Below are positions 1 to 64,000 of a DNA stretch of 64,000 nucleotides, piece by piece. The first letter of the stretch is position 1. Each line of letters starts with the position of its first letter. The notes below the pieces were generated by a model that was given only the letters and a program-made list of their open reading frames with translations, did no database searches and had not been told where the DNA came from. The position numbers and the translations under genes are program-made. The stretch is from Paramecium tetraurelia (taxonomy: Eukaryota > Ciliophora > Oligohymenophorea > Peniculida > Parameciidae). The DNA lies in contig NW_001799067.1 of the NCBI RefSeq assembly GCF_000165425.1, positions 192,867-256,866 of the forward strand. Reading direction: 5' to 3'.

Positions 1-152
1 TGCCAAAATCTGATAATGATCTACACCCTTGTGTTCTATTTTATTATGCCTTAGATGAAGTTGAATTTATGTCATCGGATGCAATAAATAAATTGAATCC
101 ATCTGATGCAATAAATATATTGAATCCATCTGATACAATAAATGGATTATGA
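1..152 (+). CDS. 3' end of an unidentified gene, cut by the window edge
   Basis: Reading codons from base 3 gives about 49 residues ending at TGA (150-152). The tail carries a tandem repeat of the type SDAINxLNP (about three copies), matching a 27-bp DNA repeat. Upstream residues (HPCVLFYYALDE) look like an ordinary folded segment. Only the C-terminus is visible, so no function can be assigned. The frame is supported by its period-3 repeat and TGA stop. Confidence 0.55.
   Translation, partial: PKSDNDLHPCVLFYYALDEVEFMSSDAINKLNPSDAINILNPSDTINGL
75..146 (+). repeat. 27-bp in-frame tandem repeat, 2.7 copies
   Basis: Two full 27-bp units (75-101 and 102-128) and a partial third differ by only a few bases. 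The length is a multiple of three, so the repeat adds nine-residue units to the C-terminus of the truncated gene without shifting frame. Confidence 0.8.
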
Positions 153-187
153 GTATTGTTTAGATTTTATTATTTATATTTAAAATT

Positions 188-552
188 ATGGATAATCTTT
201 ACGCAGAAGAAATAAGATAGCGATATCATTCTTCCATGACTTACTAAGAATACTTGGACACTTATGATAAAGCTCCACCTAAACCTTAAATTAGGTATTC
301 TGCTGATTAATTAATATTTTAAGACCCAAAGAAACTCCTTAATTACTCGAACCATTAATCTTAGAAGGACACAGAGGCCCTAAAATATAATAATAAAAAT
401 TGACTGTCTATTCTCCTGACGATGTCATTTTTGAAGAATCAGAAACGGATGAGAAACCTAAGGTGCTCACTCATGTTTCATGTTAGAGAGCATTAAAAGA
501 ACATGTATATAAATAATAATCTTAAGAATATTAGAATTAGAAGTTAGAGTGA
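188..552 (+). CDS. Hypothetical small protein with a probable frame break
   Basis: Starts at ATG 188 (MDNLYAEEIRQRYHSSM...) and uses TAA/TAG as Gln. The first frame meets TGA just after an A-run at 395-399. Adding one A there would move the reading into a frame that continues (YSPDDVIFEESETDEKPK...) to TGA 550-552. The protein is hydrophilic with many charged residues and no recognisable domain. Coding-like sequence in shifting frames continues to about 941 (for example SPLNILYSPSNLNVNIYIH), so the gene may be longer. Function unknown. Confidence 0.5.
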
Positions 553-1031
553 GAATTTAGGATTTTCAGTATTTCGATTTTTGCAATAAAAGAAAAGTAA
601 ATTCCCATGATTCATGAATCTTATACATTGATCTCTTTCAACACTTCTCTAAAATTGATTGCCTACTAACAAAATTATTATAAAGAACTCTCAATGATTT
701 ATTACTTTAGAATTCCTGATCTTTTAGAGATTCTTTGGAGTATATAAATAAATCAGAATAAGAACAAAATGATTCTCCTCTAAACATCTTATATTCACCT
801 TCCAATTTAAACGTTAATATATACATTCATAAATTTTACAATAAATCCATTCCATGTTTTCTTAAATAGAATTATCATATCGAAGTTAAAAGTATCAAGA
901 GACACTGTTAATTTTATTTTGATATTTAAAATTAAAATTGACAATATTATCTAAAATTTTAATAACATATTTTATATTTAAATTTTAAATAGAGATTCTT
1001 TTATTGTTATTTAAAATCAACTCAATCTCCT
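553..1031. other. Stretch without a secure gene
   Basis: No intact frame with homology. A coding-like segment at about 710-941 on the + strand may be a continuation of the gene starting at 188. The rest is low-complexity AT-rich spacer before the convergent PEX11 gene. Confidence 0.4.
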
Positions 1032-2048
1032 TCATTTTCTGAGTCTTCTCCTAAGACTCCTATCAAGTTCTGACTTAACTTTCTTTAATTAATGATTCTA
1101 AGGAATGAAAGAATTAACTCTTGCAAGCTTTTTCTCTTTTTCTTTTTCATTCTTCTCCAATTTCTAATTTATCAATTCATTATTATTGATTAATTAAACC
1201 ATAATGTTTATAAATGTTATAGTTAAACCACTGCATGAATAAAATATTTTGCTGATTTTTTTATTTAATCCAAACAATTTTAATCTTCTCAACAACATTA
1301 CAATTCTAAGTGATGTTACTATAAAATTAAGCTGTTTAATTCTTCTTTTCTACCTACTATTAATTAAACTGTTAGCACATTATACTGCGATTGTATCTTC
1401 AAAAATCAATTTATCTGGTATCTCCTTTATCTCATTGACTAATTCCATTTCCTTATCATAAATGATCTTATAATCAAAGAATGATTTTAGTAATTTTAAC
1501 AGTGCCTTTGCTAGTGAAAAAGAGTCTTTATACCCTTTTATGGTTGATTTTGCTTTCAAAGATACGATTTCACTATTTAGATAACGACATTTCTTACTTC
1601 AGAACACCAATATTAATACCCCAAATGATGTGATCCATTATATAATAGAAGAAATTGCATATATGCATAATGGAGGCGGTGATTTTATAGTACTTTGGTT
1701 TATTTTTAGAATGAATGTTGCTTAAGCATCTGATTGAATCAAAAAACTTTAGAAATTTAAATATCTTTCTTCCGTTTTTCATTGACTCTCGAATACGAGA
1801 AGCTATTTTTTAGAAAACATATCAGATGATGCTGCTTGAATTTCAGGAATATTCGAAAATTTAATACAAGCTTCGTATAAATCTGCTAAATACTAAATCA
1901 AACAACAAATCTTATCTCTCCCTTTTGTAGTTTGCATAAATAAGGAAACTATTGAAACCTTATCTAATTAGTTATAAGATCACTACTTTTCTTGCAACAT
2001 ACTATCCAGCCACAATTGTGTTGTTTGCTCTGTGCTAGATTGCTACAT
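1032..2048 (-). CDS. PEX11: Peroxisomal membrane protein PEX11
   Basis: PEX11 proteins shape and divide peroxisomes. Family landmarks appear in order: an N-terminal GRDKICCLIQYL helix, then ESMKNGRKIFKFLKFFDSIR, then YYIMDHIIWGINIGVL, and a hydrophobic segment near the C-terminus followed by a basic tail ending RRRLRK. A 25-nt GT...TAG intron (1573-1597) restores the frame between GVL and NEIVSLKAK. Two other breaks remain. One is at the six-base T-run 1806-1811 on the + strand, where one more base would rejoin the frames. The other is near 1964-1986, where a 23-nt intron-like stretch containing an in-frame TGA does not splice in frame. ATG 2048 is the best start. Identity is good, exon structure less certain. 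Confidence 0.75.
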
Positions 2049-2456
2049 TGAAATAATCAGCTAAATCCTTAACAGAGGCAATGCTTCTTTTCATATAATT
2101 AATAATTTAATATAATTATTTAAATTCTAATTGTTTTCTATTTGTTCCAATTTTTAGTACTCCAATTAATTAATAATTATTATTATATAAATCTATTAAA
2201 TAAAAATTACTTTCTTGTAGAAATTTATCTAAGAAATATAATTTGATCTATATTGATAAAATGAAATATAAAACCATTTTATAAGACTAAAGGATAGAAA
2301 TATGAATCTACTTATAAATATAATTATTCTTAAGAGGTCTAATTCATTTATATCAAAATGTGATTCTAAACTGTGAGTATGAAGTATTTCTCCTCATTGT
2401 GTAATTAATAATTATAAAAATAGGTAGCGTAATTTTACAAATAAAATAATTGATAA

Positions 2457-3129
2457 ATGCACTAATTGGGAAAATCTGAGAATTCCATCAATTTTAAAGA
2501 CTATTCAATTTTAAAAAAAGTGCAATCATTCTCTAGACATGATGATGCAGAGAAAGAAAAAGTTTATATGCTCAAATAGAAAAGCTTTGATTTAACTACT
2601 AGAAGAAGTAGCTCAAATTTAACCTAAGATTTTGCCATTGAATCAATCTTAATTCATAGAATCACAAATATTCAAAAGTATTTGAAATATTTATACTTTC
2701 AGTCCAATTCAATACATAAGAATGAATTTATTACAATAAAAGATTTGGGAGAGGATATAGAAGTTTTCATAAAAATATATTGTATGAAATTTATATCAAT
2801 GTCTTAGGATGATTAAAGCAATTTAATCATTATTGTGTTGAAACCAGATTAAGAATTTGAGTTTAGGTATAACATATCCAATTTATCATGTTTTTCCAAA
2901 ATTAAACAATTAACCAATAGTTTAACTAATCACTTTTATTAACTTACTTAGATTTGTAATTGCTAATCATTAACTTATAGAATTATAAGACCCATATTTA
3001 TCTATGTTGATAGGAAAGATTAAAACATAAAAATTAGACAATGAAATGAGATTATTTGAATTGCTAAATATCATAATGAATGGCAAAAGAATGCTGGTCT
3101 TGTAAAGCCAGATGTATAGTTACGCTTGA
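2457..3129 (+). CDS. Hypothetical protein
   Basis: ATG 2457 opens a frame of about 195 codons with mixed polar and hydrophobic segments (IQKYLKYLYFQSNSIHKNEF, EFITIKDLGEDIEVFIKIY). Near 2940-3040 coding character switches frame (IELQDPYLSMLIGKIKTQKL, LFELLNIIMNGKR) and ends at TGA 3127-3129. An intron or a base-call error probably lies between. No domain recognised. Lack of homology keeps confidence moderate. Confidence 0.45.
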
Positions 3130-3205
3130 AAAATTATATTAAGTTTTTTTACTTTATATTTTTAAATTAATGAGATTTAATATATAAAGTCTTAAATTAC
3201 AAAAG

Positions 3206-3798
3206 TCAGTATTCTTCATCATCAGTTTGAGAATTAGAATCGCAACTCAATGTTTCATTTTCCTAAGGATCAACTTTCTTATGTATAACCTAGGTTGGTT
3301 AAAATCTAGTATGAACTGTCATCACGGCAGAGTTTTGATCAAAATGATAATCATCTCCAAGATTAAAGTATTTTTCAAATTCACACTCTATTTATTCTAT
3401 TTGTGTTGGATTTTGATGATCAAAATTAAAATCCTTATCCTCTAAATCTTCAGTTTCTCTTTCTATAATATGTTATTTTAAATTTTAGTTCTATTTTATG
3501 AGTTACCTCAAGTAACCCATTTTATGATCATATAATTATTCAATAGGTTAAATCTCTTTTGCTTTTCTAATTATTAAATAATACAATACTTTATTAATTA
3601 GCGATAGTCTTCCAATGTTTTTTTAGGAATTCCCACTTCCTCTGCAGCTTATTGTAAGGTAAGCTTTTTTAGATTTCCCTAGCTATCGTACTTGCCATTT
3701 TTAAATAAATTTCTCCATTCCTTCACTTTTTCTACAACAATCTAAACTGAACGTTCTTTTACTCTTTTAAAAACAAAAGATGGATCACTTTATTTCAT
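3206..3798 (-). CDS. Helix-turn-helix-like protein of a ciliate-type family
   Basis: A protein of about 190 aa starting MKQSDPSFVFKRVKER. It holds a helix-turn-helix-like core (LTLQQAAEEVGIPKKTLEDY) and then an Asp/Glu/Gln-rich tail ending QTDDEEY. A 23-nt GTATTG...TAG intron after the HTH core restores the frame into KKAKEIQPIEQLYDHKMGYLR. From memory, Paramecium has many proteins with the pattern AA..VGI.KKTL.DY followed by a GVLR-like motif, which this matches. Probable nuclear DNA-binding role, inferred only. Confidence 0.65.
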
Positions 3799-4237
3799 AT
3801 AATTATTTATTAATTTATATTTATTATTACATTCTAAAGAGAAAGAATGGTTAAATAGCATATAAAAACAAAATTCTATTAAATATTTGGGATTGCTTAA
3901 TATATGATTTATTAATCATTTTGTAATATAATTTATTAATCATTTTGTAATATAATTTATCCTGAGATCCATGAAAATATTTTTTTGATTAATTATTAAT
4001 CCAATTCATCAATTGGTATATTAGATCTACATTAGATTAAAACTTTTATTTCATTATATAACTATAATCAAGATTTCCAAATACTAGTAGTTTATGTGAG
4101 TACTTATAACATATGATAAAAATGGTGATATGTAGAATAAATTTAAATGGAAAATATATCCATATTAAAGAGAGATATGAGAAATATTAAGATGCAAATA
4201 ATTTCTATTTACAAAATTTACATACTTATAGTAAACA
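3799..4237. other. Intergenic spacer with a short tandem repeat
   Basis: No supported gene. AT-rich spacer between the start of the HTH-like gene and the 3' end of NIP7. It holds a 24-26 bp tandem repeat at 3899-3960. Confidence 0.6.
3899..3960. repeat. 24-26 bp tandem repeat, about 2.5 copies
   Basis: The unit AATATAATTTATTAATCATT plus TTGT recurs back to back, with the first copy two bases longer and the last truncated. It is non-coding and extremely AT-rich. Confidence 0.8.
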
Positions 4238-4837
4238 TCATTTTTCAACATTTTTATCATCTTCTGATCTTAAATATTCACCTAAATCTGCTTAATTAAA
4301 AACCACAACGGTAGTGGGATCTAAATCTTTGCATTACAATGTTGATCTTGATGCTACTCCAAAACCTAAAGGATTTTCTTATAATGAGAATAAGATGACA
4401 TTTGCATACTAAGGTATGTTTTCAGACATTTTAGCTAAATGAGCTAAAGGAATATTATTGCTATATACCCTTAATCACATGATTTCCATAAAGGTAAGAT
4501 TGTTCTCCACTTGGTTTTAACCAAACTTTATGTTTAGCATATTTGGCCAAAATCTCTAAACATGTGATGTTCAATCTAAATTTTTTGGTTTTTGTGAATT
4601 TTCCAAAATATGTGCCAACACTTTCATAATTTTAATGTCATACTGTAATAATTCGTCTTTTCCAACATTGGTTGCCCAATTAGCAATTTACAATGACATA
4701 TAATAGACTTTATTCTTGATCAACCTGAAAACATGAGGATCATCTTCATTTTCAATTAGCAATTTAATATTTGCTCCAATATATTCTCCCAATTTTTCGA
4801 AAAATATTTTAGTCTCTTCCTCATTTAATTACCTCAT
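4238..4837 (-). CDS. NIP7: 60S ribosome biogenesis factor NIP7
   Basis: NIP7 is a conserved nucleolar factor with a C-terminal PUA domain, needed for 27S pre-rRNA processing. The whole family signature is visible: [20 protein letters not shown] at the start, then [39 protein letters not shown], and C-terminal [11 protein letters not shown] and [15 protein letters not shown]. Two introns join these: 4621-4643 (23 nt, GT...AAAG) and 4444-4468 (25 nt, GTA...TAG). The 3' AAAG end of the first is unusual. The predicted length of about 180 aa fits the family. Confidence 0.93.
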
Positions 4838-5077
4838 AATAAATAATTTAATAAATTAATTTTACGAATAATAAATGAATAAGTATTTGGATTATCTGTA
4901 ATTTTAAATCAAATATTTGAAAAAGAGAGAATAATATCAATATTTATCGATTTTTATTAAGTTAATAGATATAGTTATAATTATATAATAATAAATGATA
5001 TCATTTATTTAAAGATTTTCATATTTTAAATTCATTAAACAGTTTATCCAATTCATAGAAATGTCTCTGTATCAAAT

Positions 5078-6409
5078 TCAAGGATTATCTATATCTTCCC
5101 ATATACAATTATTAGTTTATAGAGTCGTATTAGATACATTACTCAACGCATTTTTGATCTTAATCTAAATGCTCATAAAAATATTCTAATTAATTATAAG
5201 ATCATTATTACATTTATATTGATTTTGAATATTCATTAATTGGTTGTTCTCATTATTACTCATTGGCATAAAATTCTTGATTTCTTTAGTTATATCTTCA
5301 ATCTACAACTTGGCACTCAAATAATCTTTTTCTAAACCCTTCTAATTATTTCTAACTATTTCTAATTTCTTCATAATATTTGAGTATTAAATCCCCTTCT
5401 CCTTCTTCTATCTTTAAATTTCTTGAATCTCTCTGTCTAACTCATCCTGATATTTCAATTACGATTCTAATTTATTTTAAATTCTTGAATGTTGAAGTTG
5501 AAGTTCTTCTAAAGTGTTTCTTCTTAATTCTGGAGAGAAGTTCAAACCATTGAAATAGACTTCTGTTGGTTTCTTGTATTATTTAATGTTTTAATCTAAC
5601 ACGTTTACAAGATCATATAATTATTCGTTATGTATTTCTACTGATTTTGTACAAGCTGGTTTAAATAATTCTCTTAGCTTTCTGGCTTGATTTTGATCCT
5701 TCTTATAATATTCACTTAAGTCTTCATCCTCTTCAAGTGATTTTTGATATATTATTTTATCTTTTAAATCTTTAAGCTCTTTATTTGATGAATCAATCAT
5801 GTAATTCAATTTGTTTAAATTGGATATTTTCTTATTTAAAATAATTTATTCTTGATCGTTTACTTCATATTCTATAATCAAGGATTTTAAGGTTCTTTCC
5901 TCATTTTAATAATTTTCTAATTAATTTTTCTTCTCTAAATATAGTTCATGCAATTGATTTCTTGTACTCAACAAATTGTTCACTTAATCTACTATTAAAG
6001 TATCATTATTGGTGGTTGAATTAAATTTATTAAGGAAAATTATGAGATCCTAATTTAATGACAATTAGAGACATTAATCTACTTAAATCTAATATTCATA
6101 ATGTTATTTAATCAGTTTATCCAAGTTTAAACGTTGGAAATAATCCAATGCCAAATTGAGTTGAGCTAATTCAGATTGGATTGGTAACCAATTTTGTACA
6201 GTCTCAATACCGAATTGGTCAGTATCATTGAAGGCAATATCATTCTCTAAGTAGTATTTAACTTCTTATTCAGTCACTTCAACTTCAAATATTTCGAAAG
6301 TATTATTATCTATTTTATTTTATGGGGGAATGAGAGCAATAATGATACAAATCAGCAGAAATAGAATCAGGCAGTATGTCTTGTTAACTAAAGTGTCGGT
6401 TCTTTTCAT
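5078..6409 (-). CDS. Single-pass, signal-anchored coiled-coil protein
   Basis: One uninterrupted frame of 443 codons with no intron. Residues 8-31 form a strong hydrophobic segment (YCLILFLLICIIIALIPP), probably a signal anchor or uncleaved signal peptide. The rest is a long acidic and basic coiled coil rich in E, K, Q, N and L (for example NQLHELYLEKKNQLENYQNE). It ends TNNCIWEDIDNP. No known domain. The topology suggests a type II membrane or endomembrane tether with the coiled coil outside the anchor. The unbroken frame makes it a secure gene. Confidence 0.8.
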
Positions 6410-6547
6410 TTTTAAATTTAATATAATATTCCTGTTGTTTAATGAATTTAAGAGAGGGCAACAAAGCATTTTAAAATTTGGATTAATCCGTTAATCGGAT
6501 TTATAAATATATTTAAAAATAAATAGAATTTCATGCAAATTAATTTC

Positions 6548-8537
6548 TCATAAAAATCTGTTTATGTATGCAGTTGTAACATAGTCACAAAATAATCTAG
6601 CTTAATTAGATATCTAAGTTAGACTTATCAAGGGGTCTTTGAATCTATATTTATCAATTTATTTATTTGTCAAGGATAACTAAATTATAGCATGAGTTTT
6701 GTTTTTGTGGACTATAGGATAAATGAAAATAGGTGCAATTGAATACATATCAATTATTTCATTATAATTGAGTTCTTTTGAGATATTTGCAAAATAAGCT
6801 GGTGATTAACTGATAGCCACCTATCCACATACTCCAGCAATGTTTTCTAACTTTTTGATATTTTGGTTGTAGTATTTCCATAAACTATTATCTTCAACAA
6901 AGACTATTTCACTTGTTGATAATTACAAGATCTTATTCTGCATAACTTTCACCAATTCACAAAAGTTAAATTTATCATTTGCCTTCATTAACTTCAAAAA
7001 CTCAGTTTGCAATATATCTATTTATTTTAATAAGAATTTTTAATGAATTTCTTCGTCTATTTTTTGGATTGTCAATTTAACAAATAAACCAAGGATGGAT
7101 GCAAAATATTAGATGTCACTGTAATTATTGCTATGAGTAGGATGACTAAACTCTATTACACCAGCAGGCAATGCTTAATCAGTAATAACAGGAAAGATGT
7201 AAGTATTATCTTAGAACACATCTTCTCCTTTATCGCTTTAATACATCATATGTTTATGAGCTGTTAATTTATTGACTGATTCTCTGGATTCAAGACTATC
7301 TCTAAATGCTCCTTTAGTGCACATGATTTTTCTCTATTTTCCATCGCACATATTAATGAAGAATCCAGTCTAAAAGTCTCTTAGCCATAGATACATATGA
7401 GAAACTTTAAAGAAGCTGGAGAGTGTTGTTATAAAACTATACATTTCATCAAAGTTAGTCAATTAAACTAATTAGCCTAATTTTGTGATAAAATGATTGT
7501 GTGCTAAACTAAATTCTCTATAATTCACCATGTGATTAAATAACCATGTTAATTACATTTTTTTACTCTCTTAATTCAATGAATTGATATGCAGAATGAA
7601 ATCTTCAGTTGAAAATTCCAATGCTGATTAAATAAACTCTATTGTTATTTTTAATTCATTACACTTGCATTCCTGATTTTAAAATACATGACGAAATACA
7701 AAGTTCTTTGGAATTTCTGTGAATGTTATAACCATCTTCTCTTAATCTATGAACTCTTCTTCATTTTATGCCTTTCCGCTTATGTAAAATCGATTATTCA
7801 ATCTTTGTAATTTTTGATTTAATGCATTATTTGCCATTTAAAGTCTTAACTATAATGTTATTTTGATTACTTTTAATAATCCTTCTATTTTTGGATTGCA
7901 TCCTTTTTTATGTGTTCATTTTCTGACAATGCTTCAATTAAGTTATTTTTCAATTGATCTTTTTGTAAAGTTATATTTGACTCTAGAATAATTTATACTC
8001 TTTATTCTGATCTCCTTAATTTCTTTGCTAAATATTTCAATATAGATTTTACAAGTTTCTTCATTTATTTTTTACTCAGCTATAAGCTTTTTATTCAAAT
8101 TATTAATGTCCATCTCCTGCTGTCTAATCTTCTCTAAGAGTACTGAATGTTCTTTTTGCATTTTTTGTATAAGTGAATTGAATTTAAACAATTGAGCTTT
8201 CAAATAAGATTGGTCGTTTTTCAACTTCTCATTCTCTCTTACTAATTAGTTGTACATTATCTCATTATACGAAACCTTTTACAAAGTGCTAACCATGTCT
8301 TATAATGACAAACTAATTGATGATAAATCCTTAGGTGTAAGAGAGGCTGATTGAAGCTATCTAATTTTGCTAGTTAATTATTCATCAAGTCCAACCATGC
8401 TGTTAATCCTAGCATGTAGAGTCTAATTTTCATTTATGATATCTCACTTGATTTAATTCATCCACACTTTTTTAACTTATTCTACGATACTAAGATCGCT
8501 CCGTTAAAGGAGGAGCTTCTATTCTTTTTCTAGACAT
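6548..8537 (-). CDS. Coiled-coil protein with a GAF-like C-terminal half
   Basis: Starts MSRKRIEAPPLTERSQYRR, then a 25-nt intron (8423-8447), then about 200 aa of coiled coil (LVRENEKLKNDQSYLKAQLF). The C-terminal half has alternating strand and helix segments resembling GAF sensor domains (FITTLSSFFKVSHMYLWLRD, AGVIEFSHPTHSNNYSDIQY). The pattern of two related modules is typical of ciliate GAF/coiled-coil proteins. At least one frame interruption falls between the halves, near 7870-7960. The GAF call rests on overall pattern only; no ligand residues were identified. Confidence 0.55.
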
Positions 8538-9115
8538 TTAAAGATCTTTAATTTTATATTTAATATATTACTATCAAACATCACAATTTGCTATTTTTAT
8601 ATTAATTGTCTTTATCATTTAAACTGTAGATACAACTTGTATAGTTCTAATTGCAGTATCTTTGAGGATTTCAAAATATTAAGAATTTAAAATATTTAAA
8701 AGGAACTTAATAACTTATTGTCAAATACTGGTATCTTCATTTTGGAATGAAAATTACAATCAAAAAACACTCTATTTTAACAACGACTTTGCTTCAAATG
8801 AAGCTGAATTTTATTTATATATCTTACAAATACTTTTTCATTATTTTCTTACTTAATTTTCATTAATTTTATTCTTATTATGTTGTACTCAAATCCCTTT
8901 TCTGTTGTTATACATATACATTCTAGAAATTTAAATAATTTTGAATATTTTATATTGATAAAAAGTGTTATTTAATTTCCTATAATTTTTGATACTATTA
9001 TTAGAATGAATAAGAAAAATACATCAAAATGCTAATATGAGCTATTAAGGTCAGAAAATTTGCTTTGAATCTCTCTACAAGTGTGCCTCTAAGATGTTGA
9101 AAAAATGGCTCTAAA
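8538..9115. other. Spacer, no supported gene
   Basis: AT-rich with only short open frames on both strands. A 40-codon minus-strand frame starting near 8741 (MKIPVFDNKLLSSFQIFQIL) might be a small upstream exon but has nothing to support it. Confidence 0.45.
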
Positions 9116-10400
9116 TCATAATTGAGTGAAACTATCCCTTAGCCATCGTTTTGGGGTGCATTTTGTTTCAAAATACAAGTTATATAGAGAACTTATACGG
9201 AAGTTGACAAATTTAGTAGACATCGAAAAGAAACTCTCCTTCTTCCTACCAAACTGTTGTGAGTAAATGAAGTTCGTGCAAGTAAAATAATTCAAATTTA
9301 TTTTTTCATCCTTAACCTTCTTAAAATAATCTTCAGAGTACAAAACAACATCGTGAGCGAATGATTTTGAAGGCCCATTGAAATCGCCTTGTATTGTAAT
9401 AAAATTCTTAATGTATAAAGAAATGATTTTTTTCTATTCAATTATGAATCTCCAATATGGATAAATATTGCATTCAGAATAGATCCTTCATTTTTAAGGG
9501 TTTTAAATTTGTTGAATGTTAAAAGATACTGTATGATACTTTGGAATGTGGTGAGAATAGCTAATACCTGGTTCCTTCAAATAGTTAATCAGAATATAAA
9601 GAAGAGCTATTAAATATTCTTATATTTACTTACACCGTCCCAATTCAAGACATTCAATCCCTTATCTTAACATCTTATTGTTAATCAGAGGTATCTAAAG
9701 TGATCTTCCTATAATATTGAAATATGAATAATGAGGTCTTGATCGGACATGTCATTATAGTCTAAATTTTTAGCATGTCTAATCATAAGTCCTTTTTTGC
9801 ATCATTAAGTAATCAAGTGATCTTTTTTTCTTACCATCTTGCTTCTTCTTGTCGTTTCATATAAAACACATCATAGTTTTCTTTATTGTTCCATTTGATA
9901 ACTAGGTTAAGATTGCCCTACTATGACTATCATGGTAGATTAGAATTTTAAAAGCATCAACTTTTTTGCTTCTTTGGTAAATTTAAAAAACGTTTTATCT
10001 GTAATCAAGAGAGCATTTTCCATTTCAAATTCAATGTCATCACTTTTATCCATCTCCTTCTTTTTCGAAAGACTTTACTATATAAATTGAATCCTACTTT
10101 AGGTTTAGCACTTTCAATAAAGTTGGCTTCTTAAAGAAGAACAATTTTAGGCTTTCTAAAATTACCCTACTTTCTCTGTGAAAAACCTTTAGTGTTCCAC
10201 GAAAGATTTAGACCTGCTGATATTTCGATATTCTTTATAGTAGTCAGATGGGTTTGTACTGAACCTATCCAAAACAGGTACACTCCTTCCTAATTCATCT
10301 TCTTTCCATCGTACTTCTTTCTATGCCAAACAAAGGTCCACAACTCATACCCTACAGGTTAAAGAAGACATGTTTAGAGCCAAGATAAACTTTTTGAATT
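9116..10400 (-). pseudogene. Decayed endonuclease/exonuclease/phosphatase-like region
   Basis: Segments scattered over all three minus-strand frames recall the EEP fold used by AP-type endonucleases, including those of LINEs. They are LSWNTKGFSQRK followed by PKIVLLQEANF (like the N-terminal N and QE motifs), and FITIQGDFNGPS (like the GDFN motif). The last frame ends KRWLRDSFTQL at TGA 9116-9118. A possible 27-nt intron lies near 9630. No reverse transcriptase follows. The many frame changes, more than in neighbouring genes, suggest a relic of a LINE endonuclease or of a host EEP gene. Confidence 0.35.
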
Positions 10401-10712
10401 CCCTCAAGATGACGGAGGGCTCTCAAAAAAATATGAAAATTCTTCAATTCCTAAAACTCATGTTAAAAATCAGGCTAATGAAATTTAAAAGGGATTTTTT
10501 ATATGTTTCTATTAATTTAAAATACAACTATCTTCTTTTTTAATTTAAAATCAATCAATAAAGATAAAAGGAGTCCTATTCACTTTGTGACCATTAGTTT
10601 GATTACGAAAAGCTTATTTATATAAGTATACAATCTTTAAGACACAAAGATTTACAGTGATTGATATTTCTAAAGATCAACGCTCAATTTGGTTATTCAA
10701 AATTAAGTCCCA

Positions 10713-12192
10713 ATGTATTTTAATACAAATATAACTTATTCTGAATATGTAAATGTGCAAAGTTTTAAGAGTAAACATTATAATAAGATACTCCATTAAA
10801 TTATGCTGATTTGAAAGAAAAATTAATTGATAATAAGAGGATATTCTTCTAAGAAAATCAAATATCAGAGTTGTCTCTTCATAATATTATACTCTCAAAA
10901 GTAGAGTTTGCTAGAAGTATATAAAGAAAATGATAATGTAAACTTTCTAGTTGCCTCTAGTATTATAAAAGATCATATGTCTAAAAATCATAGCCTATGG
11001 TAAAATCTTATTTTGATTCTTAATCATACTATACATAAAAGTGTTGGAACTATGTTTCTAATTTAAAATCAATATCTATTCCTTGTATTAGGAACAGAAA
11101 TAACTGTTTAAGTTGCATTCGGACTTGATGAGAATATAAAATAGACAACTTTAAATTTTGTAATAGAATTATTCCTAAATTCAAACTGAATATCTTCTGA
11201 ATAAATTTTGATTTCTTATCAATTATTTTATTTAATAATATTAACTCTTATATGAAGGGGGCTCAACTTTCACTTCTAAAAATATACAATAGCCATCTCC
11301 AAAATATAAATGGTATTCGTTTTAAGTATTATCTAGTTTCTTCAAATACTACTATTCATATAATATCACCAGAGCCAATATTTTAATCTATAAGCGCTCT
11401 AATTTTGAAAGGAGAATTTACTAATCAATTAGCGCATTGGCTTTGAATAAATTATTTTAAAAAAGAGGTAGTTTCATTTTAGAAAACTAATAGGCTGAAA
11501 GATTGATAAATAAAGGTATAATGAATTTCATTTAGGGGTATGAATATGCACATGGCTTTATCTCCTCATATATACGTGTATTAAGATTATAATTAGAATT
11601 AAAATAAATACGCAATTGAATGTTACGATTAAGCTATTTCCATTATTCCTAGTTATGATAGCGCATGGAATAATAAGGGTAACTAATGTGACATATTACT
11701 ATTGTTNNNNNNNNNNNNNNNNNNNNNNNNNNNNNNNNNNNNNNNNNNNNNNNNNNNNNNNNNNNNNNNNNNNNNNNNNNNNNNNNNNNNNNNNNNNNNN
11801 NNNNNNNNNNNNNNNNNNNNNNNNNNNNNNNNNNNNNNNNNNNNNNNNNNNNNNNNACAAAGCTATTTCCATTAATCCTAAATTTGATATAGCATGGAGT
11901 AATAAAGGTAAATTATTTTATAATTAGGTTTTGCATAAATTCTTCGTAACAACAATTGCTTTTACATAATTTAAAGAAATATCAGGAAGCTGTCGATTGC
12001 TATGATAAAGCTCTGTCTATTTGTATTAATCCTCTTCGTCTAAAAAGAAAAGGTACACCTTTATAAATTAATATAGCTGATTCACTATTTGAGTTGCAGT
12101 AGAAAGAAAAAGCTAAAAAGTTTTATTAGTATGCATTAAACAAAGGATCAAATGAGACGGATTATATACTAAGATAACTAGCCAAATTATGA
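10713..12192 (+). CDS. Tetratricopeptide-repeat protein, interrupted by an assembly gap
   Basis: The C-terminal part has clear TPR units: YAIECYDQAISIIPSYDSAW before the gap, AISINPKFDIAWSNKG after it, then KKYQEAVDCYDKALSI. Introns at 11908-11927 (20 nt) and 12053-12076 (24 nt) fit, though the frame between them is not fully resolved. The end is LNKGSNETDYILRQLAKL with TGA 12190-12192. Upstream of about 11600 the coding signal shifts frame repeatedly and ATG 10713 is only a candidate start. TPRs mediate protein-protein contacts, so the specific role is unknown. The 150 Ns probably hide more repeats. Confidence 0.65.
11707..11856. other. Assembly gap of 150 Ns
   Basis: A block of 150 Ns lies inside a TPR-coding repeat region, where near-identical repeat units commonly defeat assembly. 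The true length of the missing sequence is unknown. Confidence 0.99.
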
Positions 12193-12700
12193 AACACCAT
12201 TATATTAATAGATCAAATCCTTAATTTATTCTTTTTCAAATTACAAATAATATTTCTTAAGAATCCCATCTAATAAACTCATATCAAGTAAGAGTAAGTT
12301 TTCTTTCGTGTTAAATTTTTCAAAGTAAAACTTATTTCCTTTTACGAGAATACCTAATTTTTAAACCTTATGAGTTGTGATTTCTTCATATATTGTTATA
12401 GACCTCTTAAATTTCATTTTACAATGTGAAAGAGCTTCATAAGGATAATTTATGATAAATGCTTCTAGAAAAAAAATTATTATCATAGATTTACCTACAC
12501 TATTTAACATTGCTATTATTCATTTAGAATGTTTTTATAATTAATTTAGAGCTTTTGATCTTTTTCTGTTAAAAATAAGTTCAATAAATATAGTATTTTT
12601 TTTTCCAGATATTGTTTAGAAATGTTCAAAACTCACTAAATCATTAGCTTTAATAGTAGGAGCTTACTACTAACTATTTTATTAATTTGATAATTTATCT
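12148..12700 (-). CDS. Doubtful gene with a GKS-containing segment
   Basis: A minus-strand frame contains IIAMLNSVGKSMIIIFFLEA, reminiscent of a P-loop, and a tail (YEEITTHKVQKLGILVKGNK). An in-frame TGA interrupts it just before this segment, and the end overlaps the 3' end of the TPR gene. No Walker B or other NTPase motif was found. It could be a degraded NTPase or chance openness of AT-rich DNA. Confidence 0.25.
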
Positions 12701-12736
12701 TACAAAAATAAATTATATCTATATACAATAGAGTAT

Positions 12737-13039
12737 ATGTATTTGGAAAATAGTCAGAAAATAGTAGAAAAAGTTACTAAAATATATGATCTAAAACAAC
12801 AAAATAAATAATATTGGTTTAAGGAATCAATTTAATAAAACCAATTCATTGGAGTCAGCCAATAAACTTATTCGTATTTAGTTAATAAAAAAGTGTATTC
12901 AAGATTGAACAATGAAACCAAAAACTCTTCTTTTCCTTTACATAGAATTAATATTTCTAAATAGATTTACTCAATATTAAATAGCCACTAAAATTACTGC
13001 TTTTTTATTTACCATTCAAGTTATTCTTTAGCGCATTGA
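12737..13039 (+). CDS. Hypothetical, weakly supported
   Basis: ATG 12737 opens a 100-codon frame (MYLENSQKIVEKVTKIYDLK...). Coding-like fragments continue in other frames to about 13500 (for example KILPIYFTKIDQMNVIMFKY). The opposite strand of the same interval also has coding-like fragments (FDIWDNEWFQVCANGNR), so strand and reality are uncertain. No homology recognised. Confidence 0.3.
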
Positions 13040-13600
13040 GTATCTCTGTACAATAAATCCTAACTGAGAACATTTGGACACTTTACAATACAATGAGAAA
13101 GATATTACCAATTTATTTTACAAAGATTGATCAAATGAATGTAATCATGTTTAAATATGCTTAGTTCCTATCAATGAAGGCAAACAAAAGGCCTCAAAAA
13201 AAAAATAGCTGCATTCCTGTATAATTCCATAAAATAATTAACAATTTCTGATTCACCAAGATTCATTAGCTGCATTTTTTGTTTAAATTAGTTGTGATAA
13301 CTAAATTGATAGATGGGTTAAAGTGAAAAAATTCAAAATCTAAATATTTTGCATAAGCATTAGAAATAGTTGATCCACAAATTACTTGAACTCATCTATT
13401 TCCATTCGCACATACTTGAAACCATTCGTTATCCCAAATATCAAATTTCAAAAATTATACTTTGACTCTTACTAATTTATGAAAGGAAACATTCTTCCTG
13501 CTAATCCTGTATGTTTTTTTCAAAATTTTATTCTATTCTGAATAATTTTTATGAATAAATTATAATATTTTGTTATTTATAATTATCACAATATGATTGT

Positions 13601-15728
13601 TCAATGTAAATTGGTACATCCCTCCTTAATAGCTTTAAGTTCAATTTCAGTTGCAGTTGTTTGGGAAATAGTCGATTTCCAATTAGTAGTCAAAACCTGA
13701 GAAGCAAACTATATAAGTAATGCATCTGAGATAATGCAACCATGACTGCAATTGTCAATTCCCTAGAAAAATATAATAAATTACAGTTTATCCATACTTA
13801 CAAGAACATGTTAGACCCAAATAGCCGGATTCAGTGAATTACTTCTATTACTATTCATCTGTTGAATCATAAATTGATGAGACAGCATCGCCACTATATT
13901 ATGAACAATATTCAACTAATTTGGTTGGAATATTAGTTTATCCATTCTTGTGTTCATAAATCCACTTGATGGCTGGTGTCATAGCTGATGAAGCTAGAAC
14001 AGTTGCATCGCCATATGCTTTTTAAATATGATCAGGTAAATAGAAATCATCAGAAGAATCAACAATAGGTTAAGGTTGTTTATCATATTCGAATTGGGCT
14101 GGAGTCAATTGATTAGCTGCATAAATAACTACCATGGGGACTCCTGGATGTTCAAGATTATCAGCCTTGACTCTTTTAGTCTCTTAAACGTACTCTAATA
14201 ATTGTTAAAGAGCATCAGAATTAATATTCTCTGAAAGTGCCTCAATCATAGATTCTTCAGTCGAATAATACAGTTTATCCACAACCCTTAAGAAGTGTTC
14301 ACTCATATCACTCATTAATAATTAACAATGATTTGATCTTTCTTCAAAATCAGCACCACAAATTTAATCAGGTTCAGGGAACCAATTCAAAGGGTTAGGT
14401 CTGGAAGGTCTTTTGCCAGTAGATAGAAATTCTTTATCCCATTTAATTCTATCTAATATTTGTTGCATCCAAGTCTCTGTTCTAAATCTAAAATAAGTAT
14501 CTTTAGGATAGAGATCAACAACACTAGATGAAGTACGTGACATCTTTCTTTGAGCATACCAATTAATGCCAGCATCAATAGATAGAACTTTAAACATGTA
14601 ACTATCATCTCCTCCTACTTATGGCTTGAATGTTTTTGTAGCCCCTAAGAGTGGGCCAGCCATAGTAACAATACCAGCCACTTTTTACTTTTCTTCTGGT
14701 GTCATATTATATATTGCTTCCGTGGCATGCAAAGATCCTAAGGAATGTCCGAATATATATGTAGTTTTGCCAGTTAACTTATAGAAGGTTTCAATTGATT
14801 TCTTGATGTATTTTTGAGATTCTGAAGCTACAATTGATTTTCTAAAATCATAAGGTGCAGCTTGCATAGTCAAACCTGGTATATATCCCATATTTTTTAA
14901 AGTGTCAGAGAATGTATGATATCCCTTAGTGTCACACATAGATGATTTGATGATTGAATCAGTAGAAAGTTCTTAGATAGCTGTGGTTCCACATTCTGCA
15001 TCAGCACTCAAAGGAGTGTTTCCATACCAAGTTATAGATATACCTGGTGCAGCTGAATATCTCTCCTTTGGATCCTTCTTTGATTTATCATAATATAGTT
15101 CAATAAAATCACCAAAACATTTACTTTTCTTATTTGTCATTGCAATTGTAAATGGACTATTTATTGATCCCATCCATAATCTATATTCTTCATTCGGTTT
15201 CTTCAACCAAAACTTAGATGCGCTGCATGTTTACCAACCACAATTTTCGAAGATATCTGGTCTTTTTGCCTACAATGTTTCACAATCAATTTTAACCTGT
15301 ATACATATGGAATTTTATTTTTACTTGTAAAATTGTTGCTATAATACCAGGTACCAAGATAACAGGTTGACATGGACCTGCAATGAATTCGTTAATATAG
15401 TCTTACAAGCTCAATTGACTTGGATCTTTTCCATTTGTACATACATTTGCAGTACTTTCTAAAAGTTCCTTCATTTTTTCTTTTCTCTATCTCTCTTACT
15501 CTTAATAAATTTGTTCGTGGTATTATCTAAAGTGCTCACTTATATTACATACTCAAATTCTGACTAAGGCTTCCAATCTGGATCAGATCTCCTAATTCTA
15601 TTGATTTTTCCCTCGACAGATACAATAAATGTATCATCTTCAAACCAAGAATTTCTATCGGTGTTATCCAAATACGGTGCAATTGAAATTATTCCTATTG
15701 TCACTATAGCAAGCAATTATTTAATCAT
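13601..15728 (-). CDS. Secreted LCAT/phospholipase A-type acyltransferase
   Basis: Lecithin:cholesterol acyltransferase family, alpha/beta-hydrolase fold, acting on phospholipid acyl chains. An N-terminal signal peptide (KQLLAIVTIGIISIAP) is followed by PVILVPGI, the usual first strand, then MGYIPGLTMQAAPYDFRKS and the nucleophile elbow IFGHSLGSLHA (GHSLG), with later family blocks AGIVTMAGPLLGATK and YGDATVLASS. Introns include 15297-15324 (28 nt, GT...CAG). A frame break coincides with a six-T run at 15474-15479, where one more base would rejoin the frames. The predicted length of about 640 aa suits a ciliate LCAT. Ser is evident; Asp and His were not assigned. Confidence 0.88.
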
Positions 15729-16217
15729 TCAATATTATTGCATTTCCTTATCATATGATATCAATTGAAAATTAGCATCATAATCGACGTAATACGTACA
15801 ATTATTGATACATTATCAAATTAAGCAAAATTTAATTTTAACATTACAGCATTTATTTTATCATTATATTTTTTCTTCAAATTTAACAAACATCAAATTT
15901 CCGATACTATTATCAAATTTTAATTTCATACATCATGTCCACACTAGGTCATCCAAATCTCTTAATTTATATTGTACTCTATTTCACTTTGGAGTAATTA
16001 TACAAGGAATTCTTTACATAAATGAGACATGACTAATAATCAGTTTATAAAATTATAAAAATCAATTTTTAAATACCAAATCAAACAATTAATTAAACAT
16101 GATAATAACAAATTTTCATATCAGTTATATAATTCTCAGTACTGATTTTGAAATTTTAAGGGATCAGATCAATTTATAATATAAAAATCTAACTTTTTAA
16201 AGTCTTATATGAAATTT
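15729..16217. other. Spacer with a possible tiny minus-strand gene
   Basis: Between LCAT and the arrestin-like gene. A minus-strand frame from ATG 16030 (MSHLCKEFLVQLLQSEIEYN) and nearby fragments (LRDLDDLVW, MKLKFDNSIGNLMFVKFEEK) look coding-like but are split by a frame change and a TGA. A 75-codon plus-strand frame at 15805 has no support. Confidence 0.3.
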
Positions 16218-17379
16218 TCAATTTTTCATTGGATTAGACATTTACTATAGATCTTTATTGAGTGCATTTGCTTAACCTTGAGTATTAGATTAGATTATAA
16301 TAGGTTAAAATACTTATGGATTCCAATTTTCAGGTTAGATCAATGGTTGAATATACTCTTTAGGGGGAATAGCCAAAACGGTAATTGGAATCTTCACAGT
16401 GGGTCTAGGTGAACAACAAGAACAACCTAACTAGATTTATACTTACCCTCATAATGTGGCTGAACTTTCAAATAATATATTGAATTCACGCAATTTCCTA
16501 TAATTGATGGAGTTAAGTGCTAAGGAGGATTTTTTAAATTAATCAATTATAATTGGTAATCTTACTTTTAAATAGGTTAAATTTTATTTCCTTTTTAAGG
16601 ACCTTTATGGTGTTAATAATTTAATTGAAATTCAAGAATATGTTCGCTATCTGAATTAGATCTCAATCTTAATCTATTTACAAGTACAGAATCTACTTTA
16701 TCTACGTCAAGTTTACAATTTGAGTTGTCTATATCATAACTAAAGTTTAGAAATTCAGTTGGAAAATAAATATTTTTTTCTACTTTCACTTCAATGGAAG
16801 AAGTCTAAAATATGATTAATTATTCATACTCCTCTTTTAATACAGCATCCACTAACAATCTAAGAAGATTCCCTCTTTTATTTCGACGAAATAATTTCTT
16901 TAATTGGTTCCCTTAAGATTAGTACTTATTTATTTTTAATATCATTTATCGATTTAGATGTTGAGACTACTCTAGCAATTACCTTATATGTTAAGCTTGC
17001 AAGAACGTCATCTTTATAATAAAATGTTCCAGGTAAATTTGCAGAGAGATGGACTTTAAAAGGAAATATAAATGAGCCAACCATAAGATTATCATCTTCA
17101 AATGTATGGGCAACCACTGTGATTTGATGAAAAATATTTTTTCCTTCATGTGTTCTTCTTCGAGTACCTGATCCTGTTTCCCAATTTGTTTTTTCTTTAC
17201 CCAATATAGTAAGCTTGACTTCTTTTCCACAAAATCCTTATTTGATAATATGAAGATATATGTTTCCTAAGTAACTTAAATGTAATCTTCTTACCTTATA
17301 CAATATCTCCAGCAAAATATAACTATTTTTCTGTTCTTATCATAATTCCACCAAATTCAGATCCTGATTTGTTACCCAT
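16218..17379 (-). CDS. Arrestin-like protein
   Basis: Arrestin-fold adaptors sort membrane cargo and receptors. After MGNKSGSEFGGIMIRTEKQL and YFAGDIV (the usual start of the N-domain), a 28-nt intron (17267-17294) leads into GNIYLHIIKQGFCGKEVKLT. The arrestin hallmark strands then follow: FIFPFKVHLSANLPGTFYYK and LASLTYKVIARV. The second half is beta-rich (GNCVNSIYYLKVQPHYE) with a Cys/Pro stretch (GCSCCSPRP) and a C-terminus with PPKEYIQP. At about 360 aa it is full length for an alpha-arrestin or VPS26-like protein. Ubiquitin-ligase PPxY motifs were not seen. Confidence 0.82.
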
Positions 17380-17565
17380 TTGATATTTTATATATAATAA
17401 ATATATAGGTTTGTTATTTGTTGATTGAATCCTAGTATTTCTGATCAATTCTGATTTCAATATGGTAAATTATCAGATAATATTAGATTCAACTTTAAAA
17501 ATGAACAAGCAGATCTAACTAGTTTTGACCTTAATAATTCTATATATAATTATATATTTTATATT

Positions 17566-18973
17566 TCAGAATGATATCACCCCTGATTTCGATCTTATCA
17601 GTGCCTCTTCACATTATTCTAATAATATTGATATAAATACTTTTTCTACAAAAAGTCCATCCATTATTTGGCTGGATCTTTAAAGCCTTCTAGTAACAAA
17701 TAATAGCCTCTTAATATCATTATAACTCTTATAGACACAGACCTTAGCGTAATTGAATGAAAAACCTTTTTGAGAAAGTGAGGCCTCATTAAATTTCCCA
17801 AGCAATCTTTAACTATGAGCTTAGATTATTTTAAATTTGCTAACCTTTACAAAGCAATATATCTATATGATTAGGGAAGATTTCTAGTATCTGATCAGCA
17901 AAAATAATTGCCTTTTCAAAAATACCAAACTTGAATATAGATCTAAGATCGAAATGATTGATAAACTTTACACTAGTATTGTTATAATTTATTCATACCA
18001 AATATCTAAAGAATAAATAAAGTCTGATTGTGTTATTTAAGCATTCTCCTTAAAAATGATATAAACATATTCACCTTTGCATCGCAACGCATTAACATAG
18101 TTTGAATCATATTTTAGGACTTTGTCTACCCATTATTCTGACTCTTTATATTTGTCGAGCATATATATGACTTGTCTTGATCATATTAAAAATTTTAAGC
18201 ACTTAGATAATATTTATATTAAAATCATCTTTGCAGTATAATGATTTAATGTGATTTGGATCAATTTGTAAAGCTTTATCTGCCCATATTATAGCTTCTG
18301 CAAATTGGCCAAGTGATTTTAGATAATGCAGATAAATTTTCAGCATTCAAAACCTAAGATTGATTTAATATCTTAATTGTTGATTCTAACATTTCTTTCT
18401 CATTTAAAATGCCTTGTTATTTGCCTAATTAAATTAAAGTCTACCTCCAATTCCATTCATTTCCAACTGTTTGTTATTGTTTTCATTTTATAAACAATAA
18501 TTCAAATCTTCTATTCTCAACTTAAAAATCAGTTTGGTTAAATAATTTTACAAGTTTTTGACGCAGTTAGTTATAGAATACTATGCTTATACTTTATATT
18601 CTTAGAAATATATCATTTCACCAATTGCTACGTTTAGTTATTAAACGTTCATTCTTCCTACTCTTTCTTTGTTTAGTATATATTTTAATTTAATCCCCTA
18701 CTTGAATTTTTCGAATGAGAGAATGATTGACTCAAATTACTCTGAAATATTATTCAATAATTTCAGACAATCCTACTCTTAATAACTTAGTTGTTCATAA
18801 AATTGAGGCATGTCAATCCATGATTCTAAATGAGCATGATGAAATTTATTTTAAACACATTTCATACAAAATAATCTGAAATCTTTACAAAACTCATTTA
18901 AGCATATCATTTTAATGTTATATTCATGCTCACTATTTTGGCATTTTATCTCTAAACATTTCCCTTTACTCAT
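17566..18973 (-). CDS. Zinc-binding (B-box-like) N-terminus plus TPR protein
   Basis: Starts MSKGKCLEIKCQNSEHEYN with Cys/His spacing (C..., C...C, C..C, H..H: LNEFCKDFRLFCMKCVQNKF then HHAH) typical of ciliate B-box-like fingers. It continues through a helical region to TPR-like units (LGQFAEAIIWADKALQIDPN; FGIFEKAIIFADQILEIFPN). The TPR part is spread over several frames, so introns or base errors are frequent. The stop chosen is TGA 17566-17568 in the last coding-like frame. Probable scaffold protein. Family assignment is reasonable; exon structure is unresolved. Confidence 0.6.
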
Positions 18974-19322
18974 TTTATTATATAAAAATTTTATATTAAC
19001 CTAGAAAACATTTTATAAACTCTATTACTATCAAATAGGTTTCAACACCCTTAAAATGAATAATTCAAATATGATATTTTCATCAATATAATAGAAAAAT
19101 ATATTCATTTTTGATGTATATATATGAATATTATCTAACAATAATATTCAATATAAAAATTAACAAAATCAATCTCAAATAATTATGGATTTAAGAAATA
19201 TGTAAATAACTATTCATTAGGCTTATCTATGAATAATCAAAGAAAATACAGATCTAACAATATTGACAGAGTAAAATAACTAAATCCTTATTTAAAAATA
19301 AACAATTAAATTTATAGAATAC
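18974..19322. other. Intergenic spacer
   Basis: AT-rich, with no open frame or repeat of note between two minus-strand genes. Confidence 0.6.
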
Positions 19323-20160
19323 TCATATAATTACATTTGCAACTTTTTCTATAAATCTTTTAGCATAATCATCTGGATTTTGAGCAGAAGTATTTAAGGC
19401 AATATTTACATGAATAGCCTTTTTAGTGTGCTTTTCGATGATTTTTTATGCATTCCACTCTTGTAAATAATCAATTATGGCTAATGTGATAAAAATTCCT
19501 TTTTCAACCGCATTTATGCATGGTATACATAACAGATCAGATGAGAAATAATTAGGAATCTTAGAAATATGAAATTAGATTTACATCTGCTTCTTTAATA
19601 TGTGGGTTATGCCAGCTATATGAATACCAATCCATTTTAATAATCAGGAGGGAATAATCCATCAACTTGATTCTGCTAAAAAAGTTTGCGTCATTAATTA
19701 AACATTTTCTCAATCTTTCTCTATATTGTTAAGGTATATGCAGTTATTATTCTAAATTCTGGAAATCAATGTCTTTTAACGTAATTTTCTTTAATTCAAT
19801 ATCATTGGTTTTTTTGTTTTTCTTTAAGACTTATCTTGAGTGTTCAGATCCTTTGATATCATAAGTTCTGACTCTGTACATAGAAGGTATTTACATAGCA
19901 TTTCTCATCACGACTACATTGATCGATTCTTCAACCTAAATTATTGAATAAATATAATACGTTTTATCTGAATAACTTGTAAATGCCATAGATTGGCGAA
20001 ATGACTGTTTCATTTTCACTTAAATGAAGGAAGTAAGGTATCAGATTTTTTCTAATAACAGCTAATGTTCGTTAACTTCAATAGAAAATAACTTCCAAAT
20101 AAAAAGAATTTAAAACACAAGTAATCATATCAGTTAATACTTCATCAAAATATAGCAATA
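19323..20160 (-). CDS. Phosphatidylinositol-phosphate kinase (PIPK), C-terminal catalytic part
   Basis: Makes PI(4,5)P2 or related lipids at membranes. Diagnostic PIPK blocks are present: YDIKGSEHSRQ (the DLKGS motif, here IKGS), ITLKDIDF, IKLMDYSLLIIKMD (MDYSLL), and IIDYLQEWNAQKIIEKHTKK followed by PDDYAKRFIEKV at the C-terminus. Upstream is VVVMRNAMQIPSMYRVRT. The N-terminal lobe with the glycine-rich loop is not recognisable; coding signal fades near 20100-20160. A frame change lies near 19540-19560. It is short for the family, so it may be N-terminally truncated or have an unresolved 5' exon. Confidence 0.8.
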
Positions 20161-20282
20161 TCATATGGGAGTAACATTAAGAAATAAATATTTTTCTAAT
20201 TATTGTCTAATTTTAATTTTGAGATTAATTCATTAAGTTAGACAATCAGAAATAGATTTGGTTATTGTTCAAAAAAAGTGAA

Positions 20283-21162
20283 ATGAAATTGGATGAGTTG
20301 AAATTCTAATATGAATATTTGAATACAGTAGAAGATAAAATTGATAAAATATATGTCCATCAAACTCAAATAGGTTTTATGCTTGAATAATTTTATTATC
20401 ATAATATTACATTAAATCCGTTTTATTGAATGGAGAAGTCTGAAAGACGATCATTAGGAGGGACAGTCACAACATTGAGATCATCTAGAGGTGCTGTATT
20501 AGTGAACTAAGATGGATCATATGCATATGGTTCAAGAAATGTTTATATTAGTTTGTCCAATGAAAAATGAATCAATAGTATAAAGTGAAAAGGTAATTCA
20601 AGAGCCACAATAAATTATGTTGCCAGTTTTTGGAGATGATGAACTGGCTTTTTATATCAATCCTTAAGACTTGCCAGATTTGGTTGATGAAGTTTTGGAC
20701 ACATATTTAACACATTCAAGAGTTTTTCTGGTTTTTATGTGCGTTTAGATGGTGGTAGAAATCATATTTGATTCAATGGTTTGGATTAATTAGGACAGAA
20801 TCGAAAAACTAGTAAGTTTATCAGAATTTACATAAGCTAGCTCTAATTTACAACAAGGTGCCTTTAGCTGACATCCATCAAATGATAATTTTATGCTCTT
20901 GCATTAACATTCTATTTTAATGCATCTATTATGCATCTGGAATTACTGGTGCATGGCGTAAATCTTATAAGACACTTAATGTTTTTGGAAATTTATCAAT
21001 TTTAGGAATGTTTTTACAAATATTTCTGTCTTACACTTATCAGTAATTTTGCATATTGAAAATAGATTCAATATATTGATATTTGCATTCAGAGTGTTGT
21101 CGTGTATTTATGCAAAGTTCCTGAGTCACTTGATCCTCAGTTTGATCCTGTTACCTCATTGA
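20283..21162 (+). CDS. Hypothetical multi-pass membrane protein, possibly preceded by a 48-codon ORF
   Basis: ATG 20283 opens a 48-codon frame ending TGA 20427-20429, immediately followed in the same frame by ATG 20430 (MEKSERRSLGGTVTTLRSSR). After one frame change the reading gives IMLPVFGDDELAFYINPQDL. Four hydrophobic segments follow: VFLVFMCVQMVVEIIFDSMV, MIILCSCINILFQCIYYASG, LSILGMFLQIFLSYTY and NILIFAFRVLSCIY. The last stop is TGA 21160-21162. It resembles a tetraspanning protein of about 230 aa with a cytosolic N-terminus. No family recognised. Confidence 0.5.
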
Positions 21163-21518
21163 CATTTATTATTAATATCATATGCGCTAAAAATAAGAAC
21201 TATTTAAATTTATAACTATTGCTCATCGACTTAAATAGTAAATTGATATCTCAAAGAAGCAATTCCATTAGAAAAAAATATCACTGATATTATCGAAAAT
21301 AAAAATTAATATGTTTGATATAATGAGATGAGACGCATTTTCATAATGTGATAATTTAAGCTAGGTTATTATTCTTTATTTATTTTCATTATTAAAGTGA
21401 TTGATTTTGCTTAAATCAATATTTATTAAATAGTATAGATCTATAATATAAAATAATAAATTATAAAATTTGATTAAAATAGTAGAATTAAATTTGATAT
21501 TTAACAATAATAGATAGA
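21163..21518. other. Intergenic spacer between convergent genes
   Basis: No supported gene or repeat. Strongly AT-rich. Separates a plus-strand membrane-protein gene from the minus-strand CFAP97-like gene. Confidence 0.6.
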
Positions 21519-22437
21519 TCATTGAGATTCCTCGAATTATTCCAATCCTGCAAGATGAATGTTCTGATCAACATTTATAGCGTCTACTAGTTATATGATA
21601 TTATTATTATAGATCTCTTTCAAAACTAATTAGCCATCTTCTTATGGCATTTCAAAGACCTTTGTATTTGGACACTCTTTGTCATCAACAGTAATTTTAA
21701 ATAAACTATTATGAATATTTATAATATTTACTCATCTTCGTAGAACACTTCTATGTAATACTATTTATCATTAATTGTTTTATTTTATTTATAGAGCATA
21801 ACTTTCTTTGAAGGTTAATTATTCGGTGTTTAATTAGGCTAAGTAGGTAAATAACCGATAAAACTACTCTCTTTAATGATGTATTTTATTTACTTGATAG
21901 ATCAATGCTCTTTTACTTATAGGAACTATGGATTCTAGACCTTTTAAGAGGGTATTCAGCTATCTATTAGACCAACTATTATTGCTTTGAGGTTTGCTTC
22001 AAAATAACTTTAGTATTATAATTGGGTTTTCTGGTTACTAATCTGTTCATTAATCTTTCATTTTCAATTGTGATTCTGACTAACTCTTTCTTCCTTTTTT
22101 CTTTATTGAGTGAATATCTCCTATGGACTGATTAAGATTAATTGAAATTTGCAGCAGGTTGATTGCTAGTTTACCAATTAGAAGTGGCTCTTTTGCGCTC
22201 ATTATCTAGTTAGAGATTGGAAAATTACTCATGATATTTTGAATTTTTTCTAGTAAGATACGATTTTCCCTTTCAATTTCAGTAAATCTCTCTTCTTATA
22301 ATTAGAGTTTCTTATTTTAGTTTTAATATAACCTTTCCATTTAAGTTCTAACTGTTAATTGTTTTTAAGTAATATACTTAAAGGTTGTGCTATCTAAAGA
22401 TTATGTTTATGAATTTATCTTAATCGTTCTTTTTCAT
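21519..22437 (-). CDS. CFAP97/hemingway-like ciliary protein
   Basis: The CFAP97 (hemingway) family is associated with motile cilia assembly. The paired-helix signature is visible: FTEIERENRILLEKIQNIMS, then HRRYSLNKEKRKKELVRIT and ENERLMNRLVTRKPNYNTKV. A ciliate-style C-terminal module follows (NKTINDKQYYIEVFYED, LFKITVDDKECPNTKVFEMP), ending LAGLEQFEESQ at TGA 21519-21521. Introns at 22352-22377 (26 nt, CAG end) and 21706-21731 (26 nt, TAG end) restore the frame. One frame break coincides with an A-run at 22221-22224. Product about 280 aa. Confidence 0.8.
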
Positions 22438-22516
22438 AGTTATAACATATTTTATTTCCTTTTAATAAGATCTCTATCCATTTTAATATTTAAATATTAT
22501 AAATAAATTATTTGTT

Positions 22517-23688
22517 TCACATTATTTTACAAGAACAACATTTTGCGTGTTATTAATCAATGACTTGAAACTGTTCATGTATTCGATATTCTACTTTAAT
22601 AATAGATTACCTTTCATTTTAGAATTATTATAAAACTCTTTGGAATTATTATCAATACTAAAATATTCAGATTCTTTGAGACTTTAAGTACGTTTTGTAA
22701 GAGTATGAGGTCTCTAAATGTGCTGAAACTCATCGTTTGGTTAATTGATTTGAGTTTTAGTATTGATAGGAGGCCAAAAAGTGGTTAGGTTTGGATGTTA
22801 ACCTCCATATTTGATTTCGATCTCTTCTGCTGGAATTAATTCCTATATTTTATAAAAATCAGAAGCCTTGAGGAAATTGATTTTGGCAGCAGTTTCAGGG
22901 TGAATGATTTCTAAAATTATGATTGGAAATACTTTCGATTAATTTCCATGAGGAATTGAAGAAGAAGGAGGGATTCAAAATAAACATTTTATGCAATGAA
23001 CTAGTGTAGTTGATTGAAAAGAATTCGTTAATCATACTGAGAGTGGAGAATGGGAAATCAAATAATCCACTGCCACCGCTATCCAATATGACTATCCAAT
23101 TTTCAACATAACCACGAGCATACATAAACTTAGTTACCATATTTCCAATAGCTGTTGCTGCATTTAAAAGAGTGGGTACATGAACTTTGTTTTTTGAAAT
23201 CATATGCAATTATATATATACTACTGGTCTGTATTAGTGATCTCTTCCAAATTAATAAATGTACCCTTATTTCTAAAATTGAATATTTATTAATTTAAAC
23301 TAAATATTATTCAGCCTCTGCAGACAAGACTTGATAATTTTCATCGTGAATCCATTCCAGATGTTTTTGTAACCTTTAAATGCATCTACTTATTTCGAAA
23401 CCCCCCGAATAACAATATTTAAGAGTCAACTCATGACACCAACTAAACCTTTAAAATGTAATTACTCAAGAGGCAATGTTAATTTATGTTATTGTATACT
23501 TTCTGTCAACTCCTTAATTTTTTATTATTCATATTCATCAAATTCTTAATGGAAAAATATTTTTCTAACATGATTCTTTCCCTCTCCATGTTTTACATAG
23601 AATGCTATTAGATATGACATCTAAACTTACGATCATGTTTGATTTAATACACATCAACTGGAGGTTTTAGATAACTAAAATCGATCAT
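22517..23688 (-). CDS. CRAL-TRIO (Sec14-like) lipid-binding protein
   Basis: Sec14-type proteins carry phosphatidylinositol or other hydrophobic ligands between membranes. The N-terminal CRAL-TRIO-N helices appear as LKYCYSGGFEISRCIQRL and LQKHLEWIHDENYQVL. The lipid-binding lobe contains YVENWIVILDSGGSGLFDFP and SLHKMFILNPSFFFNSSWKL. The C-terminal tail holds EEIEIKYGG and a Pro/Gln/Thr-rich stretch. The start at ATG 23688 (MIDFSYLKPPVDVYQIKHD) is joined by a 26-nt intron. Frame changes near 23430 and at the extreme 3' end make the stop (22517-22519) approximate. Confidence 0.82.
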
Positions 23689-23931
23689 AATATATGTTAA
23701 TTTTTTTATAAAATAAATTCTTAGCACTCAAAGATGTGTATTGTTATATCCATTTCTATATTTTATTACTTTTCTTGCTTACAATTTACCAATATTCTTA
23801 TATACAATGTTATTAAAAATCCTAGAAAGTTCCTTCTCTATTTGTTAATTTTTCTATTAACTTTTCATCTTAGCTTTAAGGAAGAATACGACCAAACATA
23901 TCGTAGTTCAACATTTTGACTTATTTTTTGA

Positions 23932-25187
23932 TCATATCCTTTAAACTTCCTTTTTTTTAGTTTTGATTAAAGGTATAGTTGCATGTGGCAAAATATTATA
24001 AACTTTTTGAATCATTGTCATTTTAAATATTTATTCTATATTTTACAATTGCTCTTGAATCTCCTTTATATTTTTGATCTTTCTTATACTTTGATTCATA
24101 CCTTATGGATGTAGAATTTTCTTAATTTTCCTTTAATGTTGACATAAATTATATAATTTTTATTTTAAATGCTAATCAAATTCTAATAGATTTCAGCCTG
24201 TTTGTTCTACTTTATCGATTAATTCAATAAAGGATGTAACAAATCGCCAATTTTTTATTATAACTTATACTAATTAATTCAATTCATTCACATATTCCAA
24301 ATAATACATTATTCTCTTAATTATCATTTCCTTAATAAACATAGCTTCACTCTCTTAGAATATATCATGGTCCTTTTATATATTTGGTTTTAATTGAATA
24401 TTAATTATAAATGACAATAATTCAACATCAATAAACCTCAAATTAATTTTTTAATGATAGTGGTAAAGAAAGTCAATTTTCTTACTTAATTTATATATCT
24501 TCAACTCTATTAGCCTTCTCGGATGTGCTTTAGCGATTCGAATATAACAATTTATTGAATCGAAAGCTAAAACCCAGGTCAGCTTTATTTTAAACCAGAA
24601 AGGGCTTAACCCATTTGTATTAAGCAAAAAACAACCGACAAATCCTCCTTCCCTTCTTTGATTTGATCAACAACTCTATGGAATTCCTATTGAATTTTTG
24701 GCTCTCCATTTTTAAGAACTTTTTTATAGCTGGTTCTTAAAGGATCTCTTTATCGTCAGAGAACTCTTAAAGTATAAATTGGGCTATCTTTTACCCCATA
24801 TTCTTGTAATAATTTTTACTCTAACCAGGAAATATGTGGCAGAAGTTATTTTTTTGCGTTATTTCATTTGTAATATTATTCTTATTTATCTTTTGACTTT
24901 CTTTACATACTACTTCCTTCTCCTTTTCCTCATTCTCCTCTAGTTTTATTTCTATTTCACTCTTTATACTATTCATAAATTGAGCAAAATAGAGCATATG
25001 AAGAGGAAATATAAGATTAGTATGAACACATGTATTTTAATCAATTCCTACGTTCATTTTTTAATAAATTAGTTATCAAAAATTCAATCCAATTAAAATC
25101 ATCCTTATTTCAGAGATGAATTTGCATAGTTTCAACATATTTTTGATAAACTTCTACACACTTAATTCATTATTTATATTTCTTCAT
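23932..25187 (-). CDS. Hypothetical protein
   Basis: The core is a minus-strand frame of about 210 codons without TGA (24480-25050) with ordinary globular composition (KKGRRICRLFFAQYKWVKPF) after an acidic Lys/Glu stretch. Coding-like sequence continues in adjacent frames to TGA 23932-23934 (NLLEFDQHLKQKLYNLCQHQ; ending KKKEVQRI), and upstream to ATG 25187 (VEVYQKYVETMQIHL). Several short introns or base errors are implied. No domain recognised. Confidence 0.55.
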
Positions 25188-25486
25188 TATAATATATTTG
25201 TATTTCAAAGCCTTCAATATGTAAATATTAAAAATCTAAATTCACTCAAATTTTAACGAAAAAGAATGTTTAAGATTTGCAACAATCCTTAGTATATTAA
25301 ATTAGCAAATCCATACAATAGCAAAGTTATAAGCTAATAGAATAATCTTCTTAATAGTTCTGTTTAATTTTTATAAGATAATTATAATATTAAAATAATG
25401 TATTTACAAAACATAATACATTCTTTTCATCAATCTTCAAAGACTTAGAAAGAGATACAGAAAGATCTAAACTGATATAATATTAT
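25188..25486. other. Intergenic spacer
   Basis: About 300 bp of AT-rich sequence with nothing recognisable. Confidence 0.6.
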
Positions 25487-27152
25487 TCATTATTATTATG
25501 GTTCATTTAAAAAACTTAATTTAGTTGGGTCAGGTTCAATATCATGACTCTTTAGAATATCTAATAGCTCCTTTTTTTATCTTTCGAGTTCATATATTCT
25601 TTTATTGAAATGCGTGTTGATTTCGAACATATCTTAATACTTTTTCTCCAATATATCTAACTATACTTGGACCTCTTTGACCCTAATTTACTATGATCAT
25701 AATAAAATTACCTCATATTGAACCTTGTCTTTATGAGTATTAATTTCTGCTTTTAAAATTTCGATTTCTTCAACATTCTGTCTTTTAGCTTCCAGGATTT
25801 TGTTAATAATTGATTCCTTTTATTTAATAATTTCCTAGAGTTCTTTATTCTTTAATTAAATTCGACATAAATACCTTTTATTTCGATCTTCCCAACATAT
25901 CAACTAGCTTTTAGACTTAATCATCAGATTAGTCTTTACTTTTCAAGGCTTTTTCTCTAATTTGACTTTCCATTTTAAATAAAGAGCTGTATGTATCGAT
26001 ATCTTTTTTAATTTGTAAGAACTCATCCAATAACTTTGCTGTCTATTGCTCTATATCCTTTTATTTTGGAAAAAATATATTGATGTATCTGTGATTCTCT
26101 TCCTCAACATCTTTGAGTTTTTCTCTGAGATTCTAGATTAAACTGAGACTTCCTTTAGAATTAGCCATAAGTTCATCTATTTCTCGAGTTTTCCTTGATA
26201 AATTAACTTCTAATTCCTCAATTACTTATTATAATCTCTTTATTTCAACAAACTCATTAGACCTTTTGGTAACTTTCAATTCATTCAACTACTTAGTCAA
26301 TTTATCATTCTCATCCACTAAGAATTCAATTTATTGTCTCAAACTTTAAACTTGTTTTGAATTATTTGTAACCTATTTCAATGCAGCAGGATCCATTGAC
26401 AAATTGCAATAATTTAATAAACTTGTAATTAAATCATCATAAGTGTCTTTTAATAAGTTGAGAAATATGCCAATGGAGTAACTTTCTTCTTTAGATTCTA
26501 ATTAATATCTCCAGACTCCTGGAATTGTTTCACTGACAAAATCAATTTCTTTGAATTCCAACTTTTCACTAACGATTTGTCCTTTTGTTTGCTTAGATTC
26601 AATATTATTTAACAAAGCCTTTATCTATGCATGAACAAAAGGTTCATTTCTTATATTCATATCCTTCCATAAGAGCAATTTTCGATGTAATAATGCTTTA
26701 ACAAATTAGATGATGAAATTATCCCTTAAATTTAATGTTTTAAATAGTAATTCAAAATAATTTGTCTCAGGAGTCAGTTGATCCTTGATTGATTCTATAA
26801 ATTTCACTTTTTAATAGAGAATCTTCTCCCAAAAAGGATCTGGATTTGTAATTTTATCATTCAAACCCATTGTATTTCTTGCAATATTTAACAATTCAGT
26901 TAATTCATAATTCATTAAATCTAGAAATCTTAAGAAATATCTTTTCTATTCCTACAATTTCTCAGCTCCATCCTTCACTTGAATTGATGATGGATTCATA
27001 TTTTATATATAGTCTTACTAGTTTCTGATTGCAGGTGCTAATTGATCAAATGCAACCTTCATTTTTTCGATATTCTCCGATATGTTTTTCTTCTCATTTA
27101 TGCCTTATCGGGCATATGAAATTTATTAAACGATTGGTTTAATTGATTGCAT
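25487..27152 (-). CDS. Long coiled-coil protein
   Basis: From ATG 27152 (MQSIKPIVQQISYARQGINE) an essentially continuous frame runs more than 400 codons. The N-terminal half is helical and globular (FWEKILYQKVKFIESIKDQL, NYFELLFKTLNLRDNFIIQF). The C-terminal half is heptad-rich coiled coil (LVDENDKLTKQLNELKVTKR, LREKLKDVEEENHRYINIFF). It ends DPTKLSFLNEPQQQ at TGA 25487-25489. An intron or frame change lies near 25720-25880. About 540 aa. Probably a cytoskeletal or basal-body-type structural protein, but no family match is claimed. Confidence 0.75.
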
Positions 27153-27392
27153 TATATAATTATTTTATTTATAAAATAATGCAAATTCAATAAAAAAAAG
27201 CACATACATTACTTTAGACAGAAAGACACTTATCGACAAATGAGTTGATTTCACCAAGAGGGGAAATTTAAAAATTACTATCTAAGTCTCCTTTATAGAA
27301 GGATAAATTAAATGAAAACAGAATTAGTAAAACTGCATTACACGATTCAAAAAAGTATTATTATATACTTAACTAGATCTCGAAATATAGCT

Positions 27393-29604
27393 ATGGATTT
27401 ACAAATGAAAAAATTAAATATTTAAAGAAGATTGGCTAAATTATTTAGAAAAGTTTATTTGATTACAATATTTCTATCCATAAATCAATAATATGATAAA
27501 AAGATAGTAAATGTTAGATTCAATTAAAGAAAATATGACTACCTTATTTATCCAGTATTAATGTTTAAGTATTAAAGTCAAGAACGATAATTTCAAAAAG
27601 TTTTGGGACATTTTTATGTTATTCATTTTGATATATTCCTCTATTTATATCCCATATGTAGTAGCTTTTGAGAATAATAGGAAAGCATATGAAGTAACTC
27701 AATATGTTTTTTCTGTTATATTTAGTAAACTTATTAATTAATAAAGGCACGGATTTGATAGTCTTAACTAGAATGTGCTATTACGATAAACATAACAATT
27801 TAGTGTAAGATTAAACCAAGATTTTTTTAAATTATCTGAAAGGATGGCTTATGATTGATGTGATATCAATAATACCAATACCATTCTGCCAATTAATCAA
27901 AGTGATAAGAATTAAAAGAGTTTAAGAGATTATTAGTTCATCATCCTTAAATTAAAATAAACTGTATAATTTTATTCAAAATTATATAGAATAGAATTTT
28001 GGTTCAACTTTTTAGATCTTTAAAAAGCTACTCTATTTTAAATCTTATTTTTTAGTGTAATTGGATTTCATTATGCCACTTGTTTATGGGCAATATCAAT
28101 TCAATATTCATAACAACATGTTCCAAATTATCTAGAAGCTGTGTATTGGGCAATGTAAACATTATCAACCACTGGGTATGGGGATTCGATACCGACTACG
28201 CCCTTTGAATATTTATGTGCAATAATTGGCACATTTAGTGGTGGTATATTCATGAGTTTAATTATTGGGAATTCTAGACGAATTTTAGATGATATGGATA
28301 CTGAAAGTCATTTTAATAAAACTGCTAATTTATATAAGACTCTGTTTAACTAAATCAATATTTTTCCAGAATACAAAGATCGAATTAACAGATTTCTTCT
28401 TGTAAATCATAAATAAAACTTGAGTTGGACTTTAATTTAAGAAGAATGGTTTAACCTTATTCCTAGAGATATCTAGAATAAAATTTTGCTTTTTGTGGCA
28501 AGGAAAGAATTATTAAAAATTTCTTTATTTAGAATTTCTATACCTTTTTCTTTGAAAATTATACGTCACATTAGTTTGATGAAAGCAAAAGCAGGGGAAT
28601 TTATTTGGCTAAAAGGAGACCCTGTTGATGAGATATATTTCCTGATAGAAGGTTTAGTTTAATATAGAAATTAGTTTGGAAAACCCTTATTATAGATTAA
28701 AAAAGGTGTTATATTTGGAGAATAGGAATATTTTCTAAAAAAATAGGTAATCCAAGTATAATAATAACGATAGCATTATGCTATGGCAATATAAGATTGT
28801 TATTATTTGATCATAAATAAATAGAACTTTTTTGTTAATCTTAAGGAATTTTAGGCACTATAATAATATTTATCAATTCTTGCATTGCATAGATTGGATT
28901 AAATGAACATTCAATATAAATAATATGAAATACAAGCTAATAAAATCAGACTGAATTAACAAAAATTAGAACTGATCAAATAAGCAAATAGAATAGAGAT
29001 AAGAAATTGTTTTTTGGTACCAAACCATGATTAAAATATTATCTATGAAACTAGATAAAGCAACACTGAGGGAATTTTGGATAAATTGTTAAATAATAAA
29101 AAGTCTAAAATCTTAATGCTTATGGATAGATTCAGAAAAGTAGTATAAATGATCATTTTTGCAAATAGAACGTTCGAAATGAAGCTAAAAAAATAGAAGG
29201 CAAAATAACTCAAGAGGAAAGTTAAACCTCATTAAATAGTACCAATCGGTGTTCTTATTAAAATTAGATAGAAATTCATACATATATAAAATGTAAAGAA
29301 AATTGCCTTAGAAAAAAAAAATGAATTCAATAAGATAGTTTAAGCACTTTCACTAAGTAAGATTTAGAACTAAGGCTGTTTTAGAAGATTAAGTAGTTCG
29401 AAAAGCGAATAAACTAAGTATGGCATTATTTTGAATCATAACCCCCATAAATTATTAAATGATTTTTTTTAATAAATGGGTGTGTTAGAAAACAGCTTAG
29501 CTTTGTCGTAATGGTTAGTGAGAGAAATATAGAAAGATATAAATAATGAATTGATAGTCATCAATTAGGTGTTTGAAAACAATGATTTGATAAGGAGTCA
29601 ATGA
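27393..29604 (+). CDS. Voltage-type K+ channel with cyclic-nucleotide-binding domain
   Basis: EAG/CNG/HCN-superfamily channel. S1 is seen as FMLFILIYSSIYIPYVV. S2-S3 with the linker gives LNYLKGWLMIDVISIIPIPF, typical of EAG-like channels, and an Arg/Lys-spaced S4-like stretch follows (LIKVIRIKRVQEI). The pore is LSTTGYGDSIPTTP near 28160-28200 (GYG filter: K+ selective), then S6 (IIGTFSGGIFMSLIIG). The CNBD shows AGEFIWLKGDPVDEIYFLIE and GVIFGEQEYFL. A long basic C-terminal tail ends at TGA 29602-29604. Two frame breaks (one at the T-run 27997-28000) are each explained by one missing T. ATG 27393 is the likely start; 27511 is an alternative. Confidence 0.88.
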
Positions 29605-30226
29605 GTTACTTATCTATACTAATGATAAAAGCAACTTCTATTAAAAATTGTTATTTTAATTATTTAAAGAATATAAAAATTGTTTGTTGGTTTGATACAT
29701 CGAGGACCCAGTCTTATTGGTATTGGAAGATTCAGAAATTGATGAAACTGTTACAGCCTTAACTAAATTAAAACTGAACCGAATAGAACTAGGGCTATAT
29801 CGTTAGAAAGATTCCAGGAACAGGAGAAATAACAACAGCAAAATAATTTTATAATAAATTTAGAATTCAATGGTTTGCTTGTTATTTAAGAATTTAATGT
29901 CAAAATTTAATGGAGAGAATGAGACACTATTTTGCAGATATATTATTGTTAAAAGCTAGGTAGAGAGATAATTTTTATTGTTGAAATAGATACAATTGCA
30001 TTAAAAAAAAGACTCAAAAATTTAAGACACCTCAAAAATAATTGTATCTATTTTCTATGATTATTAGAAAGTATTTGAAATTGTCTTTTATTATGCAGTA
30101 GAAAATAAGATTTTATTACTGCAATATTAAGAAGAATTGATTTTCTGTTAAATTTGGTTTGCCATATCATTAGATAATGACAAGAGACACTTCCAAGGTA
30201 TAGTTAATATATTAGTAACAAAGTGA
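29605..30226 (+). CDS. Hypothetical, perhaps the C-terminal continuation of the channel gene
   Basis: A frame beginning near 29700 (DPVLLVLEDSEIDETVTALT) stays open for about 170 codons to TGA 30224-30226, with globular composition (KVFEIVFYYAVENKILLLQY). It lacks its own clear ATG and begins right behind the channel's apparent stop, so a missed intron or base error could make it part of that protein. No domain recognised. Confidence 0.4.
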
Positions 30227-30426
30227 GAGAAATACATACTCTCAATTGATTTATGGAATGAGTGAAAAAAACATACCATATATTTGCAAAGATGCAGAAT
30301 GTAGACGGCACCAGAGTTAGTTAGAACTGATATTATCGAGTAATTACTTAGATTGACTTAATATAAGGAGACTTTAACATAAAGATTAATTGAGTGTTAG
30401 ATATATAAATATATTTATTATTTATA

Positions 30427-31136
30427 ATGTCTTAAAACAATAATCGTTAATTGTAGGCAAGGCCAAATAGAAAAACCGAACAAACTTTTGATTTCTTCAA
30501 AAACACAAAAGTTTCAACCTGCAGTTATATCAAAAGAAAAGGGGATGATTTCATTGCAGTTCCATTCTATTATAAACCAAATTAGAGAAATTTAGATTAT
30601 TTGAAGTATAACATATATTTGATTTAAGCAAATCAATGTATTCAACATCAACCAACCATGATGCGTATAACAATAAAAGAAGATGCTTTTCAAGTATGAG
30701 AAACAAACCCTTATCTCCATACGATCCTTTAGCTCATCGAAGCAGATTGGCCGATCAAAGTTTAAGGATCTCTTTCAGCAACGTGTGCTAAGTAGAAATA
30801 GGAGATAGGTTATAAAAAATACTAATCTTAGAAATTAGAAAATGACTAAGCATTACATTACTTAATATAAGAATCACTTGGGTAATTTTGGATAAACCAC
30901 TCCTTGTTCAAACCCTTAGATCATGGCTGAGAGAGCCAAATGGAATCACAAACTCAAGGATAAATGACTTCATATTAAATTTAACAATAATTTACTATTA
31001 ACTGCTAGACATCTTACCAAATCCTTTTTGTTAACTGAATAATTTGATTAGATTGGATTCTTCATCAATATTTATAAAGGCTTTTGTGAAAGTCATTGGG
31101 TACATAATAAAACATCAATATCCAATAAAAATGAAT
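30427..31136 (+). CDS. Hypothetical protein, frames unresolved
   Basis: ATG 30427 gives MSQNNNRQLQARPNRKTEQT and stays open to TGA 30697-30699. A 39-nt intron-like segment (GTATGA...TTTAG) just before that TGA could extend the frame to 30930. A second frame then carries coding-like sequence (SWLREPNGITNSRINDFI; LDSSSIFIKAFVKVIGYIIK) to about 31136. One gene with missed introns or a base error is the simplest view. No family recognised. Confidence 0.4.
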
Positions 31137-31153
31137 TTTATTATTTTAATTTG

Positions 31154-31959
31154 ATGCAAAACTCTTAGAAAAATAGAGAAGATAATAATTCTTCTAGAAG
31201 TCGAAGTGAATCTCCTTTAAGTCAAGAAGAGCAAGAAAGAAGAAAGAAACTCCCTGTTTATGAAAGGACATTGGAAGAAAAAATAATGAGTAAAAAAATC
31301 AAGGCTGTTGAGAAGGATAGGCTAATCAAGGTGTTTAATGCCTTGATTCTATTAGAGCCTAAAAGAATTGAATAAGAAATGGATGGGAATAAGACTACAG
31401 AAGGGGATACTAAACTTGGAAAATAAAAAAAGAAGAAGTCTAATGAACCCAAATTTTCAGCCAAAGCCATTTATGCAATGATGAAAAAGTTAAAATACAT
31501 TCCAGTAGGTGAAGAGGTAGAAAGAATGATTTGGGAAATCGATGAAGATTTAGATGAATAAATTAGCTGGTATGAATTTCAATTGATGTTCAAAAGATGC
31601 ATTAAGGATACTTCTTATCTAGAACCAAGGTATTTAATTGATACAATTAAAGAGGTTTGTTTAACTTTGTACAATTTTTAATGTATGCTTATGACAAGGA
31701 AGCCATTAAAAATACTATAACTGTCGAAGACACATTGGAATTATTGTATGTGAGATGTGGGAGATAAAATCTCGATGGAGAAATATTCAAAATATTTGGT
31801 TAAGATGAGAAGACTGCTGATGGATAAGAAAAGGAAATTACATATTCTGAATATTTGGCTTAGATGAAAAAGAAAGACTTCAGCAATTGGACTGAATTGG
31901 AAAATAAAAAAAAGAAATACGATCCTTCAAAAGAACAAAACCTTAATAAAAAAGATTGA
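31154..31959 (+). CDS. EF-hand protein of the axonemal/ciliary type
   Basis: Starts MQNSQKNREDNNSSRSRSES with a Ser/Arg-rich head, then a basic helical region and an EF-hand-like unit (MIWEIDEDLDEQISWYEFQL: D-x-D-x-D-loop with E). It is followed by the block EPR + GLFNFVQFLMYAYDKE, then DTLELLYVRCGRQ and a C-terminal Lys-rich tail. The EPR...LFNLVQFLMY block is, from memory, shared with conserved ciliary EF-hand proteins. The join needs a 23-nt intron at 31630-31652 ending AAAG. About 255 aa. Calcium sensing in cilia is an inference. Confidence 0.72.
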
Positions 31960-32057
31960 TATATTTATTATCTAGAAATAACCATTCATTTCTAACAATC
32001 CATATAAAAATTATTTATAAATGGAAAAAATTCCTAATCTTTTATATCTCATATAAA

Positions 32058-33479
32058 TCATTTCTAATAGACTTTGATATTCCCCTAATGTGGTACTATC
32101 AGTTATTTATCAATTTAACAGAGTTCTTGCCATTGTCCATCCTTCTAAATGGCACTTTTGAATATCTTAGTTGACTTCTTTAAATTTATTACACACAAAT
32201 AACCATCTCCAGAATAACAAACGATCTATTTCGTATTCAATGGTAACAATCTATTTATTTATGTTTAACTTCTACCTATAAATTACATCTTCGCTAACTT
32301 TATAATCCCTTGTTTTAGTTCCCTTCAAAATCTTTATGCTTCCATCTCCCATTCCCAAAGCATACTTGCCCTGCTTAATTTATCCTATACAAAATATGGG
32401 AATTTGGAACTAAGTTGATTTTCTTATTGTTTGACTCGCCAAATCAATCTAATCATTACATATATTTATACAAAATTCAATTAACCATCTTAGCCCACTG
32501 AAACCAACTCTTTATCTAACACAAAATCTGAAACAGGACCTTAATGAGCATTAAAAGACTTAAAATATTTCCTTTCTTTCAAATCCCATAATTTAATTGT
32601 ACCATCTTAAGATGACGATATCAAGTTCCTTAAAGAATAAGACTATAATTTAGATATCCTTTATGTGTGGCCGTTAAGATTGTAGATTTTTAATTTAGAC
32701 TACAAGGAGAAAGCAGTTATGATACCTTACCCTCCAGCAAATAAATAATATTAGTCCTATAATTTAGCGACGGCTAGAGCACTTAATCCTTCATTTGCCT
32801 TCATTCTAAAGTCTAAGGAATAGTTTGGTTTTAGCCATCCAACGATATTGCCTGTATCACTTCCAGATATTAAATGTGTAGGACTCTCTGTAATTGATAC
32901 TATGGAAGCTTCGGATTCATGACCTCCATTTAAAGACTTAAATCTATTTTATTTAATCTTATCTTCTATGTCATACACATATTCAGTGTTGGTCTTATTC
33001 AATGTTTTGGTCGCATCATCATATAATTATTGGACATCATATTAAAAATTTTATAATCGAAAGTTTACCAAAATTTATTATAAAACACTTTTGTTCAAAT
33101 GATGAAATTTTTCAAAAACTTACTTGATTTCATTCACAACTGTTTTATCAAAGGATTATTTCTCTTTAAGCATTAGAACAGCTGAATCATATTCTTATTT
33201 ATTCAGATTAAGATTTTTCATATTAATTAATTATTAGGCCCAGCGATTTGATTGATTAGAATTTATAATTATTCCTTACTCTTACAAAATAAATGCTAGT
33301 TGTTTTTGTTCTAAATCCAAAATGTGATGTTTAAACTTATTTTTGGCTTTGTCAAAAGACTCATCTATGTATTTCAATAATTTTGAATGTTCAGGAAAAT
33401 AATGGCAGGTTGCTTTGTGCAATTCAGGATTGAGAATATATGATAATTCATTTTGGAATTGCTTAATTTCCATTTTCAT
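32058..33479 (-). CDS. WD40-repeat protein with N-terminal helical region
   Basis: N-terminus MKMEIKQFQNELSYILNPEL with Cys/His and acidic helices. Beta-propeller repeats follow: VSITESPTHLISGSDTGNIV, LQSYSLRNLISSSQDGTIKL then WDLKERKYFKSF, DKELVSVGQDGQLNF, KQGKYALGMGDGSIKILKG, and a last blade YSGDGYLCVINLKKSTK. TGA 32058-32060 closes it after QLIVPHQGNIKVYQK. Introns near 33130-33165 and 32455-32477 are plausible. A frame change occurs just before the last blade. About 450 aa. A scaffold; partner unknown. Confidence 0.8.
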
Positions 33480-33759
33480 ATTACATTTTTGATGTGTGAA
33501 TTAACAATCACTACATAAGATTCTTGAAGAGTATTTACAAACATCTTCTAAACACACTCCAGATATTTATTTCTTATGTAACTCACAAACTTATTAACTT
33601 AAATTTCTAGTTGAGGCTTGTTGTGTCTGTTATTAAATATTCATAAAGTATATTGAAATAAACAAAAAATAAAATATATTAATTTATTAAAGATAAAACT
33701 AATTCTTTTAACTTGATAAATATAATGGAATTATAAACACATGTGAATTTATCTTATTC

Positions 33760-34119
33760 TCAAACATAGTTGACTATTCCAATTAAAACTACATCTTAAA
33801 AAATTTAGTGAATTGATTAAAATCCGGTTTGAATTATAATATCTATCGCAAATATACAACTTATAATTAATTTCATCGATGATATCCTAAGTATTTAATA
33901 TTAATTATACTTATTCATTAGACAATATCCTGCAAAAATGTGAGCAAACCCATATAATGATCTAACTTTCAAACCCAATGCCACAAATTATTAAAAGTTT
34001 TTCATTCCTGATTGTCTGACTGATCTGTCGTAATGCAATTATGTCCAAGGGTCTGTCAACAATTATATTCCATAAATTGCTATGTAAATTCCTATCAGAA
34101 AAACTCCTAATCCTTTCAT
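33760..34119 (-). CDS. Small four-TM membrane protein
   Basis: An intact 119-codon frame. Hydrophobic segments at about residues 3-20 (LGVFLIGIYIAIYGI), 44-65 (FVALGLKVRSLYGFAHIFAG), 78-94 (MKLIISCIFAIDIII) and the C-terminus (DVVLIGIVNYV) suggest four spans with short loops. The pattern resembles small DoxX-like or TMEM proteins but no signature residue was verified. No introns needed. Confidence 0.7.
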
Positions 34120-34320
34120 TCCTTATTAAGAAACTCTAAAAAATTAATAAAATATTTAATATATAATATATAAATACTCCATCCTAAATATTAAATGAAG
34201 TATAAATTAATGTTTAGCTAAATTAACCATCCTTCTCTTAAAGTATGATTAAAGGCAATAATTGTATTTATTACTGAAAATATTTCAAATTCTTTAATAT
34301 TTACATAAATCTTAAATTAG

Positions 34321-34865
34321 TCAATAGTAAGATTAAGGACGCTGTTATTATTATTATGGGTTTTAAGGGATATTTTATATAGGTTTTTTAGATAAATTTT
34401 TTGCATCTAGTACTTAGTGATGAAGTTATTCATTTTCCTTTTTTAATTTTTCATTATCTAACTTAAGTTCTGAAATTTATTTCTCCAAATAATTTATTTG
34501 CACATTCAATGCCTTTACTTCCCCTTCACCTTACGCCCTAATAACTTGTCGATCCCCTTCTGCCTTTGCAATCTTTTCTCTTAAATTCATACATTCCTTA
34601 TTCATATCATCATATTTTAATTAAAAGTGATAAAGCTTTTCTTCAGCTTACCTTCTCTACTTCTAACTGTCTATTTATTAATGTCATCAATACTTTGTTC
34701 TTCCATCTTTGCTTATTCAAGATCTCTTTGTAACTATTCAACCTATTTGAGTGTTCTCTATAAATGGTAATCTTGTATTGCATTTGTATTTTCAACTTTA
34801 TCCTCCTACTTTTTGAACTTCCTATAACTTTATGTAGTATATGTAGTTGAAGATGGGTAATACAT
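34321..34865 (-). CDS. Coiled-coil protein
   Basis: Starts MYYPSSTTYTTQSYRKFKKQ, followed by heptad-type coiled coil (RTLKQVEQLQRDLEQAKMEE; LNVQINYLEKQISELKLDNE) and a Gln/Pro-rich tail (NPQQQQQRPQSYY). One frame change near 34645 separates the two coiled-coil halves and is probably a base error or tiny intron. About 180 aa. Likely structural. Confidence 0.65.
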
Positions 34866-34967
34866 AAGAATCGTTAATTTAATTATTATAATCAAATATT
34901 TATAAGGTTTGAAATTTTATATTATAAACAATTGCCTCATTTAAATATTAATAATCACATAATTATT

Positions 34968-35567
34968 TCAAAAAATAAAATTCATAAAAACTATTTCAAT
35001 CGGTTTTAAAGGAGTTAAATTATAGCAAAGGTCTTTAATTAACCACTTCTAGATTGAGATTATTTTTTAAATAAATTTATAGATATTTTTTAATAGAATA
35101 AACTTTTTATTAACAATTAAAATTAATAAAATTATTTTGAAAGAATCATCCAAATAATTAAAGATTTTCATCAAAAGAAAATTAGTCCTAACCCACTTCT
35201 TCCCAATTTATTCATTGAAAGTACAGTTGATATTAAATTTGGATAACCGATAAGAATAGGGTTATTGAGTTTAGAACTCATTGATTAATAGAGAAATGGC
35301 ATCTTTATATTCAAATTTTTTCCTTTTATGATTTTTTGTTACTTTCGATTTCATAAATTATTTCTTAAGAATTAAGAAATTGTTTTCAGGCTTTTTGATT
35401 TGCCAAGCATTTTTTTCTTGAAAATTAATTGAAGATTAAAATTTCTTATTTTTGTTATCTTGGAGTTTTTCATTTTCTATAAAGCTTGACTCGTCGCCTT
35501 TTTATCATTTCTCTATATAGACCAATGTAGAAATGATTAATAAAGAATGGTACCACTCCTTTCATAA
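34968..35567 (-). CDS. Hypothetical basic protein
   Basis: From ATG 35567 (MKGVVPFFINHFYIGLYREM), with coding-like sequence further upstream to about 35640. After a frame change near 35500 the reading continues (SFIENEKLQDNKNKKFQSSI; INEFQTQQPYSYRLSKFNIN) to a TGA at 34968-34970. Lys/Asn-rich with no domain. The last 70 codons may be chance openness. Confidence 0.4.
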
Positions 35568-35758
35568 AGCCATGAGACTTTATTCGATTTTCATAGTTTT
35601 GAGCTAACTTTAGTTTAATACCCTTTAATTACTTAATATTAGTACATTGATTTTAATTATGTATTTAAAAACAATTGAAAATATTTATATTATAATAAAA
35701 AATCTGAAATAAACGAAAATCAAAAAAATTATACTATTTTTTTCTATGCAAAGATAGT

Positions 35759-36052
35759 ATGTCGGGCATTTCGGAACTAAAAAGAATATTATTTTTTATT
35801 TGTGTATTTATTCACTCTTTTTTTTCAGAAGGTGAATTCCTTGACTACGATTAATAGAAGAATAAATTTTTTGATTTTTGTATTAATTCACTCTAAAATC
35901 CAATAAAACATAATTTAATTGAAAAATTAAATAAAATAATTCAAAATAGAAATCTAAAATAAACCTAGTTTCATTTTTTAACTATGCCATAATTTACTAG
36001 GTAATCAATTCTAAAATCGTAACTTAAGATAAATTGTACATTAATTGCTTGA
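35759..36052 (+). CDS. Possible secreted small protein
   Basis: ATG 35759 gives MSGISELKRILFFICVFIHS, a basic n-region and hydrophobic core typical of a signal peptide. About 75 more residues (FFSEGEFLDYDQQKNKFFDF...) run to TGA 36050-36052. The same frame stays coding-like after that TGA (DGNHKVNANFDNQFKDIKGK), so the stop may be a base error. Function unknown. Confidence 0.4.
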
Positions 36053-36309
36053 GATGGAAATCATAAAGTCAATGCCAATTTTGATAACTAATTCAAAGAT
36101 ATTAAGGGAAAATCAATTGTTTTATCTTTAATTTCATCACTTTAGAGTCATTATTTAATCCCTTTAAGATTTTTGAAATTCTAAATAAACATATATAGAA
36201 TGTAAATATTTTATAGAAGATCAGTGTGTTTAAATTCTATATTTAATAGTAGATATCAATTAATAATATAGTATTATTATTTTATTTTTCATAACTTAAA
36301 TAAAACTCT

Positions 36310-38055
36310 TCATTCTATAGCAAATAATGCCATTTTATATTCAGTTGTATTGATAAGGGAGGTTTAGTTGCCAATTCTTCGACCCCCTTATGAATGATCC
36401 AACCACATGCTAAACCTGTATGGATCTTCAGGATCAACATTATCAGCTAATTGAAGATTAACATTCTCATTGGGGGCAAATCCAATTGAAATTCTTGGGA
36501 CAAAGTACCAAAATAAATCTTTGCTCGATCTGCTTTTTCTTGCTTTTTCTCGACTTGTTGTGACTGTAAAGATCTCAAATGCATAATCGCAAGCCATCAA
36601 AGCAAAGTGAGTAGGCTTTTAAAGAGAAATGCCACCGAAACAAGCTATTCCAGTTAAACTGAATGAATTGGACAAATTATAAATTTATTCATGAGTTAGA
36701 GATTTATTTAAATATTAATCTAAATATAAAGTAAAGCCCTACAATAATACAATTGGATAATCTTCCTTAATATTTCCTAATAGATACTTTTGAGCATTAA
36801 AGAAGTGCTTATTCAGCAAAATTCGATAATCTACATACTATCTCATTTCGTAAAAGGTGCTATTCAATTTATCATTCATTTCATGATAATAATTATCAAA
36901 TCTATCGATCAATTCTTTATTATCCTGTTTATGATTCAACTCTTTCTGTTAATTGACAAGTTGTATATTTACACCATTAAAATTTTAAATTTAATTTTGA
37001 GTAATAGATACTTATTCTTTCAATAAATTCAATTCTTAAGAAAGTAAGGATATGGTTTGATTTTGAAAGACCAACATCTCTTTAAATTATTTCTATAAAT
37101 CTAACATTTCTACTTTAAGTTTTTAATTGTATAATTTTAAATATTCAATCTCGCTAGTTAATTTATCATCCAAAGTATTTTTAATTTCTTCTATTTTAAT
37201 CATGTTATCTTATTGAAAATCAGACCACTATTCTTTAATTTAACTGATTTCTGATTCTATTAGAATACTCTCTTTTTTCTAATTTTATGTTTAATTTGTT
37301 GATGTCAAAATTGAGAATTAGTTACTTATTATTACAAGGGTAGCAATAATAAGACAAGCTTTAAAGAGTTTATTGGATGCATATGGATTTTCTAACTTTT
37401 TAATTCTTTCCTCGGCCTGTGCTATTTTCTCTTCTTAACTAATAGAATAATATAATTCATACTTTGTAAACATTTTTTAAAAATCAAGACCTTTTTTTGC
37501 AAGATTACTTCTGACCTTATCAAAAACTTACTTTTGCTTGTTAATAATGTCATTGTGGAATTTTTCATCATTCCTTATATAGAGCTCCAAGATAGATTTT
37601 TATGTTAAATTATTGTATTGTTTAGCTTCATTCAGTATTCTTTAATGATAGCCTAATTCATTTGCAAACATCTAAATTAGAGTATCAACTTCTGACTTTG
37701 CTAATTTAATGAAGTTTAAATCATGAAAGGGGAATTTTTCGATTTTTTATATCTACTCTTTTTGAAAATCAAATAATTTTTGTTATACTTCTTGTAGAAA
37801 ATTAAATCTCCCTTGGTATTTTAATTCTAACTGATTTAAAATATCTTTAATTTCTGTAAAATCATCTAAATGACGAACAGTCTTAGTATTTTTCAATTTT
37901 TGAATTCCTTTTTAATTTGTATGTTGCAATGTTAAACATTTGTGGCATTACAATTAAAATCTCTTAGCCTAAATACATTCAATGTTTGTGCAAATAAAAG
38001 TCCTATTGTGATGTGTTAATTTACACATCTCTTATTCCCCATCTTGTGTCTACAT
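36310..38055 (-). CDS. B-box-like zinc finger, coiled coil, one TM, ciliate C-terminal domain
   Basis: One gene of about 560 aa. The N-terminus holds a Cys/His finger (MCKLTHHNRTFICTNIEC ... LQCHKCLTLQH). Coiled-coil helices follow (EQIQKIEKFPFHDLNFIKLA), then a single TM segment (FKACLIIATLVIISNQFSIL), a second coiled coil (LKVEMLDLQKQFKEMLVFQN), and a C-terminal domain with RISIGFAPNENVNLQLADNV and MWLDHSQGGRRIGN. From memory this last domain recurs in many ciliate proteins. The start at ATG 38055 is in frame with the finger. The TM splits finger and C-terminal domain across a membrane. Confidence 0.75.
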
Positions 38056-38309
38056 ATTGAAGAATTAAAAATTTTATAAAGTATTGTCAATATAATTATT
38101 TCAAAATTCAAACAAGGCTAGATTCTTTTAATCTATTTGAATCTTTAAATAAAAAATCAAAAGAAATTATTTGCTACTATTCAATAATAAAATATACATT
38201 TTTTACTACAAATGAAACTTACGAATAATAATTAGAATAAATTTTCCTGGATAAATTCTCCTTGAAATAAAGTGCTTTATTTTATTTAAGAATCACTCCC
38301 ACATATTAT

Positions 38310-39619
38310 ATGTACAGAAATTACTCTCTGGATGATAAGTACAATTAAGAGTTGTTGAATGTTGTAGAAGCCTTTGGTGGAGCTAATTGCAAATATTGGA
38401 CTTAGGTTGCAAGATTATTTTATGAAAGAACAGGACTCGCTGAAACTAAAAGTTATAATCTAAAGAAAAGGTTCAAAATATACTTAATTATATATAGATA
38501 TTAAATATTGACAAATTACTCTGATAATATTAATTTGGAGCAGGAATAAATCTTATATGAAACTGGAATCAAATGCAGAGGTTTAACTAAGGCTGGTCTA
38601 CGGGAATTCTAGAATAAAACTGGATGTAAGTAAGTGTACATATCAATTTCAGTTTGTATCTTGGGAGATATACTTAAAAGATTGCAAGATTTCTTTAAAT
38701 CGGGATAAAAATTATCTCTTCTGCTTATATTCATTTGAAGAACATAAAGAAAAAGAGATTTGGATCTCAATTCCCAAGAATCTCATATGTGGATATTAAC
38801 ATAATGTTGAAGGCAGCGGATATAAAGGAGAAGATAGATGATCCCATTTTTGTTGAATTATAAAATAGTGCCATCAAATTAGAATAGTTATTTTATTAAC
38901 ATGTCAAATGTTTTGATAAGAACATGGAAGAGAGATACGATCATTATATGAAAGTGGCTAACAGGTTGCAATTTAAGAAACTGATGTTTTTTTTATATTT
39001 TTGTGGAGAATTAAAAAGAATTAGCTTGAATATTTTTGATAAAACTAGTAGTTTTAAACATCCTTTGATAAAAAATGATATTGAACTAAATAAGCAATCC
39101 ATTTATTATTAATTACTGATATCTTAAAGTGATTGGAAGCAGAAGTATGATCTTTTTTTTAATTGCAATAACCAACTTTAAACTAATGATTAATTTTCAA
39201 TGCTAATTAAATAAGCATAAACAGATGAAATAGATGAATATGATCTAATACCTAGGAATCAAAAATAAATTTCAAACAAAGTAGCTAATGCATAAATAGA
39301 ATGTATTGGCAAATAAAAAAAACTTAGATATTTTAGGGGGCATTACGTTTAGAGGGGTTAAATAAAAACTACTGGTTAAACAACTATCTATTTTGATCAC
39401 GATGTAGACTCTGAAGAAATTGAGAATGAAGATTTTGAAAAAGTATTACAGAAATAAAAGGAGAAAGAGGAATTTGAAAAATAAAAAGAGTAGTTTATCA
39501 AAATTTATAATTAAATGTTTGCTAAGGAGGAAGAGGCTGATAAGTTTAAGGGTTAAAAGGAAAAGGATACTGAAAATCAAAAAAATAACAAGTTAAAAAA
39601 AAAAGCAAGAATACTTTGA
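38310..39619 (+). CDS. SANT/Myb-like protein with acidic-basic tail
   Basis: N-terminus MYRNYSLDDKYNQELLNVVE then GANCKYWTQVARLFYERTG, with aromatic spacing reminiscent of a SANT/Myb helix bundle. A 23-nt intron (38630-38652, GTAAGT...CAG) joins to a long frame of about 320 codons (FGSQFPRISYVDINIMLKAA; MEERYDHYMKVANRLQFKKL). The C-terminus is Lys/Glu-rich (QKQKEKEEFEKQKEQF) with a basic end. Another 27-nt intron-like segment near 38470 is possible. A nuclear DNA- or chromatin-binding role is an inference. Confidence 0.62.
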
Positions 39620-39743
39620 AATGTATGTAATTAATATTTAGTTTTATAAATTGTCTATTAATTATATAATTTCATCCTTATTCTCAAAATGTGATAAATG
39701 ATTTAAATATGTATTAGGGATTGTTGAATTTTTAATAACTACT

Positions 39744-40394
39744 ATGAATCCGAGATACAATTACCCAAAAAGATCTGTTTCCAGCATGGATAGATAATAA
39801 ATACTTAAAGCCTTGCGAAGTAATCCATCTGATAAAGAGATTGAATATCTGGCATAAGAATATGATCTGAAACCGCGTACAATCAAGGGTTGGCTAAAGC
39901 AGCAATCTAAAAAGTACAACAAAGCATCTGAATCTGATGAAGATATTCAAAGTAATGGAAGAAAAACTAAAGCAGATAAGGATCTACTAGATTTTGAAAG
40001 AAATTTTAATTAAAATTCAGATGGCTATCACTATGAAATAACAAATATGGATCTCTTGAAGACTGCAAAAAACCTGAATTAATAAGAGTATGAAAAACCT
40101 TAGGTTGTGCAAACGTAGAAGCAACAATCAACTCAACAACAATCTATTAAACCCTTGAGTAGTGAGAATTTTTTTACCATGAAAATTGATAATCAATAAT
40201 AATAATAGTCATAAAAATGTTCACTCTAAAATTTTGATGCCCTTTTATTATTATTAGATTAAGATGATGAAATACACCATATGGTAACCTTACTTAGGAA
40301 TTAGGAGAAACAAATTGAAGAATTGAAAAAAACTCAATCAGATATTCTAGAATATATGTGTTCACATTTGACAAAGAAACCAAAGAAGATTTGA
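39744..40394 (+). CDS. Homeodomain-like helix-turn-helix protein
   Basis: An intact 216-codon frame without introns. Residues 15-55 form three helices ending in LKPRTIKGWLKQQSKKY, which resembles a homeodomain recognition helix (the W-x-x-Q pattern) after a degenerate first two helices (QQILKALRSNPSDKEIEYLA). Then come an acidic/polar middle, a Gln-rich run (QKQQSTQQQSIKPL), and a C-terminal helix (LLRNQEKQIEELKKTQSDIL). Probably a small transcription factor; the call rests on pattern only. Confidence 0.62.
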
Positions 40395-40481
40395 TTTAAA
40401 TATTATAAATTATCACCAATTTTAATAAGTATCAAATAATGTATGAATTTGACAAATACCTTAAAATAAATTGAAAAATTC

Positions 40482-40521
40482 AAAGATACAAAGATACAAA
40501 GGTACAAAGATACAAAGATAC
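40482..40521. repeat. 8-bp microsatellite, five copies
   Basis: Five tandem copies of AAAGATAC, one with a single G change, just downstream of the homeodomain-like gene. Non-coding. Confidence 0.9.
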
Positions 40522-41429
40522 AATATAGAATTAAAAAGCTAAGATGAATCCCATAAAATGTTCATCGTTTACATTACATCAGATTTGAATTTAATAAGAT
40601 TATATTATTTGGAAATAGTAAAAATGTTTGTATGTCTCTAAACTGATTTAATATAAGTCCTAATCAATAGGAAATTTATGCCCAATTTAGATTTAATTTT
40701 GCCATATATCTTCAACACAAAAATATATGATAATTTCTGCATTGCTTTTTTAATGGCTTAAGTATCCTACATAATGGAAATAGAACATTTAAACAAAAAT
40801 AAACCAAGTGATTTGCAAATCATAAGCCCCCTTGTGTTTATAGGTTAGTATAACTAGCTTATATTTATTGGATGTCTTAAGAAAGTCAGGCCATTCTAAT
40901 CAAATTGAAAAAACCGCCAAATATTAGTAATCTAACTCAGATTTAAGAAATTTAACTCCACCCCTAGACATTCTTGTCACCACAACAGTCTTAATCTGAG
41001 GAGTGAACATTTCATTAAACATCAACTACACTCTCTTAGTGCAGTCTGTTAGATTAGAATACTTGATGGAAATCCCAATTCTCTTCTTAGGGCAACAGAC
41101 GATTCTCAGACCAGCATATTATGCCGACACTTTCTGTCCCAAAGGAAAGGAGGACTTTAACCCCAGGGTTTGTTTATGTAATTGCTTACATTCGTGTATA
41201 TGTGCCCCGATGACTAAGCAATTTGCAAAATCTTTTGTTTATTTTTATTTAAATTATTGAAAAATAATCACAACTTAATTTAGTCAAATAATGGAGATAT
41301 AATTATTTGAATGCTTTTAAAATGAATGTAATGAAAACAATTATTCTTTAAAATACGTGATTATAATATAGGTTTAAATAAAATTATTGGGGGTGATTAT
41401 ATTTATAATTTTTATCATAACAGACAAAT
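40522..41429. other. Unresolved region with an unusually GC-rich patch
   Basis: Spacer of about 900 bp before the next plus gene. From about 40950 to 41240 base composition is clearly less AT-rich than surrounding spacer, as in coding DNA, and several frames on both strands are open. Plus: LTPPLDILVTTTVLI and the 85-codon frame at 41003. Minus: KRIGISIKYSNLTD, IKTVVVTRMSRGGVKFLKSE and NPGVKVLLSFG. A real gene is likely here, but its strand and exons cannot be decided by eye. Confidence 0.45.
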
Positions 41430-42619
41430 ATGTTTAAGGTTCTTATTGCACTTAAATCCTAATAATAATTCAAGTGTTCAGTGACAATGGCAGGGAAGAC
41501 CAAAGTGATAACCCTACCATAATCTGAAGGATTAACATTTAATGTAGAGTATTATAATTAATATATATAATAAGCTAATTAAGCGCAATCTAGTTAAAAT
41601 ACAATGATGAAATCTTTCGAATTCAAATGAATGAGGATATCACTGAGACAACTGGTGAGTATAAATTTACAAATGTTAGCGGCTAATACTTTATTGTGTT
41701 GATATAGGATGTTGAGAAACCATTTAAATTAAACATAAAATAAAATGCCTAAACATCAGAATCGCCTCTGAAGAAAAATGATACAGAAAGGAGTCTGACT
41801 GCGAGCAATAAGAAAATAAGCTTTAAGACTCCGACAAATAGATAGAAATCTGAATCTAATTAAAAATTGATACAATCCTTTGTTTTAGGAGATAATCTTA
41901 TGGAATAATTGAAATAGGAGAATAAAGAACTCAAATAAAGAATAATTGAGCTTGAAAATTAAGTGATGACGTTGTAAGAAAAAAATGAATAAAGAAGTGA
42001 TAAGATTGATTAATCCAAATAGGAAGTTTCAGCAAATGATATAAGAAATGATTTTTAAAATCTGTTAAGGTTACAGTAAAGATAAGCTCAAGAGAACAAA
42101 TAATTACTTAAGCAATTGATGGATTTAGATACTAATTATTAAGAATTGCTAGAAAAAAAATCGTTGGTTGATTAGGAAGTAACAAAATTAAAATAAACTA
42201 TCAGCTAATTTGATTGTCAAATAACTTAATTAAAAAGCAGATTAACATAATTTGAAATAGATGGGTTAAGTCAAAACATTTAATTAAATTTATAAATTGC
42301 ATAACCAATAGAGAATGATGAAATAGTGGACAACTTAATTAAACTCATATTAAAAATGAGAGCAACTGGATCCCAATACATTCCTATTAAGGAAGACAAA
42401 TTGGACTCCAAATTAGCATAGATTATTGCTAAAGATCATACTTAACAATACCAATTTATTCGATTGAAATAAGGTTTATATTTGATAGGAGAGGATTAAT
42501 ATTAATTATTTTTGTAAGATAATAAGATTATGATTACAACTGAAGATGGCGTGTCATAACTTTAAGATTTTATTAAGAGTCGAAAAAGAGTAAAATCAAT
42601 TAATGTTCGTAAAGCTTGA
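41430..42619 (+). CDS. Coiled-coil protein with N-terminal beta-rich head
   Basis: Starts MFKVLIALKSQQQFKCSVTM. A beta-rich head (DEIFRIQMNEDITETTGEYK; GQYFIVLIQDVEKPFKLNIK) is followed by a Ser/Thr/Lys linker, about 170 aa of coiled coil (QENKELKQRIIELENQVMTL; QLLKQLMDLDTNYQELLEKK), and a small C-terminal globular module (QFIRLKQGLYLIGEDQYQLF; ending VKSINVRKA). One intron or frame adjustment is needed near 41540-41600. No family recognised. Confidence 0.65.
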
Positions 42620-42724
42620 GATTATATTTGTTAGTATATATATTATAATTGAAAAGACATTAATCATTCAGTATTAGTTCAGAATTTCATTTTTTTATTT
42701 ATCTTTTAGTTAACTTTATTGAAG

Positions 42725-43339
42725 ATGCAAAATATAACAGGATCTGGAGTGATGGTCTTTATCAAACACAAAGAAGATACCTTAGTGTTATTATTGCAGA
42801 ACATTAGAAAGAGATAATTGGTTTTGATGGAACCTGGAGGGAATCAAGAAGTAGGTCTTTCGTCAATGAGTAATGCATTGAAGGAATTGTATGAAGAAAC
42901 ATTCGCAGGATTATCAAAGTCAGATTTAGATGAAGAACATAAAGTACTTGTGAATTACTAATACTTGTGCTATGCTGTCTACATTAAAATAGATGATTTA
43001 AATTTTTTTTAAGAAGTTATGGGAATGAACTAGAAAATATTGTAAATGGCAAATAGTCGATCATTGCATTCATTTAATGAGTGCAAAGGATTTAATATAG
43101 CCAATTTAAAAGACTTGATGAACGTGGATTTTCAGTATTATGAAAAAGACAATAATAAAATACCGCTTCATATTCGAACCCAAGCATCATTGAAGGAATT
43201 TCAAGCTAAAAAAATAATTCAAAAGGATTTATCAATATAATTGCCGTTGTTTTAATGTTCCTTAGATAAAATTAGAATAAAGAATCCAAAATCCCCTTTA
43301 CACGTGCTCAATAATTAATATACATATGTTATACATTGA
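42725..43339 (+). CDS. Nudix-like protein
   Basis: An intact frame of 204 codons. A strand (GSGVMVFIKHKEDTLVLLLQ) leads to EPGGNQEVGLSSMSNALKEL followed by YEET, which resembles a Nudix box (G...RE-x-x-EE) but lacks the glutamate expected eight residues before the KEL and the final Gly. Nudix enzymes hydrolyse nucleoside-diphosphate-linked compounds; the incomplete box leaves activity doubtful. The C-terminal half (HSFNECKGFNIANLKDLMNV; IRTQASLKEFQAKK) is unassigned. Confidence 0.55.
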
Positions 43340-43363
43340 AATATTATTAATATAATTAAAATA

Positions 43364-43705
43364 ATGAAAGTAGCAAAGAATTAAAAGCTAGTGTTAAATA
43401 ATAGGTTTTTGAATTACAAAGCCAAAGAGGATTTGATAAACTTCTTAGAGCAACCCTAGAAAGATGTTGAAATGAGTTAAGCAATTAGAATTAAAAAATC
43501 AACTATGATGAAAAAGATTATCGAAATATTTGAGAAGAATACAGGGATCTTGGAAGTAGAAGCAGAAGATGCCTTGATATCCAGATTGATTTCATCCTAT
43601 GAAGTATATAAGCGAAAGGGTATTCAACACTTTAGTGAGATATCTATTCGAAAGGAAGAAACAAAAGCAATTTTAAGAATAAAAGTTGTATTAAACCAAT
43701 AATGA
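43364..43705 (+). CDS. Small hypothetical protein
   Basis: An intact 113-codon frame, 24 bp downstream of the Nudix-like gene. Basic and helical (MMKKIIEIFEKNTGILEVEA; ISSYEVYKRKGIQHFSEISI), closing with a strand-like segment (AILRIKVVLNQQ) just before TGA. It is convergent with the guanylyl cyclase, whose stop lies only 20 bp away. Function unknown. Confidence 0.6.
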
Positions 43706-43724
43706 TGATTATTAAAATAAGTTT

Positions 43725-46700
43725 TCATTCTTCAATTTATACTCTGTCTATATAATAGCCCTAAATAATCCTATTACGATGTTCAATCTAATTAGCAAAC
43801 ACATAGCTAAATTCTCCAGTGTAAGTGGCATCTAAGAATTTCATAGTATCTTCTGAAACCATGATTCTACCAATTTATGAATTCTATTCCATTTTCTTTG
43901 CTAATGCAACATCCGACCCATAAATATCATATCTCACAATGTCTGTTCCTACTATTCCTCCAATGATATTTCCTGTATGTATTCCAATCCGCATATTGAT
44001 ATCAGGGTATTGAATGTTTTTCTTGAGTAAATTAACAATATCTAGCAATTGAAATCCCAAATTGACGACATTATAAGTTTCTTCCTCTCTGATTCCATTA
44101 TTAGCATCCAAAACTCCCATAACAACATAGCTATCTCCAATTGAATACAATTTATAAACATTGTTCTCAGTGCAAGCCACATCAAATTTATTAAAAAGTG
44201 AACTCAACATTTACAATACTTATTGAGCATCTACACTAGTAGAATATTTTGTAAAGCCAGCTATATCAGCATAGAGGATGGTTGCATTTTCAAAAACGTC
44301 AGGCAGAGTATCTTGTTCTTTAAAATATTATTATAAAATATGTGAAGGCAAGAGATGACTGATAATTTTATTTTATTCTTATTATTGTTACAAGAGTTGA
44401 TCATGAATATTATAATTCTAATAAAGCAAATCCTCATTTTGATTCCTCTAAACAAGAATAAATACCTCTATAGTAAGAATAAATATGATAGTTTCATTCC
44501 ACTAATTAGAAAAAGCTAGTATGAATATGACATTGATATATTTCAAAATGAATAGCAGTTTCCTATGGCGAGAAGTGAAATAAGGTAAGGCTCGTAAAAA
44601 GTATCCCAAACATAAAGTATAAGCTAGGATTAGAGTAATGTATGATCTTTCGATTGGATCATTAATAATGATTGTTATGATGGTGAATAAGATGCAAATG
44701 AAATACCCTATGATCATACTTATTTAGAAGATATATTTGTAGGCATCTCTTAGACAGAAAGGAACAACTATACAGCTCATTAGATAGAATGCAATCTTCA
44801 ATCCTTCGATAGTGAGATTGACTCCCAAATATTGCTGATATTCCATTAAAGCAAATAAAATTGGCAATTAAAAGATCATCAAATAGATAAAGAGAATAAG
44901 ACAATACTAAATCGTATCTTTAAACAATTTATGATTATAAATCCGAATCATTTCTTTATACTTGAATTATCTGAAATAAACTAAGTTTAATATATATTTA
45001 TTTACCTCTTCTAGCTTGATTAGTACCAAAGTCACATTTCACTCGTATCAATTCTTACATAATATCAGTTTCAATCTTCTCTTGATTACCAATAAGTTAT
45101 TATAATTTTGGAATTTCAATCTTTTCTTCTTATTACAAAGTAGAATCAAATAGATGATTGTTATTATTATTTTATAAGGATTTCTAGCTTTTAACATTAT
45201 TCTGGGGGCTCTTTGGCAATAAATCATCAATGTTTTTTTAGGAATCAGCTACTTTCAGATTATCAAATAGATCGCCAAATTGATCACCTAAGGGATCATC
45301 TTTCTTTTATTATTATTATTGTTATTATTATTGCTATTATTGTTATTACTATTAAACTTAATCATGTGATGACATCATTTAAGGATTCACTTCTTTAAAT
45401 CTAGTGACTCTACTCTTTCTATGCATAGTAATACGTCTATTTGATATATCCTCTACAATTCAATAATAAATAATTACATATTAACTTATTTGCTGTGATT
45501 ACATCTTAGATTACTTTACCAAACTATTCAACTGGTAATTAATAAACAGATTTATTTCTCGACATTGACGATTTCCTTGCTATATCGAATTAGAAACCAG
45601 CAGGATTGACAGCATTTGTCATAAGATCATTGATGAGAGGCTTATCATTTTAATCAAGTTTCTTAAATTAAATTGAACTGACTAATTTAATGATGGGTGA
45701 CTTGTCAACCTTTGTTGCAAAAGTACTTTTCTTATTAATGACAAGTGAATAGAGCACATAGATATTTTTGATATTGATTTCCTTAACTTAAAATTAATAC
45801 TTCATTTGTCTGACTCTGATATAGGCAGTTTCAGTCAACGAAATCCTTCCTGGTTCACAGACTGTGCAGGCTCTACTGGTTGTGTTAACAGTGTCTCCTA
45901 TCAATGAGAATTACGGTTTATGTTAGCCAATGACTCCAGCCATCACATTCCCATAATTAATCCCAATCTTTATAACTATCTGTTTATCTTAATATTTTAA
46001 ATTATTAGTTGATTCCATCATGGCTATTGCACATTCAATCATTTTCTATGTTGAGTTTTTTGATTGCTTATCAATTATATCATAGTCTTTTAATCCAGAT
46101 GCACAAACATAAATCTATCCTACTGTCTCGATCTTTTAGATGTTATACTGATTGCATATTGTATCAAAGGTCCTATAAATAGAATCCAGAAAACTTATGA
46201 TTGACACTTTCTCAGATTCAATAATGTCATCGAAGTCGCAGATCTCACAAAAGAGGATTGTGACTGGCCCTTAATCTTCCTATATTTATATATATCCTCT
46301 AGCCATTCGCTCCTTAATAAATCTGGGCATCAATATTCCCAAAGCGTCATTCAATTTCTTCTGTTCCTTCTCCAATTGCTCTTGCAATAGAAAGTTTTGT
46401 CTCCTCAAATACTCATTCACATAGCATAAGTAATATCCACTTACAATTGATAAACTACATATGATTATCAAAGCCAAAACAAACATGATCTATTTCTATG
46501 GGAAGTATTGATATTTAGGTATTATGAATTTCAATACCACTCCCAAGCTAATTAAACTCATAAGGATTATCGTACCTTTAAATTTCAAACTCTGCTTTAT
46601 TGAGTAATTCAGCAGGATTATCATAAATATTGACGTAAATATAATTTAATTCAATATGTAATCCTAATCCAATAAGAATGTTGTTATAAATTAAAATAAA

Positions 46701-49700
46701 AACCTACTTAAGATGCTGATTAATTGTAAATTTTATTAGATTTTATGAGGAGTGATTTCCAAGTATTACAGTATATAAATTGTAATACTGTAGAACAGTT
46801 ACACCCCCCATAAGATGTAGATTGCTATATTCTTTTCAATATAGTTAACTTAGATCAATAGATTAACGAAGATTGTAGCTTCAAAGATGATATACAAGAT
46901 TGAATTCTGACTCATGGATTCTTGGTATCGAATTTCAAATTCCTTTTGATTGAAGGTCAAGTTTTTCTTCAATTCTATTTATTCATCATTATTAATATTG
47001 TTATTCAAGGCCTTATAGATTGAATCGTCCATCTAATTGTTATCTGCCAAAATAGATTTGATGAATTTCTTCCTCTATTAGATAGACAACTGCAAACTTT
47101 GCTTAGTGGTTCTCTACTTCTTTGTCTACTCAATACATTTAAAATTTTATTCATCTGTTATCACAGTATCTTGGAACATCTCCAAATTGTACAATTATAG
47201 TATAGAAGTGACTGCAAATTTAAATACAAAGGCAAATATGTAAACGAAGATTAAACTTCTAATTATATATCCAGGACTATAAAACAAATCTGAGTAAGTT
47301 ACTTTATAATCACTATAATCAGGTATAGTTAGGAATGTCACCAAAGCTACAATGAATACGCTTAAAAATAACAAACCCAAAAGTTGTTTATGTTGTTGCT
47401 AGAATATTTAGAAATACAATTATATTTTAACTATTAATTCTAGAGTAATTATAAAAGCAAATTGGGATATTGGCAAATAATTGGAATCTCCATATAAGTA
47501 TTTTGTGGCATACAAAGGAATGATCACAATTGTTGCATCAATCACTCCAACAAAGAATATTTTAATTAATGAATCCTTGTTAAACAGAGATTTGACTAAG
47601 CATCTTTAAGGTATCAACCCTTTGTAATAGACATCTGAAGTCTTGAATCGTTTATTGTGAGATATCAACTGAATCATCACTGTAAAGGTTTGACTTAATA
47701 GAAGGAGGACGTTACAACTTTAAGTTAAAAACTACCCCTAGTTGATGAGATTGATTAAGACAAATAGAATCATCTCGTAAAGCCAAAAGTAAAGAATCTG
47801 TTAGGCCAGCAAAGACGAACTTATACACTGAATTATTAGGATTGATTCTGCACATCTTAAAGAATTGACTAAATAGCAAGGTTTGGATTGAGTGTAGCAT
47901 TTCGGGTTGATGTCAATTGATATTTAACTCATCTGATAAACCCTTTGAGTGTTAGCACAACTGCCGATGTATCCAATTTACATATTGAGTTTTTTGGCAA
48001 TCTTAAATAATTTAACCTTAGAGATCTCCATACTATCATACAAGGCCAACCCTCTGCTAAACCAAACGATTATGGCAAAATGATTTAAGAGATACTCATC
48101 TTTGATTATAGTTAACAAGGCTTCACAACTCAGGAGAATGTACTTCTTTTCAAAGTCTTGTGCTTCAAATATTCTAATGTTTAATTTCACATTTACCTCT
48201 GTTACTTAATCAGATTTGAACAGGCACTCTAAATAGCGAATTTCAAGGTTCTCTCATCTCCGCAATTAAATTGATTTAAATCGTTTTCATTCTCTATGAA
48301 TTTTGCATCAAACAAAAACCTTAGAACTACGAATTGATTTTCAGCAGAAACCAACCATGTATTTAACTAAATATTGATTTTAAATACATTAGCTTAAGAG
48401 AATGCATCAATGGTCAGAAGAGCACTTTGATCTATCTTTGCATGAGTTCCTATAATCATGAGCAATTCGGCCTAGGATTCTAATTGTAAATACAACAATT
48501 CAAGCTAATCTTCGTCTGCTGTGTATGAATTCATGATGTTCATTTTGTTTAATAGGAATTACTTAGCTTCACTCTTTTTGAGTTGCTTCTTAAAATACAG
48601 AGTTGGCTATTGACCCTATTTCAACATATAATACAAGGTTGAATTAGTTTCTAACACATTGATATTCATGTTAGTGTTTTCATACATTTGAGAAGTTTCA
48701 ATTTTTACATAAAGCAGTGCACCTTCATCCTCATTGAACTCTTCTGGATCTTTTAGGAGTACTGAATAGACTCCGATTCTATTTTTTGTTTGTTTATTTT
48801 CACTCAGGATCTTATATTATTTCAATTTGCCTTATATTTCAATGATTTTGAGTTGACTTTTGAGAATTATGTCATAAATTTAACGCTCAGCTTCAATACT
48901 ACATTTAAGTTTGTATTCTAAGAGATTGCAGAACTCAATTAAAATATAATCTTATGGGTTCTTACAATATGTTTCTATTGTTTTTTTTTATTCGTTGTAT
49001 TTATTCTCAATCTCACATAACAACAAGAGTGCAACAACTTTCTCGTGATATTAATTATCGAAGTCATCAAACAGTTGAGTTATAAATTATTATTCATTCA
49101 ATTATTGCTTTTATAATTGATTAATAGACGAACTCTAGTCACTTCCACTCTTGACAACCTTTGTTCTAAATGATATGGTTTTGCCTAAGGAATTCTTTAG
49201 TTTCTTCTATTGAGATGCATCAATGGTTTTTTTTGAAAGGGAAAATTATAAGTTTGAGCTGATCCCATAATTTTATCTCTCCTCTTAATTATGAGGAGAA
49301 TAAGGATGCGAGTTAATTAATTCGCTGTAATCCTTTTTGTCCTCATCAAATATGTCATTCTCTCTGCCTGTATCTAATAGGGTCTTGTAGTAATTATCCC
49401 CCAATTATATTTGATTGTTATTCATTACTGTCACCAATTATTTATATTTGAATGTGTATTGCTTGTCATCAATATAAATAGACTGGATTTTCCTCTTCCT
49501 TTGGAAATACTATTGATTCAATTCCAAACACACCAAATTTACTTTCGAGCATTTCCAATACTTGGAGAAATTATATTAATGTTTACATTAGTTTATTACA
49601 TCATAACCGAAAAGTCTTTGATGTCATCGTATTTTGATAATTTATTCTAAGAATAGATTTCAGTCATATTCTTTACTCTATTAAATTCAATCCAAATATG

Positions 49701-51010
49701 TTTATCATCTTAGACGACTTAAAATTTTACATAATTATTTACTATCCTTCCCTTAATTATTTCCTTATTCAATGGCATTAATTGGCTTAACCTTCTTTTG
49801 AATGCTCGGCTGTTTGATGTAATTAAAAATCTAAACAAATTCTTTATAGAATATGGAATATAATGGAATTAACATAGAATTGAAACATAAGTGAATCCCA
49901 TAACTCGATTTATAAATCAGATTACCAAGCTAAAATTACCTAATCACATACCAAACTAATAACATATCCAAGAACAATCATGCCAATAAAAAATAATGAC
50001 TTCTATCGTTTGTGTTTGATTGGCTTATAAATGCGTAAACAATTATTGCCAGCCACTAATACTATTCCCAATGCCCAATCTGTATTTAAAAGCTTCTCTC
50101 CACTAAAAATAATGTTATCCTGATTGAATTTAAACACTTTTGGATCATTTTTTAATTTTATCATTCCCATCAAACTGGATTTCTTGCCAAAAGAGTAGGA
50201 ATACTAAATTTGCCCATTTAATGTTAACTTGAATTCAACTAACAACCCTTTTGTGTCTGATTTTGGTTAGACTATGATAAATATGTTACTTACTGAAAGT
50301 GGATTAACAAGGAATGGTTATTTTAGGTGTTGAAATACCAAATTCATTTTAATCTATTTATACAACTGGATGACTTGATTCTAAAAGCAATACATCTGCA
50401 GGGCATTCATGTGTTTTTTATAGGATAACAATGTCACCAACTTTAATCTATTCTCTTAATACTTATTTTTGTGGATAGAAATAAGTATTTATATCCTCGG
50501 ATGAATCTGATGCCAAAGGTTCTTTGGAATGAATAAAGTTCTCCAATATACTATATCTCTATTCATTCAATTAGGATTCGACTATTCTAAAATTACGAAA
50601 TTTAAGAAAGCATTTTGTCACATAGAGAGTGTAATCTAAAAGCAAAACTATGCTTTAAAATAAAACAACCAAATTGCTTTTGAAATATTCATTTCTAATT
50701 ACCTAGCTGCATCATCCTAAAGAACCCAACTAATAATGATGTAGACCATAATCATCAGGATTTCAAATCTCCATAGAAACGATAAGACTTCTAATATGTG
50801 TTATTTAAAAGTAAATGATTGAACTTTGTTGCCAATATAAGATTTGCCATAACCAGTAAGCGACTTGACTTCTCCATTCACAAGTTCAATCTTCACTAAT
50901 CAATAAGTAAACTTACCTTCTTCAAGTTATTCTCTGTCTTCTATTGGATGAGTTTCTAGACCTTTGATGATTATTTCATGTACAGGTACATTATCAAAGA
51001 ATTTAGCCAT
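43725..51010 (-). CDS. Guanylyl cyclase with N-terminal P4-ATPase-like domain
   Basis: A giant (about 2,400 aa) membrane protein of the ciliate/apicomplexan type. The N-terminal half follows P4-ATPases (VGDIVILQKTHECPADVLLL; IIFSGEKLLNTDWALGIVL; a run of late TM spans). The expected DKTGT and GDGxND motifs are not seen; the hinge reads IGYIGSCANTQ, so it is probably a pseudo-ATPase. Two cyclase domains follow, each after a TM cluster. The first (about 46300-45700: ILFCEICDF, IETVGQIYVCASGL, FSLIGDTVNTTSR) lacks both metal aspartates but has Glu and Ser at base-selecting positions and the N...R pair. The second (about 44330-43760: ILYADIAGFTKYS, YSIGDSYVVMG) has both aspartates. The order is thus inverted relative to animal adenylyl cyclases. 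Several introns (for example 44981-45005) and some frame breaks. Confidence 0.9.
45306..45353. repeat. Trinucleotide (ATT/AAT) microsatellite inside the cyclase gene
   Basis: A run of imperfect ATT triplets lies in the cyclase gene between the two catalytic domains. Read on the minus strand it gives an Asn/Ser-type low-complexity linker. Its length is likely variable. Confidence 0.8.
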
Positions 51011-51049
51011 CTCATAATTTATTACAGAAAAAAAATAAATTTTTAAATC

Positions 51050-52983
51050 TCATTTGCCCTGCTTACGTAAACTGGGTGAACGAGCTCTTGGAGAAAGAGG
51101 AGGTGAAATTCTGGGTTCATCCATACCAAACCCTGACTTCTTCATTATTCTCAAAATTTGAACAGGACTCTTGGGACTCAGAAGAGTGCTTCTTCTCGGG
51201 GACTATTCGACAAGCAAAAAACCCTTTCTCAAAAAGCTTTAGTAATTGGGATTTAAATACGGCTGCTTGTGCATAGCTTATATTTTATATATAGTGTATT
51301 CATACCACAATACAGTGCCGCATTATAAACAGTCAAAGTGTCTTAGTAATTCAAATATGAAGGTTCTTCCTCTTATTCAGTCTTCTTGCTCACTTTTATT
51401 TTTGGCAACCAATCCTACTTTGAAATATTTGTGAAAAGATCATAAAATACAGTGAATTAAGGAGATCTAAAGTAAATTAAATACACTTACCTTTTTACCA
51501 CATTAAAATAAATGTGTGTTAACAGAGTCTCTAATTTGACATGTAATGGCAAACTATATCTTGAGGATGAAGTAGCTTCAGTGATTTCCCCCACAGGTCC
51601 TGGACTTACATATTCTGCTAATCTTGCTAATGCTTCATAGAATTCTAATTAACTCATTCTAATATGTCGATCCTAAGTTAATTCATCTGCTTATGACATC
51701 ATTGAAAAGTTATAAATAATGACTATCAATTTTTCATTAATGTAATCCATCAATCCCATTTACTTACAAAAATCCTTGAACTCTTTGATTGCTACCCATT
51801 TCATTTTAAAATACCATTTTCTATTATTCAAGTCTGTAACATAATCATACAGCTTCTTTAAGAAAGGAGTCTTAAATTATATTAAGCATTCGCATTCTTT
51901 ATTCCAATACCTCTCATCTCTCCATTTTTAACAAGTATCAAAGTTTTTGAAATGCTCCTTAAATTCTCTAATTAATCTATAAACAGCATCAGCATGATTC
52001 TTAACAATATTGGTTCTTACATATTTATCATTAGCCAAACGGAAAAACATTTCTAAAAATTGAAATCTAATAAGAGCCTTTTCAGGATTATATAAATATT
52101 TTGGATCAATATTATTCTTAATAGATGCTAAGTCAATTTCCACATCCTATAATTTAACTGACTCATTGTCTATTATTCCAATTTGTTATATCATTTTTAT
52201 ATATGATTGGAAGGATATTGAAAAGCATTCTGATTAGAAATATCCATTGCTAGAATAGAACTTATAAATATCCTTGATTAATTGATAATTTTCTCTTAAA
52301 TATTCTTTTAACTTCATTTATTCATAATCATTTTTTACAAATCTATTAATCTTACTACAATTCCAATCAAATTAAAAACATTCATTTAAGATCTCCTCAT
52401 TGTCTTATTAAAATTACTATTTGAATAAGGATTCCTCGATATTCCATTAATGATAATTTAGTTGTTTTCTCTTTAAATTATTCCCCATTCTCCTTAAAAC
52501 ATATTTCTTTTCAGAAGAACGTGGAAACAATCTAATAAGTGGCTTGTAATTGTTTTTATCATCAATAATAAATTCTTATTTTGTGAATAGCTAATTTACA
52601 AAAGCAATCTTTTTAAATTTCAAAACAGTCCCATCCGAAAAATAATGAAATTGATGTTTAGGATCTTTACCCTATAATGTTAGATTATCTTGGGGAGATG
52701 GAATATTATCCTAAGAGGGTTCTATAAAATACTATTCGATCAGAGGATTCGAAAAGAAATACAATATTCGTTGTTTAGGAGGACACATTTAATATGTAGA
52801 GTAACAAAACTTTTACAATTCATCAAGTATTTCTTTTGATAAAATGCTACTTTTTCTCTCTTATGGTTTAGAGACATTTAAAGTAGAAGGGCTGTTCTAT
52901 TGTTTTTATTGAACATCCTTTTTTAATAATTGTTCCTTCTATTACTCAATTAGTTAGGCTTTAAGTTCTGAACTTGATGTCAT
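51050..52983 (-). CDS. Large hypothetical protein, possibly the C-terminal part of the LRR gene
   Basis: A nearly continuous frame of about 500 codons from ATG 52983 (MTSSSELKAQLIEQQKEQLL): a Gln/Lys-rich head, then PPKQRILYFFSNPLIEQYFI, FHYFSDGTVLKFKKIAFVNQ, and a conserved-looking region RMSQLEFYEALARLAEYVSP. Introns at 51467-51490 (24 nt, TAG) and 51277-51305 (29 nt, AAG) carry it into a Ser/Pro/Arg tail (EPRISPPLSPRARSPSLRK) with TGA 51050-51052. It begins inside the 3' end of the LRR gene on the same strand, so the two may be one gene. It is 40 bp from the cyclase start. Function unknown. Confidence 0.7.
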
Positions 52984-54555
52984 AGGAATTGGTTTATAAC
53001 TAAATTAAGGAATAAGTGTACTTCAAGAAATCTAAATGAAGAAAGATTGGAGTGTCTGGTTATTCAATATCTGGTGTGTATTGGAATCGATGTTCTACCC
53101 ATCCTTAACAGATCCAGCAACAGTTTTAGGTAGTTATTCTAGTGGATTCAGGTATGTAATTGACACCATCAATTTGGTATTTTATCTAGCTGAACTCTTC
53201 ATTTATTTATTAAAATTAAATGAATCCGTATGGATCGATAAATCCTTCAAATTTATTACCTTCTAGATGGATTCCATAGAGTGAGTTGTTTTTTAATAGT
53301 GCGTCGTTAAGTTAACGTATTTATTTCTCAGATAATTAGTTGTAGGATATATCCAAATGAACTAAACTTAGTTAGGTATTTAATAGTGCTTAACACCAAA
53401 ATGAAATACAATTTGATTTTTCATTTGATCCTATTCGATTGTAACTTAAATCTAATACTTTCAATACTCGATTGACTAACAAAGCCTTGGCTATAAATAT
53501 CCCAGTTGTGGAACCCAATTGATTCCAGTTTATCACTAATACTTCTAATCCAGACGATTTGATTAGTAAATCGTATAGTGATTGTCCTATGGCATCAGAG
53601 AGATTATTCTCTGAGATGATTAATTTACTAAGAAGGGCATTCTTATGCAGATTCTTAAAAAAGTTATTAGCCCCGTGATCGCCTATGAAATTGTTGGCAA
53701 TATTAAGAATCTTGAGACTTTTAATAACAAATTCCATTACTTTTGAAATCGACTCAGATGTTCAGCTAATATATGAACTCCCTTAGATCCAAGCTAATTG
53801 TCCTTCAGATTCAAGTCCTTCATGATGGGTGGGAAGCATTAGACCAAACTCAAAAATAGTTTATCATTAATCTTATTTCCTTAGAAGATGAGTTATTTGA
53901 CATTCTATTGCTTTTGCAACAGAATCTTAATGAGAGGGTAATACTTCTCTCCAACTCCTAAATTTGTTAAATTTATCAATTTATCTTCTTTTAAATGAGA
54001 GGCATCATCTATTCTTTTTGGAAACAAATTATCATTTTTACAATAAAAATGACCTGGATTTGTGAAATTCTATTCTAGATCTCCGAAATTCTCTGCTATA
54101 TCTCTAAGTTTTTCCTTCTTTTTAATGAAACCAAAGAATGATTCATCAGCATTCAATTTATTATTGATTGACAACATAGCTTGCTTGATAGCCGAAATGT
54201 CAAGGTGCACTTCTTATTAAGAGTCAGGAGATTTGGGAGCTGAATCACTTTCCAAATTAATTGATTCTTCTTCCTTTATAACGATCCTTGGTTTTTAGAA
54301 AACCTACGGCATGACCTTCTTTAGATTGCAACTACGCTTCGTTGCTTTTTTAGGAATTATTATTTCAACTAAATCCCCTTAATACTCAGTAAGCATCTAA
54401 TTTTACTCGTTGCGGTTCTCAGCCCTTCTTGAAAATGTCCTTGTTGATACACTTCTCTCAGGCAAAAAGAAGGTCTTCAACTTATCAAGACGTGATTATG
54501 AACGATCAGTTAATTTTGGGAGAGGAGAATGAGTCTTGCCTTTAAAATAATACAT
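52946..54555 (-). CDS. Leucine-rich-repeat protein
   Basis: Starts MYYFKGKTHSPLPKLTDRSQ. A polar, Lys/Arg/Ser-rich N-terminal third (EEESINLESDSAPKSPDSQQ) is followed by RI-type LRRs: KQLIFQGNKINDKLFLSLVQ, IMKDLNLKDNQLGSKGVHIL, LKILNIANNFIGDHGANNFF, SKLIISENNLSDAIGQSLYD, LKVLDLSYNRIG, LVHLDISYNQLSEKQIRQLN, YGIHLEGNKF. After the repeats come a Cys/Trp segment (NCCWICQGWVEHRF) and a stop at 52946-52948. A one-base frame break before LKILNIANN is likely a missing A. The RI-like pattern suits axonemal or RanGAP-like LRR proteins. Confidence 0.82.
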
Positions 54556-55510
54556 TTATTTTATCATTATAAGAATTAGGTATTATTTGTCGATTGCTTA
54601 GTATTTTTATTAATTTTATAGCAAATATGTACTTCTTTTATCATTTAAAGTATCTCAAACTCAGTAAACTCTCATATTTGTAAAACATTTTCAAAACTTC
54701 AAAAACACAGTAGGTTCCAAAGTATTATTAATTCAAAATAAATTAAATTTGGTTCAATTTTTAGACAAATTATGTATAACATTTAATAGATGAAGCTATA
54801 GATGATATAATATGTTTATTCATTTTTCTATTTTTATTTTGTGTTTTCATTATGAAGAAATAGATTTGATAAATCAATATAAAGATTTGTGTATTATGAT
54901 AGTGCATAAAGATAATTGTCTTAACTTCATTTGATTTGATTATTCTTCTTTTTTATTTGTTCTTCATGCAATTCATGAAGATATTTTACAATAAATTTAT
55001 CTCATCGAAAGAAAACTATTGAAGTAAATATTTAATATATCAATTATTAATTAGTAATAAAGTATCTGGATTTCATTTAAAAGTAATTGTAATTAGCGAC
55101 TATGATTTAAATTTGTTAACCAGAAGCAAATGATTGCTCCATAGTATTTAATTAATTAATTTAACAAAATATATATATACACATTAAGCTAAATTATATA
55201 TTACTTAAATAGTACTTATATTAGTTATTTAAAATAATCAAAAAATTTGTCCTTTTTATTAAATTACTCTATAATTTAAGCTGGTAACCATCAAAATAAC
55301 ACCCATATTGGTTTTTTAATGAAGTAATCTAAATAGATTAAAAATTGAGTTCTAATAAATATTGATCCCCTAAATATTATAAACAATATCATCTACTATA
55401 TACTTAATTTAATACTTCTTTGTTATAATTAATTTAGAAATTGAAATGAAAAATTATGATGATTTTGATTTATTATTTAAGACATAATAATAGTCAATTC
55501 TTAATTTAAA
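54556..55510. other. Long AT-rich spacer, one doubtful ORF
   Basis: The longest stretch without a supported gene. A minus-strand frame at 54641-54976 (MNCMKNKQKRRIIKSNEVKT..., 111 codons) is open but has no homology and may be chance. The rest is low-complexity AT with no clear repeat. Confidence 0.45.
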
Positions 55511-56053
55511 TCAATAATTATATGAGTGAATGATTGGTTTACTTTTAACTTAATATTCTTATCTTAGCTTTTACTGACTATCATAATTTTCCTTATACTC
55601 TTTATGGAATACTAAAACAATTTACTCCATAATAGAATAATAAAATTAACAAACACTGCTTGTTTTGATGTATAACTATTCAATCTTCATAGGCTGCAGT
55701 CTACCTAGTTATTATTATTTGTTAAATCAGATAATATTGCATTTAATCTTAAATAAATATCTATGAATGAATACTTCAGTAGTTAAGTGTGTCCAGTAAA
55801 TAACAAACATAATTCATGATTCATCTCATCGAATGCATAAAAGTGAGAATTGTTATATTAAGCGTAGAGAGGTCTTAGCATAATTAACCCCCCTCCTAAT
55901 GAATAGTTTTTAAATAATTGGAGTAATTTTCAAATCATTTGAATAAAGGAAACTATGAAAATCAAAAGAATAGTACTTCATAATCCATTCTTTTTGATAT
56001 TTTATAAGATAGCAATATACCATCTCGTTCCAATCTAAATGATTTACTACCAT
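55511..56053 (-). CDS. Hypothetical protein, frames split
   Basis: Coding-like segments in successive frames: MVVNHLDWNEMVYCYLIKYQ from ATG 56053, then YNNSHFYAFDEMNHELCLLF and KYSFIDIYLRLNAILSDLTN, then MEQIVLVFHKEYKENYDSQQ ending at TGA 55511-55513. Changes fall near a C-run at about 55890 and at a possible intron near 55700. Composition fits a globular protein of about 170 aa. No family recognised. Confidence 0.5.
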
Positions 56054-56115
56054 ATTAATAAAGATGACTAATTATTTTATCCACAAACAAATATTATTTT
56101 AATTTAATAATTTAT

Positions 56116-58475
56116 TCAAAATCTTGATTGATACAGTAAACTAACAGCCGTAGTAGCTTATTTTGATAGATGAGCCATAGATGATGGTAAGAGTGGTTAG
56201 ATTCGTTGTCTCTTCATTTCTAACATGGCAGATGATTCATTCTTAAATTAATCCAAGACACAATTTCTATCTCCTTATAGTAACTGATCGTGTTGCATTA
56301 ACCAATAAGTGTAAATGTTGGGATCTTTAAGAGTGGCACTAAAATAATAATAAGTTAAATGTTATACTCCTTCCATTTTTCAGTGTCTCTTGTCAATGTT
56401 ATTTCAATCTCATAGACATCTCCTAATTGTTTCATCAATTCTACTAATTTCTCATCTATTGTTTTGAAATTAATGCAATCACACAATAACATCATTGTAC
56501 AAGACAGCCGTTTCTTTCTGTAGAGCCAAAAGTTGCCCATCTGAAACTCTTTATCTAGTTTTGCTTTCTGCCAGAGTTCAAAACTATTCAGATGACTCTT
56601 AATGATCAAATTTTATTCATTCAACAGTGCATTCTTTAAGACTTACTCACCTATGAATTGTTGGATATTGTATTCAAAAATATGCAATAACTCAGTCAAA
56701 AGAGCAATTCCATATTTAAATTCTATTTCACCATCAGGAAAATCAATGTGTTATTGATTCAATACATAATTGAGATAGTTTCTTGTTTTCTCATAATCAA
56801 TTATTAATAAATTATAACTTAACAAATTGATCAAAATAGAAATCACTTTTAATTTAACAGTTAAACCTTTTTTAGGTAAACTCTCCGATTCCTCTTCAAT
56901 TTTAACTATATTTATAATCTTAAATAAATGTTAAAACCATGTATGGCTTTTCGACCCAAATAATTTAATTGAGATTTCTGATTTACTCAAAAAATCAACA
57001 TCAATCCTTTTGTTTGAATGACAATCAAAAACAACATGCAATTCCACTTTCTCTTAAGACCCTTCCAATTGAAATTGAGCAGAAAAAGTACACAAAGACT
57101 GATTTTTCTTCCCCTTAACCTTCCCTATTTCTTAAAACAAATGGTATGCTTTCAAAAACTCTTTGGCAGTCTCCTTTCTAAAACTACCTCTATTCTTCAT
57201 GAATAATACTGCATCCTCAACTTGATGTTCAGGCACTCCCACTGAAATAGCTATATTCTTAGCATGCAAAGACATATGCCCTTTTTGAATGCCTTCCACA
57301 GTCAATGCTCTCAAAGCTGCAAAGTTTTAGGCCAATCCAACACATGCCATAATCTCAGCTAACCTTTAGGAATCAGGATACTCTAGAATCTATAAGACTG
57401 CTTAATACAAAGGGTTTTAAGACATAACTCCTCCCTAAGTGCCAACAGATATTGGAATAGTTAGTTCTCCTATAAACTCATTTCCCTCAACCCAGTATTT
57501 CGATAATGGCTTATACTTACCATTTAAACAAGCATATCCATGCAATGACGCATTCACTGCTCTACCATCTTAGCCAGTTGCATTACAAACTGCCTCAATT
57601 CCATTTAAAATCCCTTTATTATGAGTAACTGCTCTAAAGTAGTCTAATTCAGCAAATTTATATGCATTCAAAATCATTTAGGCAACTTATTGCCCTGTAT
57701 AATTCTTATAATTCATTTTTTCAATGTTTAATCTAAATTATGAAGTGACTTTTCTGTTCAAACATAAATTTGTCAAAATCTTGATCCCCACTTGATGTCC
57801 TGTAATTTCTTCAATCAAAGGAGCCAAATGTTCCAATACTGTATTAACTATGTTGGCTCCCATACTATCGCAAACATTTATAAAAATATCTACAGAAGCT
57901 TGGCCTTCTCCCAATTATCTTAGTTTAACATCCTCAATTCCACCTCCTCTTTTTACCATATTTGCACATGCTTAATTGCCTCTGTTTATTATTGATACTT
58001 TATTTGAATCGATCAGACATTCGGCTTTTGAATAATTTTCAACATTTAGCAATTATATTTAACCCATCATAACTGGTCTAGTTGAATAAGTTTCAAATCC
58101 ATTTCCACAGTCTGCAATAGTTTTGGCTGCTGCACTTGCTGCTGCTATAACAGAGGGTTCTTCAATAGCCATTGGAATTATATAATATTGACCATTTATG
58201 AGAAAATTTAATCCCAATCCTAGAGGCATTCCAATTTTCCCTATACAATTTTCAACCATTAAATTTGCATTTTACAATGACAAACCCCCATCTTTGAAAT
58301 GTTCAACATTTACATTCTAAATTTTGTTCAATTAATCTAATCTTTATTGCAATGTCTTTTTGTAAAAGCCTGCCCACAATTATGCATACTCTAATTTTTA
58401 ATCTTTATCATCAATTTCTTAAACAATCTATTATCTAATTTAACCAATTCTCTATTGAGCTGCTCTATTATCCAT
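56116..58475 (-). CDS. Class II HMG-CoA reductase with long C-terminal extension
   Basis: Mevalonate-pathway enzyme interconverting HMG-CoA and mevalonate. About 440 N-terminal residues align throughout with the soluble bacterial class II enzyme: [31 protein letters not shown] (catalytic Glu), [34 protein letters not shown] (catalytic Lys), [15 protein letters not shown] (catalytic Asp), [20 protein letters not shown] and [12 protein letters not shown] (catalytic His). There is no class I membrane anchor. The same frame continues about 330 aa past the usual end ([38 protein letters not shown]) and, after a 29-nt intron (56339-56367), ends [10 protein letters not shown]. The extension has no recognised domain. 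Confidence 0.93.
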
Positions 58476-58510
58476 ATATATATTAAAATTTATTTATATT
58501 ATATTATCAT

Positions 58511-61107
58511 TCACAATCGATCAAAATTAAAAGTATTGTACATTCTTTTTCCCTAAGGAATCATCTATATTGCTGCATCCTTTACAAAACTTGAAAACGT
58601 GTATTTCTTTAATTATTCATAAATATTCCAAAATTTATTGCTTCTTTTTCTTTAACTTTTGATCCATAATTTAATTTGAGCTTCAATTTAATATTATGGC
58701 ATGTAATACTATGACTTTAATGAAATTGAATCAATATTTAGAGAAGATTTCAAACTCTTTTACAGTGTTGTCTCAATCTCTTCTATCATGTTGTATTGTT
58801 TAGGAATTAGAATTTCATCATTTGACAATACTATCCTACGTTATGATTATTTAGATTCCTGGACAATTGGTATTACCTTGAGATAAGACAATTCTAATTA
58901 ATGGATAAATTACTTTTCAGTCCTTTCCCTTAAAGATTCTAACTTATTCTTCTCTAGTTTTATCTTAAACCGTGTTAATCTGGAATTATATCTTTTTCAC
59001 TTTAGATATACTATGATGATGGAAATTGTTATTCAGAAACTACAGATTTATCATTTTGTAATTCATGATGAGATGTTAAATCTTCATTTAATTGATTCTC
59101 TTCTTAATATAGCTTCAATGATTATTCTATCATTTGATTTTAAGCTAAAGAATTGTGTTTTGATTATCTCCTGGATCTGTATCTGCTTAAGTTGAACTCC
59201 TCATTAAATGCCTCCTTTTTTAATATGCGTTCTAAATCAGGTTTAAATTGAATTAATGGACAATCGATTTCCTGATGAACATATCTGTTACAGAAACTGC
59301 ATTTGTGATCAAATAACACGAAGTTCTGCTTATAAATCATCTTGTCTTTTATGTGATGAAAGATCTCCAAATCCTTTTGATTCTGCCTGATGATATCTAA
59401 GAATTTCTTTCTGCTTATCCTATAAAGCTAACTAGCTCCTTGACTGACTGCTGTTTCTTTGGGAACAAATCCAGTGAAAAAGGAATAGTAACCTAAATAT
59501 TATGAGGTTTTTAGATTCCTCAATTTGAGTTCGGTCTACATTTCTATTTGATTTACATCTCCTTATTAAATAAAATAGCTAAATTAACGTGAATAATACA
59601 GATTATCTTCATGAACGTCTCCCTATTTATATACGATATCTCCAGGCAGAAAGGAAATCAACTCAAGGTTTTTAGCCACTTGTTGTTAAGTATATTTCGA
59701 GAAATGATTGATTATTAACTTCATTTTTTTGAGAACTCTAGTTTAAATATCATTATTTAAATCCTTCTACAAGTTATTTGGCAATAAACCAATGATATTG
59801 TCTATTTCGCTTTGATTTTCTACATTATCCGAAGTCGAATGGATTCTTATGTAATTCCTGATCCTGCCTTGTATGCTCTCATCCACTTGATTCTTATGCA
59901 TATATTGAGTTATTTAGATCAAATTCTTTCTGATTTATTTAATAATTGTTACTTATATGTTTATTTGGCATCATACAGATTTTTTAAAATAATTCCTATT
60001 GAACTCATAGTATAAGCAAAAGCATAACTAGAGAAAAACATGATAACTGATGAAATAAGCATCTCAACTTAATTCGAAGCAGATATATCACCATAACCAA
60101 CTGTTGTCATTGTCATAGTTGCCCAATAAAATGAGGCATTGTATTGGTGCCAAGATGAGTATTCTGTTAAGTTATGTTCTAGCAACCAAGATGTCCCTAA
60201 ATACTTGGTTTTGTCTCCAGTATAATGCCATACACAGGCAATGATATGAGCAAAATAGTATATTTAAATGATTAACTAAATTAGATCTAAAATGGCATTC
60301 TAACCTCCTTTCATATAGAAGTATTGAAAGTATTCAGCAAGATATCTTTCGATGTTTTGATATATCAATATAATTTCTAGTATTATTGTAATTTCCAAAA
60401 TTTCAGCGAATATCAAATCGTGTTTTAGGCAAAACCAAATAAATAGTCTCAGGAAATCCACAAATGCATTTGATTTCAAGTACTCTTTTATTATTGTCAC
60501 TCTGTTGGTAATTAAAATAGCAGAGATAAATATTCCCCTGTTGAATTGAACCAAGAAATCGATAATTTGAAAAATTAAGATGATTTATTAAATAATAGAT
60601 ATGATATCGTTTTGATAATTGTTAAATGACCCTATAAAGGGAGTTAACCATAGCATTAGAAGGTTGTTCAGAAACCCAAAAATATCCCAAATGATAATTG
60701 CGTTAGTGGAAGGTAAAAATATCGGAATCCACGATAAAGTGTCTTGAACTATCACTAATCATAAATTTATCTTACCATTTTCTTTTTTCTGGGAAGCTGA
60801 AGATTTTTCGAATAGTTAATCAGTGATCTTTATTTTCTATTAATTTCTTAAGATATATGAGTTTGTAAAGATATTGTTAATGAATCGATGAACGTGCAAC
60901 TACAATTTAAAATTCTGAATAAAATTTGATTATTTTTATGGTTAAAGAGTCTTTAGAGTTCTTAGTGGATGTTGTCCTTTCCTCCTAAATTCAGACTTCA
61001 ATAACTACAATAATTACTTTACTTTCGAAACGTGACATGTTCATCTCAAAGCTTTTATTTTCATTCATTTCCCTCAAACTTTCCTACTAAATTTCATCTT
61101 CCAACAT
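58511..61107 (-). CDS. Second K+ channel with cyclic-nucleotide-binding-like domain
   Basis: EAG/CNG-like channel of about 830 aa, unrelated in position to the one at 27-29 kb. TM spans lead to VEMLISSVIMFFSSYAFAYT (S6) after the pore ATMTTVGYGDISAS near 60085-60125 (GYG filter). The S4 region is not rich in Arg. The CNBD-like module shows ISFLPGDIVYKQGDVHEDNL and YYSFFTGFVPKETAVS, followed by a Cys/His cluster (KCSFCNRYVHQEIDC) of a kind common in Paramecium channels. A long Gln/Asn/Ser tail ends NTFNFDRL at TGA 58511-58513. One frame change occurs in the tail near 58770-58810. Confidence 0.85.
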
Positions 61108-61197
61108 TATCTAGGATGAGGATTCCTATTTCGAAGTGAGTTATAAAGTTAGAGAGGATGGGCCAATTCTTTACAATCTTAAATGTTATTCCATTTA

Positions 61198-63145
61198 TCA
61201 AATTTTAATTCTTTAAAATTATACAGTACTTTTGTATGTAAAGAATTTTATCGCTTTAATATTAGATGATAGATAAGTTAAATATAATAATATAAAATCA
61301 TTGTTCATCTATTAAATTTTATGTGAATTTAAGTGGTACATCCAACATTGACGAATCAAAAATTAATTCAAATTTGTTTTCGAATGAGTCATATATGAAT
61401 TTTTTTTAAGTATAAAATTAAGGAGGAGGGTAAAGAGGGTCTAACACTAGTTTGAAGAGATCTTCAATTAATTAAGGTATCAACTTCGTTAAAAGAGGAC
61501 CTGAACATTCCAAACAAGGATTAGTGTTGGTTTCGATCAGCCACACTTTAAATTTGTCATCAATCATAAAGTCTAACCCAAACAATTCAAAACTGTTTTC
61601 TTTTCGTTTAGGATCCAACTTTCCATACGTGGCTTTAAATTGGTGCAATGCTATATTCCTCATTTGATTATAAATAGTTTGATAAAAGTCGATGGGCAAG
61701 AAGTTATTAAACTCTTCAAATGAGACCTTGTTTCCTTTTTCAAATCGACCATAATCCTCCGAGTACTTTTAGACAGCATCATTAGTTAGATGAATCAACT
61801 TATTTGATAAATTCATCAAACTGAACTCCTAACTGGAAGTTCTGATATACCCATCCTTGTACCAATAGCCTTTGTGTTACCCATTGACAGAAGTAAACAA
61901 GATATAACACCTAATATCAAACTTCCTCTGATTATATAATAAGGGGTTTTCAATATATTTTTAAACTATAAAGGTTTTCTAAGCCCCATTTTTATGATGG
62001 TGGATGCTCCTCAAATACTGTTATACTTCATTGATCGTCTAAAAGATATGAATACCATGACCTCTATTAGTAAGTTCGGCTGGTTTAACTATCCAAATAG
62101 ATTAATTTTGATTTTATTGAACAAAGTTTTGGAGATCCTCTTTGTTTTTGATATGATATGTTTAAGGTAAGAAATCAAAAACATTCAATCCCTGCTGTTC
62201 ATAATACTTTTTCATATTGTAAAAGAGATTCTTCTTGCTACCTAAATGAGTATTATTTTAAATGTGATTATGCAATTTAGTATTAGCATTCACTTCAAAA
62301 AGTCTTAAGGTTTAAGAAACCTTCTATGCTTGATCGTAGGATATGATTTTGGAATTCTTCCCTGCTTTTTTTCTCAACTTTTATATTTACAGACCCAATT
62401 GATTTGGCAGTAAGTTTTAATATTAAATATCTTAGATGACTATGTTTTACTCATCATTATTATATTGCTATTAAAGGATCTCTTGATTTGATTCAGGAAT
62501 CGAATCAATATACGAGTTATTCCTCAATTATTGCCAGAGGAAGTTCACTTATTCTTTTTCCTTATCAACAATAGACCACCACCATCTTCTCTTTAAAATC
62601 CATTATACTAATTGCCCATTATTGCCCTTCCCTATATATGCCTTATAGGAGTTGATGGTAGGTTGAACATATAAATTATTAGATAGATTGATTGCATTGT
62701 AATAGGTTCTCAAATTGGCATAGTTCAGTTGAAATTAGGGATCCTAAGAATACCTTTCGTCTTCAAAATAAATTCCATTAAATTTTTATTTTACAATTTT
62801 CTTCTTCAAGGCTTTCAAAGGAAAGATGTCTGGTTGATATGAAATTTTCGGTTTTATAATCTTTTTCGGCATCTGATGCAAGGTGTTGCCAACTAGCACA
62901 CACCTTTCATCTTATTCCTTTTGTATTTTTTTTTCCTTGATTTTAAAATAAATTAAGGGAGGAAGCAGAGATTCACTCGATGAGTCAGATATTAATTCAG
63001 TTTTATTAGAATTCTTAGTGCTTGAGACTACTAATCCATAACAGGAAGGAGGATATTCAAATTCAAACTTAGGCAATTTCATTTCTCTAGGTCCAATAAA
63101 ATAATGATCTGAACTAGGACTGTGAGACGTAAAACTTTTTTTCAT
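61198..63145 (-). CDS. Tubulin-tyrosine-ligase-like (TTLL) enzyme
   Basis: TTLLs add glutamate or glycine chains to tubulin tails in cilia and other stable microtubules. One continuous frame of about 640 codons. The N-terminus is Ser-rich (MKKSFTSHSPSSDHYFIGPR). ATP-grasp blocks follow: QSIWIVKPAELTNRGHGI, FIVQKYIENPLL, KFDIRCYILFTS, LIHLTNDAVQKYSEDYG, and SFELFGLDFMIDDKFKVWLI with ETNTNPCLE (Mg-binding E...N). Which amino acid it ligates cannot be told. The last 30 codons up to TGA 61198-61200 may be 3' read-on if a stop was lost to a base error. An upstream in-frame ATG at 63202 is possible but less likely. Confidence 0.93.
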
Positions 63146-63444
63146 TGTTTTTTTAAAGTTAAAAAATAATTCTAAATAATATATTAATCTTATAATGGGC
63201 AACTATTATTTAAATTGATTATCTCTGAATAATATCAATGTTTCATTTTATTTACAATATAACACCTATTAATTTAAACTCCATTACCGAAATATATATA
63301 TTATTTCTAGAATTAGAAATTTACAGAAACAAAATTTAATATTTTACTAATTCTTAAGATTATGTAGATTCAGAGAAAATTCTAGAATTGAATTAAAATG
63401 CAAACACAAGCGAAAAGAACATGATAATAAAAAATAATATCTAA

Positions 63445-64000
63445 ATGGCCAAACCCTAAGGAGCTGGATCTATTTGGAACCCCAACAGTTGGCATTGGGA
63501 AGAAAAGAATTATACCACTATTGCAAGACAATTAATCGAATAGAAAATTAAGGCAATCAAAGTTGAATCTGGAGACATCATCTTGACCAATATAGAACTC
63601 AAGTCCATCAGTGGAGACGTACTTGTTCGTTATGACTTTAGGCTTAAGTCAACATTCGAAAAGGAAAGTAAGTACTAGTCTATGATTTCGATATTGAAGT
63701 GGAATGGAGAGGTAATTTGATTAAACTAAGTTTAAAGGCTCAAATGAAAGTGATGAAGCAGAAGGAACTTATAAGATTAAAGATCTAAATTCCTTAGATA
63801 ATGATTTTGAATTGATTCATATCAATAGCAGATCCAAAACTAAAATCTCAGACAAATGCAAGGACATGGTTAAGAGAGACATGCACATGAAGTTAAAAGA
63901 GTCTTTCAAAACTTTGATGTAAGAAATAGGTCAATTTGAATCTGACCCTGAAAAATTGTATAAATTTATTATAATATTTGTAGAAAGAAAGATCAAGAAG
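63445..64000 (+). CDS. AHA1: AHA1-type Hsp90 co-chaperone, 5' part
   Basis: Activates the Hsp90 ATPase. The N-terminal AHA1 domain is recognisable: SIWNPNSWHWEEKNYTTIAR, LIEQKIKAIKVESGDIILTN, GDVLVRYDFRLKS, and a core strand YDFDIEVEWRGNLIK, then KDMVKRDMHMKLKESFKTL. Frame changes near 63670 and 63725 each fit a single missing base. A 26-nt GTATAA...GTAG intron lies at about 63958-63983. The C-terminal AHSA1 domain lies beyond the window. Start ATG 63445 (MAKPQGAGSIWNP) fits homologues. Confidence 0.8.

Follow-up and report, generated by a model that had tools for sequence, protein, structure and literature searches.

A predicted guanylyl cyclase of Paramecium tetraurelia fused to a flippase-like half without its catalytic motifs

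For alveolates, parasites included, one question is whether a flippase half needs to pump lipid to switch on cGMP synthesis by the cyclase fused to it. A gene of Paramecium tetraurelia bears on it. It lies in a window of 64,000 nucleotides, the whole stretch of DNA analysed here (contig NW_001799067.1, forward strand, 192,867 to 256,866; C109:192867-256866 in the genome of 69 Mb and 231 contigs that we searched), and an earlier, sequence-only reading had described it as a guanylyl cyclase joined to a P4-ATPase-like half that seems catalytically dead. What might a pump without its catalytic residues do for a cyclase? We consider it likely, with a probability of about 0.72, that the gene encodes a membrane guanylyl cyclase of the alveolate ATPase-cyclase type, in which a conserved pseudo-pump gates or positions the cyclase with no ATP-driven transport involved. 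Both the architecture and a degenerate ATPase half (Plasmodium GCbeta) have been published before; what is of interest here is the graded, family-wide loss of motifs beside a preserved cyclase site.

Gene structure, cyclase site and ATPase motifs

Genes were modelled by a codon-usage Viterbi procedure with the ciliate code (TAA/TAG = Gln), GT..AG introns of 18–36 nt being allowed, and the window gene was corrected against its closest copy, the duplicate L029 on contig C65. Under NCBI code 6 the resulting model on the minus strand (Table 1) runs from the ATG at 51010 to the TGA at 43727-43725 without an internal stop, exactly the boundaries that the sequence-only reading had proposed. Its 11 exons encode 2349 aa and are separated by 10 introns of 21–26 nt, a length that points to Paramecium; the duplicate (2357 aa) is likewise free of internal stops. 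Two other solutions were rejected. A first splice model joined the gene to its upstream neighbour by a false intron across the upstream TGA, and was cut at 51045, which sets the start at the ATG at 51010. An unspliced reading of 49951-49720 was discarded, since comparison with the duplicate shows higher conservation of the spliced frame.

Table 1. Coordinates of the window gene and its features (positions in the window).
Feature	Position	Strand	Basis or remark
Whole gene	43725..51010	-	Spliced model, 11 exons, 2349 aa; duplicate L029 also open
P4-ATPase-like half, residues 1-1218, end approximate	47171..51010	-	DNF1 5.9e-7; hhalign 97.7-99.6% to paralogues
NEFG near the A-domain DGET position; motif lost, local alignment uncertain	50337..50348	-	Alignment
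PLYS where the M4 PISL motif sits	49855..49866	-	Alignment
ELNQQ replacing DKTGT (phosphorylation site)	49510..49524	-	Paralogue alignment
SAEN replacing TGDK	48337..48348	-	Alignment
GSCANT replacing GDGxND	47948..47965	-	Alignment
Single open exon: end of P domain, M5-M10, six TM, N-terminal cyclase domain	45478..48173	-	
N-terminal cyclase domain, C2-like; Glu/Gln at metal positions; base Glu (KIETVG) and Ser (QFSLIGD); transition-state Asn, Arg	45734..46399	-	
C-terminal cyclase domain, C1-like; both metal Asp (YADIAGF, SIGDSY)	43740..44399	-	
Intron, 21 nt	50896..50916	-	
Intron, 26 nt	50677..50702	-	
Intron, 22 nt	50272..50293	-	Intron absent here in the L029 model
Intron, 22 nt	49930..49951	-	Downstream frame is the one conserved in the duplicate
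Intron, 25 nt	49718..49742	-	
Intron, 26 nt	49561..49586	-	
Intron, 21 nt	48367..48387	-	Retention would not shift the frame; inferred from a 28-nt intron at this place in the duplicate
Intron, 23 nt	48174..48196	-	
Intron, 25 nt	45453..45477	-	
Intron, 25 nt	44981..45005	-	

The two halves meet within a single open exon (48173-45478). Its 898 codons contain no TGA in their own frame, whereas the five other frames hold 13–35; at the DNA level the ATPase and cyclase halves are therefore one coding unit and, as far as the DNA shows, belong to one gene. Hydropathy gave 20 peaks (9 + 6 + 5), compared with about 22 (10 + 6 + 6) for the type.

The roles of adenylyl cyclase residues, the TGDK spelling and the N-domain Phe are treated here as general background. 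PF00211 (Guanylate_cyc) matches both cyclase domains (2.1e-40 and 3.7e-40), and their best solved relatives are mammalian adenylyl cyclases, the first domain matching type 5 (1.7e-28) and the second type 8 (1.2e-42). Residue alignment places Glu and Ser at the base positions, which are occupied by Lys and Asp in adenylyl cyclase C2. A Cys or Ser is the rule at the guanylyl-type base position. A Glu/Ala pair is read as indicating GTP in PMC6592433. The residues of the window cyclase fit GTP, suggesting a guanylyl rather than an adenylyl cyclase, as had been proposed. Because the first domain has the base and transition-state residues, with Glu and Gln in place of the metal Asp, and the second has both metal Asp, the domain order is inverted relative to adenylyl cyclase; here too the alignment agrees with the sequence-only reading. 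The C2-like and C1-like domains would together form one GTP-selective site, in which the C-terminal domain would bind metals and the N-terminal domain supply the base and transition-state residues. Judged by these residues, the cyclase site looks intact.

The ATPase half gave no Pfam match above the cut-off (best PF00122, E 0.071), and the Pfam search that had been suggested thus succeeded for the two cyclase domains only. The yeast flippase DNF1 is a phmmer match (5.9e-7), as are six further P4-ATPase sequences (seven distinct with DNF1, at E up to 1). By hhalign, the window gene and its duplicate (the window pair) align with the profile of C215/C230 at 97.7% probability over about 750 columns, and at 99.5%, again over about 750 columns, when C134/C155 are added. 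C215 and C230 have unmistakable P4 halves keeping DKTGT and GDGxND, and C215 matches DNF1 at 3.8e-59. Given the DNF1 match and the 97.7% to C215/C230, the homology is beyond chance. Judged from sequence, in comparisons with this one genome and with Protein Data Bank sequences, the half is truly homologous to flippases but has lost the catalytic set.

The roles of DGET, DKTG, TGDN and GDGxND are given in section 7 of PMC6592433, and that of PISL in section 10 of PMC7858053. All four flippase catalytic motifs (DKTG, DGET, TGDx, GDGxND) are missing from the window ATPase half, the actuator DGET being unrecognisable in the alignment. Aligned with the paralogues, the DKTGT and GDGxND sites read ELNQQ and GSCANT, in an alignment of sequences that are about 12–28% identical across the P/N region, the duplicate excepted. 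Splicing brought no DKTGT to light, and an unspliced search of the gene region in its three sense frames found no DKTGT- or GDGxND-like string; an intron-split motif could evade such a search, a case that the alignment with the duplicate makes unlikely. Aligning DKTGT on the upstream 'DDKHIW', which would retain an Asp, was rejected, as the flanks and the paralogue clade put ELNQQ on xNPxx/DKTGT. Such a P4 half would be without the means to form or resolve an aspartyl phosphate and, with those residues missing, should not pump lipid by a P-type cycle. The loss of catalytic motifs thus lends good support to the earlier suggestion that this half is not a lipid pump.

Motif loss across the ATPase-cyclase family

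PF00211 matches the genome 105 times. Grouped by eye, with weaker single matches left out, these matches gave 35 genes with strong matches, and reading of the DNA revealed an ATPase half in 34 of them (C166 is the exception); for C162 and C114 this half was identified visually and through alignment with the family rather than by a significance test of its own. Of the 34 genes, 15 have an intact DKTGT, 2 read DKTCT and 17 have lost the motif, two of which (C109b and C2) retain the Asp alone. An exact GDGxND is present in five of 33 genes (C215, C187, C216, C22 and C230; C192 is masked there), and the same five keep DKTGT. By coordinates, these are also the only ATPase-cyclases among the 34 to be found within the 52 genome matches of PF16212, the P4 C-terminal family. 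CDC50 proteins, potential partners, are encoded in the genome as well (24 matches to PF03381).

The actuator motif was read in 24 of the 34 genes, its local alignment being uncertain where the motif is erased. One of the 24, C67, keeps the catalytic Glu; its NGET goes with DKTCT and GDEAND. Of the five genes in which DKTGT and GDGxND are both intact, C187 reads NGKS at the actuator and the other four DGKS. The full flippase catalytic set occurs in none of the 24.

The cyclase residues are preserved almost throughout. Among 32 aligned genes, the base Glu, the Asn and both C-domain metal Asp are found in 32, and the Ser and Arg in 31 each; C193, the sole exception for both, is probably mis-spliced there. 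The metal positions of the N-terminal domain vary. The first holds Asp in 23 of the 32, Tyr in five and Glu in four, the window gene included. The second is Lys in 25, Tyr in 5 and Gln in 2 (the window gene and its duplicate), and Asp in none. Nine of the 32 aligned relatives have an N-terminal domain without metal Asp at either position.

In a maximum-likelihood tree of the cyclase domains (LG+G4, 32 genes, C114 left out, root set arbitrarily on a five-gene group), the window gene pairs with its C65 copy (support 100), and the pair joins a group in which the DKTGT site reads E/D/N-NPxx (UFBoot 96). A second motif-erased group of six genes is separate (100), and the placement of C162 is weak (72). 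Glu replaces the phospho-Asp in five of the eight aligned members of the window clade, the window gene among them, as well as in a partly masked ninth, C192. The dead state is common to a supported clade (UFBoot 96) and was therefore kept through further duplications. On these motif readings, the dead pump of the window gene does not stand alone as an oddity but represents one of the states seen across the 34 genes.

The 34 paralogues at graded stages of loss, with a cyclase site that looks intact in the 32 aligned (allowing for the poor model of C193), provide a natural series in which lipid transport might be separated from cyclase control. They also carry a warning that architecture alone does not imply flipping, since even the five genes with DKTGT and GDGxND are without the actuator Glu.

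Selection on the ATPase half and its possible role

Comparing the window pair, we obtained for the ATPase half a dN of 0.045 and a dS of 0.986, a ratio of 0.046 over 1208 codons, and for the cyclase domains a ratio of 0.017 (NG86, a simple estimator, at a dS near 1); gap-adjacent codons and windows below 40% identity were left out here, which can lower ratios. A segment analysis with bootstrap, run on the window pair only and with no codons left out, yielded 0.063 for M1-A-M4, 0.059 for M5-M10, 0.019 for the N-terminal and 0.015 for the C-terminal cyclase domain. The P/N domain had 0.029 (95% 0.019–0.041, no columns filtered for identity) and is the most constrained ATPase segment of this pair, with intervals that touch or, for M5-M10, overlap. 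In each of the seven segments dN/dS is far below 1. Such strong purifying selection on the dead half points to a conserved pseudo-pump, not to decay.

Ten duplicate pairs were available, and for five of them no ratio is given because dS was saturated. Apart from the window pair, four pairs have a finite dS, and their ATPase halves give ratios of 0.046–0.086. The P/N ratio is lowest in three of these four (L011/L012, L015/L016 and L026/L028) and highest, at 0.11, in L014/L018, a motif-erased pair. In the saturated pairs L013/L017 and L024/L027, P/N has the highest dN of the three ATPase segments. Across the eight aligned genes of the dead clade, 65 of 712 compared window positions are invariant; the densest invariant run, NRIGVYSVLLKDPEEFNEDEGALLY (11 of 25), is a candidate for the present role of the dead domain.

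Careful preservation despite lost catalytic residues suggests that what was once a pump has taken on the work of a regulator or scaffold. The ATPase half, former P/N domain included, is kept by purifying selection (dN/dS against one duplicate), and the pseudo-pump may be a conformational or binding module for lipid, for a partner such as CDC50 or for a P/N contact. Such a module might position, target or gate the cyclase without ATP-driven transport. A regulatory role of the dead half is consistent with the data, and the earlier idea of a regulatory half or structural sensor stands in so far as strong purifying selection is compatible with it; from such selection one learns that the half has a function, but not which.

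The same data bear on a simpler explanation, in which the ATPase half does no more than anchor the protein in the membrane or target it, with selection keeping fold and trafficking and the cyclase activity uninfluenced. The lost catalytic motifs would suit it, as would P. yoelii GCbeta, whose cGMP synthesis reportedly does not depend on its own ATPase domain (PMC6592433), and the three other pairs in which, by ratio or dN, P/N is under the weakest constraint of the ATPase segments. However, a pure anchor does not predict that P/N is the most constrained ATPase segment of the window pair (0.029 against 0.063 and 0.059 for the membrane-helix segments, intervals touching or overlapping), and we regard this explanation as unlikely. 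More doubtful still is the broader proposal that the whole ATPase-cyclase family of this ciliate was freed from lipid pumping, some lineages doing without phosphorylation and the dead P domain now being regulatory. The Glu at the phospho-Asp site might then mimic the phosphorylated state, making the cyclase independent of ATP-driven gating.

The window protein could also borrow an ATPase cycle by forming a hetero-oligomer with a paralogue that keeps its P-domain motifs. Five paralogues keep DKTGT and GDGxND, but the same five have lost the DGET Glu, and such an arrangement seems highly improbable. Two separate genes, or a decaying pseudogene, might be read into the many small exons across three frames and the ATPase half without a Pfam match; with a single open exon spanning the joint and dN/dS far below 1 in all seven segments, that reading is barely credible. 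Pumping through some unusual chemistry has the conservation of the half and nothing else in its favour and is the least plausible of all, as the acceptor Asp, the TGDK and GDGxND residues and the actuator motif are all replaced. We favour a conserved pseudo-pump that gates or positions the cyclase.

Comparison with known ATPase-cyclases and flippases

ATPase-guanylyl cyclases of Paramecium and Tetrahymena were reportedly described by Linder et al. in 1999. The ciliate and apicomplexan architecture, the domain inversion and the GTP-type residues have all been described (PMC5746546, PMC6592433), and the sequence-only reading rightly called the type known. As portrayed in PMC5746546, PMC9608856 and PMC3143110, the Paramecium and Tetrahymena enzymes resemble the window protein in the N-terminal P4-like half, two six-TM sets, inverted C2-like/C1-like domains and guanylyl-type residues. 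Against these enzymes as described, the window paralogue probably differs in that its ATPase motifs, and the metal Asp at both positions of the N-terminal cyclase domain, have been lost. The Paramecium review PMC9608856 mentions a guanylyl cyclase with its duplicate, besides numerous annotated cyclases of lower similarity. Whereas we count 34 ATPase-cyclase genes here, one fused-gene survey gives 2 for Tetrahymena (PMC3143110). Searches of the open-licence PMC literature brought up no family-wide ciliate survey of ATPase motifs.

Stand-alone P4-ATPases (yeast DNF1 and DRS2, human ATP8A1) are homologous to the ATPase half of the window gene. Unlike it, they have no cyclase and their catalytic set is complete.

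The Plasmodium falciparum GCbeta has an identical architecture with a degenerate ATPase half, according to PMC6592433; it belongs to another phylum, and the likeness is one of description, not motif by motif. Plasmodium GCalpha and Toxoplasma ATPaseP-GC share the architecture and the inverted cyclase domains (the inversion is stated for Toxoplasma in PMC6592433). In contrast to the window gene, they keep the phosphorylation motif and DGET as described there; in PfGCalpha, NGET stands for DGET and GDGxND is called degenerated (PMC6592433). PMC7858053 reports that the phosphorylation Asp of P. falciparum GCalpha could not be replaced in three transfections, and its authors consider ATPase activity to be needed upstream of cGMP synthesis. 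A dead ATPase half, as predicted for the window gene, is therefore not the rule for the type.

Phosphorylation and actuator motifs in the paralogues

The ATPase-cyclase paralogues on contigs C215, C230, C22, C187 and C216 (loci L020, L022, L030-L032 and L055-L057) retain both the DKTGT phosphorylation site and the P-domain motif GDGxND intact, and in these paralogues the glutamate of the actuator motif is replaced by lysine (DGKS/NGKS). Judged from these motifs, such a combination might allow phosphorylation but not dephosphorylation.

Divergence from the duplicate, and two further cyclase loci

Between the window gene and its closest duplicate, L029, the cyclase domains have dS values of 0.56 and 0.75, below the 0.9-1.26 of the remaining segments. 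Gene conversion or codon constraint could account for this reduction.

At L048 the frame shifts inside the N-terminal cyclase domain with no evident intron; this change would reflect either an assembly error or a decaying copy. L042 gives a strong cyclase match on its contig, and the ATPase half is absent from the stretch read.

Other features of the window

The predicted downstream neighbour lies tail to tail with the cyclase gene, and about 20 nt separate its end from the cyclase stop. Elsewhere the window has an LCAT-like lipid acyltransferase and a predicted protein with an HMG-CoA reductase domain; the 3' portion of the HMG-CoA reductase model may be part of a different gene. The gene model around the potassium-channel selectivity-filter motif, which falls within an ion-channel-like frame, may fuse several genes into one.

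Coordinates of cyclase loci (genome G000) and window features
Feature	Position	Strand	Match
L048	C114:146300-149140		
L042	C166:422986-425686		
Run of 150 N	11707-11856		
LCAT-like lipid acyltransferase, predicted	13601-15728	-	PF02450, 1.3e-27
Downstream neighbour, predicted	41487-43705	+	
HMG-CoA reductase domain, predicted protein	56116-58475	-	PF00368, 1.7e-102
Gene model around TVGYGD	58511-63608		
Selectivity-filter motif	~60104	-	TVGYGD
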